Assembly (NCBI GenBank): GCA_902806065.1
Contig: CADCVE010000097.1
Span: forward strand, 1 to 61,870
Source: an uncultured Rubrobacteraceae bacterium
GTDB lineage: Bacteria; Actinomycetota; Rubrobacteria; Rubrobacterales; Rubrobacteraceae
DNA: 61,870 nucleotides
Direction: 5' to 3'
The notes under the pieces are model-generated. The model had not been told where the DNA came from, ran no database searches, and was given only the letters and a program-made list of their open reading frames with translations. Below, one piece after another: positions 1-61,870 of this stretch. Both the position numbers and the translations under genes were made by a program. Each line of letters begins with the position of its first letter. The stretch's first letter is position 1.

Positions 1-115
1 ATCCTTAGGTCCTTCGAGTAGGCATTCACGCGCAAAGCATCGCACGCCCGTCAGTCGTTACGCAAACCGCTGTAGGTGTTGTGTACGCTGCGGGTAGACC
101 TACTAGAGTACAACC

Positions 116-1045
116 TCAATATGCCGGTCGAGGTACCGCCTCCGGTGACTCGTTGGGCCTCTCGCTATTAGCGGTTAGTAGGGCTACCAGTGCCTCTAGT
201 TCCTCCTGCTCGCGGAAGCGGATCTCGAGCTTGCCTCCCTGGCGCGACGAACGTACACTCGTGGGCATCATCAGTACGTCCTGGATTCGCCGGGAAGCCT
301 CACTATACTCCGCCACCACTGGTCGTTCTTCCTTGACTCCAGCTTCGGCTTGCGGTCTCTCGTGCGATCCCGCAAGCTCCTCACGTACCAGCTCCTCTGT
401 CTTTCTTACCGAAAGCTTCTCGCCCTGCACCCTCGCCGCTGTCTGTAACATTTGTTTTTCGGATAACATTTCCTTTTCGATGCCACGCGCGAGAAGAGCG
501 CGAGCGTGTCCCTCTGTTAGCTTCTCCTCAAGCACTAGGGCTTGGATTGACTCCGGTAGACGCGTGAGGCGCAGCGTGTTGACAACGGCTGCGCGGCTCT
601 TACCCAACCGGGCGGCGAGCTGCTCTTTGGTAAAGCCGAAGCTGTCCATCAAGGCCTGGTATGCAGCAGCGGTCTCTAGAGGGTTGAGGTCCTCGCGTTG
701 CAGATTCTCGACGAGAGCCATCTCCATTGATTCACTCTCACCTGCTTGCCGGATCAGGACAGGCACGCGGTCGAGGCCCGCTTCCCTGGCTGCCCTTAGC
801 CTTCGCTCCCCGGCTATCAACTCGAACCCGGTCTCAGTAGAGCGGATGACAAGCGGTTGCAAAATACCTACTTCTCTTATCGAGGCTGCTAGCTCTTTAA
901 TGCTCGTCTCTGAGAAGTTGCGGCGCGGCTGATGCGTATTCGGCCGGATCGCCGAGAGTGGAACCTCCTCGAACCTCAACCCCCCCACGCTGTCGCCTGC
1001 GGATATCAGCGCGGACAGACCACGTCCTAGGCCTCTTCTACCCAC
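116..1045 (-). CDS. parB: ParB-family chromosome partition protein
   Basis: DNA-binding CTPase clamp that loads on parS and organises the origin for segregation with ParA. Seen: a basic N-terminal tail (VGRRGLGRGLSALI, the ParA-contacting type), the ParB domain with NTHQPRRNF and the GERRLRAA nucleotide/parS-loading motif, then an HTH (KEQLAARLGKSRAAVVN) and a C-terminal dimerisation region. I chose the GTG at 1045 because the conserved tail begins there, an AGAGG lies upstream, and it overlaps the parA stop, as expected for coupled translation. The frame stays open to an ATG at 1123, but those 26 residues look like parA read in another frame. Length (309 aa) is normal. Two parS sites lie at 2680 and 2763. 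Confidence 0.95.
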   Translation of the reverse strand: MGRRGLGRGLSALISAGDSVGGLRFEEVPLSAIRPNTHQPRRNFSETSIKELAASIREVGILQPLVIRSTETGFELIAGERRLRAAREAGLDRVPVLIRQAGESESMEMALVENLQREDLNPLETAAAYQALMDSFGFTKEQLAARLGKSRAAVVNTLRLTRLPESIQALVLEEKLTEGHARALLARGIEKEMLSEKQMLQTAARVQGEKLSVRKTEELVREELAGSHERPQAEAGVKEERPVVAEYSEASRRIQDVLMMPTSVRSSRQGGKLEIRFREQEELEALVALLTANSERPNESPEAVPRPAY

Positions 1046-1799
1046 GCGCCAAGACCTCTTCAGCAACGGCGGCATACGCCTGAGCCCCACTGCTCTTCGG
1101 AGCATACAGTGCGACGGGCACACCGAAGCTTGGAGCTTCGCTAAGCCTCACGTTGCGTGGTATGACCGTGTGAAAGACTTGATCTCCAAAGAACGACCTC
1201 ACTTCCCCAACGACTTGATGTGAAAGGTTTGTGCGAGTGTCGAACATTGTCAACAACACACCCCCGATCTTTAGGGCCTGATTTAGCTCCTCCCGCACCA
1301 TCCTTATGCTCCTCATCAACTGAGTAAGTCCTTCTAAAGCATAGTATTCACATTGGATCGGGATAAGCACCTCGTCCGCAGCGGTCAGTGCATTGAGTGT
1401 GAGAAGGTCTAGAGATGGCGGACAATCAATTAATACCCTGTCGAAAACACCAGATGGGAGCTTCTCCAGCGCCCGCTTGAGCTTGAATTCGCGAGCCAGC
1501 GTAGAGACTAACTCTACCTCCGCCCCTACAAGGTTTATCGTTGCCGGCGCGACTCGTAGACCCTCGACTTCCGTCTCCACGGCGACCTTTTCCAGGGGTT
1601 TTCCATCGAGCAACACATCATACATGCAACCGTTGTCGGTAGACGAGACACCGAGGCCACTCGTGGCGTTACCTTGAGGATCTATATCGAGAACCAGAAC
1701 TTTTTCCCCCAGCCCCGCAAGATATGTGGCTAGGTTGATAGCGGTGGTGCTCTTACCCACCCCGCCCTTCTGATTAACGATGGCAACCACTGTAGGCAC
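1038..1799 (-). CDS. parA: ParA-family partition ATPase
   Basis: Deviant-Walker ATPase (Soj/ParA) that binds nucleoid DNA and moves ParB-parS complexes. Seen: deviant Walker A KGGVGKST near residues 11-18, DIDPQGNATSGLG, and DCPPSLDLLTLNA as Walker B region; 253 aa, standard for chromosomal ParA. Start is GTG at 1799; no Shine-Dalgarno precedes it, but an extended -10 (TGC-TAAGAT) ends 7 nt upstream, so the transcript may be leaderless. Overlaps parB downstream. Confidence 0.96.
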   Translation of the reverse strand: MPTVVAIVNQKGGVGKSTTAINLATYLAGLGEKVLVLDIDPQGNATSGLGVSSTDNGCMYDVLLDGKPLEKVAVETEVEGLRVAPATINLVGAEVELVSTLAREFKLKRALEKLPSGVFDRVLIDCPPSLDLLTLNALTAADEVLIPIQCEYYALEGLTQLMRSIRMVREELNQALKIGGVLLTMFDTRTNLSHQVVGEVRSFFGDQVFHTVIPRNVRLSEAPSFGVPVALYAPKSSGAQAYAAVAEEVLARG

Positions 1800-1806
1800 A
1801 GGTAAA

Positions 1807-1815
1807 ATCTTAGCA
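1807..1815 (-). promoter_or_regulatory. Extended -10 element for parA, leaderless type
   Basis: On the minus strand TGC-TAAGAT is followed by 7 nt and then the GTG of parA. That spacing would place the transcription start at or next to the start codon. No good -35 was recognised. Confidence 0.5.
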
Positions 1816-1938
1816 CGCTTTCTATACAGCCTGCCGCCGTCCCCAGGCGAAACGTGCCTGCCAGCACCTCTTATCCACCTAACCCTCTGCTCCTGCTAAT
1901 GGTTCTAGTGGCTAGGCCCTACGTACCCCGTTCTCACT

Positions 1939-2679
1939 CTAAAGGGCACCCAAGGGCCGTTTCTTAGCCATCCCAACTTTGCGGGGAAACCTACTTGAAG
2001 TGTCTGCGACTTTATCAAACACTACTAGCCTCCGCTCCTTCTGCGGAAGCGAGGCTCGGTACTTCACCTCGAGGATGTCCTTCAAGTGGGCTCCAAGTTG
2101 TTTAGAAGCTCCAACCCCGGCAAGTAGCTCGTCTTCATGTAGGCTGGCCTTCATCGAGACGATCTGTCCCCCAAGACGTACCAGAGGCGCGCAGTACTCC
2201 ACAACTACCGGCAAGGCGGCCAGAGCTCGTGCGGTAGCGAGATCAAAGGTGTGCCGATACTCTGACATTCTCCCAAGGTCTTCTGCACGAACCTGCAACA
2301 CCTTTACGTTCTTTAACTCTAATTGTGTGTTCACCTCCTCCAGAAACCGCGCCTTTTTCTCTGCAGCCTCCAATAAGGTTACCGAGAGTGCTGGCCGCGC
2401 TATCGCAAGCGGCACTCCCGGCAGACCCCCGCCCGTTCCCACATCCACTAAAGAGCCGGCTATCCCCAAGCGGCTCACCTTCAGACAACTCAACGAGTCA
2501 AGAATATGCTCGGAAATAATTTGCTCGACGTCCTTCGTGCCAATCACGTTTGCAAGCGAATAGTTCGCCAGCGACTCCGCATAAGAGGCCAGCAATGGCA
2601 AGCATAAGGGGTCCAGGTCCAGCCCCCACTCACTGCATTGCAGAGTTAGCTGCTCCATTCTTTTTGTCAACGCAGGCAT
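1939..2679 (-). CDS. rsmG: 16S rRNA (guanine527-N7)-methyltransferase RsmG/GidB
   Basis: Uses SAM to methylate G527 (E. coli numbering) of 16S rRNA. Seen: the SAM-binding glycine motif DVGTGGGLPGVPLAI near residues 79-93, an acidic strand (TLLEAAEKKARFLEEV) and conserved N-terminal helices; 246 aa, a little longer than usual because of a basic C-terminal tail. Start uncertain: the ATG at 2679 directly abuts a parS site and has no Shine-Dalgarno; an in-frame ATG at 2658 would give 239 aa. The neighbours parA/parB and jag are the classic origin-proximal set. Confidence 0.95.
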   Translation of the reverse strand: MPALTKRMEQLTLQCSEWGLDLDPLCLPLLASYAESLANYSLANVIGTKDVEQIISEHILDSLSCLKVSRLGIAGSLVDVGTGGGLPGVPLAIARPALSVTLLEAAEKKARFLEEVNTQLELKNVKVLQVRAEDLGRMSEYRHTFDLATARALAALPVVVEYCAPLVRLGGQIVSMKASLHEDELLAGVGASKQLGAHLKDILEVKYRASLPQKERRLVVFDKVADTSSRFPRKVGMAKKRPLGAL

Positions 2680-2695
2680 TGTTTCACGTGAAACG
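2680..2695. other. parS site 1
   Basis: TGTTTCACGTGAAACG matches the bacterial consensus TGTTTCACGTGAAACA at 15 of 16 positions. It directly abuts the ATG of rsmG. ParB encoded at 116-1045 should load here. Confidence 0.93.
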
Positions 2696-2762
2696 CGAGC
2701 CTATCCTCAATTGAATGCGACAGCGCCAAAAGTTGGCACAGACAAACATATGGCGCAGAAGG

Positions 2763-2778
2763 GGTTTCACGTGAAACA
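2763..2778. other. parS site 2
   Basis: GGTTTCACGTGAAACA matches the consensus at 15 of 16 positions, with its centre 83 bp from that of site 1. It lies just past the stop of jag in the rsmG-jag spacer. Confidence 0.93.
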
Positions 2779-2786
2779 GGGCGGCC

Positions 2787-3560
2787 TTAGATAGGGGTGA
2801 TAACGACTCTTCGATCCTCTTCTTCGCCTTCACTAGAGGTATCCACATGGGGGTTCTTCTCCAAAAAGAGATGCACGACGCGGCGTTCCGCAGCTGTCAT
2901 AGGGGGTAAGCTAAGCGCTTGCTCTTCTCGTACCGCGCGACGCGCAGTACGATGTGCCATACCTTGAAGGGCCTCTACCCGGCGCTGCCTGTAGCCCTCG
3001 GAGTCGATGACGATCTTCTTGGAAAACACGCGGTCTCTGTACACAGCTACGTTGGTAAGGTATTGCACTGCATCTATGGTCTCACCCTTCCGGCCTACTA
3101 GAAGACCGGTTTCCTTCGTAATCACGTCCACTGTGATCACTTCTCCCGACTCATAGGCATCGACAGTGGCTTGAAATCCCATAGCGTTCATAAGCGTAGT
3201 AACGAATTCGTCGACGGCCACGATCAGGTCTTCGGGGATATCCTCTGTAGACTCTCCGGCTTCTTGTATCAGACCTGCCTCAATCTCGGCATGTTCTATG
3301 TCAGGCACCAGCTGATGTTGCTCGACCACCCCAGTAGTTTCAGAAGTAAGTTGCTCGTTCTCCATAGTAGACGACATGCTCCTAGACTCGGGCACTTCAA
3401 CAAACACACGAGCATCCCGGGCGCCTATACCAAGGAATCCCGTGCTTCCCTCATCCAGAACCTGAAATCTGAGTTCATCCCTGCTGACACCAAGACCGGC
3501 AGCAGCTTTCTCCAGGGCTTCCTCAACAGTAGCGGCGTAAAATTCTCTACTTTCGCTCAT
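2787..3560 (-). CDS. khpB: Jag/KhpB RNA-binding protein (Jag_N-KH-R3H)
   Basis: Cytoplasmic RNA-binding protein of the Jag/KhpB family, implicated elsewhere in cell-division and envelope control. Seen: Jag_N domain at residues 1-55 (EEALEKAAAGLGVSRDEL, then GFLGIGARDARV), an acidic linker around 60-115, a KH domain with the GRKGETIDAVQ loop, and an R3H segment near the C-terminus (MTAAERRVVHLFLEKN). 257 aa. Its ATG overlaps the yidC stop (ATGA), indicating translational coupling in the rpmH-rnpA-yidD-yidC-jag run. Confidence 0.95.
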   Translation of the reverse strand: MSESREFYAATVEEALEKAAAGLGVSRDELRFQVLDEGSTGFLGIGARDARVFVEVPESRSMSSTMENEQLTSETTGVVEQHQLVPDIEHAEIEAGLIQEAGESTEDIPEDLIVAVDEFVTTLMNAMGFQATVDAYESGEVITVDVITKETGLLVGRKGETIDAVQYLTNVAVYRDRVFSKKIVIDSEGYRQRRVEALQGMAHRTARRAVREEQALSLPPMTAAERRVVHLFLEKNPHVDTSSEGEEEDRRVVITPI

Positions 3561-4411
3561 CGCTTTTTCTTCCTTCTACGCTTTCTCTTAGCGGCCTTGG
3601 CGGCCTGAGTGGTACGTTCAGAAGGCTCGGCTTCTGGCGCCTCATGCCCATTCTTACCGCTATTCTGAAACTGCGCGTTCTTCGTCGCTACTTTCCCTTC
3701 GTTTTCGCCTCTTGAAGTAACGAGTTTCCCTGACTTGCTTGCAGATCCATCCGTAGCAGTCTTTCGACCGGGACCGTGATTGTAGATAAAATAGTTCTGC
3801 ACCAGGGTCACGAGGTTAGAGGTGATCCAGTACATAAACAGACCCGCCGGGAAGTTCAAAAGGAACACTGTAAAGACTACTGGCAAAATCCTCATCATCC
3901 AGCGCTGCTGCGCATCGATATGCTTTGAGGTAATCTCTGAGGCGGCGAGCATTGTCACAGCCGAGAGAACCGGGAGCAAATAGTAAGGATCCTTCATAGA
4001 TAAATCCTGAAACCATAAAACGCCGCCCGAAGCAAAGCTCTCGTGCGTCGCGCCAAATCCCTGAATAACATAGAACATAGTGATAAAGATCGGCATCTGG
4101 ATCAGAAGGGGCAGACAACTGCCGAACGGGTTCACCTTACGCTCCTGGTAAAGCTTCATGATCTCTTCCTGCTGTTGCTGCCTGTTGTCCTTGTATTTCG
4201 CCCGAATCTTGTCCATCTCGGGCTTCAGATCCTGCATAGCGCGCATACTCTTGACTTGCCTAACGGTAAGGGGGAAGAGAATAGAACGCACGACTACGGT
4301 AAGGATGGCGATGCTCAACCACCACGGCGCACCATAACTGTAAAACAATTCCAAGCCGCTGCCTAAGAGATTAGTTAGCGGAGAAAAAATCCTCTCTAGA
4401 AACTCAATCAT
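3557..4411 (-). CDS. yidC: Membrane protein insertase YidC/Oxa1 family
   Basis: Inserts and folds inner-membrane proteins, alone or with SecYEG. Seen: five hydrophobic segments of the Oxa1 core, the conserved Arg in TM1 (TVVVRSILFPLT), the charged cytoplasmic hairpin (KYKDNRQQQQEEIMKLYQ), NPFGSCLPLLIQMP, and a highly basic tail ending KRKRRRKKKR that likely contacts ribosomes. 284 aa with a short N-terminus, the Gram-positive/actinobacterial layout without the large periplasmic domain. A GAGAAGG Shine-Dalgarno precedes the ATG. Confidence 0.96.
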   Translation of the reverse strand: MIEFLERIFSPLTNLLGSGLELFYSYGAPWWLSIAILTVVVRSILFPLTVRQVKSMRAMQDLKPEMDKIRAKYKDNRQQQQEEIMKLYQERKVNPFGSCLPLLIQMPIFITMFYVIQGFGATHESFASGGVLWFQDLSMKDPYYLLPVLSAVTMLAASEITSKHIDAQQRWMMRILPVVFTVFLLNFPAGLFMYWITSNLVTLVQNYFIYNHGPGRKTATDGSASKSGKLVTSRGENEGKVATKNAQFQNSGKNGHEAPEAEPSERTTQAAKAAKRKRRRKKKR

Positions 4412-4421
4412 AACGTCCTTC

Positions 4422-4637
4422 TCACCTTACTGGGTCCACCCCTCCCTTTGACCATGGGTTGCAGCGTAACACTCTCCACGCTCCCATAAACCCACCTTTG
4501 AGGACACCGTACTTCAACACAGCCTGAAGCGCGTACTCTGAGCAAGTGGGCCAATACCTGCACGAGGGTGGCAGCAACGGTGACAAGAATCGCCTGTACG
4601 TCTTGATGGTCCCGGCGAGAACATCTCGCGGCCTCAT
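4422..4637 (-). CDS. yidD: Membrane protein insertion efficiency factor YidD
   Basis: Small membrane-associated helper of YidC. Seen: the hallmark core FLSPLLPPSCRYWPTCSEYA with both conserved Cys, and GGFMGAWRVLRCNPWSKGG. I chose the ATG at 4637 (71 aa) because a GGTGG lies about 8 nt upstream and it matches the usual family start; a GTG at 4649 would add four residues and has no ribosome site. It overlaps the rnpA stop, so it is coupled. Confidence 0.93.
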   Translation of the reverse strand: MRPRDVLAGTIKTYRRFLSPLLPPSCRYWPTCSEYALQAVLKYGVLKGGFMGAWRVLRCNPWSKGGVDPVR

Positions 4638-4638
4638 T

Positions 4639-4995
4639 CTAGGAACCACCGGTATTGCCGCCCTTGTTCAACCTCTGCAACGAACGCGAAAACTCGTCTC
4701 TCAACTCTTCGAACGAAGCATCAGCAGCGGCCGGACGAGCTGAGATTACGAGATCCAATCCACCCGGAAGACCATCCGCAGAACAACGAAAGATCTCCTT
4801 CAAGCGCCGCCGAACTCCATTGCGCTTGACTGCTGTCCCAACCTTCTTGGAGACCGAGAGCCCTAGTCTTGCTCCCTCCAGGGTGTTCGGCAAGGCATGA
4901 ACAGCGAACAACCTTCCTCTATAGACTGACCCTTTTCGGTAGACCCGCTCAAACTCCGAGGAAGCGGTAAGACTCGTTCTCCTACGGCGAGGCAA
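4639..4995 (-). CDS. rnpA: Ribonuclease P protein component
   Basis: Protein subunit of RNase P, which removes 5' leaders from pre-tRNA together with the rnpB RNA (18271-18731 in this window). Seen: FxxVYRKGSVYRGRLFAVH, LGLSVSKKVGTAVKRNGVRRRLKE (RNR-type signature; residues near 45-70) and the basic N-terminus MPRRRRTSL. 118 aa, standard. Lies 3 nt after rpmH in the universal rpmH-rnpA-yidD-yidC order. Confidence 0.96.
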   Translation of the reverse strand: MPRRRRTSLTASSEFERVYRKGSVYRGRLFAVHALPNTLEGARLGLSVSKKVGTAVKRNGVRRRLKEIFRCSADGLPGGLDLVISARPAAADASFEELRDEFSRSLQRLNKGGNTGGS

Positions 4996-4998
4996 CGG

Positions 4999-5133
4999 TC
5001 AAACGGCCAGCCGTTTACGCCCCTGACGCCGGCGCGCAGATATGATCCTGCGGCCTCCAGATGTACTCATACGCTTGCGGAATCCGTGGGTCTTGGCGCG
5101 CTTGCGACGGTTCGGCTGATAGGTACGCTTCAT
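4999..5133 (-). CDS. rpmH: 50S ribosomal protein L34
   Basis: 44-residue ribosomal protein. Translation from the ATG at 5133 begins [20 protein letters not shown] and continues [24 protein letters not shown] before TGA, matching the L34 family throughout. A strong GAGGGAG Shine-Dalgarno lies about 6 nt upstream. First gene of the leftward operon. Confidence 0.98.
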
Positions 5134-5177
5134 AAAACTCCCTCAAGTCTATCTATCTAAGTGTGACTAACTAGCCT

Positions 5178-5183
5178 AGTATA
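5178..5183 (-). promoter_or_regulatory. rpmH: Probable -10 of the rpmH operon promoter
   Basis: TATACT on the minus strand about 45 nt before the rpmH ATG. The 17-nt-upstream hexamer is only a weak -35 (CTGGAC). This is the best candidate in the 5134-5502 intergenic stretch. Confidence 0.4.
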
Positions 5184-5385
5184 GCCGAACCGTCAAATCC
5201 GTCCAGCAACGCTTACACATCCACGCCACTCAAGGTTATCTAGAATGCTTTCTTTAACACACCGAGAAAAGCCCTGCAAAACTCAGTTTAATCTGGAAGT
5301 AATGTACACAGTCTCGCGTGATGATCTTCGACAGAGGGCCTTTTGCGGCGCTGGCTATCGCTTCATACTCTACAAGGTAGTAAAG

Positions 5386-5418
5386 TTATCCACAGGGTGT
5401 GGAAAAAACTGTGGATAA
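5386..5418. promoter_or_regulatory. Inverted pair of perfect DnaA boxes
   Basis: TTATCCACA at 5386-5394 and its reverse complement TGTGGATAA at 5410-5418 face each other across 15 bp. They lie in the 369-bp rpmH-ORF spacer (5134-5502) upstream of the GHKL-ATPase gene and dnaA, and could be a second origin sub-region or a DnaA-responsive operator. Apart from these and the rpmH promoter I see nothing else in the spacer. Confidence 0.85.
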
Positions 5419-5502
5419 TCATGGTAATACTCTGCAAAAGTGCGATTTTTTGACGGTGGCTATAGCGTCTTGGAGAAGGGTACGCAATAATCTGCGAAGG
5501 GG

Positions 5503-6291
5503 ATGATGTACGCGAACCGCACACAGGACCACGATCTCGATCTTCGCATCAAGGTCGCGGTGTACTCCGATGGTGGAGAGCCGGAGGTAAGTGAAATATC
5601 GGCGGCCTCGACAGGCGCGGCAGGCGGGAAGTTCTTTAAGGTTGTTGTGGAGAAGGTCAGGGAGTGTAAGGGCTGTGTACCGGAAAAGGCATTACAGGAG
5701 TTGATCGAGAACCTTATACACGCCGAGTTCAAAGGCGTTGTGATCTCCGTTCTCGAAGGAGGCAACGTGGTGAGGATCTCGGACAAAGGTCCCGGGATAC
5801 AAGACAAGAATCGGGCCTTCGAATTTGGTTTCTCGGGTGCTACACCGAACGCCGCGCAAGAGATCAGAGGCGTTGGGGCAGGACTGGGAATTGCCAGGGC
5901 GGCCGCCGAGGAGGCAGGGGGCACGGTCACGATTGAGGACAACATCGGGGGCGGGACTGTGGTGACACTCTCGGTGGGGGAGACCGCTCAAGCACCTAGT
6001 ACCGGAAATCCCCCGGAACAGCCGTCGCCGCGAAGGAAGTATCCTGATGCCGTGCCGAAGATGAACATCTCAGAGAGGCAACAAAAGGTGTTGGTCACGG
6101 TTTTGGAGTCCGGGGAGCTGGGGCCTTCCACGGTCGCGGAGCGGTTGGGTATCAGTGTAAGTACAGCCTACAGAGACCTCTCCGTGCTCGAGGAGCATGG
6201 TCTAGTCGCCAGCGTGGACTCGGGGAAGCGTGTAATCACGCTGCTGGGTCAGGACCTGGTAGAGGCAATTGTTTCCACGTGGGTGAAGTAG
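5503..6291 (+). CDS. GHKL-type ATPase domain fused to winged HTH; possible replication/dnaA regulator
   Basis: Unnamed protein, 262 aa. Residues about 45-155 form a HATPase_c (GHKL) fold: N-box ELIENLIHA (Asn70), G1 box DKGPGI (94-99), G2 box GVGAGLGI (123-130), and GGGTVVTLS. A Pro-rich linker follows, then a DeoR/ArsR-like winged helix at about 187-250 (STVAERLGISVSTAYRDLSVLEEHGLV). No histidine phosphotransfer helix, receiver or membrane segment is present, so it is not a classical sensor kinase. It ends 3 nt before the dnaA GTG, so the two are co-transcribed, and two DnaA boxes precede it. ATP-controlled DNA binding at the origin is inference. Start is ATG 5503 or 5506; an in-frame stop at 5488 rules out longer forms, and AAGGGG sits very close to the start. 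Confidence 0.88.
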   Translation: MMYANRTQDHDLDLRIKVAVYSDGGEPEVSEISAASTGAAGGKFFKVVVEKVRECKGCVPEKALQELIENLIHAEFKGVVISVLEGGNVVRISDKGPGIQDKNRAFEFGFSGATPNAAQEIRGVGAGLGIARAAAEEAGGTVTIEDNIGGGTVVTLSVGETAQAPSTGNPPEQPSPRRKYPDAVPKMNISERQQKVLVTVLESGELGPSTVAERLGISVSTAYRDLSVLEEHGLVASVDSGKRVITLLGQDLVEAIVSTWVK

Positions 6292-6294
6292 CCT

Positions 6295-7671
6295 GTGCCT
6301 CGTACCGTGGAAGAAGTCTGGATCGCGGTGCTGGACCGAATCTCAGAGCACATAGACACTCCCTCCTTGCGGGTATGGTTCGATAGCACGAAGCCGGTGG
6401 ACCTCTACGAAGACCGGTTGGAAATCTCTGTACCAAACCCCCTCGCCAAGGAGTACATCGAGACTAGGTTCAAGCCACTGCTCGAAGAGGCTCTGGACTC
6501 CGCTCTCGGCAGAACAGACACAACCCTCGTCGTGAGCATCGATAACGGCGACGCGCGCATACCCCGCAGCCCAGAGAGTCACAATGGGGAGAATAGATGG
6601 GGAGGCTATAACGACGCAGATTTCACAAGAAACGTCCGGGCGTCACGGCCCTCCAAGAACAGATATACCTTCGACACTTTTGTAATCGGCGCTGGCAACA
6701 GGTTCGCGCATGCAGCCGCCCTCGCGGTCTCTGAAACGCCCGGCGTCGTCTACAATCCACTCTTTGTCTATGGTGGCGTTGGTCTAGGCAAGACCCACCT
6801 CTTGCGTGCGGTCGGGCAATACGTCGAGGACCAGGACCCAGGTATACGGTTACGCTACGTAACCTGCGAGAACTTCACCAACGACTTCATCAACTCCGTC
6901 AGGGACAATGCTCCTCTGGGCTTCCAGAAGCGGTATCGGGAGAACGACGTACTCCTAATAGACGATATACAGTTTCTGGAGGGCAAGATCGAGACGCAGG
7001 AAGCGTTCTTCCACACCTTCAATACGCTCTACGAGGAGAACAAGCAGATCGTCATAACCTCCGACAGGCACCCGAAGTACATCCCGACACTGGAGAACCG
7101 CCTGGTCTCCCGGTTCGAGTGGGGGCTCGTCACCGACATCCAACCGCCGGACCTGGAGACCAGGATCGCAATCCTCCGCAAAAAGGCGATGATGGACCGT
7201 CTCCAGGTGAACGACGACGTCCTGACGTTTGTAGCTTCTAAAGTCTCGACGAATATCCGCGAGCTGGAGGGGGCGCTGGTGCGCATCCTGGCCTATTCGT
7301 CGCTCTACGGACGGACGGTGACCGTGGCCCTAGCGGAAGAGGTCCTCAAGGACATCCTGCTCGACGCGGCTTACCGGGAGATACCGGTCGAGCTTATACA
7401 GCATGAGGTTTGCCGTTACTTCGGCATCTCCAAGGGGGATCTCCTCGGCTCCAGCCGTTCCAAAGCCTTCTCCTACCCACGACAAGTCGCGATGTATCTC
7501 TCCCGCGAACTCACCGACGAATCACTCCCCAAGATCGGTCGTGCCTTCGGCGGTCGCGACCACTCAACGGTCATGCACGCGCTCGCCAAAATCTCCAAAC
7601 TTATGAACAGCGACCGCGACGTCTTCAATCAGATCCACGAGATCACCTACCACGTCAAGAGCAAACGCTGA
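6295..7671 (+). CDS. dnaA: Chromosomal replication initiator protein DnaA
   Basis: AAA+ ATPase that binds DnaA boxes and melts oriC. Seen: N-terminal domain I ([11 protein letters not shown]...SLRVWF), a short variable linker, Walker [12 protein letters not shown] (near residue 162), Walker [13 protein letters not shown], sensor regions ([24 protein letters not shown]) and the C-terminal DNA-binding signature [16 protein letters not shown]. 458 aa. GTG start four nt after the previous stop implies one transcript with the GHKL-ATPase gene. The boxes it recognises fill the next 400 bp. Confidence 0.98.
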
Positions 7672-7814
7672 TCGAAAACCTCCCCCCGGAAAAGAAGCCC
7701 ATAAACCTCTCCACAACTCGTAACCCTAACCCCCAAACTTCGCAAAAATGTCCTTCTATCCCTCCCCTACAGGGATGGCAGTTTGTAACACCTTCTAAAC
7801 ATACCTGTCTAAAG

Positions 7815-8213
7815 TTATCCACAGTTCATCCACAATCAACGCCACTACCTGTGGATAACTTTTCCTCCCTTAACCGCGATAATATCCACTTATCCACAAT
7901 ATTTGTGGATAAAAAGCCATTCCTGTGGATAAAAGTATAAGCACCAACGTATATGAGACATGAATATTACTACATTGGAATACACGTTGTGGATAAAGCT
8001 GTGGATAAAAGGGGTAAAATCTGTGGATAAAGCTGTGGATAAAAATGTGGATAAGTTTGAGTTGTGGATAACTCGGGACTTATCCACAATCCATCCACAG
8101 GATTTTGGTGCTTATCCACATTTTTATCCACAGCCTCGTGGGTGCTTTTTTAGCTTAGGTACGGTTATTCTCTGACTTATCCACACTATCCACAGGCCTT
8201 ATTATTATTATTG
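7815..8213. other. oriC: Chromosomal origin oriC (DnaA-box array plus unwinding element)
   Basis: The dnaA-dnaN spacer (7672-8265) holds 15 perfect DnaA 9-mers. Forward TTATCCACA starts at 7815, 7890, 8080, 8112, 8124 and 8177; reverse TGTGGATAA starts at 7850, 7904, 7924, 7988, 8000, 8022, 8034, 8046 and 8063. Near-matches lie at 7826, 8091 and 8186. From 7904 to 8063 all eight point one way; from 8080 on all point the other way. Several are exactly 12 bp apart. AT-rich DNA lies at 7932-7987 and 8199-8250. Bases 7672-7814 hold no boxes and only a weak hairpin (7758-7776). Confidence 0.96.
8199..8213 (-). promoter_or_regulatory. DnaA-trio-like unwinding element
   Basis: Top strand TTA-TTA-TTA-TTA-TTG means the complement reads 3'-AAT-AAT-AAT-AAT-AAC-5' moving away from two abutting DnaA boxes (8177-8185, 8186-8194) across a GGCC spacer (8195-8198). 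This box, GC spacer, trio layout matches the basal unwinding element described for Bacillus subtilis. Confidence 0.7.
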
Positions 8214-8265
8214 TTCTAAGAACTTAATGGTTTAAACAATAAAAGTAAAGGAAGGAGGAGTAGCT

Positions 8266-9414
8266 ATGAGGGCAGTTTGCAACACAGATTTGTTCAGTAG
8301 GAAACTGGCATTGGTGTCACGTGGGGTATCGGCTCGTTCGACGATTCAGCTTCTTAGTGGGATCTTGTTAGAGGCTGAGGAGGGGTTGGTAAAGCTCTCG
8401 GCGACGGATATGGAGATTTCGATTCAAACCTCCTCGGAAGCAGAGGTCGAGGAGGCAGGGCGTGTGGTGGTGCCGGCTCGTATCTTCAACGATGTGGTCA
8501 GGTCGTTGCCGGGCGGTGAGCTCTCGCTTACTCACGACCGTTCCGAGGGTGTGGTACGGCTCGCTTCGAGAGAGAACGAATACAGCATCCGGGCGTACGC
8601 GGCCGAGGACTTCCCGCAGCTCCCGAAGTTCGACAACGCTTCAGCTTTTCATATGACCGGCGATGCGCTCGTCGAGACCGTCGACAAAGTCTCCAGGTCA
8701 TACTCACGGGACGAGACGCGGCCGGTACTGACAGGGATCTTGATCTCCTTCGAGAAGGCGCTCGTTCGCATGGTGACAACAGACTCGTACCGGTTGAGCA
8801 TCAAGGAGACGGAGCTTGCAACGACTTTCGAAGGTTCGCGGGAGGCGATCATACCGGCGCGGGCGATGCAGGAGGTTGGACGGATCTTCACGGCATCGGA
8901 TGAGGAGAAGGTCGAGGTCTTGCTCTCGGAGAACCAGGCGCTCTTCAGCATTGGAGACGTCCTATTTGGCACGCGCCTCATTGAGGGTAACTTCCCGGAG
9001 TACAAGCGCCTGTTGCCGAATACGTTTGAGCGAGAGATCTCAGTCTCCCGCGAAGACCTCCTGGGAACTCTGCGCCGCGTGAACCTTTTCGCCCAGCGCC
9101 AGACGCCGCCGGTACCGGTAACCATGCGCTTCTCCGAGGGCGCGGTCGAGGTAACCGTGCGAAACGGCGAGGTGGGGGAGGCTCGCGAGAAGCTCCCCGC
9201 CACCAGCGAGGATGACTTCCAAATCTCCTTCAATCCCAGCTATCTTCTGGACGGCGTCTCCGCGGTGGAGTCGGAGAAGGTTCTCTTCAGGCTCAACGAG
9301 TCTCTGAAGCCCGGGCTCATAGTGCCGGACACCTCCGATAACGAGGGTGGCAACAGAGAAGAACCGGACTTTCTGTACCTGATCATGCCGATGCGTGACC
9401 CATCCGGGAGCTGA
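8266..9414 (+). CDS. dnaN: DNA polymerase III sliding clamp (beta subunit)
   Basis: Ring clamp that tethers DNA polymerase III. Seen: three consecutive clamp folds over 382 aa, with family landmarks such as MRAVCNTDLFSRKLALVSRGVS, TRPVLTGILISFE, ATDSYRLS-like VTTDSYRLSIKE and LIEGNFPEYKRLLP. The normal C-terminal LIMPMR peptide (YLIMPMRDPSGS) is present. A strong AAGGAAGGAGGAG Shine-Dalgarno precedes the ATG. Directly follows oriC. Confidence 0.98.
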   Translation: MRAVCNTDLFSRKLALVSRGVSARSTIQLLSGILLEAEEGLVKLSATDMEISIQTSSEAEVEEAGRVVVPARIFNDVVRSLPGGELSLTHDRSEGVVRLASRENEYSIRAYAAEDFPQLPKFDNASAFHMTGDALVETVDKVSRSYSRDETRPVLTGILISFEKALVRMVTTDSYRLSIKETELATTFEGSREAIIPARAMQEVGRIFTASDEEKVEVLLSENQALFSIGDVLFGTRLIEGNFPEYKRLLPNTFEREISVSREDLLGTLRRVNLFAQRQTPPVPVTMRFSEGAVEVTVRNGEVGEAREKLPATSEDDFQISFNPSYLLDGVSAVESEKVLFRLNESLKPGLIVPDTSDNEGGNREEPDFLYLIMPMRDPSGS

Positions 9415-9419
9415 TAGCC

Positions 9420-9626
9420 CTGACCGATCCGACAGATCTGCCAGCCGGCATCACACTTGGCCAGGCCCTGAAGACCGCGAGTATCGCCGGCACAGGCGGC
9501 GAGGCGAAGATCCTGATCCAGACCGGAGAGGTCATGGTAAACGGAGACGTCGAAACCCGCCGCGGCCGCAAGCTGGACAGGGGCGACATTGTGGAGGTGG
9601 GGGACGAGAGGATGGAGGTCCGATGA
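9420..9626 (+). CDS. yaaA: S4-domain RNA-binding protein (YaaA/RlbA type) with a non-standard start
   Basis: Small S4-fold protein normally found between dnaN and recF. The frame reads LTDPTDLPAGITLGQALKTA... and ...VMVNGDVETRRGRKLDRGDIVEV, the S4 signature, ending at TGA 9624-9626 inside the recF start (ATGA overlap). About 68 aa, full length for the family. There is no ATG, GTG or TTG before the conserved region: an in-frame stop lies at 9396-9398 and the first ATG is mid-domain (9534). CTG at 9420 is the most likely start, about 9 nt after a GGGAG within the dnaN end; CTG 9411 or ATA 9414 are alternatives. Confidence 0.82.
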   Translation: MTDPTDLPAGITLGQALKTASIAGTGGEAKILIQTGEVMVNGDVETRRGRKLDRGDIVEVGDERMEVR

Positions 9627-10717
9627 GTGCGTACCTCCGCGCCCTGCGGCTCGTGAACTTCCGCAACTACGTCGACGCGACGGTGCTCCTTGCGCCGGGC
9701 CTGAACGTAGTCGTTGGTGCCAACGCTCAGGGCAAGACAAACCTCCTCGAAGCAATCTCCTTCGCGGCCACCGGCTCGACACCCCGCACCCCGAACGATC
9801 CGGAGATCATCCTTTGGGGCGCGGACTTCACCCGCGCGGAGATGCGCGTAAGCATGAACGGCGACGAGGAGCGAAAAATAGCAGTAGGCTACGCTCCAGG
9901 TCAGAAGAAACGCCTCACCATCGACGGTGTACCCGCATCCTCCCTGGCAGCCTACGCCGCCGGCGGAGCGGGGGTGAGGGTCGTCACCTTCTTCCCAGAT
10001 GACCTCCGGGTCGTGAAGGGTGCCCCCTCCGACCGCCGGGAGTTCCTGGACAGCCTGCTTGCCTCCCTCAAGCCAACCTACGCCCGCGCCGCCGCCGAGT
10101 ATGCCCGCGCCGTTCAACAACGCAACCAACTCTTGCGCCGCATTCGCGACGGGCTCTCCTCCGAAAAGACACTCTCGACCTGGGACCGCAAAGTCGTGGA
10201 CCTGGGCACGGAGGTCCTACGAGGCCGCACCGCCGCTATAGGACCCCTGGGTTCGCTCTTCGAAGACGCTGTGAGCGCTCTATATGGCCCCGAGAAGGCC
10301 GCGTTGGGCTACGGCTATAGCGCGCCCTTAGATGGGTATGCGGAGGCGCTCAGAGAGGCGCGTGGGGTCGATGTAGAGCGCGGGACCACTTCGGTCGGGC
10401 CGCATCGGGACGATTTCGCGGTGCTCTTCGGGGGAGTGAGCATGACGACGTATGGGTCTCAGGGTCAGCAGCGGCTGGCGACGCTGGCGCTAAAGTTCGC
10501 GGCGAGGGAGTACCTGAGAGGGGAGACGGGGCAGGACCCGATCCTTCTCTTCGACGACGTGATGAGCGAGCTGGACGAGGAGCGGCGGGGGTACCTGACC
10601 GAATACTTCCTGGCTAGCACCCAGGCCGTCATCTCCACGACGAACCTGGAATACTTCGATCCCGAAGTTATCGAAAGAACGCCTATCGTACGCATATCTG
10701 GTGGTTCAGTACTCTAA
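9623..10717 (+). CDS. recF: DNA replication and repair protein RecF
   Basis: SMC-like ATPase that helps load RecA at gaps and restart forks. Seen: MSAYLRALRLVNFRNY start typical of RecF, Walker A GANAQGKTNLLEAIS, the ABC signature region YGSQGQQRLATLALK and Walker B PILLFDDVMSELDEERR. 364 aa. The ATG at 9623 overlaps the S4 gene stop; the frame is open further upstream but the family start is clear. Follows the dnaN-S4-recF-gyrB-gyrA order. Confidence 0.97.
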   Translation: MSAYLRALRLVNFRNYVDATVLLAPGLNVVVGANAQGKTNLLEAISFAATGSTPRTPNDPEIILWGADFTRAEMRVSMNGDEERKIAVGYAPGQKKRLTIDGVPASSLAAYAAGGAGVRVVTFFPDDLRVVKGAPSDRREFLDSLLASLKPTYARAAAEYARAVQQRNQLLRRIRDGLSSEKTLSTWDRKVVDLGTEVLRGRTAAIGPLGSLFEDAVSALYGPEKAALGYGYSAPLDGYAEALREARGVDVERGTTSVGPHRDDFAVLFGGVSMTTYGSQGQQRLATLALKFAAREYLRGETGQDPILLFDDVMSELDEERRGYLTEYFLASTQAVISTTNLEYFDPEVIERTPIVRISGGSVL

Positions 10718-10795
10718 AGCACCAAGGGTGGCGCCACGGGATGGCATTACAAGCGTAAAACCCCTTACGTAAGCCCCAAACGAGCGAAAGACTTC

Positions 10796-10823
10796 TTGGA
10801 AAGTGTACAAGGTGTGTTACAAT
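10796..10823 (+). promoter_or_regulatory. gyrB: Promoter for gyrB
   Basis: TTGGAA (10796-10801), 16-bp spacer, TACAAT (10818-10823), in the 183-bp recF-gyrB spacer. It leaves a 5' leader of about 70 nt before the TTG start. Confidence 0.6.
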
Positions 10824-10897
10824 CTATGGGTGAAACACTGTGGTACAGAAACTGGTTCTGGCGATGCCCCCGGAGCCCTCGACGGGGAGGATAATAG

Positions 10898-12838
<1,941 letters not shown>

Positions 12839-12859
12839 GCGCGAAAGCTCCTGGGAATC

Positions 12860-13042
12860 ATGAAAAGTTTAAGAACCGTCGAGTTGTTGCTGGTATCCCT
12901 GTTCCTCCCGGCACTGTTAGTTGCGCCTATCTTCGTCGTGGCACGGGGGTTCGCGGGCGGGAACAGATCCTCCGGTAGGAGAAGGGTCCCGAAGTTCTCC
13001 GCGAAGAGGCGCTCGATAAGCGATACGCTGAGGGCGAGTTAA
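12860..13042 (+). CDS. Small predicted membrane protein between gyrB and gyrA
   Basis: 60 codons starting at ATG 12860, 21 nt after gyrB. One hydrophobic segment at about residues 8-28 (VELLLVSLFLPALLVAPIFVVA), then a strongly basic tail (RSSGRRRVPKFSAKRRS). The ribosome site is weak (CTGGGA). I do not recognise a family. The hydrophobic-then-basic pattern looks like a real single-pass protein, but it could be a chance ORF in a 252-bp spacer. Confidence 0.45.
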   Translation: MKSLRTVELLLVSLFLPALLVAPIFVVARGFAGGNRSSGRRRVPKFSAKRRSISDTLRAS

Positions 13043-13090
13043 TGCGGGAGGAGTGCCTGATTATTCGAGACGACATAACGAGGAAATCTA

Positions 13091-15643
13091 ATGCTTGATA
13101 CTTTCTCAGGAAATATACAGCCCCATTCCATAGAGGATGAGATAAAGGACTCGTTCCTCTCCTACGCGATGAGCGTTATCGTGTCGCGCGCCCTTCCAGA
13201 CGTGCGCGATGGCTTGAAGCCGGTCCACCGGCGCGTCCTCTACGCGATGCACGACGTTGGCCTGCAGCCGAACCGGCCGTACCGCAAGAGCGCGACGGTA
13301 GTTGGTGAGGTTATCGGTAAGTATCATCCGCACGGGGACTCGGCGGTCTATGACACGCTGGCGCGCATGGCACAGGACTTCTCCCTGCGGGCGCCGCTCG
13401 TCGACGGCCAGGGGAACTTCGGGAGCGTCGATGGCGATCCGCCAGCTGCAATGAGGTACACGGAAGCGCGGCTGACGCGTATGGCGACCGAGATGCTGCG
13501 GGACATAAGCTCCGATACCGTGGACTTCGCGCCGAACTTCGACGAGAGTCAGCGGGAGCCGGTCGTGCTGCCGGCGCGTTTCCCCAACCTGCTCGTCAAT
13601 GGTTCCGATGGTATCGCGGTTGGGATGGCGACCAAGATCCCACCGCATAACCTCGGTGAGGTCGTGGATGCGACGATAGCTCTCATCGACGATCCGGAGT
13701 TGCCGGACGAGGAGTTGGCGAAGCATATCAAGGGGCCAGACTTCCCCACGGGTGGGGTAATCGTCGGGCTACGTGGCATTCGGGACGCTATCCTGACCGG
13801 GCGCGGTTCAGTAAAGGTGCAGGCCAAAGCTCATACGGAGCAGATCAAGGGCAACCGTACCCAGATCGTGGTCACGGAGATCCCGTACCAGGTCAACAAG
13901 AGCTACCTGTTGCAGAAGATCGCCGAACTCGTCAAGGAGCGCAAGCTCGACGGTATCTCCGACCTGCGCGATGAGTCCGACCGTAACGGGATGCGGATCG
14001 TCATTGAGCTAAAGCGCGAGGCGGTGCCGAAGGTCGTCCTGAACAATCTTTATAAGCACACCCAGATGCAGCAGAGCTTCGGGGTAAACCTCGTGGCGCT
14101 GGTGGATGGCGTCCCCAAGACGCTCTCGTACAAGCAGGTCTTGAGGCACTACGTCGCGCATCAGTTCGAGGTCGTAACGCGGCGGGCGCGCTATGAGCTT
14201 GAGAGGGCGCGGGCGCGGGCGCACATTTTGGAGGGACTTTTGATCGCGCTCTCCAACCTGGACGAGGTCGTGGCGACGATCCGCAAGTCGCGCAGTGTGG
14301 AGACGGCGCGTAACAACCTGATGAAGACCTTCAAGCTCTCGGAGCGGCAGGCGCAGGCGATTCTGGACCTCAGGTTACAGCGGTTGACCGCGCTTGAGAG
14401 GCAGAAGGTCGAGCAGGAGCATCGGGACCTCCGAGAGAAGATCGATTATCTGGAGAGCGTGCTGTCAGACGACGGCAAGGTGTACGAGATCATCAAGGAG
14501 GAGTTGCTCGAGGTCAGGGTAGCCTATGCCGACGAGCGGCGGACGGCGATCACAGCCGAGGAGGGCGTGGACTTCGAGATAGAGGACCTCATCGCCGAGG
14601 AAGAGATGGTCATCTCCATCTCCAACGGCGGCTACCTGAAGAGCGTCCCTGTAAACACTTTCCGCAAGCAAGGCCGCGGCGGTACGGGCGTGGCCGGGAT
14701 GGACCTCAAAGAGGGCGACTTCATAGAGCATCTCTTTATCACGACGACCCACCATTACATGCTCTTCTTCACTAACAGGGGCAAGGTGTACCGCTTGAAG
14801 GTCCATCAGCTCCCGAGGATGGGCCGCGCGGCCAAGGGGCGGCACGTTGCCAACCTCCTGCCGCTCGCGCAGGGTGAGAGGATCGCTACGGTCATCGCGA
14901 CAAAGGACTTCGAGGAGGCGGAGTACCTCATCTTCGCGACGTGCAAGGGTGTAGTGAAGAAGACCGCGTTCCTCGACTACAACACACCCTTGAAGAGCGA
15001 TGGGATCATCGCCATCAATCTTACCGAGGGGGATGAGTTGATCTCGGTTCGCCAGGCATCCGAGGAGGAGGATGTAGCACTCGTAACCCGGAACGGGATG
15101 GGTATTCGCTTCCCGCAGAGCGACGCGCGCCAGATGGGCAGGGCCACCGCCGGGGTCAAGGGAATTACGCTGAAGGACGGCGACGTCGTGCTCTCAATGG
15201 ACGTCATCCACGACACGGAGGATCTCTTCCTCATCACTGAAAAGGGCTTCGGCAAGCGAACCCCCCTCTCGCAGTTCCGCGTTCAGGGCCGCGGCGGTCA
15301 GGGAGTAATCGCGATGAAGACCGACGGAGAGCGAGGGTGCCTCGCGGGTGTGCGGATCGTCAAGCCGGACCTGCACGAGCTGGTAATAGTCTCGAACTTG
15401 GGGACCACGATACGGATAGACGCCGAGTCCGTCTCCCGACAGGGCCGCAGCGCGCAAGGTGTCAAGGTAATGAACTTGAGGTCTGGTGACTCTGTTAGCG
15501 CAATCGCCAAGGTCGTCGCCAGTAGGGGCGCGGCCGAGGACGAGGGCGGCGACGAGCTTACCCTGGAGGACATTGCCGGCGGCGCCGACTCTGATGACGG
15601 CGTTAATGGTGAGAGCTCGAATGGCGAGGTGACGCGTGGATAA
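13091..15643 (+). CDS. gyrA: DNA gyrase subunit A
   Basis: Breakage-reunion subunit of gyrase. Seen: [25 protein letters not shown], the quinolone-determining stretch [18 protein letters not shown], catalytic Tyr in [11 protein letters not shown], and C-terminal beta-pinwheel repeats including the GyrA-box-like QGRGGTG and QGRGGQG. 850 aa. Good Shine-Dalgarno (GAGGAAA). The last eight bases overlap the next gene. Confidence 0.98.
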
Positions 15644-16061
15644 CGAGCAGATGTGCGAAGGTGTGGTCGAATGCACGGCCCTGGTGTTGGCGGAGGGCTG
15701 TAGTGAGTTGAACGGGCGGCTCACCCTCTTTGGAATACTCGACGAGCTCAGGAAGCCGGGTGGGTCCGGCAAAGGGTTCTCGTTCGTGGTCTATGCAAAG
15801 TTCGAGGGTTGCGAGCATGCGGCCGGCGGAGAGCGGCGGGTGCGTATCCTGATAACTGACGAAGAAGGCGAGGTCCTAGAGGAGTCGCCCGAGTACTCCG
15901 TCTGGCTCGACGGTGAGGACGGTCCGGCGACTCTCGTGGCGCCTTTCGATCTTTCAGAGAACCTGGACCTAGAAGATACGCTACTCTGGGTGGAGGCAGA
16001 GTTCGACGATGAAACACTCGCCCAGACAGCGATACCACTCCGCGAGAGATATAACGTGTAA
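15636..16061 (+). CDS. DUF6941-like protein of unknown function
   Basis: 141 aa, GTG start inside the gyrA end with GAGGTGA just upstream, so translation is coupled to gyrA. Seen: a beta-rich, acidic domain beginning [22 protein letters not shown], followed by [31 protein letters not shown] and a C-terminal IPLRERYNV. This resembles the DUF6941 family, which I recall as small beta-sandwich proteins with no known role. No catalytic residues are evident. A hairpin follows at 16072. Confidence 0.8.
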
Positions 16062-16071
16062 ACGATACGAA

Positions 16072-16093
16072 GAGGCCCGGAGATCCGGGCCTC
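16072..16093 (+). terminator. Hairpin terminator after the gyrA operon
   Basis: GAGGCCCGG, AGAT loop, CCGGGCCTC: a 9-bp perfect stem 10 nt after the DUF6941-like stop. The following bases (TCTCGCT) are not a clean U-run, so termination may be partial. Confidence 0.6.
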
Positions 16094-16120
16094 TCTCGCT
16101 ACCTAAGGAAAAACAACTTT

Positions 16121-17359
16121 ATGCCAGAAGACTTAGCAATTTTCATCGACTGGGAGAACATCTATATCTCCACGGTCACGGAATACGGCACGAAGCCGAA
16201 CGTCTCGGCGATTTTGGAGAAGTCTCGCGAGTACGGGCGCATAGTAACTGCGAACGCCTACGCGGACTGGACGGACGGAGACTTCCGGGATGCGCCGCCT
16301 ACCTTGTACTCGAACGGTATCTCGCCGCGCTACATCTCCGCGCGGTACTTCCCCGGTGGCCGCTCCCACAAGCGCCGGACGAACTCGATAGACGTGATGC
16401 TAGCGGTGGAGTGTTCGGACTATCTGCACTATCATCCGCAGGTCGATACTTACGTGCTCGTTACCGGAGACGGGGACTTTATCCCGCTCGTGAGCCTTTT
16501 GCGGAGCCGCGGGAAAACCGTCGTAGTAATCGGGGTCTCCGAGGCGACCTCGTATCACCTTATAGAATCTGCTGACCACTTCATCTCTTATGCGTCGTTG
16601 CTGGAGGAGGAGCGAGCTGCCCGTGCGCGTGACAGGGCGCCGAAGAAGAAGGCTGCCGATCCTTATAAGGAACTCGTGCGGGCGGTGGAGGCCCTCAGTA
16701 AGGGTGGCAAGACGAGGGTTCTAGGGCAGGTCAAGCAGCAAATGATCGTGCAGATCGGCTCTTTCGACGAGCGCAACGAGGGCTTTAAGAAGTTCAAGGA
16801 CTTCGTGGTGGAGGCGGAACGCCGAGGTCTGGTAAACACGGTGGACCAGGACCTGGAGCTTCAAGTCTACCTGCCAGATGAGAAGGTTCCAGAAGGTCCG
16901 GACTCGGATCTGGCCAACGAGGAGCCGAAGGAAGAAGTGTCCGTCAACAGCCAGGTCAACGGACGGAGCGATGGACTACCGCGGCAGGAAGAGGAGACCG
17001 AAGAACCAGGGGAGGCCGTGCAAGTCGAGGCCGAGCGGGCCGGGTCGTCAGCGAAGGCTAACTTTGATCTCCTGGAGGACTTGACGTCTTATGAGTTGCG
17101 GACGATCTGCAAGAGCGTCGCGGGCCTTCGGGAGCCGGCGTCCTTCGTAGAGATCTTTGGGAGCATCCGCGACCTGGACGAGCGAGGAGAGCTAGAGCTG
17201 TCGCGGGATGAGATACGGGAGGTCATGGAAGCTATGCTGGAGTCCGAGTTCCTCGCGCCTACCCGCACCAAGCCCTACGAACAAGCCAAAGCCAACATTA
17301 CCTTCTACGCCCTGAACCGCGACCGTGAAGAGGTAAAGACCGCCCTCGAAAGCTCCTAG
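16121..17359 (+). CDS. NYN-domain (PIN-like) RNase with LOTUS/OST-HTH domain
   Basis: 412 aa. Residues 1-160 form a NYN nuclease-like fold: LAIFIDWENIYIS (first Asp), NSIDVMLAVECSDYL (middle Asp) and VTGDGDFIPLVSLLRSRGK (last acidic pair). About residues 185-255 (PYKELVRAVEALSKGG...GSFDERNEGFKKFKDFVVEAERRGL) look like an OST-HTH/LOTUS RNA-binding module. A disordered acidic linker is followed by a second helical domain at about 310-400. The combination fits RNA turnover or tRNA/rRNA quality control; the target is unknown. It stands alone between two terminators. Confidence 0.85.
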   Translation: MPEDLAIFIDWENIYISTVTEYGTKPNVSAILEKSREYGRIVTANAYADWTDGDFRDAPPTLYSNGISPRYISARYFPGGRSHKRRTNSIDVMLAVECSDYLHYHPQVDTYVLVTGDGDFIPLVSLLRSRGKTVVVIGVSEATSYHLIESADHFISYASLLEEERAARARDRAPKKKAADPYKELVRAVEALSKGGKTRVLGQVKQQMIVQIGSFDERNEGFKKFKDFVVEAERRGLVNTVDQDLELQVYLPDEKVPEGPDSDLANEEPKEEVSVNSQVNGRSDGLPRQEEETEEPGEAVQVEAERAGSSAKANFDLLEDLTSYELRTICKSVAGLREPASFVEIFGSIRDLDERGELELSRDEIREVMEAMLESEFLAPTRTKPYEQAKANITFYALNRDREEVKTALESS

Positions 17360-17402
17360 AAACTGCCGATTACAGGCTCCCTCAGCCTAGCAAGTATCTC
17401 AC

Positions 17403-17457
17403 GAGCAACAAGCGGGCCCCGCCCTCGATGTCTTGCGGCGGGGCCTGCTTGTTGCTC
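17403..17457. terminator. Large bidirectional terminator
   Basis: Two 21-nt arms (17403-17423 and 17437-17457) form a near-perfect inverted repeat with one mismatch and a 13-nt loop. The core is GGCCCCGCC / GGCGGGGCC flanked by GAGCAACAAGC / GCTTGTTGCTC. It sits between the convergent NYN gene and the small membrane gene and can end both transcripts. Confidence 0.8.
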
Positions 17458-17747
17458 TAATCGGCTAGCTTGTAGACGGTCAGCGCCGCTAAGAAGAGCG
17501 CTGCCGCTATCTGGACGAGTGAGAGCCCTATAGTCTGGGCTACCTGGAGCGCGGAGGCGCTGCGCAAAAGGACCTGCAAAGCGACGATGCCGCCAAAGCC
17601 CACGAGGAAGACCAGGGCGGCTTTGACCTTATAGCTCTCGCCGTGCTCCTTCACAATGGCTACTCCCACGAGGGCGGGGATGTAGAAGGCGAGGATCAAA
17701 GGTACGAGGCGGAGAGCCTCCACTACGAAACCGATGAAGTCGTGCAT
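17457..17747 (-). CDS. Small three-helix membrane protein, unknown function
   Basis: 96 aa with three hydrophobic segments: about residues 10-32 (ALRLVPLILAFYIPALVGVAI), 42-61 (AALVFLVGFGGIVALQVLL) and 68-90 (QVAQTIGLSLVQIAAALFLA). No signature motif. No Shine-Dalgarno: a TAAACT element ends 6 nt before the ATG at 17747, so it may be leaderless. Convergent with the NYN gene. Confidence 0.7.
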   Translation of the reverse strand: MHDFIGFVVEALRLVPLILAFYIPALVGVAIVKEHGESYKVKAALVFLVGFGGIVALQVLLRSASALQVAQTIGLSLVQIAAALFLAALTVYKLAD

Positions 17748-17845
17748 GGCTTTAGTTTATTACAGTCTCGCTAAAAACTACGGGTTATGCTGGAAATTTC
17801 CTCGCCAGATATGTACTCTAATGTACTAATAAAATAACGAGATCG

Positions 17846-18262
17846 GTGGTGACGGGTGTGGGCATAAATCAGAGGGTATCGCTGAGGAAGTTTGTAGAAG
17901 ATGTGAGGCGGTGGGTGGACGAGGGTCGGAGCGACGAGTGGATAGCGAGTGCCCTTGGGACTAGCTCTTCGTCAGTGCAGTCCTTCCGGTCACGCAACGG
18001 GATTTACCGCAAGAACCTGGAGTCCACGCTCGGCGAGCCCGATGACTACGAGGCTTATGAAGGAGTAATCGAGCCGAGCGGGGGACCCGACAGGAGCCCG
18101 GGGGCGTGGTTTGATCCGGCGGTTGCCGAGGATCCACGTTGGCAGAACCGCTGGGGTCAGATCGGCAAGGTCGAAGTTCATCTGAGCGCCACCAAGATCG
18201 TGCTCGTCAACCGCGGCCGGCGTAATTCTGTGGGATCTAGCAGTGAAGGACCTGCGGTATAA
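17846..18262 (+). CDS. Hypothetical protein with an N-terminal HTH-like segment
   Basis: 138 aa, start GTG (17846; the adjacent GTG 17849 or GTG 17858 are alternatives). Residues about 10-50 (SLRKFVEDVRRWVDEGRSDEWIASALGTSSSSVQSFRSRNGIYRK) look like a helix-turn-helix that would bind DNA. The rest is acidic and Pro/Gly-rich, with no recognised domain; the C-terminal VEVHLSATKIVLVNRG may be a beta hairpin. The stop codon overlaps the -10 of rnpB. Confidence 0.65.
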   Translation: MVTGVGINQRVSLRKFVEDVRRWVDEGRSDEWIASALGTSSSSVQSFRSRNGIYRKNLESTLGEPDDYEAYEGVIEPSGGPDRSPGAWFDPAVAEDPRWQNRWGQIGKVEVHLSATKIVLVNRGRRNSVGSSSEGPAV

Positions 18263-18263
18263 T
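18258..18263 (+). promoter_or_regulatory. rnpB: -10 box of rnpB
   Basis: Perfect TATAAT, overlapping the TAA stop of the preceding ORF. Initiation 7-8 nt downstream would fall at 18270-18271, exactly where the RNase P RNA appears to begin. No good -35 is seen. Confidence 0.7.
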
Positions 18264-18270
18264 GTAAGCT

Positions 18271-18731
18271 AGGGTTGGGGCCGTCCGACCCGTCGCTGCG
18301 TCGCTTTTGCTAGCGTCGTAGAGCAAAGTCCGGACTCGCGAGGATCGGGGTCCGCCCCGGTTCGCAAAGGCCGCTCGGGCTAACAACCCGAGGGACGGGG
18401 AAGCCCGGGGAAGCCCGGGTGGCGCAAGCCCCCGTCACGTCAAGTGCAGCAGAGAGCAGACCAGCCGATGGCCGGAAGACAACGTCCCATTGGGGCGTGA
18501 CTTCGGGCACAGGTGATGGGTGAAAGGGTGGGGTAAGAGCCCACCGGCGGTACCCCGCGAGGGGCCGGCCAGGTAAACCACCGGTGCGAGCAAGCCAAAT
18601 TGTCCTGGAAGCCGCGAGGCGTCCGGGCTGGTAGGTGCGGCTCCTCTCAGAGGAGCCCGGGAGTTTTATAGCTCTCGGAGATGGATGGCGGGATAGAGCA
18701 GGATCCGGCTTACGGGACGGCCCAGCCCCTT
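18271..18731 (+). ncRNA. rnpB: RNase P RNA (bacterial class A)
   Basis: Catalytic RNA of RNase P. Seen: conserved 5' block AGCAAAGTCCGGACTCG, central blocks with GGTGATGGGTGAAAGGGTG followed by GGTAAGAGCCCACCGG, the CCAGGTAAACCACCGGTGCGAG block, and the 3' block GAGATGGATGG ... AGGATCCGGCTTACGGG. The ends pair through GGCCGUCC (from 18279) with GGACGGCC near 18717, defining helix P1. The hairpin at 18639-18657 (GGCTCCTC/GAGGAGCC) is an internal stem, not the terminator. Ends are accurate to a few nt. The partner rnpA is at 4639. Confidence 0.94.
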
Positions 18732-18845
18732 TACTGTTCGACGCGAGAAACGTAGAAAAGATTCACAAAAGTCTAGCGAGCAATACTTTATACTTCCCGG
18801 CGCTAAGAGTTTATCATCAGGGGTGCGAGAAAAGGAGAGCAGACA

Positions 18846-19598
18846 TTGGCAAGTATAACCGCCGCTATCAAGAAGCCTATCCAACGGTTGCCCTGGTGGG
18901 TCGGTCCTATCACCGTTACCGCCGTTCTCACAGGGTTTGGGATCTACACTATGGTCGCTGTGCTCTTCTTCGATAGAGGTGAGTACGCTAACTACCTATC
19001 GCCGTTCTACTCACCGCCGGTGAACAGTCCACTCCCCGCTTGGCTCTCGCCGGCGATCTTCGTGTTGTGGTTACCACTCGGGTTTCGGGCCACCTGCTAC
19101 TATTACCGCAAGGCTTACTATCGGGCATTCTTCTGGGACCCACCGGCGTGTTCGAGCAAAGCTCAACAGCGCGAGCCGCGTAGTACCGAGAATTACCGGG
19201 GTGAAAGGAACCTCTTCGTGTGGAACAACATCCACAGGTACTTCATGTATGGTTCTTTCGTCCTGCTTATATTTCTTACGATAGACACGGTGCGGGCTTT
19301 CCTGCCCGAGGGTTCGTTCGGGATCACGTTGGGCTCTTTGATATTTTTGGTCAACGTGACGCTACTCTGGTCCTACAGTCTCTCTTGTCACTCCTTGAGG
19401 CACATAGTAGGCGGCAGGGTGGATTGCTACTCGTGCGTGACGGGTGGAAATGCTCGGCGCAAGGCATATAGCTGGCTCAGCGTGCTCAATCAAAACCACG
19501 CTCTCTTTGCCTGGTTAAGCTTGTTCTCGCTTCTGATCACGGACATCTACATAAGGCTCCTGCTCGCGGGGGCAGTAACGGACTTGAGGATCCTGTAA
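18846..19598 (+). CDS. sdhC: Succinate dehydrogenase/fumarate reductase membrane anchor (cytochrome b-like)
   Basis: 250 aa, TTG start with AAAGGAGAG upstream. Five hydrophobic helices: about residues 20-42, 66-82, 130-150, 160-178 and 218-238. Candidate haem/quinone histidines lie in NNIHRYFMYGS and SLSCHSLRHIVGG; a CYSC pair follows. The next two genes are SDH A and B, so this is the membrane anchor. Sequence style is like the anchor of the actinobacterial Sdh1/Frd-type enzyme rather than classic SdhC/SdhD; no separate SdhD is present. Confidence 0.82.
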   Translation: MASITAAIKKPIQRLPWWVGPITVTAVLTGFGIYTMVAVLFFDRGEYANYLSPFYSPPVNSPLPAWLSPAIFVLWLPLGFRATCYYYRKAYYRAFFWDPPACSSKAQQREPRSTENYRGERNLFVWNNIHRYFMYGSFVLLIFLTIDTVRAFLPEGSFGITLGSLIFLVNVTLLWSYSLSCHSLRHIVGGRVDCYSCVTGGNARRKAYSWLSVLNQNHALFAWLSLFSLLITDIYIRLLLAGAVTDLRIL

Positions 19599-19631
19599 AG
19601 CAGGTAAGGCAGAAGATAGGCAGGTAAGAAG

Positions 19632-21431
19632 TTGGAGAGAAACGGAAACACCAACGGCGCCCGTCACGGGCACGAAGTACTAGAGCACGACATCCTGATC
19701 ATCGGCGCCGGCGGCGCGGGTCTCAGGGCGGCGATAGCCGCCACGCAGCGCGGCCTCTCGGTCGGCGTAGTCACCAAGTCGCTCCTCGGTAAGGCTCATA
19801 CAGTCATGGCCGAGGGCGGAGTCGCGGCAGCCCTGGGTAACGTGGACTCAGAGGATGGCTGGCAGACGCACTTTATGGATACCCTGAAGGCCGGCAAGTT
19901 CCTCAACAACTGGCGGATGGCGGAGCTCTTCGCCAAGGAGGCCCCAGACCGGGTCTACGAGTTGGAGCAGTGGGGCGCCCTCTTCAACAGAACGCCTGAA
20001 GGTAAGATCTCCCAGAGGCCCTTCGGGGCGCATACTTACACGCGCCTCTGCCACGTCGGCGACAGGACGGGATTGGAGATGATCCGGACTCTCCAGGAGA
20101 GGACCCTCGCCACTGAAGCGAAGGTTTACATGGAGACCTCCGTAACCAAGCTGTTTCAAAACGACGAGGGCCGGGTCGTCGGGGCGCTCGCGTATACTCG
20201 TGAGGCTGGAAAGTTTATCCACTTCAAGGCCAAGGCGGTCATAGTAGCGACCGGCGGCTGGGGCCGCATCTACAAGGTCACCTCGAACTCCTGGGAGGGT
20301 ACCGGGGACGGGGTGGTGCTCGCATACAACGCGGGCGCTGAGTTGGTGGACATGGAGATGGTGCAGTTCCATCCGACGGGGATGGTGTGGCCTCCTGGCG
20401 TGCGCGGTCTGCTCGTGACCGAGGGCGTGCGCGGCGAGGGAGGCTTCCTCCGCAACTCCGACGGCGAGCGGTTTATGGAGAACTACGACGCGGAGCGGAT
20501 GGAGCTATCATCGCGTGACGTAGTCGCCCGGGCCAATTACACCGAGGTTACGGAGGGGCGCGGGAGCGAGCACGGTGGGGTGTTCCTGGACATCACGCAC
20601 CTCGGCTATAACGGCATCATGAAGAAGCTCCCAACAATGTACGAGCAATTCCTCAAGCTCGCGGACATAGACATCTCCAAGGAGCCAATGGAGGTCTTCC
20701 CGACCATCCACTATACGATGGGTGGGATCAAGGTGGACCCCGAGACTTGCGCTACGAACGTGCCAGGGCTGTACGCTGCCGGCGAGGTCGGCGGCGGCTT
20801 GCACGGGGCCAACCGCCTCGGCGGCAACTCGCTCTCCGACCTGCTGGTCTTTGGCAGGAGGGCCGGCGAGGGTGCGGCGGAGTACGTGAAGGGCAATGGT
20901 TACTCGGCCGAGATCGAGAGTTCGGTCGTCGAGGACGAGAAGAAGCGCGTAGTGCATCCGCTGGAGAGGCAGGACGGTGACGAGAACCCCTTCCACCTCC
21001 AGCAGGAGCTCCAGGAAGCGATGATGGAGCATGCGAACCTGATGCGCAACGAGGACTCCCTGAAGGAGGGACTCGGTAAGATACTCGCGATCAAGGACCG
21101 GCTGCCGAACGTAAAGGTGCATGGCTCGACGCTCTTCAACCCGGGCTGGCACGCGTCGCAGGATATACACAACCTCGTTCAGGTCTCCGAGATTATCGTG
21201 AGGGCGGCGCTGGAGCGTACGGAGCGGCGCGGGGCGCAGTGGCGCCTCGACTACGATGGGCCTGACGACGAGTTGGGTAAGATCAACTTCATCGTGAAGA
21301 GGGACCAGCAAGGCGAGGCTGGTATCGAGAAGCGAGAGATACCGCCGATGCCGGATCACCTATCGAGGTTGTTCGATGACGGGGATGATAAGCACGGTGG
21401 AGAGCAGGGCGGTAAAGAGAGCCAGTTCTAG
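19632..21431 (+). CDS. sdhA: Succinate dehydrogenase/fumarate reductase flavoprotein subunit
   Basis: Catalytic subunit carrying covalent FAD and interconverting succinate and fumarate. Seen: Rossmann motif ILIIGAGGAGLRAAIAA (near 23-39), AHTVMAEGGVAAAL with the FAD-linking His, HPTGMVWPPGVRGLLVTEGVRGEGG and catalytic HYTMGGIKVD, then GLYAAGEVGGGLHGANRLGGNSL. 599 aa. TTG start at 19632 with AGGTAAG upstream. Operon with the anchor upstream and sdhB downstream. Confidence 0.96.
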   Translation: MERNGNTNGARHGHEVLEHDILIIGAGGAGLRAAIAATQRGLSVGVVTKSLLGKAHTVMAEGGVAAALGNVDSEDGWQTHFMDTLKAGKFLNNWRMAELFAKEAPDRVYELEQWGALFNRTPEGKISQRPFGAHTYTRLCHVGDRTGLEMIRTLQERTLATEAKVYMETSVTKLFQNDEGRVVGALAYTREAGKFIHFKAKAVIVATGGWGRIYKVTSNSWEGTGDGVVLAYNAGAELVDMEMVQFHPTGMVWPPGVRGLLVTEGVRGEGGFLRNSDGERFMENYDAERMELSSRDVVARANYTEVTEGRGSEHGGVFLDITHLGYNGIMKKLPTMYEQFLKLADIDISKEPMEVFPTIHYTMGGIKVDPETCATNVPGLYAAGEVGGGLHGANRLGGNSLSDLLVFGRRAGEGAAEYVKGNGYSAEIESSVVEDEKKRVVHPLERQDGDENPFHLQQELQEAMMEHANLMRNEDSLKEGLGKILAIKDRLPNVKVHGSTLFNPGWHASQDIHNLVQVSEIIVRAALERTERRGAQWRLDYDGPDDELGKINFIVKRDQQGEAGIEKREIPPMPDHLSRLFDDGDDKHGGEQGGKESQF

Positions 21432-21479
21432 GACAACGCGCCGGTACTATGCGGGCCGAGCCTTTGAAGAGGAGTAGAC

Positions 21480-22352
21480 ATGGAAGAGCAGGAAGCCCAA
21501 CAGAAGGATATGGCCTCCAAGGCGCACGCCGATGTGCATGCCGACGAGGAGGATGCCGCCCGCGAAGGTGAGAGCTATAAGCTTCGCATCTTCCGGGGCG
21601 ATGCTGAAGGCGGTAGGGAGGTCGAGTACGAGATACCGGCCGTCGAGGGGATGGTAGTCCTCGACGCCATCCTGTACATTCAGGCTCACCAGGCTGGAGA
21701 CCTCGCGGTGCGCTGGAACTGCAAGGCTGCCCACTGCGGATCGTGCAGCGCGGAGATAAACGGCAAGCCCAAGCTCCTATGCAAAGCGCGGGTCGAGGAG
21801 TACGGCGGGCAGGATATACGGGTCCATCCTATGAGAGCGTTCCCGGTGATCAAGGACCTCGTCTCGGACGTCTCGTGGAACTATGAGGTGGCCCGCTCGA
21901 CGATACCGTTCACTACGGACGAGCAGGCGCCGTTCGAGATGTACGAGGAGGATGTCGAGAGGCTCTACGAGCCGAAGAAGTGCATTGAGTGCTTTATGTG
22001 CCAGGATGTATGTCACGTATTGCGCACGCACCAAAAGCATGAGGAGTTTGCCGGTCCGCGGTTCTTCGTGCGAAACCAGTGGCTCGAGATGCACCCGAAG
22101 GACACCGAGCGGCGGGTGGAGTATCTAAAGGAGGGCCGGGGCGGCATAGGGTACTGCAACATAACCAAGTGCTGCACCGAGGTCTGCCCGGCAGGCATAC
22201 ACATCACCGACAACTCCATCATCCCCTTGAAGGAGCGCGTCGCGGATGAGTACTATGATCCGGCCAAGTGGTTGATGCGCAAGATCCGGGGCCGGAGAAG
22301 CCCGAAGACCGGCCAGATAATTGGGAGGAACGGCAACAGGAACGGGGGATAA
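21480..22352 (+). CDS. sdhB: Succinate dehydrogenase/fumarate reductase iron-sulfur subunit
   Basis: Electron-transfer subunit of complex II. Seen: plant-type [2Fe-2S] Cys cluster (RWNCKAAHCGSCSAEING...LLC, about residues 80-101) and two C-terminal Cys runs for [4Fe-4S]/[3Fe-4S] (CIECFMCQDVC and CNITKCCTEVCPAGI). 290 aa, with an extra acidic N-terminal extension of about 30 residues that may be dispensable. Good GAGGAG ribosome site. The convergent tRNA-Gly begins 4 nt past its stop. Confidence 0.96.
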   Translation: MEEQEAQQKDMASKAHADVHADEEDAAREGESYKLRIFRGDAEGGREVEYEIPAVEGMVVLDAILYIQAHQAGDLAVRWNCKAAHCGSCSAEINGKPKLLCKARVEEYGGQDIRVHPMRAFPVIKDLVSDVSWNYEVARSTIPFTTDEQAPFEMYEEDVERLYEPKKCIECFMCQDVCHVLRTHQKHEEFAGPRFFVRNQWLEMHPKDTERRVEYLKEGRGGIGYCNITKCCTEVCPAGIHITDNSIIPLKERVADEYYDPAKWLMRKIRGRRSPKTGQIIGRNGNRNGG

Positions 22353-22356
22353 GGAG

Positions 22357-22429
22357 AGCGGACGACGGGCTTCGAACCCGCGACCTCCAGCTTGGGAAGC
22401 TGGCGCTCTACCAACTGAGCTACGTCCGC
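22357..22429 (-). tRNA. tRNA-Gly (anticodon CCC)
   Basis: Minus-strand 73-nt cloverleaf: acceptor GCGGACG/CGTCCGC, D-arm GCTCAGTTGGTAGAGC, anticodon stem CCAGC/GCTGG with loop TTCCCAA (CCC, reads GGG), T-arm GCGGGTTCGAAGCCCGT. CCA is not encoded; the discriminator base is T. Confidence 0.96.
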
Positions 22430-22531
22430 GTGGGAGAAATCTTACCACGCCGGGCGTAGCTCTTCTCCTTGTTTGGAGGTACTACTATTAGCGAGATCGG
22501 CGCAAGAAGAGGCGGCAATTAGGGTTGGTTT

Positions 22532-22876
22532 ATGTGGCGTTCGCAAGAAGAGGAGCCGTTCGGGGGGTCAAGGCGCCATTGCCAGTGCCAGAGGTACCTG
22601 ATCGGACTCGCCATCGGCTGCCTTGCCATCTCCTACTTCCTTTTCCTTTCCTCACCGCGGCGCGAAGATGGGACGCCGATCGGTCTGCTACTGGCTTGTC
22701 TTCTGTGCCTTGTGGTCGTGCTAAAGAACATCGCGGGACTCCTGCCCGACAACTGGGCTACTCGTATGCTGCGGTCGGGTTGGCGAGTAACCGTGCCGAC
22801 CACCTTGACCCTTGTCGCGTTCGACTTTGCCGGCGTATTCCACCGAGCGGCCCTCAAAGCTCTTGATGCGCGCTGA
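22532..22876 (+). CDS. Small predicted membrane protein
   Basis: 114 aa. Three hydrophobic stretches: about residues 22-41 (YLIGLAIGCLAISYFLFLSS), 49-70 (GLLLACLLCLVVVLKNIAGLL) and 88-101 (TTLTLVAFDFAGVF). No known family. Its last 11 bases overlap the Nudix gene start, which supports it as a translated, coupled gene. The competing frame starting at 22525 is Pro/Arg-rich and unlikely. Confidence 0.6.
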   Translation: MWRSQEEEPFGGSRRHCQCQRYLIGLAIGCLAISYFLFLSSPRREDGTPIGLLLACLLCLVVVLKNIAGLLPDNWATRMLRSGWRVTVPTTLTLVAFDFAGVFHRAALKALDAR

Positions 22877-23366
22877 GTATAGATTCTGTCCCCGCTGCGG
22901 CGGTCGACTAGGACTACGCGTGATCAAAGACGGTGAGCCGGAGCGGCTGGTGTGCAAGGCTTGCGGCTTCGTCTTTTATCAAGGTCCGAAGCTGGTCGCG
23001 GGGGCGCTCTTCGAACTGGACGGGGGCATAGTACTGGTTCAGCGCGACATAGAACCCGGCTACGGAAAGTGGACCTTTCCAGGCGGCTTCGTGGAGCAGG
23101 GTGAGAGGGCTGAGTCCGCCGCCAAACGCGAGGTTTTGGAGGAGACGGGGCTAGAGATCAAAGTCGGCGGGATCGTCGGACTGTACTCCTACGAGGACCA
23201 GGTACCGGTAATAGCCGTCTTCTCGGGGCGGGTCACGGGCGGAGAGCCACAGCCCCTAGACGAAACTATGGCCGTAGAGATATTCCCCCGCGACAGGCTA
23301 CCGTGGAGCGAGATGGCCTTTCCGAGTACGGAGCACGCACTAGAGCACTACTTGCGCAAGTTCTAG
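22866..23366 (+). CDS. Nudix hydrolase with N-terminal zinc ribbon
   Basis: 166 aa from ATG 22866. Zn-ribbon CPRCGGRL...CKACG at about residues 6-30, then a Nudix fold with the full Nudix box GGFVEQGERAESAAKREVLEETG (about residues 74-97). This is the arrangement of NADH pyrophosphatase-like and related nucleotide-sugar or NUDT14-type hydrolases; substrate cannot be read from sequence. It ends 4 nt inside the convergent CoaC-like gene. Confidence 0.9.
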   Translation: MRAEYRFCPRCGGRLGLRVIKDGEPERLVCKACGFVFYQGPKLVAGALFELDGGIVLVQRDIEPGYGKWTFPGGFVEQGERAESAAKREVLEETGLEIKVGGIVGLYSYEDQVPVIAVFSGRVTGGEPQPLDETMAVEIFPRDRLPWSEMAFPSTEHALEHYLRKF

Positions 23367-23914
23367 CGTTCGTTCTCCGAGAGGGCCTTCTCCACCGCCG
23401 CCATGATCTCTTCTTCCTCGGCTAACCGTCCAACGCCTGATTGCTCCTCCGCGGATGCCATGAGACCCGCCGCTGGACCAACGAAGGAATGGCTCCAGCT
23501 CTTCAGCGTCCCGACGTTGCGCTCCGTGACCGGGTTTCTCCACATTTCGGGATTCATGGCGGGTGCCCACAGGATCTTCTTCGCACCGGCAAGGATGGTG
23601 GCAGAGAGGAGGTCCTCACCGAGGCCCACGGCGGCACGGGCCATGGCGTCGGCGGTGGCGGGGGCGATGAGGAAGAGAGCGGCCCAACGGGCGAGAGAGA
23701 CGTGCTCGACTCTACCTGACTCTTCCCACCAGGTCTTGTCGGTGTGGACATGACGGCCGGTGGCGATTGATAGAGTCTCTTCGGGGATAAAGCGGAAGGC
23801 CGCTTCGGTCGCTATCGTTTCGACCTCGTGGCCAGCTTCCCTAAGACGCCGAATCACGCCGGGCGCCTTGTACGCTGCTATGCCGCCTGTAACGCCTACG
23901 AGTACGTTCGCCAT
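23363..23914 (-). CDS. coaC: Flavoprotein, phosphopantothenoylcysteine decarboxylase (CoaC) type
   Basis: 183 aa. FMN-dependent decarboxylase fold: TGGIAAYKAPGVIRRLREAGHEV at the start, catalytic-type His in EHVSLARWA, flavin loop IAPATADAMARAAVGLGEDLLS and the substrate clamp PAMNPEMW. It lacks the CoaB ligase half of CoaBC, so it is a stand-alone decarboxylase or a related flavoprotein (a VWA-flavoprotein or lantibiotic EpiD type cannot be excluded). I chose ATG 23914; the longer open frame is basic, low-complexity sequence. A TATACT element 7 nt upstream suggests a leaderless mRNA. Confidence 0.85.
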   Translation of the reverse strand: MANVLVGVTGGIAAYKAPGVIRRLREAGHEVETIATEAAFRFIPEETLSIATGRHVHTDKTWWEESGRVEHVSLARWAALFLIAPATADAMARAAVGLGEDLLSATILAGAKKILWAPAMNPEMWRNPVTERNVGTLKSWSHSFVGPAAGLMASAEEQSGVGRLAEEEEIMAAVEKALSENER

Positions 23915-23921
23915 GCAGAGC

Positions 23922-23927
23922 AGTATA
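23922..23927 (-). promoter_or_regulatory. -10 box of the CoaC-like gene, leaderless spacing
   Basis: TATACT on the minus strand, 7 nt before the ATG at 23914. No Shine-Dalgarno is present between them. The remaining 285 bp up to the SDR gene hold no other clear element. Confidence 0.5.
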
Positions 23928-24213
23928 CCTGGAGCCGGCTTTGTAGATCGCAGACTAATCGGGAATCCTATAGCTGCTCGCGGGGGACCAGTAGGCTGAA
24001 CCTGGCGGCATGGCGAGTGGCCTGAACACGGTTCTAGATCTCGAGCTTCTAGTGATGTTCTCAACGTGTTCGTCGTGGCTAGCGGCCGTGAGGACCGATG
24101 GCGTACGGAGCTTCGGCCGAGGCGAGCCCGAGCAGGTGGTGAGAGAGTTCGGCTTCCCTGGACTTCCGGCGAACGGCAGCTATCCACTGTATATAACGCT
24201 AAGATAAGGGCCA

Positions 24214-24996
24214 ATGCAAGAGACGCTAAAAGGCAAGGTAGCCATCGTAACCGGCGCCTCGAGCGGTATCGGGGAGGCGACGGCGCGGGCTCTGGCCGGA
24301 CGAGGCGCCGCTGTCGTGCTGGCGGCCCGCAACGAGGAGAAGCTCGAGTTCCTGGCACGTGAGATCTCCGCCGCCGGAGGCCGAGCGTTGGCTGTAAGAA
24401 CCGATGTCGCGGACGAGGCCTCGGTCAGGGCGATGGTCGAGAGAGCGGCCGGGGAGTTTGGGTCTGTAAATATCTTGGTCAACAATGCGGGGCTCGGGCT
24501 TTCGGGGCGCGTCGAGGAGTTGCGGGCAGACGATTTGCGCTACCTCTTCGAGGTGAACCTCCTCGGCCCATTGAACTGTATTCAAGCGGCTCTTCCACAT
24601 ATGCAGCGGGGTGGTCGCATCATCAATGTCTCCTCCGTGGTAGGGAAGCGCGCCATCCCGAAAGTCGGTGGGTACTGTGCGTCCAAGTCCGCCCTGAACT
24701 TGCTCTCCGACGCCTTGCGGGTCGAGGTCGCGGAGCGTGGAATCTCAGTTACGAGCATATATCCTGGGACTACCCGCACCTCGTTTCGAGATAATTCCCG
24801 GCGAACGAAGGACGAAGAGCGTGGCTGGCGGCCCAGAGGCGTAACGCCCGAGCGCGTGGCGGAGAAGATCTCGGATGCAGCAGAGAAAGGGGGCCGGGAC
24901 GTATACGTTACCTTTCCAGATCGACTCTTTGTAGCTGGGACAGTGCTGGCTCCGGGCCTCTTCGACCGCGTGCTCCGGTCATGGGCGAAAGGTTAA
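24214..24996 (+). CDS. Short-chain dehydrogenase/reductase
   Basis: 260 aa classical SDR: NAD(P)-binding TGASSGIG (residues about 13-20), NNAG (about 91-94), catalytic Ser in INVSSVVG, and YCASK (Tyr-x3-Lys). The Arg after the second strand (AARNEEK) suggests NADPH preference. A C-terminal extension (PDRLFVAGTVLAPGLFDRVLRSWAKG) is hydrophobic and may touch the membrane. The substrate is unknown. The next gene follows by 9 nt. Confidence 0.93.
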   Translation: MQETLKGKVAIVTGASSGIGEATARALAGRGAAVVLAARNEEKLEFLAREISAAGGRALAVRTDVADEASVRAMVERAAGEFGSVNILVNNAGLGLSGRVEELRADDLRYLFEVNLLGPLNCIQAALPHMQRGGRIINVSSVVGKRAIPKVGGYCASKSALNLLSDALRVEVAERGISVTSIYPGTTRTSFRDNSRRTKDEERGWRPRGVTPERVAEKISDAAEKGGRDVYVTFPDRLFVAGTVLAPGLFDRVLRSWAKG

Positions 24997-25005
24997 GGGC
25001 TCTTC

Positions 25006-25632
25006 TTGGGATTCGAAGAGGCCGCTCTCGTCAGGCTGCGACGCTACCGCGAGGAGGCCGACCGCTCATTGGAGGTACAACGCGATGTGGAGGACACGAC
25101 CCGACGCTTCTCCGGGCGGCTCTTCGAGGGCCTCGAACATGTGGCGGAGCTGGGGCGGCGCGCGGGCTTCGGTATGGAGGTCGAGCGCGCGCGAGACGTG
25201 CTTGTCCTACGGGTGGAGGCCGCTCCGGGCGCGGAAGCGCGCCTTACGTTCGGGCTCTTGGGAGGCGTGGCAGCGGAGACAGACGAGGACCTGATGCACG
25301 AGGACTTGAGCCGTTACAGCCTCGACCCATCGGGATACTCTGGTCGTATCCTCGGCTGGTGTGAGGAAGCGGGGGAGGATGCCTGCCAGACCTTCGCCGT
25401 CTACGGTGATGGTATTTGGAAGACCAAGGGTCTGTTCGTTGCGAAGGCCCGGGGGCGCGTAGATGCCGCGGACGAGGTTCTCAACGGTTTTTGCCTGCGG
25501 ATAGCCGGGCGGCTCGTGGACCTCGCGGCGCTCACCGGAGGTGCGGGGATGCGGTGGTCGACGGAGCCTTACACGCTTCCGGAACTTCTGTCGGGTGAGA
25601 AGCATCCAACGACGATGCGCTGGCCCGGTTGA
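25006..25632 (+). CDS. Hypothetical protein
   Basis: 208 aa from TTG 25006, just after the SDR stop, with TAAGGG upstream. The N-terminal 60 residues are helical and charged (LRRYREEADRSLEVQRDVEDTTRRF); the middle is a beta-rich globular part (LTFGLLGGVAAETDEDL...TFAVYGDGIWKTKGLFV). No motif I recognise. Operon position with an SDR gives no function. Confidence 0.7.
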   Translation: MGFEEAALVRLRRYREEADRSLEVQRDVEDTTRRFSGRLFEGLEHVAELGRRAGFGMEVERARDVLVLRVEAAPGAEARLTFGLLGGVAAETDEDLMHEDLSRYSLDPSGYSGRILGWCEEAGEDACQTFAVYGDGIWKTKGLFVAKARGRVDAADEVLNGFCLRIAGRLVDLAALTGGAGMRWSTEPYTLPELLSGEKHPTTMRWPG

Positions 25633-25635
25633 CCT

Positions 25636-25992
25636 TTACTCTCCGAACTCCTTCACGGGTTGAACGTTGTAGCCCACCAGAACGCCGCTGCCGGTAGCTT
25701 TGTCGGCGGCTATGAGAAGGCCGTGACGGGCCAAGTCTTGCAGAGCCTCCGCTATCTCCTCGTCGGAGCAGCCCTTGAGGGCGGTACGGAGGTCTTTGCG
25801 GTTGATCTGCCCGTGCCCGAGATAGGAGCAAAGGCTGGCGTAGAGAACCTTTGGGGCGGGGGAGAGGGGGAGAGACCAGATTTCGGGTTCGTACCAAAAC
25901 TCCCCGATACCGACGGCGTTATCCGGACGCACGTTGCGGGCATCATGCAGAAGAGTCACTTCCGGGAGCGTGGTTTGCCGTTTAGCCTTCAT
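25636..25992 (-). CDS. Winged-helix DNA-binding-like protein
   Basis: 118 aa from ATG 25992. About residues 33-100 (EPEIWSLPLSPAPKVLYASLCSYLGHGQINRKDLRTALKGCSDEEIAEALQDLARHGLL) read as a winged helix of the plasmid-initiator/DnaD N-terminal style, ending in a beta wing. It starts 7 nt after the stop of the coiled-coil/beta-CASP gene with TGAGG upstream, so it is a co-transcribed partner. No function is known to me. Confidence 0.75.
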   Translation of the reverse strand: MKAKRQTTLPEVTLLHDARNVRPDNAVGIGEFWYEPEIWSLPLSPAPKVLYASLCSYLGHGQINRKDLRTALKGCSDEEIAEALQDLARHGLLIAADKATGSGVLVGYNVQPVKEFGE

Positions 25993-25999
25993 CCGGGCC

Positions 26000-28582
26000 T
26001 CAATTGAGGACTGTGCGAACCGTTTCGCCGACGGTGGGGGTGTGTATCTTGTAGCTCGGCGCCAGGCGGTAGGCAAGGTCGCTAATACGCCGCCGGGAGC
26101 CGTGTATGAGGATGATCTGACGGGGCCGGAGCTTCTCGGTTATACCCAGCAACTCTTCCTGGGTACAGTGCGCAGCGAACTGTACCTTCTCCACCCGCCA
26201 GCCCTCCTCCTCACCCGGGGCGCGGGAGGCACCATAAGAAGCCGAGGCGTTGGACGGTAGAATCACGGCGTTTGTCGAGTCGTCCTGCAAGCGTCTGCGA
26301 TAGAACGCGCTGGCACCGCCTTGCATCGTTACCGGCGATGCAATGATGGCGCACGGGTTCGCGAGTATGCGCTCGCGCGCTCCATCGTCGTTGGCGACCG
26401 CGCGGATATTCTCCCCGAAGAACAACTCCTTCGGGTCCGTATGCTGGAGGTACGGCTTCATGTAGCCGAGCTGCTCGGCGTAGAGCCGCTCGGAGGTCGT
26501 GACCACCGAGCCATCGACGTAGATAAAGACGTTCTTGTCGAGGCCGTATTCCTTTGAGTAATGCTTGAGCCCCAGGATGATCTCCTGTGCCTGGCCCAGA
26601 GCATACGTCGGGATAAGCACGATACCCTCGCGCTTCACGGTAGTATCGTTGATAACCTGGATCATGGTACGCACGGACTCGCTGAAGGGCTGGGGCCTTT
26701 GATCCGCTAGCGTAGCTTCCATGATTAGTAAGTCTATGCCCTTCACATCGGGGAGGCGTGCCGAGGGTATAGAGAAGTGGTCCTCGAGTGAGATGTCTCC
26801 GGTGTGGAACACGGTCGCGGACTCCGTCTCGAAGAGTACACTCGCGGCACCCAGGATATGCCCGCTCTCGGTCAGCGTAATCTTGGCGTCTCCAACCTTT
26901 ACGGGCTTGCCGAACGGGACGGGGCAGAGACGCTTCTTTACCTCGTGCAGGGTCGCGCCGCCCGGAAGCCCTCCGCCCATCGCGGCATGGTCGTTGAGCG
27001 CCGCCGCGATAAGCTTCGCCGAGGGCGGCGTACAGTAGATCGGGATGCCGGGTTGATCTCGAACCAGGAGCGGCAATGCCCCGCAATGATCCAGGTGTGC
27101 GTGTGTGATAACCGCGGCATCCAACCCTTTCACCGCCCGGAAGTTCGGCGCGAGAGTTCCCCTCCCATCGGGCCTAATGCCGGCGTCCACGAGTACCCGC
27201 GTCCGCCCGAAGTCTAATAGATGGCTGCTACCGCCGACCTCTCCCGCCCCGCCTAGCGCCTCGAACGAGAGCGTAGGCCGGGGCTTCGCGTGCGCGCTTG
27301 CGAGCGCGCCCCTCCCGGACGCGCCCAAGACTTTTCCCTTTGTGGGTTCCTCCGGCTCTCCATTCAAAGCTGTGACCGCTTGGATGCGTGCTATCTCGGG
27401 CTCCGCGTGCGCGTGTACGTCTTCATTGACACCGCCAGGCGGTGAGGGGTCCGGGTCTTCGGTAGCCTCCTCGGGGGCCCTGCGAGCGCCCGGAGTATGT
27501 CCGGGAGAGCGAGGCTCACGAGCACGAAGGTCCGCGTGGGCGCGGAGCACGCTGCCCATGAACTCCATGAGTTGAGCGGTACGAGCCGTGGCGTCCAGGG
27601 AACTCGGCAATGCTCCGACCTCATTCTTGACGGCGCGGATCAGAAGCTCCCCGAAGCCCTCATCCGTGAAGCGGGCGTGCTTTAGAGCGTCCCGTATCTT
27701 GTCTCGCTCGGCGACGACGCGCCCTAGCTCGTCGTGCATCCCCTCCAGGCGCTCGGTAGCTGATGAGTAGGCTTTTCTTTCACCTTCGAGGATGCGCTCT
27801 AGGTGCCGGGCTCTCTTCTCGAGCTCCGCGACCTTGCCTCCCATCTGGCTCCGCAGGTTCAGGGCCGCCGCCGCCTTTTCCTCAGCCTTTCTCGCCCCCG
27901 CGACGGCCTCCTCCTTCTCGCTACTCAGAACCTCGACCTCACGCGCTAGGGAGGCGGCCCGCTCGTTGGCGGTTCTAGAGGTGAACGAGAGCCGCTCGTT
28001 CTCGCGCGTAAGGCGCTCTAGACGTGCTTCAAGATCCGCGTTGCGCGCGTCTTCCGTAGCTCTTTTCTCGGCCTTCTGATTCTCCTCCCACCAAGCTGAG
28101 AGCAAGGCCTCGACGACCTCTTCCTCGGGCTCAATCTCGCCGCACAGCGCCGCGAGTAAGAGCCCTTCGCTAGTATGAACCGAGATGAGCTCTTCGAGAT
28201 TTTCCAGCTCCAGGCCCTCCACGGCCTCGTAAGTTTCAGGTGGTATCTGCTCGTCCACTGCGGTGCGAAAGGCGCCCCAGGCAGTAACATCGTTCATGAT
28301 CCTGCGAGAGACCCCTTTTATTATTGCCATGCTGCTACCGGACTTACGGGTCAGGGCATCAGCTTGTATGCCTCTGGGTAGCAAGGCCTCGTCAAGGCCA
28401 GGAATGCTCTTACAAAGGTCTGCCAGGGCTTTTCTGGTATCCAACCGGGCGAGACGCCGCTGCAGAAGCTCCTCCGGCAGATCCTTTGGCGGGAGGAGCC
28501 AGGGATACGATGCCTGCTTCTCCGCAGTTTCCTGAGGCCCCGCTCCCTCAGTTTCTGCGTCTTTGGGTATAGGATCTGACAT
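26000..28582 (-). CDS. Coiled-coil/beta-CASP metallo-beta-lactamase (CPSF/RNase J-like nuclease) fusion
   Basis: 860 aa. The C-terminal half (about 437-860) is a CPSF-type beta-CASP nuclease: HAHLDH at 494-499, GHILGAA, HTGDIS, motif A IMEATLAD, then motif B/C-like histidines in FAAHCTQEE and ILIHGSRR. All metal and catalytic positions look intact. The N-terminal half is unlike RNase J or KH-CPSF: a helical domain at about 40-160, then a charged coiled coil at about 165-305, and a Pro/acidic linker. It lacks a KH domain. RNA endo/exonuclease activity is expected; the role of the coiled coil is unknown. AGGGGAG ribosome site. Confidence 0.9.
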   Translation of the reverse strand: MSDPIPKDAETEGAGPQETAEKQASYPWLLPPKDLPEELLQRRLARLDTRKALADLCKSIPGLDEALLPRGIQADALTRKSGSSMAIIKGVSRRIMNDVTAWGAFRTAVDEQIPPETYEAVEGLELENLEELISVHTSEGLLLAALCGEIEPEEEVVEALLSAWWEENQKAEKRATEDARNADLEARLERLTRENERLSFTSRTANERAASLAREVEVLSSEKEEAVAGARKAEEKAAAALNLRSQMGGKVAELEKRARHLERILEGERKAYSSATERLEGMHDELGRVVAERDKIRDALKHARFTDEGFGELLIRAVKNEVGALPSSLDATARTAQLMEFMGSVLRAHADLRAREPRSPGHTPGARRAPEEATEDPDPSPPGGVNEDVHAHAEPEIARIQAVTALNGEPEEPTKGKVLGASGRGALASAHAKPRPTLSFEALGGAGEVGGSSHLLDFGRTRVLVDAGIRPDGRGTLAPNFRAVKGLDAAVITHAHLDHCGALPLLVRDQPGIPIYCTPPSAKLIAAALNDHAAMGGGLPGGATLHEVKKRLCPVPFGKPVKVGDAKITLTESGHILGAASVLFETESATVFHTGDISLEDHFSIPSARLPDVKGIDLLIMEATLADQRPQPFSESVRTMIQVINDTTVKREGIVLIPTYALGQAQEIILGLKHYSKEYGLDKNVFIYVDGSVVTTSERLYAEQLGYMKPYLQHTDPKELFFGENIRAVANDDGARERILANPCAIIASPVTMQGGASAFYRRRLQDDSTNAVILPSNASASYGASRAPGEEEGWRVEKVQFAAHCTQEELLGITEKLRPRQIILIHGSRRRISDLAYRLAPSYKIHTPTVGETVRTVLN

Positions 28583-28691
28583 CGTAGCTCCCCTCGTGAA
28601 TGCTAATGTTTTCTCTTATTCTCATACATCAAAGATTTTACCATGAGCTTCTTTTGCACCCTTCTGGGGAGGCTTCTATAACGCGCGTACT

Positions 28692-28700
28692 TGCTATACA
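28692..28700 (+). promoter_or_regulatory. Extended -10 of the 28709 gene, leaderless spacing
   Basis: TGC-TATACA ends 8 nt before ATG 28709. No Shine-Dalgarno is seen, so the mRNA may begin at the start codon. Confidence 0.5.
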
Positions 28701-28708
28701 CTTCCCTT

Positions 28709-28978
28709 ATGCAAGAGACGCCGCCGAACGAGGCGAGAATACTGGCCTATTCGCCCGGACAATACCCGATCCTTGTCGTGGAGCTATCTTCAGGAGAGTT
28801 GCAGACGTTCTACTACGAAACCGGCTACGATCCCGATTCGACCAAGCCAGTAACGAAGGACTGGCTCCGGGAGAACGCTATCGGTCGTCACAGCTTCGTC
28901 GAAGTTAGCCCGCCGCGTGAAGCCCAGGTTATGGCCCTCGGAGATTATGTCCGCAAGGAGCTTCTCAAAGAGATTTAA
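28709..28978 (+). CDS. Small hypothetical protein
   Basis: 89 aa from ATG 28709. Acidic, with alternating strands (ILVVELSSGELQTFYYETGYD) and a C-terminal helix (AQVMALGDYVRKELLKEI). No recognised family. Divergent from the beta-CASP gene and convergent with the pknB operon. Confidence 0.65.
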   Translation: MQETPPNEARILAYSPGQYPILVVELSSGELQTFYYETGYDPDSTKPVTKDWLRENAIGRHSFVEVSPPREAQVMALGDYVRKELLKEI

Positions 28979-29050
28979 GAGGATCTCTAACGCAGAGGCT
29001 TCAAAGATCTCCGGGGAAGAGTTTGGTCATCTTCACCTTGGGAACCTTCT

Positions 29051-31108
29051 TTACCCTTTGCTCTTGGGGACGACCTTCCCGCTTTCGGGAGCTGGCGAGG
29101 GAGCCGGAGAAGGGGTGGGAGCAGGTGCTGGCTCGGGTGCTGCTGGTTCCGGTGCGGGAGCGGGTACCGGAGCAGGCTCAGGCGTTGGAGCGGGTGCCGG
29201 AGCGGGTGCTGGAGCGGGTGCTGGAGCAGGCTCCGGATCGGCTTCGGGTGGACCCGAGCTCTGCTTGATGGTTACTCTTCTCGAGTTGGGGTCCAGAGGC
29301 GTGCCGCCCGCAGGGTCGGTGGAGACTACCACCCCGGCGGGCCGGGAGCTCTGGGTAGTCTCGACGGTGTATCCAAACCCTGCGTTCCATATCCTCTCTA
29401 TAGCAGCGTCGACGTAGCTGCCCACGACGTTAGGCACCTGTATTTGCCTCGGTCCAGAACTGACGGCAACGTCTACTGAGGTGCCCTCCTCGGCCTCCGT
29501 AGCGGCGGTTGGATTTTGGGAGATGATCTGTCCCGCCGTCACCTGGCTGCTCGGGGTTCGCGTCTGCTCACCGAGCTCCAGATTAACTTCTTCGAGCGCC
29601 TGCCTCGCCCTCTGCGGGGTGAGGTTATAGAGATCCGGAACGTCTACGGCATCTGGCCCCACACCGACCGTAATCGTAACGGTAGACCCCGTGTCGGCGG
29701 TCTCGCCGTTGCCGCCCTGAGGGTCCTGACCGACGACGTAGTCCTCATAGTTCGCAGCGCTCGCTTCGGTATTCTCCTCATACTGAAATCCCGCCTCTTC
29801 AAGTAGCCGCACGGCCTCGTCGCGTGCCTCGCCTTCGACGTTGGGGACGTCAGCGATCTGTACGCCGGCGATATCCACGTAGATGGGCGATCCTTGACGG
29901 GCGGTCCTGCCGTCTCCGGCCTGAGGACTCTGATCCACGATCGTGCCGACTGCTTCTTTACTCCTCACGCTGTCATCTTCGACCTCAACCTCGAAGTCCT
30001 CACCAGCTAGTTCCCGCGCTTCCTCAATAGAGGCCGCTCCAACGAGGTCCGGGACTGTGATCCTCTCGGCCAGCAACACTGGAAGAGCGGCGTAGGCTAG
30101 CCCGCCCAGAAGGGTGAGCAGTAGTAAAAGCACTAGCAGAATAGGGATCCACGACCGGTTTCGGCGATATTTTGCTCTCTTTGGGGAGGACCCGACTTGC
30201 ATTACGTTGGTCTGTGCCATGCCTGCGGGCGTCGCACGGTCCACCCTCGCGCGGTTCTTGCGCACTGCGGCGGGTTCGAGGCCCTCGAGCACCCTCTCCA
30301 GGTCTGTAATAAGCTCGTTGGCGCTAGCGTACCGCTCGTCCACGCTCTTTTCGAGAAGCCGGGTGGTGATGGCATTTATGCTCTCGGGGATCTCTGGGTT
30401 CAACTCTCTGGGTGGAGAGAGGTGACCGTTGACATGCTTCATCGCTATCCCGATCGAGGTCTCCGCATCGTAGGGGAGGTCTCCGGTGAGCATCTCGTAA
30501 AGGACCACGCCCAGAGAGTACAGGTCGCTCTGAGGGCCTACCGGCTCACCCATCGCCTGCTCGGGAGATATGTAGTGGGCCGTACCGAGGATCGAACCGG
30601 TCCTAGTCATCGTCCGCGAAGAAGCAGCCCTGGCGATCCCGAAGTCCCCGACCTTTATGTCGCCTGACTCGGTTACGAGCACGTTGTGCGGCTTTATATC
30701 TCGATGTACGACCCCGGCTTCATGAGCACACTGCAGGGCCTCGGCGATCTGGAGCGCCACCGCCACCGCCGTGCGGGGCGGCAAGGCCCCACGTTTGAGA
30801 ATACGGTCTTTGAGGGTACCGCCGGGCAGGTACTCCATCGCAATGTAATACGTCCCGTCCTTCGACTCTCCCCGGTCGTAGATCGAAACTATGTTCGGAT
30901 GCGAGAGCGCGGCTGCGCTCTGAGCCTCGCGCCTGAAACGCTCAATAAACTCATCGTCATCAGCGTAACGCCCACTCATGACCTTGAGCGCGACATCCCG
31001 ATCCAGGACGGCATCGCGAGCCATGTACACCTCGGCCATGCCCCCGGCACCGAGAGGCCTGACTATTCGGTAACGGTTGTCTACAAGCTGTTCCAAACCA
31101 CCGGGCAT
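29051..31108 (-). CDS. pknB: PASTA-domain Ser/Thr protein kinase PknB
   Basis: Membrane kinase that senses peptidoglycan fragments and phosphorylates division and wall-synthesis proteins. Kinase domain at residues 1-275 has all key motifs: GAGGMAEVY, VALKVM, HRDIKPHN, DFG, SPEQ. A basic linker leads to one TM at about 325-345, then four extracellular PASTA repeats (starting near VPDLVG, VPNVEG, VPDLYN, VPNVVG). The C-terminus is a 60-residue Pro/Ala/Glu tail, which is unusual. Last gene of the leftward fhaA-pstP-rodA-pbpA operon, 8 nt after pbpA. Confidence 0.96.
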   Translation of the reverse strand: MPGGLEQLVDNRYRIVRPLGAGGMAEVYMARDAVLDRDVALKVMSGRYADDDEFIERFRREAQSAAALSHPNIVSIYDRGESKDGTYYIAMEYLPGGTLKDRILKRGALPPRTAVAVALQIAEALQCAHEAGVVHRDIKPHNVLVTESGDIKVGDFGIARAASSRTMTRTGSILGTAHYISPEQAMGEPVGPQSDLYSLGVVLYEMLTGDLPYDAETSIGIAMKHVNGHLSPPRELNPEIPESINAITTRLLEKSVDERYASANELITDLERVLEGLEPAAVRKNRARVDRATPAGMAQTNVMQVGSSPKRAKYRRNRSWIPILLVLLLLLTLLGGLAYAALPVLLAERITVPDLVGAASIEEARELAGEDFEVEVEDDSVRSKEAVGTIVDQSPQAGDGRTARQGSPIYVDIAGVQIADVPNVEGEARDEAVRLLEEAGFQYEENTEASAANYEDYVVGQDPQGGNGETADTGSTVTITVGVGPDAVDVPDLYNLTPQRARQALEEVNLELGEQTRTPSSQVTAGQIISQNPTAATEAEEGTSVDVAVSSGPRQIQVPNVVGSYVDAAIERIWNAGFGYTVETTQSSRPAGVVVSTDPAGGTPLDPNSRRVTIKQSSGPPEADPEPAPAPAPAPAPAPAPTPEPAPVPAPAPEPAAPEPAPAPTPSPAPSPAPESGKVVPKSKG

Positions 31109-31116
31109 TATAAGCC

Positions 31117-32841
31117 CTACCCGCCCGGTGGTCTCTGGCCTGGAGCCTGACCTGAGTTTTGGCCCGGAACCTGAGGTGCCTGACCGGGGACCTGGCCAGG
31201 ATTCTGCCCCTGGTTCTGCCCTGGGACTTGCCCTGGGACTTGCCCTGGAGTCTGGCCAGGGTTCTGCGGGCTCTTTCCCTGTCCCTGGAAGGGGAACTGG
31301 AAGGAATCGTTGGTTTTGGGTTGGGTGGACTGGTCGGTCTTGGGTTGGGCAGGCTGATTGTTCGGGGTGGTCTGTTCGTTTTGCGGGGGGGCTGGCGGTG
31401 GGCTCGGGGATTCATTGGAGATCGCGCCCTGGCTCCTGAGGTAGCCTTCTATCATGCGGCGGGCGATGGGTAGGGCCTGTTTGTAGCCTTCCTGGCCGTT
31501 CTCGACGAGGACCGCGACGGCGATCTCGGGGTCGTCCGCCGGGGCGAAGGAGATGAACCAGGAGTGGAGTTGGTCGCCTGGAGCCTCCGCCGTACCGGTC
31601 TTTCCGGCGACCTTTACACCGGGGATCTGCGCCCCGGACTCGACCTGGGTTACAGCCTCTTGCATCAAGTCATTTAGAGAGCTTGCGGTGTCCTCATCCA
31701 TGATCTCGCTGCGAGCGCTGGGGGTTGGTTTGTCGAGGATAGCGCCGTCGGGGGAGCGGACCTCACGGACGAGGCGGGGTTCCATCAGGGTTCCGCCGTT
31801 GGCGACGGCACCGGCTACGAGGGCCATCTCGAAGACGGTACTGCTTACCGTCTGCTGGCCGAAGGAGCTCTGGGCTATGTTCCCCTGGTCCCACTGCTCG
31901 GGCGGTGGATTGAAGAAGCTGAGGGCGATGGGCAACGGGAAGTCCTCGTAGGGGTCGTAGAAGCCGAAGTCGGTGGCGGTTTGGGCCAGCGCCTCGGCGC
32001 CCACGTCCTCATTGCCGATCTCGGCAAAGATCGTGTTTACGGAGTTTCCGAAGGCCTCCTCGAAGGTCTGCCGACCGTACTCCCTGCCCCTGTAGTTGTA
32101 GACCGTGTACCCGGGTGTCTCGTAGGTGCCGTTGTCCGTGTACCTGTCCGACGGCTGTACACCAGCCTCGAGGGCGGCCGCGGCCGTTATGACCTTGAAG
32201 GTCGAGCCGGGCGGGTAGAGCCCCTGGGTAGCGCGGTTCAGGAGCGGGTTGTCCGGGTCTTGGGCAAGCTCCTCGAAGTTCTCGTCTATGTTGTTGGGGT
32301 CGAAAGAGGGATAAGAGACGAGAGAGAGGATCTCACCGTTCTTCGGGTTCAGGGCGACGGCTGAGCCGCGGCCGGTGCTGCTGTTGGCGATGCTGTCATA
32401 GGCGAGGCGCTGCAACTCGGGGTCGAGGGTGAGCTCGATGTCGTTGCCGGCCAACGGGCCGCCGGAGACCTGGTTGAGGAGCTCGTCCAGGGTCTCGGGC
32501 TCGCCGTTCCCGGAGAGGTTGTTGTTCTGACCTATCTCGATCCCGCTCGCCCCGTACCTGCTGCTCCAGTACCCGGTAACGCCCGCATACACTGGCCCCT
32601 CCGGATAGACGCGGCTGTAGTTGCCGTTCTCCCCCTGCTCGCTACGCGCAAGCTCCGTCTCGCCGTCACCCGCCAGGACGAGCCCGCGAGGGACCTCCTG
32701 AACTCGCCGTGACTGCAGGGAGTTGGAAGGGTCGTTCGCTAACGACTCCCTTGCGTAGACCTGCCAGTAGGCCAGCACCCCGACCAGCGCCACGAACCCG
32801 GCCACAAAGAGATAAAAGGTGCGTCTGAGCTGGGCGTTCAA
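31117..32841 (-). CDS. pbpA: Class B penicillin-binding protein (PbpA type)
   Basis: Peptidoglycan transpeptidase working with the SEDS protein encoded just upstream. Seen: one N-terminal TM (FYLFVAGFVALVGVLAYWQVY), then a transpeptidase domain with STFK (PPGSTFKVI), SVN (GNSVNT) and KTGTAE. The last 90 residues are Pro/Gln/Gly-rich, with repeats of the form PGQ-VPGQ, beyond the normal enzyme end. Start is TTG at 32841 overlapping the rodA stop (TTGA), giving tight coupling. 574 aa. Confidence 0.95.
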   Translation of the reverse strand: MNAQLRRTFYLFVAGFVALVGVLAYWQVYARESLANDPSNSLQSRRVQEVPRGLVLAGDGETELARSEQGENGNYSRVYPEGPVYAGVTGYWSSRYGASGIEIGQNNNLSGNGEPETLDELLNQVSGGPLAGNDIELTLDPELQRLAYDSIANSSTGRGSAVALNPKNGEILSLVSYPSFDPNNIDENFEELAQDPDNPLLNRATQGLYPPGSTFKVITAAAALEAGVQPSDRYTDNGTYETPGYTVYNYRGREYGRQTFEEAFGNSVNTIFAEIGNEDVGAEALAQTATDFGFYDPYEDFPLPIALSFFNPPPEQWDQGNIAQSSFGQQTVSSTVFEMALVAGAVANGGTLMEPRLVREVRSPDGAILDKPTPSARSEIMDEDTASSLNDLMQEAVTQVESGAQIPGVKVAGKTGTAEAPGDQLHSWFISFAPADDPEIAVAVLVENGQEGYKQALPIARRMIEGYLRSQGAISNESPSPPPAPPQNEQTTPNNQPAQPKTDQSTQPKTNDSFQFPFQGQGKSPQNPGQTPGQVPGQVPGQNQGQNPGQVPGQAPQVPGQNSGQAPGQRPPGG

Positions 32842-34154
32842 GCTGTTTTCTCCCGCGATGAGTACAGTGTACTTTCGTCTTCCGCGGCCCGTTTCCCGGC
32901 CTTCTCGGAGACGACGAGTAGGAGACCGGTAAGGATGAAGTTGCCGACGACCGAGGAGCCACCGTAGGAGACGAAGGGCAAAGTGATACCTGTAAGCGGG
33001 ATGGCCTTGGTGACGCCGCCGACGATAATAAGGGTCTGCATCGCGAACATCGCCGTGAGTCCGAAGGCGAGGAGCTTCGAGGCATCGTCGTCGGCTACCA
33101 GGGCTATTTTCATGCCCCTGTACACGAAGACGAGGAAGGCGAGGAGCAGGGCGGTCGCTCCGAGGAGCCCTAGCTCGCTGGCGATGGTGGAGAAGATGAA
33201 GTCCGTCTGTACTTCGGGGATGGTTTGGGAGAAGCCGGAGCCGAGGCCGGTGCCGGTAATGCCGCCGTCGGCGATATTGAAGACGCTCTGGGTGATCTGG
33301 AAGCCCGCGTCGTCTGGGTCGGACCAGGGGTCTAGCCAGGTCGCGACGCGCAACTGTACGTGGTCGAACATAAGGTAAGTGACGAAAGACCCGACGGCGA
33401 AGAGCATCGTGCCAAGGATGACGTATGCGATCCTGCCCGTCGCCGCGTAGAGCATCAGGAGGGGCACGGCGAAGAAGAGGAGGCTACTCCCGAGGTCCTT
33501 CTCGAAGACGAGGAGCCCCAGAGAGAGTGCCCACACCAGCGCTATCGGGCCGAAGTACTTCAGCGCCGGTAGTTGTATGCCCAGGAACGATCTGCTCGTG
33601 GCCGCCCAGATATCGCGTTTCTCTGCCAGGTAGCCAGCGAAGAAGATGATTAGCGCGATTCTCGCGAACTCCGAGGGCTGGAAGGTCGCCGGTCCTACCC
33701 GCAGCCAGAGCCTCGCCCCGTTCACCTCGTAGCCTAGAGGTGTAAAGGTCGAGGCCACGAGGGCGACGGCGGCCACGGCCAGGAGGTACTTGTAGGCGAA
33801 GAGTTTCTGGTAGTCACGGAAGAACAGGACTACACACACAAGGATACCGCTACCGGCCAGGATCCAACCAGCCTGCGTAATGGCGAGGTTCTCGGCCTCG
33901 GCCCCCGCAAAGGTGAGACGGTAGATCACAACGAGCCCGACCCCCGTCAGGAGCGTCACTATCGGCAACAGCAGAACGTCCGAATGAGGCAACCAGAGTC
34001 TGACACCAAGATAGACCGCGATCATGGTACCCGCATAGTAGGCGCCGTAGATCAAAGGCGGGCTCGCCGCTTCCTGTACGAAGATGAGCGTCGCAAAGCC
34101 TAAAGTAGTAATGAGCAGGGCTATAGTCATCGGGAGCGTGGCGCGTTGGGTCAT
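32838..34154 (-). CDS. rodA: SEDS peptidoglycan polymerase, RodA/FtsW family
   Basis: Multi-pass glycosyltransferase that polymerises lipid II. About ten TMs over 438 aa with family landmarks: FQPSEFARIALIIFFAGYLA, LGSSLLFFAVPLLMLY, FIFSTIASELGLLGA and the signature GITLPFVSYGGSSVVGNF. It lies in the actinobacterial pstP-rodA-pbpA context and overlaps both neighbours by 4 nt. RodA rather than FtsW is inferred from that context. Confidence 0.95.
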   Translation of the reverse strand: MTQRATLPMTIALLITTLGFATLIFVQEAASPPLIYGAYYAGTMIAVYLGVRLWLPHSDVLLLPIVTLLTGVGLVVIYRLTFAGAEAENLAITQAGWILAGSGILVCVVLFFRDYQKLFAYKYLLAVAAVALVASTFTPLGYEVNGARLWLRVGPATFQPSEFARIALIIFFAGYLAEKRDIWAATSRSFLGIQLPALKYFGPIALVWALSLGLLVFEKDLGSSLLFFAVPLLMLYAATGRIAYVILGTMLFAVGSFVTYLMFDHVQLRVATWLDPWSDPDDAGFQITQSVFNIADGGITGTGLGSGFSQTIPEVQTDFIFSTIASELGLLGATALLLAFLVFVYRGMKIALVADDDASKLLAFGLTAMFAMQTLIIVGGVTKAIPLTGITLPFVSYGGSSVVGNFILTGLLLVVSEKAGKRAAEDESTLYSSREKTA

Positions 34155-35368
34155 TGCTGCGACCCTCCTTCCTCCAGATCTCGTGCGACGGCCTCGGCCT
34201 GCTCCTCCGAGGAGTAGAGCTTATGGTTCTCCACGGTGCCCCGGAAGCGATCCTCCACATTCGACTCTTCGAGACCTGTCCTCCGTATCTCCTCGTTCAG
34301 CTCCAGACCCATCGGCGCGTACGGCAGACCCCGGTAGATCACCACCTCACCTTCATCGAAGCCCAGGAAGTACCGGCTGGACCCCCAGAGATAGAACGGT
34401 GAAGCGAGCGCCGCTACCAACAGCACCACCGCCAGCACCTGAACGAAGGCCCTTACAGTTTGCCCGAAACCACTAGCTTTCCCACGAGGAGCCGTTTTCC
34501 GTCGGGCCGCTACGTGAGGAGCCGCGCCTTTCTTACCTCGCGCTCCCTGGATCCCACCCTGCTGGCGGGGAGCACCGGACTCCCCGGGGGAGGGGATTCT
34601 CAACTCCTCGGTGTCTCCGCTGCGGGTTCTCGGGGCGGGCGGAGCCTCCTCTCTCACGTCCACGATCACGACGGTCACATTGTCCGCGCCACCGGCCTTG
34701 AGGGCAGCGGCGATAAGGGCACGGGCCGTCTTTTCCGGGTCGTCCTGATGGGAGGTGAGGATGCTCTGCATTCTAGGCTCGGGAACCATGTCCGAGAGGC
34801 CGTCCGAGCAAAGGACGAAACGGTCGCCAGGCTCGACGGGAAGGACTGTAGTGTCTACCTCGACCTGTTCTTCGGCGCCTAGAGCGCGTGTGATCAAGTT
34901 CTTCTGCGGATGCTCCGAGGCCTGGGCGCGCGTCAAATCGCCGCTTCGTACGAGCTCGGCGACGAGCGAGTGGTCCTCGGTGACAGGCTTCATCTCGCCG
35001 CCGCGCACCAGATACGCTCGGGAGTCACCTACGTGCGAGACCTGAGCCACCGGCTCTTCTCCGGTCCCGCCAAAGCGCATCGCCACCACGGTCGTCCCCA
35101 TCCCCTGCAGCCTCTCGTCCCCTCTGGACGCCGCCAGAATACGCCTGTTTGCCTCTCTAATGGCGTCTTCCAGCGGCGCCTCTTCGGGGACCTCCTTGAG
35201 GACATCTATTGCGATGGAACTCGCGACCTCTCCGGCCTCAAAGCCGCCGATACCGTCGGCGACTACGAAGAGCGTCTCGTCCCGGCCCTCGCCGACTAGT
35301 AGAGAGTCTTCGTTGTTCTTTCGGACCTTGCCCGGGTCCGTAACGCCGTGGTGTTCGAGGAGGAGCAT
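34151..35368 (-). CDS. pstP: PP2C-type Ser/Thr phosphatase PstP
   Basis: Dephosphorylates PknA/PknB-type kinases and their targets. Seen: metal-binding motifs RKNNEDS, VADGIGGFEAGEVAS, SHVGDSRAYLV, LCSDGLSDMV and DNVTVVIVDV in residues 1-235. A disordered basic linker leads to a TM at about 310-330, then an external YFLGFDEGEVVIYRGLP segment typical of PstP. 405 aa. Coupled (ATGA) to rodA. Confidence 0.95.
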   Translation of the reverse strand: MLLLEHHGVTDPGKVRKNNEDSLLVGEGRDETLFVVADGIGGFEAGEVASSIAIDVLKEVPEEAPLEDAIREANRRILAASRGDERLQGMGTTVVAMRFGGTGEEPVAQVSHVGDSRAYLVRGGEMKPVTEDHSLVAELVRSGDLTRAQASEHPQKNLITRALGAEEQVEVDTTVLPVEPGDRFVLCSDGLSDMVPEPRMQSILTSHQDDPEKTARALIAAALKAGGADNVTVVIVDVREEAPPAPRTRSGDTEELRIPSPGESGAPRQQGGIQGARGKKGAAPHVAARRKTAPRGKASGFGQTVRAFVQVLAVVLLVAALASPFYLWGSSRYFLGFDEGEVVIYRGLPYAPMGLELNEEIRRTGLEESNVEDRFRGTVENHKLYSSEEQAEAVARDLEEGGSQQ

Positions 35369-35382
35369 GCGTATACCGGCCT

Positions 35383-35919
35383 CTACTCCGCGTACCTGAA
35401 AGTCGTGGAGCCCACCCGTACTCGGTCGCCACTCCTCAAGGGTGTAGCGCCGACGGCTTTGCGGTCGTTTACATAGGTGCCGTTCGTGGAGCCGGCATCC
35501 TCGACGTATAGAAGGCCGCCGTGGCGAGTGAGCTTCGCGTGTTTCCCTGAGACGAAATCGTCACTCTTGAGGATTATGTCACTCGCGCCCGAGCGGCCGA
35601 TGCTCGTGGTGCCGCTCGCGAGCCGGAACCGGGTGCTCGGCGCCAAGACCTCCGAATTCTCGACCACGAGCTCGGAAAACCCATTCTGGCTCCTGCCGTT
35701 AGTACCCGAAGAAGCCGCTGAAGGAGCCGCTGAACGTGTCTCTGAATGAGCCGGCCGGCGGTCGCGCTGGTCGTCGGGCTTGCCGGGGACAAAGGTCTCG
35801 TCCTCCGGTACCTCGCGCAGATCTCCGATGCCGCGCCACACCACGGCATAGATAAAGGCGAAGAGCAAGAGCAAGAGCAAGGCCTTCGCCGCGAGGAGCG
35901 GCACCTGAAGGTCGAGCAT
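35383..35919 (-). CDS. fhaB: FHA-domain protein FhaB (FipA type)
   Basis: 178 aa from ATG 35919, with GGAGG upstream and 4 nt after the fhaA stop. An N-terminal TM (residues about 5-28, LLAAKALLLLLLFAFIYAVVW), a disordered linker, then a C-terminal FHA domain with TSIGRSGASDIIL, VSGKHAKL and GSTNGTYVN, which reads phospho-Thr marks. In mycobacteria this protein links kinase signals to division. The frame extends further upstream, but within fhaA sequence. Confidence 0.93.
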   Translation of the reverse strand: MLDLQVPLLAAKALLLLLLFAFIYAVVWRGIGDLREVPEDETFVPGKPDDQRDRRPAHSETRSAAPSAASSGTNGRSQNGFSELVVENSEVLAPSTRFRLASGTTSIGRSGASDIILKSDDFVSGKHAKLTRHGGLLYVEDAGSTNGTYVNDRKAVGATPLRSGDRVRVGSTTFRYAE

Positions 35920-35923
35920 GGTT

Positions 35924-36805
35924 CTAAAGTCCTCCGTAGCCTTTTTTGCGTGCCCCGGAGCCGCCGAGGTCTTGGCGGTTCCGGAGAGAGGAGGAGCCCG
36001 GCCCATCCGCCTGGCGGACGAAGCGGGCGGTGATTCCCCCGAAAGTCAACTCGTCACCGCCCTCGATGCGCTCGCGGCCTATTGGCGCGCCGTCGAGAAG
36101 GGTGCCGTTGGTCGAGCCGAGATCCTCGATGATAAAGCCGTTCTCCGAGCGCACGAACTGAGCGTGTTTTCTGGAGACATTGGGATCCTGGATGACGATA
36201 TCGTTCTCCTCGGAGCGCCCGACGCTCCACGGTCCCCGGCCTTCCAGGGGGTGAGTCTTGTCGTCCAAGACCAGCTCTACGGTCTCCCGCGCGAGCCCGT
36301 GCCTCCTCGCCTCCTCCGGGGAGATGGCGGCCGTACCCTGATCCCCATCCTTGGCCTCGCTCTCGGGCTTCTCGGTGCGAAAGATGCGAGTCTGTCCCGA
36401 GGTATCGTCCGGGGCACCCTCCATCCGAGGACCGGTACCGCCCGTTAGCTTCGCGGTAACACCGAACTCACCGAAGCGTAGAGAGTCCTCGGTAACGAAG
36501 CGAACCTTCGGCGGGGTCATGAGATGGTAGCTCCTCGATTGGGCGTGCTTTGAGGCGTACTGAATCAACTCGTCCCTCAACGCGTTTTGGTAGGCTTTGA
36601 TAGACTCCTCGTCGGCCTTCGAGAGGTGTATCGTGAAGTCGTTCGGAGCGTAGGTTCTGGAGACGCTCACCATGCGGTTCTCGTCCATCTGCTTGGTGAG
36701 GCCCTTGGCGATCTCGACCGGATGTACCTGCCTTCTGAAGGCACGGCCGAACACTCCCTCCACGAGGGATTCCATCCGCTTCTCGATCAGTTGCAGGAAA
36801 CCCAA
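35924..36805 (-). CDS. fhaA: DUF3662-FHA protein FhaA
   Basis: 293 aa. Residues 1-125 form the DUF3662/FhaA N-terminal domain (GFLQLIEKRMESLVEGVFGRAF...VHPVEIAKGLTKQMDENRM). A linker follows, then a C-terminal FHA domain: WSVGRSEENDIVI, VSRKHAQFVR, GSTNGTLLDG. In mycobacteria FhaA binds phosphorylated MviN/RodA-pathway proteins and regulates wall synthesis. Second gene of the operon, 6 nt after the upstream kinase. Confidence 0.94.
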   Translation of the reverse strand: MGFLQLIEKRMESLVEGVFGRAFRRQVHPVEIAKGLTKQMDENRMVSVSRTYAPNDFTIHLSKADEESIKAYQNALRDELIQYASKHAQSRSYHLMTPPKVRFVTEDSLRFGEFGVTAKLTGGTGPRMEGAPDDTSGQTRIFRTEKPESEAKDGDQGTAAISPEEARRHGLARETVELVLDDKTHPLEGRGPWSVGRSEENDIVIQDPNVSRKHAQFVRSENGFIIEDLGSTNGTLLDGAPIGRERIEGGDELTFGGITARFVRQADGPGSSSLRNRQDLGGSGARKKGYGGL

Positions 36806-36811
36806 AGAAAC

Positions 36812-38425
36812 CTACCCGCCAACCTTGGACCAAAGGTACATTACGACAGCATACATTATAGCCGCCAGTCCTAAAGAAGTCATAGCTTCGCCGAGCGCCT
36901 CCGGCGTCACCGAGACCTCGAGCGCATACCCCAAAGCGCCGCCTCCTGCCGCGAGCACCAGACCGAGCGCCCACTGCCCGAGCCACTGCGCCAGGGAGAC
37001 CACCCCCGCCATGACTGCCCACAGGGCGGCCAACAGCGGGAGTTGAGGGTTGTTTTGGACAAGGGCCTCGCCTGCCTGTAGGAGATCCGCAGGTCCCAGA
37101 GCGACGGGCAGGTCGCCAAGATCCAACCCGAGATAAGGGATTACACCGTCCCCGAACGTCAGGTCGTAAACGACGAGCGAGAGCGCCCCCGCCGCCGCCG
37201 TAAACGCGGCTCCCAAAGGCCGCATAAGCGTCCCCAAAAGGAGCGGCAAGCCCGCCCCGAGCCCATACGCGGCGAGAGGGATGGCGAGTAAGGGACCTAG
37301 AGGCAGGCGGCTCGTACCCTGGCCCATCGACCCCGCGGCGATCCACATGCCTCCTACGACCGGCAGGAGAGTGGCGAAACCGAGGCCCGCCTGCTGACTC
37401 CTGAAGAGCGCCACGGCCAGGGCAACTATCACCCCGAGGGCAGCGAGCCGCGGCAAGAGGTAGGCTAGGACTCCGAAGCCTGCCGCCACCCCGAGAGCCT
37501 CCGCGCCGCCGAAGAGGAGCCCGGCGCCCAGGTAGCCGAGCCAGCCGGCCACCAGACCGTTCACGACCCGCAAAACCTGGCCCGTGTACCAACCGGGGGG
37601 TGTCTCTCTCTTCTCGACACCCTTCTTTTTGGTGTTCCTGGTGGTTCCGGTGCTCTCGCGACGGCCCGTGAGGACCTTCAGGGCCGCTGCGGCGCTGCGG
37701 GGGCGATGGGACGGGTTCGGTGAGGTCGCGCGGTTTACGAATTCCAGGAGGCGGGGCGGCAACTCCTCCGGCTGGTGAGCCAGCAGAGCGCGCGCGGTGG
37801 CCCCGACGGCGTAGATGTCAGTGAGCTCTGTTGGGTCTTCACCGTCCAGGATTTCCGGGGCTATGTAGCCGGGGGTGCCGACGGCGTAACCGACCTGGGT
37901 CAGGCGCGTGTCTCCCGCCCGATAGGCAACGCCGAAGTCAGTAAGCTTCACGCGGCCCCGGTCGTCCACGAGGGCGTTCTGCGGCTTTATGTCGCGGTGG
38001 ATCACACCCTCGGAATGCGCGTACGATAGGGCTTCGAGGATCTGGATCAGGACATCCTCGACGTCTCCGATAGTGTAGTGTCTGGCGGCGACATCGAGCG
38101 GCGCCCCACGGACGAACTCCGTTACCAGATATATCTCCAGGTCTCCGGGGATAACCTCGAGCGTCTCCACGATGTTCCGGTGGCGCAGCCCCTCCGCGAT
38201 CTGGCCCTCCCGCAAGGCCCGGGACCGCTCCTGGCTACTGTAGACCGGGATGATCTTGACGGCCACCTCCTGCTCACCCCCGAACCTCCCCAGCAAACCT
38301 TTTCGGGGAGCGTCAACGGGACGGGCCCGCCATACGGTGGCGAAGCCGCCCCGGCCGACCATCTCCGCGAGAGCGTAGCAACCCTGGCCGGGAGCCCAGC
38401 CGCCAATGTAGTGCGTCTCGGCCAT
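36812..38425 (-). CDS. Ser/Thr protein kinase with polytopic membrane C-terminus
   Basis: 537 aa. The N-terminal kinase (residues about 15-265) is complete: GRGGFATVW, AVKII, HRDIKPQN, DFGVAY, PGYIAPE. The C-terminal 250 residues are a string of about eight hydrophobic helices (from GLVAGWLGYLGAGLLF onward) with no PASTA or other sensor domain. First gene of the operon that continues into fhaA. It may take the place of pknA, which is absent. No Shine-Dalgarno; TAAAAT ends 8 nt before the ATG, suggesting a leaderless operon mRNA. Confidence 0.92.
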   Translation of the reverse strand: MAETHYIGGWAPGQGCYALAEMVGRGGFATVWRARPVDAPRKGLLGRFGGEQEVAVKIIPVYSSQERSRALREGQIAEGLRHRNIVETLEVIPGDLEIYLVTEFVRGAPLDVAARHYTIGDVEDVLIQILEALSYAHSEGVIHRDIKPQNALVDDRGRVKLTDFGVAYRAGDTRLTQVGYAVGTPGYIAPEILDGEDPTELTDIYAVGATARALLAHQPEELPPRLLEFVNRATSPNPSHRPRSAAAALKVLTGRRESTGTTRNTKKKGVEKRETPPGWYTGQVLRVVNGLVAGWLGYLGAGLLFGGAEALGVAAGFGVLAYLLPRLAALGVIVALAVALFRSQQAGLGFATLLPVVGGMWIAAGSMGQGTSRLPLGPLLAIPLAAYGLGAGLPLLLGTLMRPLGAAFTAAAGALSLVVYDLTFGDGVIPYLGLDLGDLPVALGPADLLQAGEALVQNNPQLPLLAALWAVMAGVVSLAQWLGQWALGLVLAAGGGALGYALEVSVTPEALGEAMTSLGLAAIMYAVVMYLWSKVGG

Positions 38426-38433
38426 ACGCGGCT

Positions 38434-38439
38434 ATTTTA
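38434..38439 (-). promoter_or_regulatory. -10 box of the kinase/fhaA/pknB operon
   Basis: TAAAAT on the minus strand, 8 nt before the ATG at 38425; leaderless spacing. Confidence 0.45.
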
Positions 38440-38548
38440 AGCGCAACACAGTCCGTACGTTACCAACACGCGCAAAAATCCCGCGATAATGATCTCTAAA
38501 GGGCCTCCACCGGGCGCTCCGTCGGGAAGTAGTCTTTCGGCTCCGGTC

Positions 38549-38576
38549 TTGATAGAATCCCCGAGGTTCTTAATAA
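38549..38576 (+). promoter_or_regulatory. Promoter upstream of tRNA-Leu
   Basis: TTGATA (38549-38554), 16-bp spacer, TAATAA (38571-38576). It would start transcription about 35 nt before the mature tRNA. Confidence 0.45.
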
Positions 38577-38617
38577 ACGGTGGATGCCAAGGTGTACGCT
38601 GGGAGAGCCAGGTTATC

Positions 38618-38701
38618 GGGCGAGTGGCGGAATTGGTAGACGCGCTAGGTTCAGGGTCTAGTGTCCGAGAGGACGTGGGGGTTCGAGTCCCCCCTCGCCC
38701 A
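38618..38701 (+). tRNA. tRNA-Leu (anticodon CAG)
   Basis: 84-nt class II tRNA: acceptor GGGCGAG/CTCGCCC, D-arm with GGTAGACGCGC, anticodon loop TTCAGGG (CAG, reads CTG), a long variable arm (GTGTCCGAGAGGACGT) and T-arm GGGGGTTCGAGTCCCCC. CCA not encoded. Confidence 0.97.
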
Positions 38702-38874
38702 CTGCGGTATTGCTCTTTGCAAGGAGTCTAGAGGGGCGGACCTTTGATCTCCGCAGTACGGGGGTATTCGTAGAGCGTAGATCCCATAGGTCAGGGCCAA
38801 AGGTGAGGCGTGGCAGCCCTCCCGGCTCCAGAGCAAGCGCCGGTCAGGATACCGGACAGCGTTCCGGTCGACCC

Positions 38875-39906
38875 ATGAAGCGGCCCCGCCGCGACCGAAC
38901 CCTACCACCTCTGGTGACGCTCCTTGGAAGTTTGACGCTCCTGGTTTTCTGCTTCGCTATTATCTTTTTTGGCGCGAGGAGTTGTGTTTCGGCACAGGAG
39001 GCCACCCAGATCCGTAAATACGTCACCAGCGCGGATAGTACCTTGAGCGACTCGGCGAGCGTGGGCAACGAGGATCTGCAAGCTACCCTCGTGGCGTCTG
39101 TCGAGGACCCCGAGAACCTAGACGCCACATCAATAGACCGGGCGGCGGACGCTACCCGGAGGGGCTACCAGGAGGCCCTGCGCAGCCCGGAGGTGCCCTC
39201 GGAGTTCGAGGACGCCCACCACTACATGATCACCGCTCTGGGTATCCGGGCTGACGCGACCGGCGCCCTCGCCGAGGCCGCTGGAGGGGACGACGAGGCT
39301 TTCTCGGAGGCCCTTGCTTCGACCATCGAAGACTACAAGCTCAGCGACGTTATCGTTATCGACCACTACCTTCCGGCCTCCGAGGAGGCCCTCGGCGAGT
39401 CGGGCCGCGGGGACGACCGGGGATACCTCTACGAGCCGGAGCCCTTTATGGACTACGAGGCCCTGGGACTTTCGACTGGCTCCGCCGGTTCCACAAGGAG
39501 TCCGACCGCGAGAGACGCGTCCTCTGGCTCCGACAGCCTGAGTTCTTCGCGTGACGTTAGTGTCTCCAGCGTTGAGGTCGCCGGTCGACCGCTGTACCCG
39601 GGCGCGGACGTAACCCTCGGTGGCTCCGATGAGTTGATCCTCTCCATAACCGTGATTAACCTCGGCGGGGCCGCCGAGGTCGGTGTCCCGGTAGAGGTCA
39701 TCCTCAATACCAGGGCCGAACGCCAGGCCCTCCCGGCCATCATCGAGCGCATCGAGCCTGGGGCCGCCGCCACGGTGGAGGTCAGAGGCTTCAGGCCCGG
39801 CGAGTTCGACGAGACCGCGGAAGTCAACGTCAGAGCCGGCCCTATCGAGACCGAGCGAAACGAGGAGGACAATGTCCTCACGGGAACGGTAACGTTCGGG
39901 CTATAG
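38875..39906 (+). CDS. Predicted secreted or membrane-anchored protein with C-terminal CARDB-like domain
   Basis: 343 aa from ATG 38875. A basic start (MKRPRRDR) then a hydrophobic segment at about residues 14-36 (VTLLGSLTLLVFCFAIIFFGA), so it is exported or anchored. The middle is acidic and helical (about 45-190), followed by a Ser-rich linker. The last 110 residues (VEVAGRPLYPGADVTLGG...VEVILNTRAERQAL...FDETAEVNVRAGP) look like a CARDB/Ig-type beta-sandwich. No enzyme motif. Confidence 0.75.
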   Translation: MKRPRRDRTLPPLVTLLGSLTLLVFCFAIIFFGARSCVSAQEATQIRKYVTSADSTLSDSASVGNEDLQATLVASVEDPENLDATSIDRAADATRRGYQEALRSPEVPSEFEDAHHYMITALGIRADATGALAEAAGGDDEAFSEALASTIEDYKLSDVIVIDHYLPASEEALGESGRGDDRGYLYEPEPFMDYEALGLSTGSAGSTRSPTARDASSGSDSLSSSRDVSVSSVEVAGRPLYPGADVTLGGSDELILSITVINLGGAAEVGVPVEVILNTRAERQALPAIIERIEPGAAATVEVRGFRPGEFDETAEVNVRAGPIETERNEEDNVLTGTVTFGL

Positions 39907-39940
39907 GACGAAGAATGTATAGAGACAGGAGGCAAGGGCT

Positions 39941-40219
39941 TTGGTAACGGCGGTCGTTCTGGTAAGGACGGAGAGTGAGAGGGTTCAGGATGCGGCCCAG
40001 GCTATGCTCGAGATCGAAGGTGTCACCGAGGTCTACTCCGTGACCGGTCCCTATGATCTCGTCGTAATGGTGCGCATACCGGATTTCGAGCGACTCGCCG
40101 AGATAGTACCCGAGAGCCTCGCACAGGTCCCCGGTGTCGCCCGCACCGAGACTATGGTCGCCTTCCGCACCTACTCAAACTACGACCTCGACCGCATCTG
40201 GTCTCAGGGGTTTGAGTAG
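39941..40219 (+). CDS. Stand-alone Lrp/AsnC ligand-binding (RAM) domain protein
   Basis: 92 aa from TTG 39941 with ACAGGAGG upstream. The whole protein is one AsnC-type effector domain (AVVLVRTESERVQDAAQAMLEIEGVTEVYSVTGPYDLVVMVR...VPGVARTETMVAF), without the usual HTH. Such solo domains form oligomers that bind amino acids or other small ligands; a partner regulator is not evident nearby. Confidence 0.9.
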   Translation: MVTAVVLVRTESERVQDAAQAMLEIEGVTEVYSVTGPYDLVVMVRIPDFERLAEIVPESLAQVPGVARTETMVAFRTYSNYDLDRIWSQGFE

Positions 40220-40444
40220 CTCTTCGGTAAGCGGGCTACCTTCGCTGTCTTTGAAGTAAGTACCGGCGTACCTGTAGAAGCCGCTACCGCACTCTCCGGG
40301 CAGCACACGGCACCCTAGAGACTGTACCGAAAAGGGGCCACCCTAATCCAACAGGCGGTGCTTCATCAACTGTACCCACCTCCGCTCGTGACCGACCGCA
40401 GCGTTGAGACGGCGGCGAGCAACTATCGCCCGGAGCGGTTGGCT

Positions 40445-41086
40445 TTACTCCGGGAAGTCGGAATCGAGGAGTGCGGCGCAGTTCTCGTAGACGGCGACGG
40501 CCCCAGCGGCCTTGAGTTCTTCGTCGCCGTACGTGCCGCCGGAGAGTACGGCGACGGTGCGAACGCCGGCTTTTTCCGCGGCTTCTATATCCCAAACTGA
40601 ATCACCGACAGAGACGGTCTCCTCGGGGGGGGAGCCGGCTCTTCGCAGGGCCTCCTCGAAGATGTCGGGGGCGGGCTTGGAGTTCTCCACGTCCTCGGAG
40701 GAGACGACTCCGGAGATTTTGCCCTCGGCCTCCAGCATCTCCAGATGGTGCTCCAGCTCCTCGTCCTTGGCGCTGGTGACGAACCAGACGTCGTAGCCCC
40801 GCTCGACCAACGAAGAGATAAGCTCCTTTGCGCCGGGGAGCGGTAAGCCGTGCTCTTGCATCTCCATGTACAGCTCGCTGTGCAACTGGTTGGCTTTCTC
40901 GACGGCGTCCTCGCCCTCGATAAACTCGGGGACCAGAAGGTCCGAGCCTTTGCCGATCTGTTTGTGGATCGTGGCCCGCGGTATCCGTTGGCCTACCTGC
41001 TCGAACGCTCGCCACCACGCCTCCACATGCAGGTAGTTCGTATCCATCAAAGTGCCATCAACGTCCAACACCACGACCTTCGCCAC
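40445..41086 (-). CDS. HAD-superfamily hydrolase
   Basis: 213 aa, GTG start with GGGGAGG upstream. HAD motif I DVDGTLMDT, cap domain, motif II VTSAK, and motifs III/IV with Lys in SKPAPDIFEEAL and GDSVWDIEAAEKAG. Likely a phosphatase of the phosphoglycolate/beta-phosphoglucomutase branch; substrate unknown. Divergent from the YgfZ-like gene. The 225-bp gap to its right-hand neighbour (40220-40444) shows no gene. Confidence 0.92.
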   Translation of the reverse strand: MAKVVVLDVDGTLMDTNYLHVEAWWRAFEQVGQRIPRATIHKQIGKGSDLLVPEFIEGEDAVEKANQLHSELYMEMQEHGLPLPGAKELISSLVERGYDVWFVTSAKDEELEHHLEMLEAEGKISGVVSSEDVENSKPAPDIFEEALRRAGSPPEETVSVGDSVWDIEAAEKAGVRTVAVLSGGTYGDEELKAAGAVAVYENCAALLDSDFPE

Positions 41087-41122
41087 GTAACAGACCTCCC
41101 CGTCGACCTTGAATGTATGCCT

Positions 41123-41128
41123 TAGAAT
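41123..41128 (+). promoter_or_regulatory. -10 box of the YgfZ-like gene, leaderless spacing
   Basis: TAGAAT ends 6 nt before ATG 41135. No ribosome site in between. Confidence 0.5.
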
Positions 41129-41134
41129 ATCCCC

Positions 41135-42130
41135 ATGAACGAACTCGGAAACACTCAGGCCCAGGAGAAAGAGAACGGGGACACCGCCGGATACCTCGCT
41201 CTCAAGGAAGGCGCGGGCGTCGTGGACCGTCCTGGCAAGACGATACTCCGGCTCTCTGGCAAGGATCCGGCGGGGATGCTGGACGCCATCCTCACCAATG
41301 CGGTGCCGAAAGACGCGAACCTCGGCGTCTATGCCGCTCTCCTAAATCCCAAGGGTAGGGTCCAGACGGATCTGCGCGCTCTCAAGAGCGGTAAGGAGAT
41401 GTTAATCGACACCGAGCTCGAAGGCGCCGGGGCGGCCCGCGAAATTCTTGGCCGCTACGCTCCCTTCTCCCGCGTAAGGATCGAAGACCTCTCCGAGAAC
41501 GACGAGGCCTGGAGCATACTCGGCCTCTACGGTCCGCGCGCTATGGAGCTTCTGAACAGTCTACAGCTCGCTGAGCACGAGTCCGAAGAGATCGAACTCG
41601 GCGGCGCGAGCCTATTAGCCGCCGGCGTTACGGCCCCCGTCCCCGGCTTCGACCTCCTGGGTCCGGCGGACGCTATACGGGTAGCCAGGCATTATCTGGT
41701 CAACGCCGGAGCCACTCCCGTAGAGTCCGACGCTTACGAAACCGCCCGAATAGAGGCGGGCATCCCCCGCTTCGGTGCGGACATTACACCCGAGAACTTC
41801 CCCGGCGAGACCGGCATCCTGGAGAGCGCCGTGAGCTTCCAGAAGGGTTGCTACCCCGGCCAGGAGACGGTGGCGAGGATGCACTACCGGGGTCACCCGA
41901 ACCGCAACCTCCACCGCCTCGTCGTTGACGGCCCTCCACCCCCGCCGGATACCCCTATCGTCCAAGAGGGTAAGCAGATCGGCAGGATCACCAGCGTAGC
42001 GCCCCTCCCTGTAAACGGCAGCAATCTCGCCCTCGGCTACCTCTCCCGCAACACCCGGGAAGACTTTCCTATCTCTGTCGGAGAGACTCCTATTTCCTCC
42101 ATAGGTCTTGTTGGTAACGATTCCCGATAA
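41135..42130 (+). CDS. ygfZ: YgfZ/GcvT-like tetrahydrofolate-binding Fe-S cluster protein
   Basis: 331 aa. GcvT-like fold with the YgfZ signature KGCYPGQE (near residue 246) that marks the folate-dependent Fe-S repair branch rather than true aminomethyltransferase; also the N-terminal RLSGKDPAGMLDAILTNAV and C-terminal GRITS segments. Its place directly upstream of the suf genes supports a role in cluster maintenance. Probably leaderless. Confidence 0.93.
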   Translation: MNELGNTQAQEKENGDTAGYLALKEGAGVVDRPGKTILRLSGKDPAGMLDAILTNAVPKDANLGVYAALLNPKGRVQTDLRALKSGKEMLIDTELEGAGAAREILGRYAPFSRVRIEDLSENDEAWSILGLYGPRAMELLNSLQLAEHESEEIELGGASLLAAGVTAPVPGFDLLGPADAIRVARHYLVNAGATPVESDAYETARIEAGIPRFGADITPENFPGETGILESAVSFQKGCYPGQETVARMHYRGHPNRNLHRLVVDGPPPPPDTPIVQEGKQIGRITSVAPLPVNGSNLALGYLSRNTREDFPISVGETPISSIGLVGNDSR

Positions 42131-42149
42131 GCTGCCTGTCTGAGCACGG

Positions 42150-42195
42150 GAGCCGTTACAAGCACGCTGCTTCAAGGTCTCCTTGAAAACGGCTC
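42150..42195 (+). terminator. Bulged hairpin after the YgfZ-like gene
   Basis: Outer stem GAGCCGTT (42150-42157) pairs with AACGGCTC (42188-42195). An inner stem TTCAAGG/CCTTGAA has a TCT loop, and a 13-nt bulge lies on the left. It may end the upstream transcript; no U-run follows, so a regulatory role is also possible. Confidence 0.35.
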
Positions 42196-42310
42196 TCAAG
42201 TAGATCGTTCTACTGGATAGAATATAGAGTAATTCCCATAAACAAGGCGATTGTGGGCTACTTCAAGAGAAGTTCCTGTTTTTGTTCTTCCGGTTTATTA
42301 CAGGGGTTTG

Positions 42311-42319
42311 TGCTATTAT
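42311..42319 (+). promoter_or_regulatory. sufC: Extended -10 promoter of sufCBD
   Basis: TGTGC-TATTAT (extended -10, TGn-TATTAT) about 50 nt before sufC. The -35 is weak. A small inverted repeat TTCTA-N5-TAGAA lies upstream at 42208-42222 and could bind a regulator. Confidence 0.5.
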
Positions 42320-42368
42320 CAGACTAAGTAGAAGTAGCAAAGTTTTAGGATATTCAGGTAGGGGTTCG

Positions 42369-43115
42369 ATGTTAAAGATAGATAACTTACAGGCGGAGAT
42401 CGACGGCAATGAGATCCTCAAGGGCCTTGAGTTAGAGGTCGGTAAGGGTGAGATTCACGCGATCATGGGTCCCAATGGCTCTGGCAAGAGTACGCTCTCG
42501 AACGTTTTGATGGGGCATCCGCGCTACGAAGTTACCGGGGGTAGCGTTACCTTCCTGGGCGAGGACGTGATGGAGATGGAGGCCGACGAACGGGCCAGAC
42601 TAGGCATGTTTCTCGCGTTCCAGTACCCGAGTGAGGTTCCGGGTGTCTCCGTCGCCAACTTTCTGCGAACCGCGGTCAACGCGGTGCGTGAGGAGGAGTT
42701 GTCCATCATGGAGATGTACAGGCTTCTGCAGGACAAGATGAAGATTATGCAGATGGACCCCAAGTTCGCGGAGAGGTATCTCAACGAGGGCTTCTCCGGC
42801 GGTGAGAAGAAGCGCAACGAGATCCTGCAGATGCTCATGTTGGAGCCCAAGCTCTCTATCATGGACGAGACCGACTCCGGGTTGGACATCGACGCCTTGC
42901 AGGTCGTATCGAAGGGTGTCAACGAGCTGCGGGGGCCGGAGTTCAGTGCGGTAATAATCACGCACTACCAGCGGATATTGCGGTACATTGAGCCGGATCG
43001 CGTCCACGTCATGCTCGACGGTAGGATCGTGACCTCCGGCGGCAAGGAGTTGGCGCTGGAGCTGGAGGATAAGGGCTACGACTGGGTGCGGCAGGAGTTC
43101 GGCTCCGCCGCCTAG
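42369..43115 (+). CDS. sufC: Fe-S cluster assembly ATPase SufC
   Basis: 248 aa from ATG 42369. ABC ATPase: Walker [11 protein letters not shown]-loop [11 protein letters not shown], signature [13 protein letters not shown], Walker [15 protein letters not shown], and H-loop ITHYQR. The GEKKRNEI form is specific to SufC. Partner of SufB and SufD in the SufBC2D scaffold. First gene of the transcript. Confidence 0.97.
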
Positions 43116-43141
43116 GGAACAAAGCTACAGGAGGAGAGAGA

Positions 43142-44554
43142 ATGCCCGAAGACAGGACAATTCAGGAGCTCGGGCTCGACGAGTACAAATTCGGGTTCCA
43201 CGACCCGGAGGAGTACTTCTTCAAGACCCCGAGGAAGGGTATAGACGCGGAGATCGTTGCCATGATCTCCAAGCACAAGAACGAGCCGGAGTGGATGCTG
43301 GAGTACCGGCTGAAGGCGCTGGAGTCGTTCTTCTCAAAGCCAACCCCGCAGTGGGGCGGCAATCTGAACGACCTGGATTTCGATGAGATCTACTACTACA
43401 TCCGTCCAATGGAGAACCAGGGCCGCACCTGGGACGACGTGCCGGACGACATCAAGAACACCTTCGAGCGTCTCGGTATCCCACAGGCCGAGCGCGATTC
43501 GCTCGCCGGCGTCGGCGCGCAGTACGAGTCCGAGGTCGTCTACCACAGCCTCAAGGAGGAGTGGAACAAGGCCGGCGTCGTGTTCATGGATATGGACTCA
43601 GGGCTCCGCGAGCACGAGGATATCGTGCGCGAGTACTTCGGGACCATAATCCCGGCCGACGATAACAAGTTCTCGGCATTGAACAGCGCGGTGTGGTCAG
43701 GTGGATCGTTCGTGTACGTCCCGCCGGGGGTCCACATCGACATCCCGCTGCAGGCGTATTTCCGCATCAACGCGGAGAACATGGGACAGTTCGAGCGGAC
43801 GCTCATCATTGCTGACGAGGGCTCGTACGTGCATTATATCGAGGGCTGCACCGCCCCGACGTACACCTCGAACTCGCTGCATTCGGCGGTCGTGGAGCTT
43901 ATCGCGAAGCCGAACGCACGTATCCGGTACTCGACCATTCAGAACTGGTCTCACAACACCTACAACCTGGTGACGAAGCGGGCGGTCGCCGAGAAGAACG
44001 CCACCGTTGAGTGGGTGGACGGTAACCTGGGCTCGAAGCTCACGATGAAGTACCCGGCGGTCTACCTGACAGGTGAGGGCGCTCGCGGTGAGATTCTCTC
44101 AGTCGCCTACGCGGGTGATGGGCAGCATCAGGACGCGGGCGGTAAGATCGTCCATGCGGCACCCAATACCTCTTCGCTTATCACCTCCAAGTCCATCTCC
44201 AAGGGGACCGGGCGCTCGACGTACCGCGGGCTCTTGAAGGTGCATGAGGGAGCGGTCAACTCCAAGAGCCGGGTGGAGTGTGACGCGCTGCTCTTGGACG
44301 AGAACGCGCGTACGGATACGTACCCGTACATCGAAATCGAGGAGAAAAAGGTCAATACCGAGCATGAGGCTACGGTCTCCAAGGTCGGCGAAGATCAGCT
44401 CTTCTACTTGATGAGCCGCGGGCTCTCCGAGGAAGAGGCGATGGCTATGGTGGTTAACGGCTTTATAGAGCCTATCGCCAAGGAGCTTCCGCTAGAGTAT
44501 GCCATCGAGTTGAACCGCCTGATCCAGCTGGAGATGGAAGGCTCGGTCGGCTAG
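43142..44554 (+). CDS. sufB: Fe-S cluster assembly protein SufB
   Basis: 470 aa scaffold subunit on which clusters are built. Beta-helix core with [36 protein letters not shown] (conserved Cys of the SufB type), [17 protein letters not shown] and [11 protein letters not shown], and C-terminal [22 protein letters not shown] ribosome site. A strong terminator follows before sufD. Confidence 0.97.
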
Positions 44555-44587
44555 ATCCAAAGCCTGTAGAGGATAGAGCAGTTTCGC

Positions 44588-44619
44588 GGGGCGGGCTCTC
44601 ATGGAGCCCGCCCCTTTTT
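44588..44619 (+). terminator. Strong intrinsic terminator/attenuator between sufB and sufD
   Basis: An 11-bp perfect stem GGGGCGGGCTC / GAGCCCGCCCC with a TCATG loop, followed by TTTTT. The sequence is textbook rho-independent, yet it lies inside the suf gene series, 20 nt before sufD. Confidence 0.85.
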
Positions 44620-44638
44620 CGAGAGAAAGGCAAATTAC

Positions 44639-46000
44639 ATGCAGCAGAAGGACGTGCCGGAAGTCTTACGCAGCAAGGGCATCAGCGTCGAGGTCGTCGA
44701 GGCGCTGAGCCAGTTCAAGGGCGAGCCCGCCTGGCTTACAGAGAGGCGCCTTCACGCCTGGGCGACTTTCGAGAAGCTACCGATGCCGACCCTACGCGAT
44801 GAGGCGTGGCGCTATACGGATATCTCGGACGTGCGGATCGAAGACTTTCTTCCTTATGCTCCGAGTCCGGACGTTGCGAGCGAGGGCGATCTCCCGGAGG
44901 CCGTACAGAAGCTCATAAGCGAGGGTGAGGAGAACTCCGCCCTGCTCGTCCAGCACAACTCCGAGACCTCCTACTCGCGAGTGGATGAGGAACTGGCGAA
45001 GAAAGGCGTCGTCTTTACCGACCTGCATTCCGCACTTGTCGAGCACGAGGACATTATCAAGGAGAAGCTCTTCGGGCTCGTGCCGGAGGGCTACGACAAG
45101 TTCGCGGCCCTGAGTGCGGCGGCGTTCTCCGGCGGGTCGTTCCTTTACGTGCCGCGTGGGGTGGATGTGGAAGTCCCGATCCAGAGCTACCGGTGGCTGG
45201 ACGTGGTCGGCTCCATAATGCCGCGCACCCTGGTCGTGGTCGAGGACGGCGCGTCGGTCACCTATATAGACGAGTATGCTAGCGCCGACGCGGAAGACCC
45301 AGCGTTCAGCAACGGGGCGGTAGAGTTGTACGTTGGGGAGGGTGCTAACCTGCGCTACGTCTCGCTTCAGAACTGGGAGCGCAACGTCCTGCACTTCAAC
45401 ACCATCCGGTCCCGGACGGAGAAGGATGCCACGATCAACAGCCTCGTGGTCTCTTTAGGCGCCCAGCTCTCCCGCACCAACGTCGAGGCGGGCCTTACCG
45501 CCTCCGGCAGCGACTCGGAGATGCTCGGGATGTACTTCGCCGACTCCAATCAAGTCCTCGACCATCACACGTTGCAGGACCATATCTCTCCAAACGCCCA
45601 CTCGGACCTCTTATATAAGGGCGCTCTGCGCGACGAGTCTTTGACGGTCTTCTCGGGGCTCATTCGGGTCGAGCCGGGGGCACAGAAGACGGATGCTTAT
45701 CAGACCAACCGGAACATTATCCTCGGGACCGACGACGCGTTCGCGGTGAGCCTGCCGAACCTGGAGATCATGGCCGACGACGTGAAGTGCTCGCATGGCT
45801 CGACTACCGGCCAGGTGGATGAGACGGAGCTGTTCTACCTCATGAGCCGCGGGATACCGCGCCGCGAGGCCGAGAGGCTCGTCGTGTTTGGTTTCTTTGG
45901 GGAGGTCACGAGCCGTGTTCCCTTGAAGCGTCTCAAGGAGAAGCTGGACCGGGCTATCGAGGGGAAGATTGGCCTGGGCTTCGAGGAGCGGGCGGCCTAG
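44639..46000 (+). CDS. sufD: Fe-S cluster assembly protein SufD
   Basis: 453 aa. SufD-type beta helix: TLRDEAWRYTDISDVRIEDFLPY near the start, GGSFLYVPRGVDVEVPIQSYRWLD, DHHTLQDHISPNAHSDLLYKGAL with the conserved His, and C-terminal FYLMSRGIPRREAERLVVFGFF. Partner of SufB/SufC. Its expression would rely on read-through of the terminator or an unseen promoter. Confidence 0.96.
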   Translation: MQQKDVPEVLRSKGISVEVVEALSQFKGEPAWLTERRLHAWATFEKLPMPTLRDEAWRYTDISDVRIEDFLPYAPSPDVASEGDLPEAVQKLISEGEENSALLVQHNSETSYSRVDEELAKKGVVFTDLHSALVEHEDIIKEKLFGLVPEGYDKFAALSAAAFSGGSFLYVPRGVDVEVPIQSYRWLDVVGSIMPRTLVVVEDGASVTYIDEYASADAEDPAFSNGAVELYVGEGANLRYVSLQNWERNVLHFNTIRSRTEKDATINSLVVSLGAQLSRTNVEAGLTASGSDSEMLGMYFADSNQVLDHHTLQDHISPNAHSDLLYKGALRDESLTVFSGLIRVEPGAQKTDAYQTNRNIILGTDDAFAVSLPNLEIMADDVKCSHGSTTGQVDETELFYLMSRGIPRREAERLVVFGFFGEVTSRVPLKRLKEKLDRAIEGKIGLGFEERAA

Positions 46001-46004
46001 AAAG

Positions 46005-46358
46005 ATGCCAGAGTTTCACAAGGTAGCGCAGACCGGCGAGGTTTCTCCCGGCGAGGTCAAGCAGTATCAGGTCGAGGGGCGTCCGGTCGCCCTATGCAAC
46101 GTAGACGGCGAACTCTACGCCTTTGAAGACATCTGCACTCATGCCTTCGCCTACCTCAGCGAAGGCGGGTTGGAGGGCGGGCAGGTCAAGTGTCCCCTTC
46201 ACGGCGCGAAGTTCGATGTGAAGACCGGGGAGGCCAAAAGCCTTCCCGCCGTAAAAGCCGTGCCCATACACGAGCTAAAAGTCGAGGATGGGCACGTCTA
46301 CGTAGCTCTCAACCCGAAGCAGGTAAAGGTCGGTGGCCGCGGCCGCGGTAGGAGGTAG
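46005..46358 (+). CDS. Rieske-type [2Fe-2S] ferredoxin
   Basis: 117 aa from ATG 46005, four nt after sufD. Rieske motifs CTHAFAYLS and CPLHGAKFD (C-x-H ... C-x2-H). It is the small non-haem oxygenase ferredoxin/NirD type, and the suf location suggests it accepts clusters or electrons in assembly. The basic tail GGRGRGRR is unusual. Confidence 0.93.
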   Translation: MPEFHKVAQTGEVSPGEVKQYQVEGRPVALCNVDGELYAFEDICTHAFAYLSEGGLEGGQVKCPLHGAKFDVKTGEAKSLPAVKAVPIHELKVEDGHVYVALNPKQVKVGGRGRGRR

Positions 46359-46362
46359 CGGC

Positions 46363-46845
46363 GTGCTCCTTGAGGGAAGCTGCCACTGTGAAGCGGTGCA
46401 TTTCCGGGTGGAGTCGCCGTACCCGTACCCGTACTTGTACTGCTACTGCAGCATCTGCCGCAAGACGGCGGGCGGCGGAGGGTACGCGATCAACCTCGGG
46501 GCCGATGCGAACACCCTGAAGGTCGAGGGTGAGGAGAACGTCCGTGTCTACCGGGCGCGAATAAACGACGAGCGCGATCCGAGCCCGGCTGAGTGGCACT
46601 CTTGCGGCGTATGCGGGAGCGCGCTCTGGGTCTTCAACTCGTGGTGGCCGGAGTTGATTCATCCTTTCGCCTCGGCGGTAGACACCCCACTACCGGAGCC
46701 TCCGGAGAAGATACGCATGATGCTGAACTACGCGGCGCCGTGGGTCGAGATCCCCAATGACCAGAACGAGCGGCACTTCCCCGAGTTCCCGGATGAGTCT
46801 CTCGAAGAATGGCACCGTCGGCACGGCCTGTACTTCGAGCAGTAG
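46363..46845 (+). CDS. GFA/CENP-V-type zinc protein
   Basis: 160 aa from GTG 46363, preceded by an ideal AGGAGG. Zinc-binding Cys sets GSCHCEAVHF, CYCSICRKTAG and SCGVCGSALW match the GFA (glutathione-dependent formaldehyde-activating) fold. The real substrate of this branch is not known. The suf operon location is the main functional hint. Confidence 0.88.
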   Translation: MLLEGSCHCEAVHFRVESPYPYPYLYCYCSICRKTAGGGGYAINLGADANTLKVEGEENVRVYRARINDERDPSPAEWHSCGVCGSALWVFNSWWPELIHPFASAVDTPLPEPPEKIRMMLNYAAPWVEIPNDQNERHFPEFPDESLEEWHRRHGLYFEQ

Positions 46846-46876
46846 AGCCAGCGGCGCATCCTACCTTTACCCAGGC

Positions 46877-46885
46877 TGCTACAAT
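46877..46885 (+). promoter_or_regulatory. sufU: Extended -10 of sufU, leaderless spacing
   Basis: TGC-TACAAT ends 7 nt before ATG 46893; no Shine-Dalgarno. It suggests sufU has its own leaderless promoter. Confidence 0.55.
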
Positions 46886-46892
46886 TTTCGGC

Positions 46893-47297
46893 ATGCTGCA
46901 AGACTTCTACAAAGAGATCGTCCTGGACCACTACCAACGCCCCCGCAACAGGGGCGAGCTTTCAGGTGCGGATCTCGAAGAATACCTCAACAACCCTCTC
47001 TGCGGCGACGAGGTAACCGTCTACGCCAACCTGCGGGACAGTGAGATAGCCGAGGTGACGTTCACCGGGCGTGGCTGCGCTATCTCGCAGGCCTCCGCCT
47101 CCATGCTAGCCGAGCGGCTGCAAGGAAAGAGCCGCGAGGATGCCGAGGCGGAGGTAGAGGCGTTCTTGGAGATGATGCGTACTGAAGAGAACGAGGAGTT
47201 GGGAGACCTCGCGGCACTGAAAGGCATCATACAAACTCCGAATCGCATCAGATGCGCGACGCTCGCCTGGGACGCCTTCAAGCGGGGATTGAATTAG
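46893..47297 (+). CDS. sufU: Fe-S assembly scaffold/sulfur-transfer protein SufU
   Basis: 134 aa from ATG 46893. IscU-like fold: LYKEIVLDHYQRPRNRG-type start (MLQDFYKEIVLDHYQRPRNR), three Cys in NNPLCGDEV, GCAISQASASMLA and RIRCATLAW. It carries the SufU insertion and is the Gram-positive/actinobacterial zinc-dependent sulfur carrier that works with SufS. No sufS is in this window. Confidence 0.95.
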   Translation: MLQDFYKEIVLDHYQRPRNRGELSGADLEEYLNNPLCGDEVTVYANLRDSEIAEVTFTGRGCAISQASASMLAERLQGKSREDAEAEVEAFLEMMRTEENEELGDLAALKGIIQTPNRIRCATLAWDAFKRGLN

Positions 47298-47305
47298 GGA
47301 GCCTC

Positions 47306-47325
47306 CACGCCTTAACCGAGGCGTG
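47306..47325. terminator. Hairpin between convergent sufU and glycolipid-binding gene
   Basis: CACGCCT-TAACCG-AGGCGTG, a 7-bp stem just past the sufU stop and touching the stop of the opposite gene; likely bidirectional but weak. Confidence 0.4.
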
Positions 47326-47908
47326 CTCTCCTGAACAAGCCAGGGTAGTCTAGCACCAGACCGTCGGTGTCCACAGGGAGATCCGCAGTGAACCCGGCGA
47401 ACTCTCCGTCGAGACTTTCGTACCTGTATCGTCCGCCCTGGTCGTCGCGCTTCAGGCAGGTATACCTCTGCCGGGCAGCTTCCGACCGCATCTCGGGGAC
47501 GTCCAGGTAGGCGACCTTGAGGTCCACGGACTCACCGGGTTTCAGCCCCAGGCGCTGGATCGGCAGGGTATTGGTGAACGGCGTCGCGGAGATGTCAACA
47601 TCGATGCACCCGGCCAGAGCTGGGACAGGCTCATCCCCCGCTGTGGTCCAATGGCCTTCACCATCGGCAAAAAGACTGATCTCTCTGCCACCCCAGACAA
47701 GCGTGCTCACCTTCACCTCTCGAAGTCTCCATTGAGCATCGCACCGCAACTCGTACCTCATACGAAACGGCATGCCCTCTTCAACCCCGACAACGACGCC
47801 ATCCGCCAGTATGCTTGCACCGCTCCATACCAGCTTGAGGTGCTGCAGACCCTCCCCGGACCAGAACCGCCACATAACATCCCGTTGCAAACTTATGCCC
47901 TTTCGCAA
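47312..47908 (-). CDS. Putative glycolipid-binding domain protein
   Basis: 198 aa, fits the 'putative glycolipid-binding' family (PF06475) by its all-beta pattern and closing motif (YESLDGEFAGFTADLPVDTDGLVLDYPGLFRR), with an internal DVDISATPFTNTLPIQRL. Cytoplasmic; no signal peptide. The family has a lipocalin-like fold and no firm function. Confidence 0.85.
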   Translation of the reverse strand: MRKGISLQRDVMWRFWSGEGLQHLKLVWSGASILADGVVVGVEEGMPFRMRYELRCDAQWRLREVKVSTLVWGGREISLFADGEGHWTTAGDEPVPALAGCIDVDISATPFTNTLPIQRLGLKPGESVDLKVAYLDVPEMRSEAARQRYTCLKRDDQGGRYRYESLDGEFAGFTADLPVDTDGLVLDYPGLFRRARLG

Positions 47909-47914
47909 GGCTCG

Positions 47915-48319
<405 letters not shown>

Positions 48320-48724
48320 CTACGCGAAGATGCCAACGAGAGCACAGGGAGCGCCAAGTAAGAACGAGAGCGCGAAGGTCAGGGTGAAGAAGACGTTCTC
48401 CTCGGAGGTGTAAGTGTACAGGCGCTTGTAATGAGGGACGAGCAGGATGGAGGGAACGGCTATACCACCCAAGAGTACGGCATTTACGCGAAGGACATTG
48501 AGAGCGCCCATCTGGCGGATGACTCCTTCGGAGTTGAGGAGTAAGAGGCCGAACCAGTCTACCGTGAGCATGGCCGAGATACCGAACACGATCAGGAGCG
48601 CGTATAAGATGGGGCGAGGGTACAGCGGTCCCCGGACGTAGGCGTGAAGCTCGTCTTCGCCATCGTCGAACAACATTTTCTTCGAACGGCGCAGAACCTT
48701 GGAAAAACTACCGGCTGGCTTCAT
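48320..48724 (-). CDS. Small polytopic membrane protein, unknown function
   Basis: About 134 aa from ATG 48724 (ATG 48760 or 48676 are alternatives). Three hydrophobic segments (PILYALLIVFGISAMLTVDWF, VNAVLLGGIAVPSILLV, FFTLTFALSFLLGAPCALVGIF) after a charged 40-residue start. No signature. Confidence 0.65.
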   Translation of the reverse strand: MKPAGSFSKVLRRSKKMLFDDGEDELHAYVRGPLYPRPILYALLIVFGISAMLTVDWFGLLLLNSEGVIRQMGALNVLRVNAVLLGGIAVPSILLVPHYKRLYTYTSEENVFFTLTFALSFLLGAPCALVGIFA

Positions 48725-48775
48725 AGATCGCTTATGGTAACCCACGAAGCGGCAACACATTGCCCAGGAGCGGAG

Positions 48776-49010
48776 GAAGCCCCTTCAGAAGATAACCTGG
48801 CCGGTGAGCAGTGCGGCCGCGCCAGTTGCCAGGGACGCCACGAGCCGCATCCTCAGGCTCTCCAACGCGCTCGCTCGGGAACTTCGAGGACAGTCTTCAT
48901 CTTGGCGCCTCCGCATCCAGCCGGTATTTGTGGGACCAGGGTTGACGGCGTTAACCGTTATGGTCTTGTGACTGACCTCGGTGGAGCTAGCTCTCCGAGC
49001 ATCGCCCGAG
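48776..49010 (-). pseudogene. Decayed short-chain dehydrogenase/reductase fragment
   Basis: The minus strand carries the C-terminal half of an SDR broken by frameshifts. One frame gives ELAP, another ITVNAVNPGPTNTGWM (SDR consensus ...GITVNAVNPGPTDTGWM), a third FPSERVGEPEDAAR and the next LVASLATGAAALLTGQVI followed by SEGAS. No single frame is intact and the Rossmann half is missing, so this is a remnant. Confidence 0.85.
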
Positions 49011-49126
49011 GGACTGGACACTAGCCTAGGACCCAGGTGACACACTCGGCGAAGACGTACACGATTTAGAGGACCGGGTTCGGCGTAGTTCTTCTCCGTG
49101 GTGTGATCCAGGTCAAACCAGTAGTG

Positions 49127-49132
49127 TACAAT
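49127..49132 (+). promoter_or_regulatory. -10 box of the 49139 gene, leaderless spacing
   Basis: TACAAT ends 6 nt before ATG 49139; no ribosome site between. Confidence 0.45.
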
Positions 49133-49138
49133 TCGAGC

Positions 49139-49387
49139 ATGGTCGAGTTTCGGCACGGACGGGAGTTCTACGAGGAGGGTGAGTACGTCCGCTACAGAGA
49201 CGCTTCTCCCGGCAACAACCTGGACCCGGTCGTTCGCATCGTCGAGAATCTGGGGACGGTGGAGGCGCCGTGCGGGAAGACGGACTGCCGGGCGAACTGC
49301 CTGGAATACGTGGTGCGATCCGCACGGGCGGTGGAGAACTTCGCACTGACGGACTGCAAGATCTCACCGCTCGTAAGCATCCTTTAG
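49139..49387 (+). CDS. Small Cys-containing hypothetical protein
   Basis: 82 aa from ATG 49139. Contains a CGKTDCRANC cluster (about residues 45-54) and a further Cys near the end; this could hold a metal or a disulfide. The N-terminus is acidic and aromatic (EFRHGREFYEEGEYVRYRD). No family recognised. Confidence 0.65.
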   Translation: MVEFRHGREFYEEGEYVRYRDASPGNNLDPVVRIVENLGTVEAPCGKTDCRANCLEYVVRSARAVENFALTDCKISPLVSIL

Positions 49388-49474
49388 CCTTTAGTATCAG
49401 CAGTCAGCTAAACTCTGATCGTGCGGGCTTTCTACTTGTCTACTCAAGGCTGACCGCTAAGGATTGACCGCTCT

Positions 49475-50083
49475 CTAAAAATCTTCCTCGAAGCGTCTCC
49501 CGCTCCCGGTTTTCACCGGGGGGCGCCGGGAGGCGTAGAGGCGGTAGAGGAAGCTGCCGCCGAAGGGTGCGAGGAATAGGCCGGCGAGCGTGGCGGGGAG
49601 CAGGTCGCGGGCAAGGGTCCAGGCGACGAGCAGCGGGTAGCCGGGTGAGAAGTTGGAACTGCGGATGAGCGTGAGGGGGTCTAGGACGCCGCCGGAGGGC
49701 AGGATGCCGAACTGGTACGCGCCCATCGTGAGGAGGCCGGAGATGAGTCCTATCAGCATTGCGAAGAGGAAGCTGAGGACGAGCGAGCGCCACATGTCAG
49801 AGCCCGCTGTCGGGATTGAACTCAACCTCGCCGCTTCCACGCCGGAGCCTCTGCGCCCCAGCAGGATCGCTCCGAAGATAGGGCCACCGATGATGCCCGC
49901 GAGTAGCCCTGAGGCTATGTACACGCTGGCGAGCACCGTGAGGTTCCCCTCGGTGCTCGGTCCCTCAGTGAGCAAGAGCAGCAGGACGGGGGTCGGGAAG
50001 AGGGACTTTATGAGCGTGAAGCCGAAACCGTAGGCTACACCTATCCCCAGGAGCTTAGCGTACAACGAGGTCCTCCCTTTCAT
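49475..50083 (-). CDS. Polytopic membrane protein, unknown function (third of three)
   Basis: 202 aa with about five hydrophobic helices and long Gly/Ala/Leu runs (LASVYIASGLLAGIIGGPIFGAILL, LVLSFLFAMLIGLISGLLTM). It shares overall style with the two upstream genes but is not clearly paralogous to them. It overlaps the upstream gene by 29 nt, so co-translation is likely. Confidence 0.7.
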   Translation of the reverse strand: MKGRTSLYAKLLGIGVAYGFGFTLIKSLFPTPVLLLLLTEGPSTEGNLTVLASVYIASGLLAGIIGGPIFGAILLGRRGSGVEAARLSSIPTAGSDMWRSLVLSFLFAMLIGLISGLLTMGAYQFGILPSGGVLDPLTLIRSSNFSPGYPLLVAWTLARDLLPATLAGLFLAPFGGSFLYRLYASRRPPVKTGSGRRFEEDF

Positions 50084-50567
50084 CAGTGCTCTTATCTTCC
50101 TTGTCGGAACGTACAGTACGGTTTATAAGCCTCCCGAAGACGGGGCCGAGCAAGAGCCCACCTACCAGCGCGTATACAAACGCCGAGAGCGCGACGAAGA
50201 AGCTGCCCAAAAAAACTCTAGGGCTCATAAGCACAGAAACATCTACCGGGTTACGAAGCGTAAATCCCGAGATGGTAAGCGCCATAAGACCCCAAAACAG
50301 GAGAGCTGCGATGCCGCCACCCACAAGCCCCTGGGTGATCCCGGTCCCAACTCCGGCCACAAAACCCGAACATCTGGCCCTCTTCGCGGCCCTCCGCCCG
50401 GCCGCCAGCGTACCCACGCACCCGCTCAAAACGGCACAGACGAGAGCCGCAACGAGGAAGCCCGTAAGGCTATAAGGGTTTGTCATCACTAGCGCCGGGA
50501 CGGCGGCGAGCAGGAGGCCCCAGAGAGCCCCGATCACTAGTAGCCTATCGCGTACTGGAGCCGTCAC
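50055..50567 (-). CDS. Polytopic membrane protein, tandem paralogue A
   Basis: 170 aa, four to five TMs. It aligns by eye along its length with the next gene upstream: shared RDRLLVIGALWGLLLAAVPAL/RNRLILTGILWGLVLGALPAV start, Gly-rich middle, ALTISGFTL/SITISGFSV, and VYALVGGLLLGPVFGRLINR/IYTVVVGTLLSPVVGALICR end. Overlaps its neighbours. Confidence 0.75.
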   Translation of the reverse strand: MTAPVRDRLLVIGALWGLLLAAVPALVMTNPYSLTGFLVAALVCAVLSGCVGTLAAGRRAAKRARCSGFVAGVGTGITQGLVGGGIAALLFWGLMALTISGFTLRNPVDVSVLMSPRVFLGSFFVALSAFVYALVGGLLLGPVFGRLINRTVRSDKEDKSTDEREDLVVR

Positions 50568-51073
50568 CGAAGACCTGCAGTGGCTCGGTGGGCAGCAGGC
50601 TCTCTCCGTCTGACTAGACGGCAGATCAACGCCCCAACGACGGGGGAGAGCAAGGTCCCAACAACTACCGTGTAAATAAGTACCGCGATCGCAGCGACGG
50701 CACTCTCAATAAAAATCTCCGGCCGCCGAAAGAGGTCGAGGATTTCGCCGGGGCTCCCTACCGAGAACCCGGATATGGTAATCGACAGGGCGAGCCAGAT
50801 AGAGAACGCCGCCAGCACCCCCGAGACCAAACCCTGTACAGCCCCGATACCGGATACGGCGATCAAGCCCCGGCTCTCGGAGGCAAAGCGCATCGCGCGG
50901 TGGCCCGCAATGACGGCGCCTGCGGCGCCACTCAGGCCGGCGCAAGCAAACGCCGCGATCAGGAAAGGACTGAGGGCGAACCGGTCGAAAGCCAGCACAG
51001 CCGGTAAGGCCCCCAGCACGAGACCCCAGAGAATGCCTGTCAGTATTAGCCGGTTGCGGACATTCGAATTCAT
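50564..51073 (-). CDS. Polytopic membrane protein, tandem paralogue B
   Basis: 169 aa, first gene of the three-gene unit, 4-nt overlap (ATGA type) with the next. Clear paralogue of 50055-50567 (see there), so the pair arose by tandem duplication. Function unknown. Confidence 0.75.
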   Translation of the reverse strand: MNSNVRNRLILTGILWGLVLGALPAVLAFDRFALSPFLIAAFACAGLSGAAGAVIAGHRAMRFASESRGLIAVSGIGAVQGLVSGVLAAFSIWLALSITISGFSVGSPGEILDLFRRPEIFIESAVAAIAVLIYTVVVGTLLSPVVGALICRLVRRREPAAHRATAGLR

Positions 51074-51174
51074 TACCGCTTATGGTAGCCCGCGCAAGCC
51101 CTTCCGGCAGCGACGCCGTTCACGCCGCGAGCGGCTGGTCACAGTTTCAGCCGCTCGCGAATAGTCGAGATTCT

Positions 51175-52659
51175 TTAGAAAGGAGCCTCGGCGGGTAGGT
51201 TGAGGGCGACATATTTGGTCTCCAGGTACTCTTCTATGCCCTCTTTGCCGCCCTCGCGACCGAAGCCAGACTGCTTGATTCCACCGAAGGGCGCCGCGGC
51301 GTTGGAGACCGTGCCTTGATTGAGGCCAACCATGCCTGTCTGGAGACGTTCGATCACGCGCAGCGCGCGGTTGAGGTCGCGGGTGTACACGTAGGATACG
51401 AGGCCGAACTCCGTATCGTTGGCGGCGGCGATAGCCTCGTCTTCGGAGTCGAACGAGAAGATCGGGGCGACGGGGCCGAAGATCTCCTCGTACCGGAGGT
51501 CGGCTTCCTTGGAGACGTCGTTTAGTACCGTCGGCTGGTAGAAGTAGCCCTGGCCCTCCATCTTCTGGCCACCCACGAGCGTCTTCGCACCCTTGCCTAC
51601 CGCGTCTTCTACGAGCTCCACGACCTTGCCGCGCTGGTCATCGTCGATAAGTGGCCCGACCTGAGTGCCCTCCTCCGTGCCGCGTGCGATCTTCATGGCG
51701 CCCATCTGTTCGGCGAGCTTCTCCGCGAACTGGTCCGAGACGGAGCTTGCGACGTGGAAGCGGTTGGCGGCCGTGCAGGCCTCGCCAATGTTACGCATCT
51801 TGGCTACCAACGCCCCGGCGATGGCATTGTCGACATCCGCGTCGTCGAAGACGAGGAACGGCGCGTTGCCGCCGAGTTCCATCGAGACCCGTAGCAGGTT
51901 CTGGGAGGCCTGTTCCATGAGCGTGCGCCCGACCTCCGTCGAGCCGGTGAAGGTCAGCTTGCGGAGGCGTGGGTCGGAGATGATGGGAGCGATGACATCG
52001 CTCGACGAGGAGCCTACGACAACGTTTAGAACACCCGGCGGAAGGCCGGACTCTTCGAGGATCTCCGCCAGCGCCAGCATGGAGAGTGGCGTTTGCTTGG
52101 CTGGTTTCATGACCATAGTGCAACCGGCGGCTATTGCCGGGCCGATCTTGCGCGTGCCCATAGCCAGCGGGAAGTTCCACGGTGTGATCATGAGGCACGG
52201 GCCGACGGGTTGCTTCATGGTTATGACCCTCTGCGCCCCGTCCGGCGAGGTGGAGTAGCTGCCGCCGATACGCACGGCCTGCTCAGAGTACCAGCGGAAG
52301 AACTCAGCACCGTAGGCGATCTCCGCCTTGGAGTCGGCCATCGGCTTGCCCATCTCCAGCGTCATCAGCAGCGCGAGTTCTTCCGTACGTTCGGTGATCT
52401 TCTCGAAGGCGCTCCTGAGGATCTCACCGCGCTGGCGTGGTGGGTACCTGGCCCAATCCGCCTGAGCCTCCACCGCCGCATCGAGTGCCGTCAAAGCGTC
52501 CTCGGGCTGCGCGTCGGCGACCTCGCAGAGGCTCTCGCCGGTCGAAGGATCCTCCACGGAGAGCGTGCCACCCTCCGCCGCGTCGCGCCACTCTCCGCCT
52601 ATAAAGAGCTGCTTCTTTACGCCCTCGATGACGGACTGTTCGGATGTCTGTGTAGCCAT
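51175..52659 (-). CDS. gabD: Aldehyde dehydrogenase, succinate-semialdehyde dehydrogenase type
   Basis: 494 aa from ATG 52659 with GGGGAGGG upstream. ALDH motifs: PWNFPLAMGTRKIGPAIAAGCTMVMKP, NAD-binding FTGSTEVGR, catalytic Glu in MELGGNAPFLVF and catalytic Cys in NIGEACTAANRF, then EEIFGPV and SNAAAPFGGIKQSGFGREGG. The last pattern is typical of GabD (succinate semialdehyde to succinate). Confidence 0.95.
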   Translation of the reverse strand: MATQTSEQSVIEGVKKQLFIGGEWRDAAEGGTLSVEDPSTGESLCEVADAQPEDALTALDAAVEAQADWARYPPRQRGEILRSAFEKITERTEELALLMTLEMGKPMADSKAEIAYGAEFFRWYSEQAVRIGGSYSTSPDGAQRVITMKQPVGPCLMITPWNFPLAMGTRKIGPAIAAGCTMVMKPAKQTPLSMLALAEILEESGLPPGVLNVVVGSSSSDVIAPIISDPRLRKLTFTGSTEVGRTLMEQASQNLLRVSMELGGNAPFLVFDDADVDNAIAGALVAKMRNIGEACTAANRFHVASSVSDQFAEKLAEQMGAMKIARGTEEGTQVGPLIDDDQRGKVVELVEDAVGKGAKTLVGGQKMEGQGYFYQPTVLNDVSKEADLRYEEIFGPVAPIFSFDSEDEAIAAANDTEFGLVSYVYTRDLNRALRVIERLQTGMVGLNQGTVSNAAAPFGGIKQSGFGREGGKEGIEEYLETKYVALNLPAEAPF

Positions 52660-53241
52660 GCCGCTACCCTCCCCTTTCCGGGTTCCTCGAATACCACGAC
52701 TTCCGAGACCGTGATCTCCTGCCACCCCTTAGAATGTTCGCGGCAAAAACCACGGCGTTCCTCTTTCGCTACTTCTTCCTACACATACACTGCGAATTAT
52801 ACCCGCGCCTTCCGGCTACAATCCGGGTACCCTCATTCCAGTAGAAGTTAAAGGTTTAGCGCGAGCTTGCCAGTAAAGAGTAGATGTCTTTGCCGATTAG
52901 AGTCTTACAGTCCAGCGGGGCGCCGCTCGGAGGCTCTGTTGAGCGCACCCTCGGGTCCCGAAGCGGCGGGTTTCGACGCGGCGGGTTTCGACGCACGACT
53001 GTGTTGGATCTCTTTACCCTTCTTTGCGGTGGGCATCGCGATGAGGCGGGGCGTCTTTACGAGCGGGTCCGAAGACCTCGCCCGTGCTTGGAGAGGAGTT
53101 AGGTTACCCTGAGCCCGAGCGCGGGGACAGCGTAGGATACATAGAAGGGCGCTGGAAGCTCCGAAGGTCTCCTCAAAACCGCGGAGACGGCCAACTTACG
53201 AAGCCAAGTGCCAGGGGAAAGACTGCGTGTTTGCTACGAGG
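52660..53241. other. Long spacer without a supported gene
   Basis: 582 bp between gabD and the MarR gene. It contains a perfect 15-bp tandem duplication (unit GCGGCGGGTTTCGAC, 52963-52977 and 52978-52992). Short open frames at 52867-53112 and 52884-53102 have no clear ribosome site or family match and may be decayed coding sequence. Confidence 0.5.
52963..52992. repeat. 15-bp direct tandem repeat, two copies
   Basis: GCGGCGGGTTTCGAC repeated exactly without a gap. Too short for a named element. Confidence 0.85.
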
Positions 53242-53724
53242 TCAGTTAGACTTTTGGTCTTGCTGGGCTGCTTTGAGGAGGATTCGTAGGGCGTCGCGGA
53301 CCGTGTCCAACTCTTCGGGAGCGAGGGTTTCGAGGATAGAGGGCGAGATCGCCCGCCAGGAAGTGACTAGTTGCTCGATCAGGAACCGCCCCTCCTGCGA
53401 GACCCGAACGAGCACCACCCTCCGGTCTTCGGGCTCGGCCAGTCGCTCTACGAGACCCCTCTCCACCAGCCGGTCCACCAGAACCGTCGCGTTGGAGAAA
53501 GAGCCACCCATCTTGCGTGCCAACTCACGCATCCGGATGCCCTCCTCCTCGGAGATCAAAAGCAAAGCCTTGAACTGCGGCGTGGACATATCCAACTCCA
53601 GCCACGGCCCCGCATCCCAAACGGCCCGCTCGTGAATGAGCTGGTCCTGTACCTTCAGTATGTCCCGTATCTCCTCTGCCTGCCCCATGCGCGGAATATT
53701 ACACTCTTTCTGAACCTTAGTCAT
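53242..53724 (-). CDS. MarR-family transcriptional regulator
   Basis: 160 aa winged-helix dimer. HTH: GIRMRELARKMGGSFSNATVLVDRLVERGLVER, wing with EPEDRRVVLVRVSQEG. Likely a ligand-responsive repressor; the target may be the divergent queG side or the adjacent spacer. The start at 53724 is favoured; ATG 53688 is possible. Confidence 0.93.
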   Translation of the reverse strand: MTKVQKECNIPRMGQAEEIRDILKVQDQLIHERAVWDAGPWLELDMSTPQFKALLLISEEEGIRMRELARKMGGSFSNATVLVDRLVERGLVERLAEPEDRRVVLVRVSQEGRFLIEQLVTSWRAISPSILETLAPEELDTVRDALRILLKAAQQDQKSN

Positions 53725-53804
53725 TGCCTATATTTTCGTAGTCGTTGAAGGAAAGAGCTTCTGAGGTAGCCGGACGGCGTTGCCGGGGTAGAATCAGCGA
53801 TGTT

Positions 53805-55004
53805 ATGGGCGCAAAAGGAGAGAGCAAGAGTCCCCGCGAGGTCCGGCGCATTCTGGAGGAGAGGGCGCGGGCGGCGGGATTCGACCTTGTTGGGGTGTCG
53901 GGTGCCGGGCCGCTGGTGGAGGGTGGCGAGCGTTTGAAGGAGTGGCAGGAGGCCGGAATGGCGGCTGACATGGGCTACATGAAGCGGCCAGTGGAGTTGC
54001 TGTCGGACCCGCGCCGTTTGCAGAAGAGCGCGCGTAGTGTGGTCTCTTTAGGCGTTTCGTACTATCCGGGGGAGCATCCGGAGAACGTGGAGGGTGGTGG
54101 AAGGGTCGCCCGGTATGCGTGGGGGAAGGATTACCACGTCGTCATAAAAGAGCGGTTGCGTTCTTTGCGGGTAGAGTTGGAGGAGGCTCTTGAGTGTAGG
54201 ATAAAGGCGCGTGCGTTTACGGACGCGGTGCCTCTTCTGGAGCGTTCGGCGGCGCAGCACGCGGGGCTGGGCTTCTTCGGGCGCAACTCTTGCCTCATCA
54301 ACGGGAACATCGGCTCGTACTTCTTTATAGCCGACCTTGTCGTGGACCAGGAGATAGAGCCGGACGAGTGGGGGACAGGCACCTGCGGCAAATGTACCCG
54401 CTGCATGGCAGCCTGCCCCACCGGCGCGATAAAGTCCCCGGGCGTAGTAGACGCGAGGCTATGCATCTCATACCTGACTATAGAGAACAAGGGAGAGATA
54501 CCTCGCGAACTGCGCCACGCCATAAAGGATTGGGCTTTCGGCTGCGACATCTGCCAGGAGGTCTGCCCTTACAACAAGCGCAAGGCAACGCGTAGCCGCT
54601 GGCCAGACTTTTCGGCGGGCTCCGGGGCCGGACCGTACCTGAAGATAACCGAGGTGCTCGGCATCCGGAGCGAGGAGGAGTTCGAGGAGCGCTTCGGCGG
54701 CACACCTCTCACCCGTCCCGGGCGGGCTGGGCTCCTTCGCAACTGTTGCGTGGCCGCGGGAAACCTCGGACTCGAAGAGGCCGTACCGGCGCTAGTGCGT
54801 TGCCTGCGGGAGGACGAAGCACCGCTCGTACGGGGACACGCCGCTTGGGCGCTAGCGAAGATTGGGGGCGAGGAGGCAGGGGCGGCGCTCCGGGAGGTGC
54901 TGGAGGAGGAGACCGATGAGTGGTGCGGAAAGGAGATAGAGTTTGCATTGTCTATGCTCTTCGAGGTAGCTGAGGGTGACTCCGGCGGCTCTTCCATAGG
55001 TTAG
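53805..55004 (+). CDS. queG: Epoxyqueuosine reductase QueG
   Basis: 399 aa from ATG 53805. Cobalamin-dependent reductase making queuosine in tRNA. Seen: N-terminal KSPREVRRILEERARAAGFDLVGVSGAGPL, GKDYHVV and RAFTDAVPLLERSAAQHAGLGFFGRN, two ferredoxin clusters (CGKCTRCMAACPTGAI and CDICQEVCPYN), and a C-terminal HEAT-like helical repeat. It needs Fe-S clusters made by the suf genes. TAGAAT at 53789-53794 may be its -10. Confidence 0.97.
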   Translation: MGAKGESKSPREVRRILEERARAAGFDLVGVSGAGPLVEGGERLKEWQEAGMAADMGYMKRPVELLSDPRRLQKSARSVVSLGVSYYPGEHPENVEGGGRVARYAWGKDYHVVIKERLRSLRVELEEALECRIKARAFTDAVPLLERSAAQHAGLGFFGRNSCLINGNIGSYFFIADLVVDQEIEPDEWGTGTCGKCTRCMAACPTGAIKSPGVVDARLCISYLTIENKGEIPRELRHAIKDWAFGCDICQEVCPYNKRKATRSRWPDFSAGSGAGPYLKITEVLGIRSEEEFEERFGGTPLTRPGRAGLLRNCCVAAGNLGLEEAVPALVRCLREDEAPLVRGHAAWALAKIGGEEAGAALREVLEEETDEWCGKEIEFALSMLFEVAEGDSGGSSIG

Positions 55005-55016
55005 AATAAAGGACCT

Positions 55017-55865
55017 ATGGCAGAGCAGATCAACTACTACAAGGTACTTGGGGTGCCGCGGAACGCCTCCCGATCCGAGATCAAGAACGCTTACCGCACG
55101 CTTGCGAAGGAGAGGCACCCGGACCACGCGGGAGGAAGCGAGACTGACTTCTCCCGCCTCCAGGAGGCGCACGCCGTGCTCTCGGACGCGAACCGCCGCC
55201 AACAGCACGATCAGGATCTGGACCTCGCCCACGCCGCCGACCAGCTCGCGGGCCTGAACTTCGACTCTCTCGATGACGAACTCTCTGAGAAGCGCCGCGA
55301 GCGCGAATCTCGTGGTAGCGGCGAAGGCAGCAGCGGTCCGTCGCTAGGGGAGCGTCTGCGCGGCAGGTTCCGTGGTAGGGGAGACGATGCCGGAGGCTCC
55401 GACGACCGCGACGAGAGACGGGGCCGTGGCTCTGGCCGGAGCCGGGCGCCGCAACGCCGGGCACGGTGGTATGAGCCGCACGAGTTGGATCCCGACCCTG
55501 TCACCTGGAAGACGGGCGCTTTTAGCTTCTTCGGTGCATTCTTCGCGTTCATCGTGGTCGGCCAGCTCGGGTTGTGGGCCACGGCGCCGGCACAGGCAGA
55601 CCTCGGTGTTATGGTCTGGACCACGGCACTCGCGCCGTTCCTATTCGTCGTTTACACTCTGACTGGACTACTGGCTGCATACTTCGCCTATAGAGCGGCC
55701 GGGTGGGGAGGCATGGCCCTCGTCTTCATCGCCGCGCTCATCGTTGGAGGCTCGGGTGGGCCAGACGGAATGACACAGTTCGCCACCGCCGGGATATTTT
55801 TCTTACTAGCCGTGATCTACGTGGGTGCCCGCCGCGACCGTACCACCCGCCGCGACCGCCGCTGA
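55017..55865 (+). CDS. J-domain protein with C-terminal membrane region
   Basis: 282 aa. J domain at residues about 5-65 (NYYKVLGVPRNASRSEIKNAYRTLAKERHPD, with HPD intact) that should stimulate DnaK. A Ser/Gly/Arg-rich disordered linker follows (about 85-150), then four hydrophobic segments at about 165-275. It lacks the Cys-rich zinc domain of DnaJ, so it is a type III, membrane-anchored co-chaperone. Confidence 0.9.
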   Translation: MAEQINYYKVLGVPRNASRSEIKNAYRTLAKERHPDHAGGSETDFSRLQEAHAVLSDANRRQQHDQDLDLAHAADQLAGLNFDSLDDELSEKRRERESRGSGEGSSGPSLGERLRGRFRGRGDDAGGSDDRDERRGRGSGRSRAPQRRARWYEPHELDPDPVTWKTGAFSFFGAFFAFIVVGQLGLWATAPAQADLGVMVWTTALAPFLFVVYTLTGLLAAYFAYRAAGWGGMALVFIAALIVGGSGGPDGMTQFATAGIFFLLAVIYVGARRDRTTRRDRR

Positions 55866-55895
55866 CCGGTATCCGTCCCGAAGCAGGAGAGGTCG

Positions 55896-56405
55896 TTGCT
55901 CCTCACGCGCTGGATCATCGTCCTTTGCGCCCTGATGCTATCTGTACTGCTAGCTGCGTGCGGCCAGCCTGATGACCGATCCAGCGCATCATCCTCGACA
56001 ATGAATACCGAACCATCTCTCAAGAAAGAGACGACCTACACAGAGAAGACGCCTGGCAACGTAGCGTCAGAACTTGATGGCACCAAGTGGACGTTAGTGT
56101 TTCTATACGGTCAGAGCCCCCTCAACGGCACCAATATTACTCTAGATATAGCCGGCGACGGGATCGAGGGGTCCACGGGCTGCAACCGCTACGTCAGTAA
56201 CAGTGTGACTATGAGCAGGGGCGAGCTGAAGATCAGTAGAAATCTGAGTACCAAAGTAGGCTGCCAGGCAGGCACCATGCAGCAGGAAAGCACCTATCTC
56301 CGCGCTTTAGCCGATGCCACTTCTTATGAGCTTCAGGATGACCGGCTGGAGATTCAGAACGCTGCGGGCGAGATCACGCTGGTCTTCGTCGCGCAGGTAC
56401 AGTAA
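55896..56405 (+). CDS. META-domain lipoprotein (HslJ-like)
   Basis: 169 aa from TTG 55896. Lipoprotein signal peptide with lipobox LLAAC near residue 22, then a META fold: LDGTKWTLVFLYGQSPLNG, GSTGCNRYVSNSVTMSRGELKIS and ATSYELQDDRLEI. In E. coli HslJ this domain accompanies novobiocin/heat response; here the role is unknown. Exported and membrane-anchored. Confidence 0.9.
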   Translation: MLLTRWIIVLCALMLSVLLAACGQPDDRSSASSSTMNTEPSLKKETTYTEKTPGNVASELDGTKWTLVFLYGQSPLNGTNITLDIAGDGIEGSTGCNRYVSNSVTMSRGELKISRNLSTKVGCQAGTMQQESTYLRALADATSYELQDDRLEIQNAAGEITLVFVAQVQ

Positions 56406-56470
56406 CACCTCTCTCGGGTAATCTTTTGCGGTAAAACCCGTCCGCCGACGAGCATTTTTGAAAGGAGTAC

Positions 56471-58162
56471 ATGGGCTCTTCAGCCGAGATACAAGACTTT
56501 ATAACCTCTTTCGAGGAGCGCCTGGCGCCGGTCGAGAAGGCGTCGAGCGAGGCGTGGTGGAGACTTGCTACCACCGGTACCGAAGAGGCTCAGAAGGAAC
56601 TCGTACGAACCGGGATGGAGTACAACGGGCTCTTCGCGGACGAGGGCGAGTACGAGTTGGTGAAGGGCTGGTACGAGGAGCGTCGGGACCTAGAAAGCCC
56701 CTTGCTCCGACGGCAGGTCGAGGTTCTGTACAAGACCTTCGCCGGCCGGCAGGGCGACGAGGAGACTCTGAAGCGCATCGAGGAGCTAGAGGCAGAGGCG
56801 AACTCTATCTACAGCAATCATCGAGGCGTGGTCGCGGGCAGAGAGACCGGCGAGAACGAGTTACGCGAGGTCCTGCGTGCCTCTGACGATGCGGACCTGC
56901 GGCGTGAGGCCTGGGAGGCCTCGAAGAGCGTTGGGCGCAAGGTCGAGGGCATCGTGCGCGAGCTGGCCCGCCTGCGCAACCGCCTCGCGCGAAACATGGG
57001 TTATGAGGACCATTACGCTCGCTCACTCGACCTCCAGGAGATAGAGAGCGCCGATCTCGACCGCATCATGGCCGGTCTCGGAGAGGCAACTGACGAGCCC
57101 TTCCGCAAGCTAAAGGCTGGACTCGACGCAGACCTTGAGACGAAGTTCGGGGTCGCCCAATTGATGCCGTGGCACCTTTCGGACCCGTTCTTTCAGTCCT
57201 GCAAACATGACGCAGCCGCGCTTCCGCTCCCGGACACTCAAAAGGGTCCGGGAGGCACGCCTGAAGCGAGTGTCAGCGGACGAGTAGTGGACGGGGACGC
57301 GGCGACCGGGTTGGACCTCGACCGCTTCTTTGCGGATAAGGACCTCGAAGCCCTGACCCGCAAGACCTACGATAACCTGGGGCTGGAGGTGCGGGATGTT
57401 ATCGCGCGAAGTGACTTGTACGAGCGAGCCGGCAAGGACCAGCATGCGTTCTGCCTGCGGGTGGGGCGTTCGTACCCGTATGACGTGCGGGTACTAGCGA
57501 ACGTCCGGCACGATTCCTATTGGATGGATACCTTGTTGCACGAGTTCGGGCATGCGGTCTACGACAAGAACATCAACCCTTCGCTACCCTACCTCTTGCG
57601 GACTATCGCGCATATCAACTCTACCGAGGCTATCGCGCTAATGATGGGCGGGCTAGCGGACGATCCAGGTTGGCTCTCCTCCGTGGCCGGGGTTTCCGAG
57701 GGGGATCTGGAGGGGGTACTTGAACGTGTTTTGTGGAGCAGCCGGGCAGATCGGCTGGCCTATGTCCGCTGGGCTTTGGTGATGTACCACTTCGAGAAGT
57801 CTCTCTACGAAGACCCCGACCGTGAGGATCTGAACTCGTTGTGGTGGGACCTCGTCGAGCGGATACAGTTTGTGAAGAGGCCACCGGATCGCGACGAGCC
57901 GGATTGGGCCGCCAAGCTGCACGTCGCCCTCGCACCTGTCTACTACCACAACTACGTCCTGGGCCACCTCACCGCCGTTCAACTCCGACGTCATCTTGAA
58001 GAGGATGTTGTCGGGGGACCGTTCTATGAAAGCGAGATCGCGGGCCGTTACCTACAGGAGGCCGTCTTTGGCCCCGGCGCTCGCGACGACTGGCGCACCA
58101 CCGTCCTGCGCGCCACCGGAGAGGAGCTTAACCCCGCGTACTTCGTGGAGACGTTACACTAG
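56471..58162 (+). CDS. Zinc metallopeptidase, M2/M3 (ACE/oligopeptidase) type
   Basis: 563 aa. Gluzincin motif HEFGHAVYDKN with a downstream Glu ligand (NSTEAIALMMGG), and an alpha-helical fold with RNRLARNMGYEDHYARSLDLQ. No signal peptide, so cytoplasmic. Fits the M2-like family of bacterial ACE-type peptidases; M3 oligopeptidases share the motif. AAAGGAGT ribosome site. Confidence 0.92.
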   Translation: MGSSAEIQDFITSFEERLAPVEKASSEAWWRLATTGTEEAQKELVRTGMEYNGLFADEGEYELVKGWYEERRDLESPLLRRQVEVLYKTFAGRQGDEETLKRIEELEAEANSIYSNHRGVVAGRETGENELREVLRASDDADLRREAWEASKSVGRKVEGIVRELARLRNRLARNMGYEDHYARSLDLQEIESADLDRIMAGLGEATDEPFRKLKAGLDADLETKFGVAQLMPWHLSDPFFQSCKHDAAALPLPDTQKGPGGTPEASVSGRVVDGDAATGLDLDRFFADKDLEALTRKTYDNLGLEVRDVIARSDLYERAGKDQHAFCLRVGRSYPYDVRVLANVRHDSYWMDTLLHEFGHAVYDKNINPSLPYLLRTIAHINSTEAIALMMGGLADDPGWLSSVAGVSEGDLEGVLERVLWSSRADRLAYVRWALVMYHFEKSLYEDPDREDLNSLWWDLVERIQFVKRPPDRDEPDWAAKLHVALAPVYYHNYVLGHLTAVQLRRHLEEDVVGGPFYESEIAGRYLQEAVFGPGARDDWRTTVLRATGEELNPAYFVETLH

Positions 58163-58289
58163 AGTCGGTCGTTCAGCCAACGCTAACGCGGTTGAGTTAC
58201 CAGTGGACCTGCTCGATTTTATCTGTGTACCGTAGACGAACTATGGGAGTAGCCGGTTGGAGCCTCCGTGCGTAGACGCGGGCGTAGAG

Positions 58290-58361
58290 TGCATGGTCCT
58301 CGACCCTTCGCGCGAAGCGGTAGCCAGGGGGCCGGATGGGCTCGTGGTCCTGGACCATGCA
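58290..58361 (+). promoter_or_regulatory. Structured 5' leader upstream of the glycosyltransferase
   Basis: Perfect 10-bp inverted repeat TGCATGGTCC (58290-58299) / GGACCATGCA (58352-58361) closes a 52-nt loop that itself contains the palindrome CTTCGCGCGAAG (58306-58317) and GC-rich arms. It ends 20 nt before the GTG start; may be a riboswitch-like or protein-bound leader, or a double-hairpin terminator of the preceding gene. Confidence 0.45.
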
Positions 58362-58381
58362 AGAGAAAGGAGTGGAGTAAA

Positions 58382-59092
58382 GTGAGCAAGCTAAGCGTTG
58401 TCGTTCCCTCCCTGAATGAGGAGCGCTATGTTGGATCTTTGCTCTCGGACTTGGGAGCCCAGACCAGGATACCGGATGAGGTGATTGTCGTGGACGCAGG
58501 CTCCACGGACGACACTGTCTCCATAGCGCGGCGGTTCCCCTTCGTGACGCTCCTGGAAGCCACACCCCCCGTCGCCAACGGTAGGAACGTGGGCGGTCGG
58601 AGCGCGGATGGAGACCTCATCATCTTTCTCGACGCCGATGTCCGGCTGCCGGAGGCCTTTCTCGAGCGGTTTGTCGCGGAGATCGAGCGCCGCCGGCTCG
58701 ACGTGGCTTGCCCGCTATACCGTCCGCATGGCTCGACGCTGGCAGTGGAAGCGTTTCACACGTTCTTCAACCTCACGACGAGAGTGCTCCAGAGCACGTT
58801 ACCGTCCGGCGCGGGGATCTGCGTGGCGGTTAGAGGCGACGTTTTCCGCGGTAGCACCGGCTTCGATCCATCCCTCAAATTCGACGACATAGAGTTGATC
58901 CGGCGTCTCTCCAAAGGGCGGCGCTTCGGCATAGTGGAGGAGAAGGTGCTGGTCTCTGACAGGCGCTATAGAGAGAATGGCTTCACGCGCACTGTGGCTC
59001 AGTATTCCCTGATGGCACTCTTCTTCGCCCTCGGCAAGTACGCCTGGGCCAACCACATAGATTACGAGGTCGGCGTCCACGAAAACCGGTGA
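58382..59092 (+). CDS. Family 2 glycosyltransferase
   Basis: 236 aa from GTG 58382 with GGAGTGGAG upstream. GT-A fold: VVPSLNEERYVGSLLSDL, VDAGSTDDTVSIARRF and DADVRLPEAFLERF (DxD-type metal site), then FDDIELIRRLSKGRRFGIVE and a C-terminal hydrophobic helix. Likely transfers sugar to a lipid or polysaccharide acceptor; acceptor unknown. Confidence 0.92.
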   Translation: MSKLSVVVPSLNEERYVGSLLSDLGAQTRIPDEVIVVDAGSTDDTVSIARRFPFVTLLEATPPVANGRNVGGRSADGDLIIFLDADVRLPEAFLERFVAEIERRRLDVACPLYRPHGSTLAVEAFHTFFNLTTRVLQSTLPSGAGICVAVRGDVFRGSTGFDPSLKFDDIELIRRLSKGRRFGIVEEKVLVSDRRYRENGFTRTVAQYSLMALFFALGKYAWANHIDYEVGVHENR

Positions 59093-59330
59093 GGAGCAAG
59101 GACGGGATTTGTGTCTGCATGCAAGAAGCGGGGTGAAGTAGATTTTTCGTCCGCCTCCGAAGACAGGCGCTACAGCAGTTTTCGTCACTACCTGTAAGCT
59201 TCATACCAACCAAATCACCGGTGCAACCTCCAGCCAAATGCTCTGAGCAGCCCGGCTCGAACGCCCCCGGTTCAGAATCGGGGTGTTCGGGTTCACCAGC
59301 TACACTTGAAAGACGCTGTTCGTTAGCTAG

Positions 59331-59354
59331 CATCTAGATGTGTTTTGCATCTAG
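59331..59354 (+). promoter_or_regulatory. Inverted repeat before the universal stress gene
   Basis: CTAGATG (59334-59340) and CATCTAG (59348-59354) around TGTTTTG, just before the GAGGAGG ribosome site; the left arm is part of CATCTAGATG. It could be an operator or a hairpin that controls translation. A weak GC hairpin lies earlier at about 59259-59286. The rest of 59093-59330 shows no gene. Confidence 0.5.
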
Positions 59355-59366
59355 TGAGGAGGCAGC

Positions 59367-59843
59367 GTGTTTCCGACGAGGGTCTTACTGGCGACGGACG
59401 GCTCCAAAGAGGCGGTTTTGGCGGAGGAGGCGGCGGTCGAGTTAGCGAACGGTACTGACTCGGAGTTGCACGTCGTGTACGTCGTGTCCAGGGTACCGGA
59501 GGTTCCTTATCCTACTTCCTCGGCCAGGGAGCGGAGTGAGGCGTTTTTAGAGAGGAGAAGGTTAGTTGGGCTCAAGCTTTTGGATAAACGGGTGGGGCGG
59601 ATAGAGGAGATCGGGGGCAGCGTCACAGCATCCTATTACAGGGAGGGCAACCCGGAGAGGGTGGTGATCCGGCTCGGCGAAGAGATCGAGGCCGGTTTGA
59701 TCATGACGGGAGGCCAGAGGCGCCCATGGTTCGAGCGCATCTTTTTGGGCGCAGGATTCTCCGAGTTCGTCTCCAAAAAGGCGGATCGTCCGGTCCTCGT
59801 GGTAAGCTGGCAGGGGCTGCGCGGCGTGACCGTACCAGGATAG
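59367..59843 (+). CDS. Universal stress protein (UspA family)
   Basis: 158 aa from GTG 59367 with GAGGAGG upstream. USP fold: RVLLATDGSKEAVLAEEAAVELA, ELHVVYVV, and the ATP-binding loop GGQRRPWFERIFLGAGFSEFVSKKADRPVLVV (a GxRR version of the G-2x-G-9x-GS/T-N site, with the final Ser/Thr partly changed). Stress resilience or regulation; details unknown. Confidence 0.92.
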   Translation: MFPTRVLLATDGSKEAVLAEEAAVELANGTDSELHVVYVVSRVPEVPYPTSSARERSEAFLERRRLVGLKLLDKRVGRIEEIGGSVTASYYREGNPERVVIRLGEEIEAGLIMTGGQRRPWFERIFLGAGFSEFVSKKADRPVLVVSWQGLRGVTVPG

Positions 59844-59851
59844 CCCTGCTC

Positions 59852-60688
59852 TCAAGAGATAGCATCGTCCATCGCCTCCACGTTGGGTTCTCGCCCGGTC
59901 CAGAGCCTCTGCGCGTACACACCCTGATATAAAAGCATTCGCTTGCCGGTGACGGTTACGGCGCCTCGTTCGCGAGCCCGTTGGACCAGCGCAGTCTCTC
60001 TGTAGGGGCTATAGACCGCGTCGCAGATAGCCTCTCGCCCGTCCAGGTACTCCACGGGCACCGGTAGAGGGTCCTCTTCTTTCATACCTAAAGGTGTGAC
60101 GTTTACTATGATCTCCGTCTCCGAAGCAGCCTCATCCAGAGCTTCGAAGGGGTATGCTTTGCCCTCGATCTCCTTGCCCGTCTTGCGCAGTTTGCTCAAC
60201 AACTCCCTGGCATGCTCGGTGCTCCTGTTGACGATACGCAACTCCTTAGCCCCCTCGTCAACCAACGCAAGGGCAACGGCAGCCGCGGCGCCCCCCGCGC
60301 CCAGGAGCAGGACCCTCCGGTCTGAGAAGTCCACTCCGGACTCTCTACAAGCCTCCGTAAGTCCGCTTCCGTCGGTGTTGTACCCACGAGATCTCTTGTC
60401 CTCTATCACTACAGTGTTTACGGCTTCGGAGACCGCGGCCACTTCGTCGATACTATCCAGGAGCGGTAGTATCGCCTGCTTGTGCGGCATAGTGAGGTTG
60501 AAGCCCCGGAACCCCAGAGCGGAAGCGCCAGTGACCGCCGCAGGCAGGTCTTCCGGCCTGACGTCCATGGCGACGTAGACGTAATCTATGCCCTCGGCCG
60601 AGAACGAGGCGTTGTGCATCCTGGGACTCAAGCTATGCCCCACAGGATGCCCCATCAAGCCCAACAAACGTGTGTTTCCATCGATCAT
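59852..60688 (-). CDS. aroE: Shikimate dehydrogenase
   Basis: 278 aa. NADPH-dependent reduction of dehydroshikimate in aromatic amino-acid synthesis. Seen: substrate loop GHPVGHSLSPRMHNASF, catalytic Lys in LTMPHKQAILPLLD, NTDGSGL (Asp), nucleotide loop LLLGAGGAAAAVALAL, NRSTEHA basic phosphate-binding region and GKRMLLYQGVYAQRLWTG. Its ATG overlaps the stop of a 49-codon ORF upstream. Confidence 0.97.
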   Translation of the reverse strand: MIDGNTRLLGLMGHPVGHSLSPRMHNASFSAEGIDYVYVAMDVRPEDLPAAVTGASALGFRGFNLTMPHKQAILPLLDSIDEVAAVSEAVNTVVIEDKRSRGYNTDGSGLTEACRESGVDFSDRRVLLLGAGGAAAAVALALVDEGAKELRIVNRSTEHARELLSKLRKTGKEIEGKAYPFEALDEAASETEIIVNVTPLGMKEEDPLPVPVEYLDGREAICDAVYSPYRETALVQRARERGAVTVTGKRMLLYQGVYAQRLWTGREPNVEAMDDAIS

Positions 60689-60834
60689 CCGTCCACACCT
60701 CCGCCAGGTTGCCTATCTTCCAGTCCGCCAACTCTCCCGAAGCCGGAGTCTACCGGATCGGAGGCGCTCACCACCGCGTACCCTTGGATAACCTCGGAGC
60801 TTGTGGCTTTGTCGAGAGGCTTCGCTAGAGTCAT
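60685..60834 (-). CDS. Short ORF (49 aa) coupled to aroE
   Basis: Starts at ATG 60834, reads MTLAKPLDKATSSEVIQGYA..., and ends at TGA 60687-60685 overlapping the aroE ATG (ATGA). An AGAGG ribosome site lies 5 nt upstream, and a perfect palindrome lies 7 nt upstream of the start. Could be a real small protein, a leader peptide or an upstream coupling ORF; no family recognised. Confidence 0.55.
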   Translation of the reverse strand: MTLAKPLDKATSSEVIQGYAVVSASDPVDSGFGRVGGLEDRQPGGGVDG

Positions 60835-60841
60835 TAGCCTC

Positions 60842-60866
60842 TGTATTCACGCCAGGCGTGAATACA
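60842..60866. promoter_or_regulatory. Perfect 25-bp palindrome, operator candidate
   Basis: TGTATTCACGCC-A-GGCGTGAATACA with 12-bp arms and a single central base. It sits 7 bp before the start of the short ORF that is coupled to aroE. This is the size and symmetry of a dimeric repressor site. Confidence 0.75.
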
Positions 60867-60955
60867 AGGGCTGGCCAACCCTCAAACTTTACGCTGCCGT
60901 AACCAGCTGTAATCAGACTTGCTAGAAGTTTTTCTGTTAGTTAAGAGCATGGTTA

Positions 60956-60983
60956 TTGCAAGATCGATTCATTTTGTTACAAT
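60956..60983 (+). promoter_or_regulatory. rex: Promoter of rex
   Basis: TTGCAA (60956-60961), 16-bp spacer, TACAAT (60978-60983), about 50 nt before the GTG of rex. Confidence 0.6.
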
Positions 60984-61032
60984 ATCGCCCATCTAGTCGG
61001 CAAGAGGACCAAGAGAAGGAGCCAGAGGAAAG

Positions 61033-61674
61033 GTGCGAGCCACGTTACAGCCGGGATTAACCAACAGGCTGACCAAGTATCTAAGGACTACCCAGCAGCT
61101 CATAGAAGAGGGTCGGGACGCTGTCTCGAGCAAGGAACTCGGGGACTTCACGGGGATCAACCCGGTGCAGGTCCGGCGGGACTTGAACGCCATAGGGTTC
61201 TCTGGCACGCGGGGGGTTGGCTACCAGGCCTACGACCTCGTGGAGGCGGTGCGGAGTATCCTGGGGCTGAAGCAGACGTACAACATCGCTCTCGTCGGTG
61301 CGGGCAACCTCGGGAGTGCCATAGCAAGCAGCACCATTTTGCCCAAGAGAGGGTTTGTGATCCACGACGCCTTCGACAATGACCCGACCAAGATCGGACG
61401 AACCGTTGGCAACATAGTCGTCAAGCACCTCGATGAGCTAGAGAAGAGTGTCGCCGAGGCCGATGAGATCATCGGTATCATCGCCACTCCCTCCTCGGCC
61501 GCTCAGGGCGTCGCCGAGTTGATGGTGAACGCCGGCATCCGCGTCATCCTCAACTACACCGACGTCCTCCTCCACGTCCCCTATGAGGTGGATGTCCACC
61601 GCATAGACCCGACCGCCCAACTTATGCACACCCTCTACTACCTCACCCAGGTCGGCGGAGAAGCAGCCTCCTAA
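61033..61674 (+). CDS. rex: Redox-sensing transcriptional repressor Rex
   Basis: 213 aa from GTG 61033 with GAGGAAAG upstream. N-terminal winged helix (LTKYLRTTQQLIEEGRDAVSSKELGDFTGINPVQVRRDL) and a Rossmann NAD(H) domain (NIALVGAGNLGSAIAS) with C-terminal domain-swapped helix. Senses NADH/NAD+ and controls respiration genes; in this window the sdh operon is a possible target, but no Rex site was identified. Confidence 0.96.
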   Translation: MRATLQPGLTNRLTKYLRTTQQLIEEGRDAVSSKELGDFTGINPVQVRRDLNAIGFSGTRGVGYQAYDLVEAVRSILGLKQTYNIALVGAGNLGSAIASSTILPKRGFVIHDAFDNDPTKIGRTVGNIVVKHLDELEKSVAEADEIIGIIATPSSAAQGVAELMVNAGIRVILNYTDVLLHVPYEVDVHRIDPTAQLMHTLYYLTQVGGEAAS

Positions 61675-61791
61675 AACCAGCGAGGCCAACCGCGCCAACG
61701 AGAGAGCCGTCGGGATAGACCGGCGGCTTCCGGTGTAGCCAAAAACGAAGGCTGCAACATTCGGGTAATTTGAGAACTACTAGAAGCCATC

Positions 61792-61870
61792 TCATAAACA
61801 CTTCCTGAGCAATATGATGATGCACCCAAGCTGCGCCATGCCCAGAAAGTTCTCATCCTTGTATTCGTAG
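61792..61870 (-). mobile_element. C-terminal end of an IS5-type transposase, cut by the window edge
   Basis: The minus strand reads YEYKDENFLGMAQLGC followed by IIILLRKCL and TGA, the characteristic C-terminal tail of IS5-group DDE transposases. Only about 25 codons are in the window; the rest lies to the right. The bases to its left (61675-61791) show no gene and should include the element's terminal repeat. Confidence 0.75.

Follow-up and report, generated by a model that had tools for sequence, protein, structure and literature searches.

How bacteria control DnaA is well understood for a handful of model species only. The known regulators of DnaA, SeqA, Hda, YabA, SirA, Soj, DiaA and CtrA, act at dnaA, at DnaA or at oriC, and we know of none that has a GHKL domain. 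Here we analysed a gene whose product, a GHKL ATPase joined to a winged helix-turn-helix (wHTH), is proposed to act at this same level; it lies within a stretch of 61,870 nucleotides from an uncultured Rubrobacteraceae bacterium (hereafter the window). The literature searched, with most subscription journals lying outside it, yielded no description of a dnaA-tied GHKL-wHTH protein, and an earlier note on this DNA had likewise known of no system with such a layout. The review "The DnaA Tale" makes no mention of GHKL, histidine kinase or winged helix (PMC5835720). As far as searched, the parts of the protein are familiar and the dnaA-tied combination is undescribed.

Comparison with solved structures identified a single fold, among the matches listed, that aligned over approximately the whole length of the window protein: the uncharacterised DIP2311 of Corynebacterium diphtheriae (PDB 3LMM). 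Both its GHKL and its winged-helix halves were aligned (280-295 columns, TMq 0.36-0.46), with 14% identity and with 3LMM about twice as long. 3LMM presumably carries AlbA_2 and HATPase_c_4 domains, neither of which was among the best 25 of the 28 Pfam families matching the window protein at E<=1, and we know of no link between 3LMM and dnaA.

Three further groups share single features with the window protein. The CA domains of histidine kinases (HK853, CpxA, KinB, YycG/WalK) have in common with it the ATP-binding fold and the G1 and G2 boxes, but unlike these kinases it has no HisKA or His helix and no receiver, bears a Glu at N-4, four positions ahead of the N-box Asn, and is fused to a wHTH. 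SpoIIAB/RsbW and the mitochondrial PDK/BCKDK, whose N box takes the form E-xxx-N without a phospho-His, gave weak profile matches to the family; the window protein differs from them in having no partner genes, a C-terminal wHTH and another genomic neighbourhood. The GHL ATPases (GyrB/MutL/Hsp90) share the catalytic Glu at N-4, whereas their S5-fold transducer is absent here, a disordered linker and the wHTH following the GHKL domain instead.

Domain analysis placed HATPase_c (PF02518) on residues 62-158 of the window protein (E=5.1e-14) and winged-helix models on residues 186-243, with TrmB at 7e-9, HTH_20 and HTH_IclR weaker, and HTH_DeoR at 1.3e-5 (Table 1). The winged helix proposed in the earlier note is thus present, while its description as DeoR-like is loose, TrmB/IclR/ArsR-type models scoring better. 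Membership of the DeoR family was rejected, the HTH being C-terminal here, whereas DeoR proteins combine an N-terminal HTH with a C-terminal sugar-phosphate sensor domain; Pfam detected no such sensor in this protein. Nor did Pfam reveal a His-phosphotransfer, receiver or membrane domain, in line with the earlier reading from the letters, and no NCBIfam equivalog attained its cut-off. AlphaFold2 modelling (54 homologues) predicted two confident domains (mean pLDDT 88, pTM 0.59), with pLDDT near or above 90 for most of residues 11-158 and 190-255, separated by a low-confidence, disordered linker at about 161-180; such values are in keeping with a protein of two flexibly joined domains. The linker is much longer in several other families, with open reading frames of 340-520 aa. 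Long Pro/Gln/Tyr-rich linkers were seen in several orthologues of families f12, f20 and f37 (loci L085-L091).

Table 1. Coordinates of the features of the dnaA locus in the window
Feature	Position	Strand	Evidence or remark
Distal CTGCAAA	5274-5280	+	Upstream of the triad, 158 bp upstream of the proximal copy
DnaA-box triad, TTATCCACA / TGTGGAAAA / TGTGGATAA	5386-5418		Box every 12 bp: 5386-5394 (+), 5398-5406 (-, TTTTCCACA), 5410-5418 (-)
Proximal CTGCAAA (AATACT-CTGCAAA-N6-TTT)	5432-5438	+	13 nt past the triad; candidate operator
Probable core promoter and start region	5459-5502	+	G.T.TAGCG (5459-5467), ~17 nt, TTAnATT-like, GGGG-ATG; rigid spacing
GHKL-wHTH gene (P0001, 262 aa)	5503-6291	+	ORF, Pfam; opens the dnaA cluster
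GHKL ATP-binding domain, residues 14-158	5542-5976	+	Pfam HATPase_c 62-158, AlphaFold2, column counts (147 homologues)
Linker, residues 159-185, variable, partly disordered	5977-6057	+	Low pLDDT at 161-180, alignment, ORF lengths
Winged helix-turn-helix and C-terminal helix, residues 186-262	6058-6288	+	Pfam TrmB/IclR/HTH_20, AlphaFold2
dnaA	6295-7671	+	GTG start 3 nt past the GHKL-wHTH stop codon
dnaA-dnaN spacer, presumed oriC	7672-8265		16 DnaA boxes of the searched pattern

The nucleotide-binding motifs of the GHKL domain are all present (N box, N70; G1, D94-x-G96-x-G98; G2, G123-x-G125-x-G127), and the intact boxes claimed earlier proved to be a family-wide trait. Among 147 homologues, no variation was seen at E66, N70, H73, D94, G96, G98, G109, A113, G123, G125, G127, G140 or G151, each of which is present in 146-147 sequences and lacking at most from one truncated sequence, and E66, the residue at N-4, was found in 146/146 sequences covering its column. 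A Glu at this position is the catalytic base in GyrB/MutL/Hsp90, PDK/BCKDK and SpoIIAB; histidine kinases do not typically have it. The GHKL-wHTH profile matches MutL (positions 53-115), BCKDK/PDK and SpoIIAB chains, which fits with this reading of the Glu. Because the catalytic positions, including the N-4 Glu, are invariant, catalysis (ATP turnover or phosphotransfer) or an ATP switch is likely, rather than a dead domain. In the winged helix, R224, L226 and L229 are nearly invariant across the 147 homologues, a pattern that fits a predicted working DNA-binding domain.

The same invariance makes a fragment of a sensor kinase unlikely. In fold, the GHKL half most resembles the CA domains of histidine kinases, as a decayed kinase remnant would, and an ordinary transcription factor could also have come to lie near dnaA by chance; against this stand the invariant active site, the missing HisKA and an unbroken linkage to dnaA in about 140 genomes. 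HisKA, DHp and HPt models were absent from the matches listed for the window protein and from the 25 models that recur most often in 54 homologues. We therefore consider such an origin highly improbable and rejected the sensor-kinase remnant, in agreement with the earlier note.

The N box could also point to a Ser/Thr protein kinase or an anti-sigma-like switch of the SpoIIAB/RsbW/PDK type, which would phosphorylate or sequester a partner, possibly DnaA or a sigma factor, with the wHTH serving only to localise it. With its Glu at N-4, the ExxxNxxHA N box is SpoIIAB-like, positions 57-156 of the profile match 1th8/1l0o (E ~2e-4), and matches to PDK/BCKDK chains were obtained as well. However, HATPase_c fits 54/54 members, compared with 4/54 for HATPase_c_2 (E<=0.01), the window protein not being among those four, and the conserved neighbours include neither an antagonist (STAS) nor a sigma gene. 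Taken together, these points leave a switch of this type unlikely.

A profile search across 396 Actinomycetota genomes identified a strong homologue of the gene (E<=1e-18) in 153 of them; each of these has a single match, apart from two genomes listed with two. Since many Actinomycetota manage without it, the gene is outside the universal initiation machinery. Within the family of the window (f1), 27 of 36 genomes carry a strong homologue (E<=1e-78); eight of the nine others had no dnaA match at all and one had a dnaA truncated at a contig edge. These absences look like assembly gaps, because intact dnaA is likewise missing from those contigs. One genome of this family (G017, 99% complete) gave no dnaA match at E<=1e-40, probably reflecting a missing contig.

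One peptide pattern, run against 84,980 species genomes, gave 429 relatives. The titles of the best 80 included Coriobacteriia, Candidatus Aquicultor, Hakubella, Humimicrobium, Oleimmundimicrobium and Slackia, together with Armatimonadota/Armatimonadetes, ANGP1 (ANGP1/CSP1-3), UBP13 and Bacillota, a list of phyla that is provisional, as MAG titles are not always reliable. The plasmids searched held no homologue of the gene, and a phage, defence or plasmid origin was rejected, with only generic domain matches and no plasmid match.

Analysis of gene order revealed strict pairing with dnaA. At every locus with sufficient flank (about 140 once duplicates were removed), the gene immediately precedes dnaA and shares its strand; this holds for 79/79 named loci and for all loci from whole genomes. 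In the circular records cut at dnaA that were checked, dnaA starts at the first bases of the contig that ends with the gene. The dnaA association on which the earlier note had staked its proposal is thus conserved in related genomes without exception, and we define the family by it: GHKL and wHTH in one protein whose gene stands immediately before dnaA in the same orientation, as in the window. The 3-nt distance to the dnaA GTG, correctly given before, recurs in most relatives within family f1, and 3-nt gaps or overlaps are frequent in the wider set. In 18 outgroup loci without the gene, rpmH mostly stands shortly before dnaA with nothing recognisable between them, although in a few of these rpmH was not seen within the fetched stretch.

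The conserved neighbours of the gene are yidC, rnpA, rpmH, dnaA and dnaN. In the window, parB-like, parA, rsmG-like, jag-like, yidC, rnpA and rpmH genes occupy the minus strand, followed by the GHKL-wHTH gene, dnaA, the DnaA-box spacer, dnaN, recF, gyrB and gyrA, the names of the far genes having been assigned by reading translations. Two separate open frames make up DnaA in the MAG loci L034, L061 (G039), L068, L160 and L161, perhaps through assembly errors.

Pairwise divergence of the GHKL-wHTH proteins ran parallel to that of DnaA (Mantel r=0.75, permutation maximum 0.12; 117 loci), a parallel that is expected from vertical descent and by itself is no proof of interaction. The gene is inherited together with dnaA, and the stability of the origin region could in part preserve both adjacency and vertical descent. 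Given that the gene pair recurs in about 140 sampled genomes from many lineages, it is very probable that the protein has a part in governing the timing or manner of replication initiation.

One conceivable role at this step is that the protein stands in for the missing helicase operator DciA. DciA, whose usual place is between recF and gyrB (10717-10901 in the window), was undetected in every sampled f1 genome, as such a substitution would predict. Most other gene-carrying clades nevertheless have DciA, and the genomes of the family encode a DnaC/DnaI-like AAA+ protein; on both counts we rejected the substitution, which seems barely credible. The DnaC/DnaI-like (IstB) model was matched in 9/9 f1 genomes checked, by a protein of ~290-320 aa. 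By hand count, approximately 49 of 59 DciA-negative genomes carry the GHKL-wHTH gene; three clades confound this proportion, as does the weak detection of DciA in Coriobacteriia.

Upstream of the gene, the two DnaA boxes of the earlier note turned out to be three, spaced 12 bp apart (Table 1). A strict triad was found in 94/157 homologous spacers versus 6/18 dnaA loci without the gene, and since some gene-less loci carry it too, we rejected the triad as a hallmark of the gene. In an alignment of 23 family loci, the spacer is rigid and nearly gap-free from the triad to the start codon, in the order triad, 13 nt, CTGCAAA-N6-TTT, G.T.TAGCG, ~17 nt, TTAnATT and GGGGATG, and the proximal CTGCAAA keeps a constant offset in nearly every f1 spacer. 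The putative promoter gave no sigma-70 match on the plus strand, and a search for structured RNA gave no Rfam match.

The two CTGCAAA copies are separated by 127-128, 138-139, 148 or 157-160 bp in 19 family loci, distances that differ by multiples of the helical turn (R=0.91 at 10.5 bp). As these loci are related and not independent, the four length classes provide the fairer test (R=0.98, p ~0.003), the classes having been set after seeing the data. Such phasing by whole turns suggests that both sites face one side of the DNA, and hence looping.

A longer version of the CTGCAAA motif was followed through 37 genomes, where exact family matches lay mostly at the spacer upstream of dnaA and the remaining off-origin matches were about as few as in backward-read controls. 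There was no sign of a genome-wide CTGCAAA regulon, an off-origin match in the window genome falling within coding sequence. CTGCAAA occurs in 10/127 non-family loci, although the wHTH is conserved in those clades; because the motif is not general where the wHTH is conserved, a protein other than GHKL-wHTH may be its binder. A "CTG"-like core past the triad in other clades was discounted, as similar cores follow some gene-less triads.

DnaA-box arrays in both the upstream spacer and the dnaA-dnaN region bear on the main rival to an ATP-dependent regulator of the dnaA operon, namely direct action on DnaA or oriC. Here the GHKL domain would serve as a clamp or switch binding DnaA or the origin complex, with the wHTH as its anchor at oriC, so that initiation is promoted or delayed; this can be likened to SirA, YabA or Hda, but from a different fold. 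The strict pairing with dnaA across clades with differing promoter elements and the divergence parallel to DnaA also speak for it. The conserved wHTH and the tight operon placement, however, equally suit plain autoregulation, and we regard direct action as possible but somewhat unlikely.

We favour an ATP-binding, DNA-binding regulator dedicated to replication initiation, co-expressed and co-inherited with dnaA, and assign this reading a probability of about 0.5. The gene and dnaA would be expressed as one operon from a promoter carrying DnaA boxes, and the winged helix would most likely bind the rpmH-to-dnaA control region, plausibly, in family f1, at the two CTGCAAA elements flanking the triad. 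The protein is probably a dimer, in which the nucleotide state of the GHKL domain, with turnover needing E66, would set dimer shape and through it DNA binding. In this model, ATP/ADP or some other signal would govern the synthesis of DnaA and perhaps also its assembly at the neighbouring origin; we infer both the direction of control and the input signal.

The architecture, the invariant active site, the pairing with dnaA, the co-inheritance and the phased DNA elements are the observed part of this proposal. It is conservation that supports a putative link to dnaA or oriC for a protein that would bind DNA in an ATP-dependent way, and the ATP-gated control of dnaA or the origin suggested in the earlier note is plausible. 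More tentatively, a GHKL ATPase with a winged helix in the dnaA operon of several phyla, sensing nucleotide, forming a loop or complex with the DnaA triad and setting DnaA synthesis or origin firing, could represent an undescribed control class.

If true, a gene fixed beside dnaA in many classes, Coriobacteriia among them, would supply the regulator that is missing from the picture in much of the Actinomycetota and in some uncultured phyla. Through the ATP-binding domain, moreover, the old question of the relation between energy state and initiation would become directly testable with point mutants of E66 and N70.
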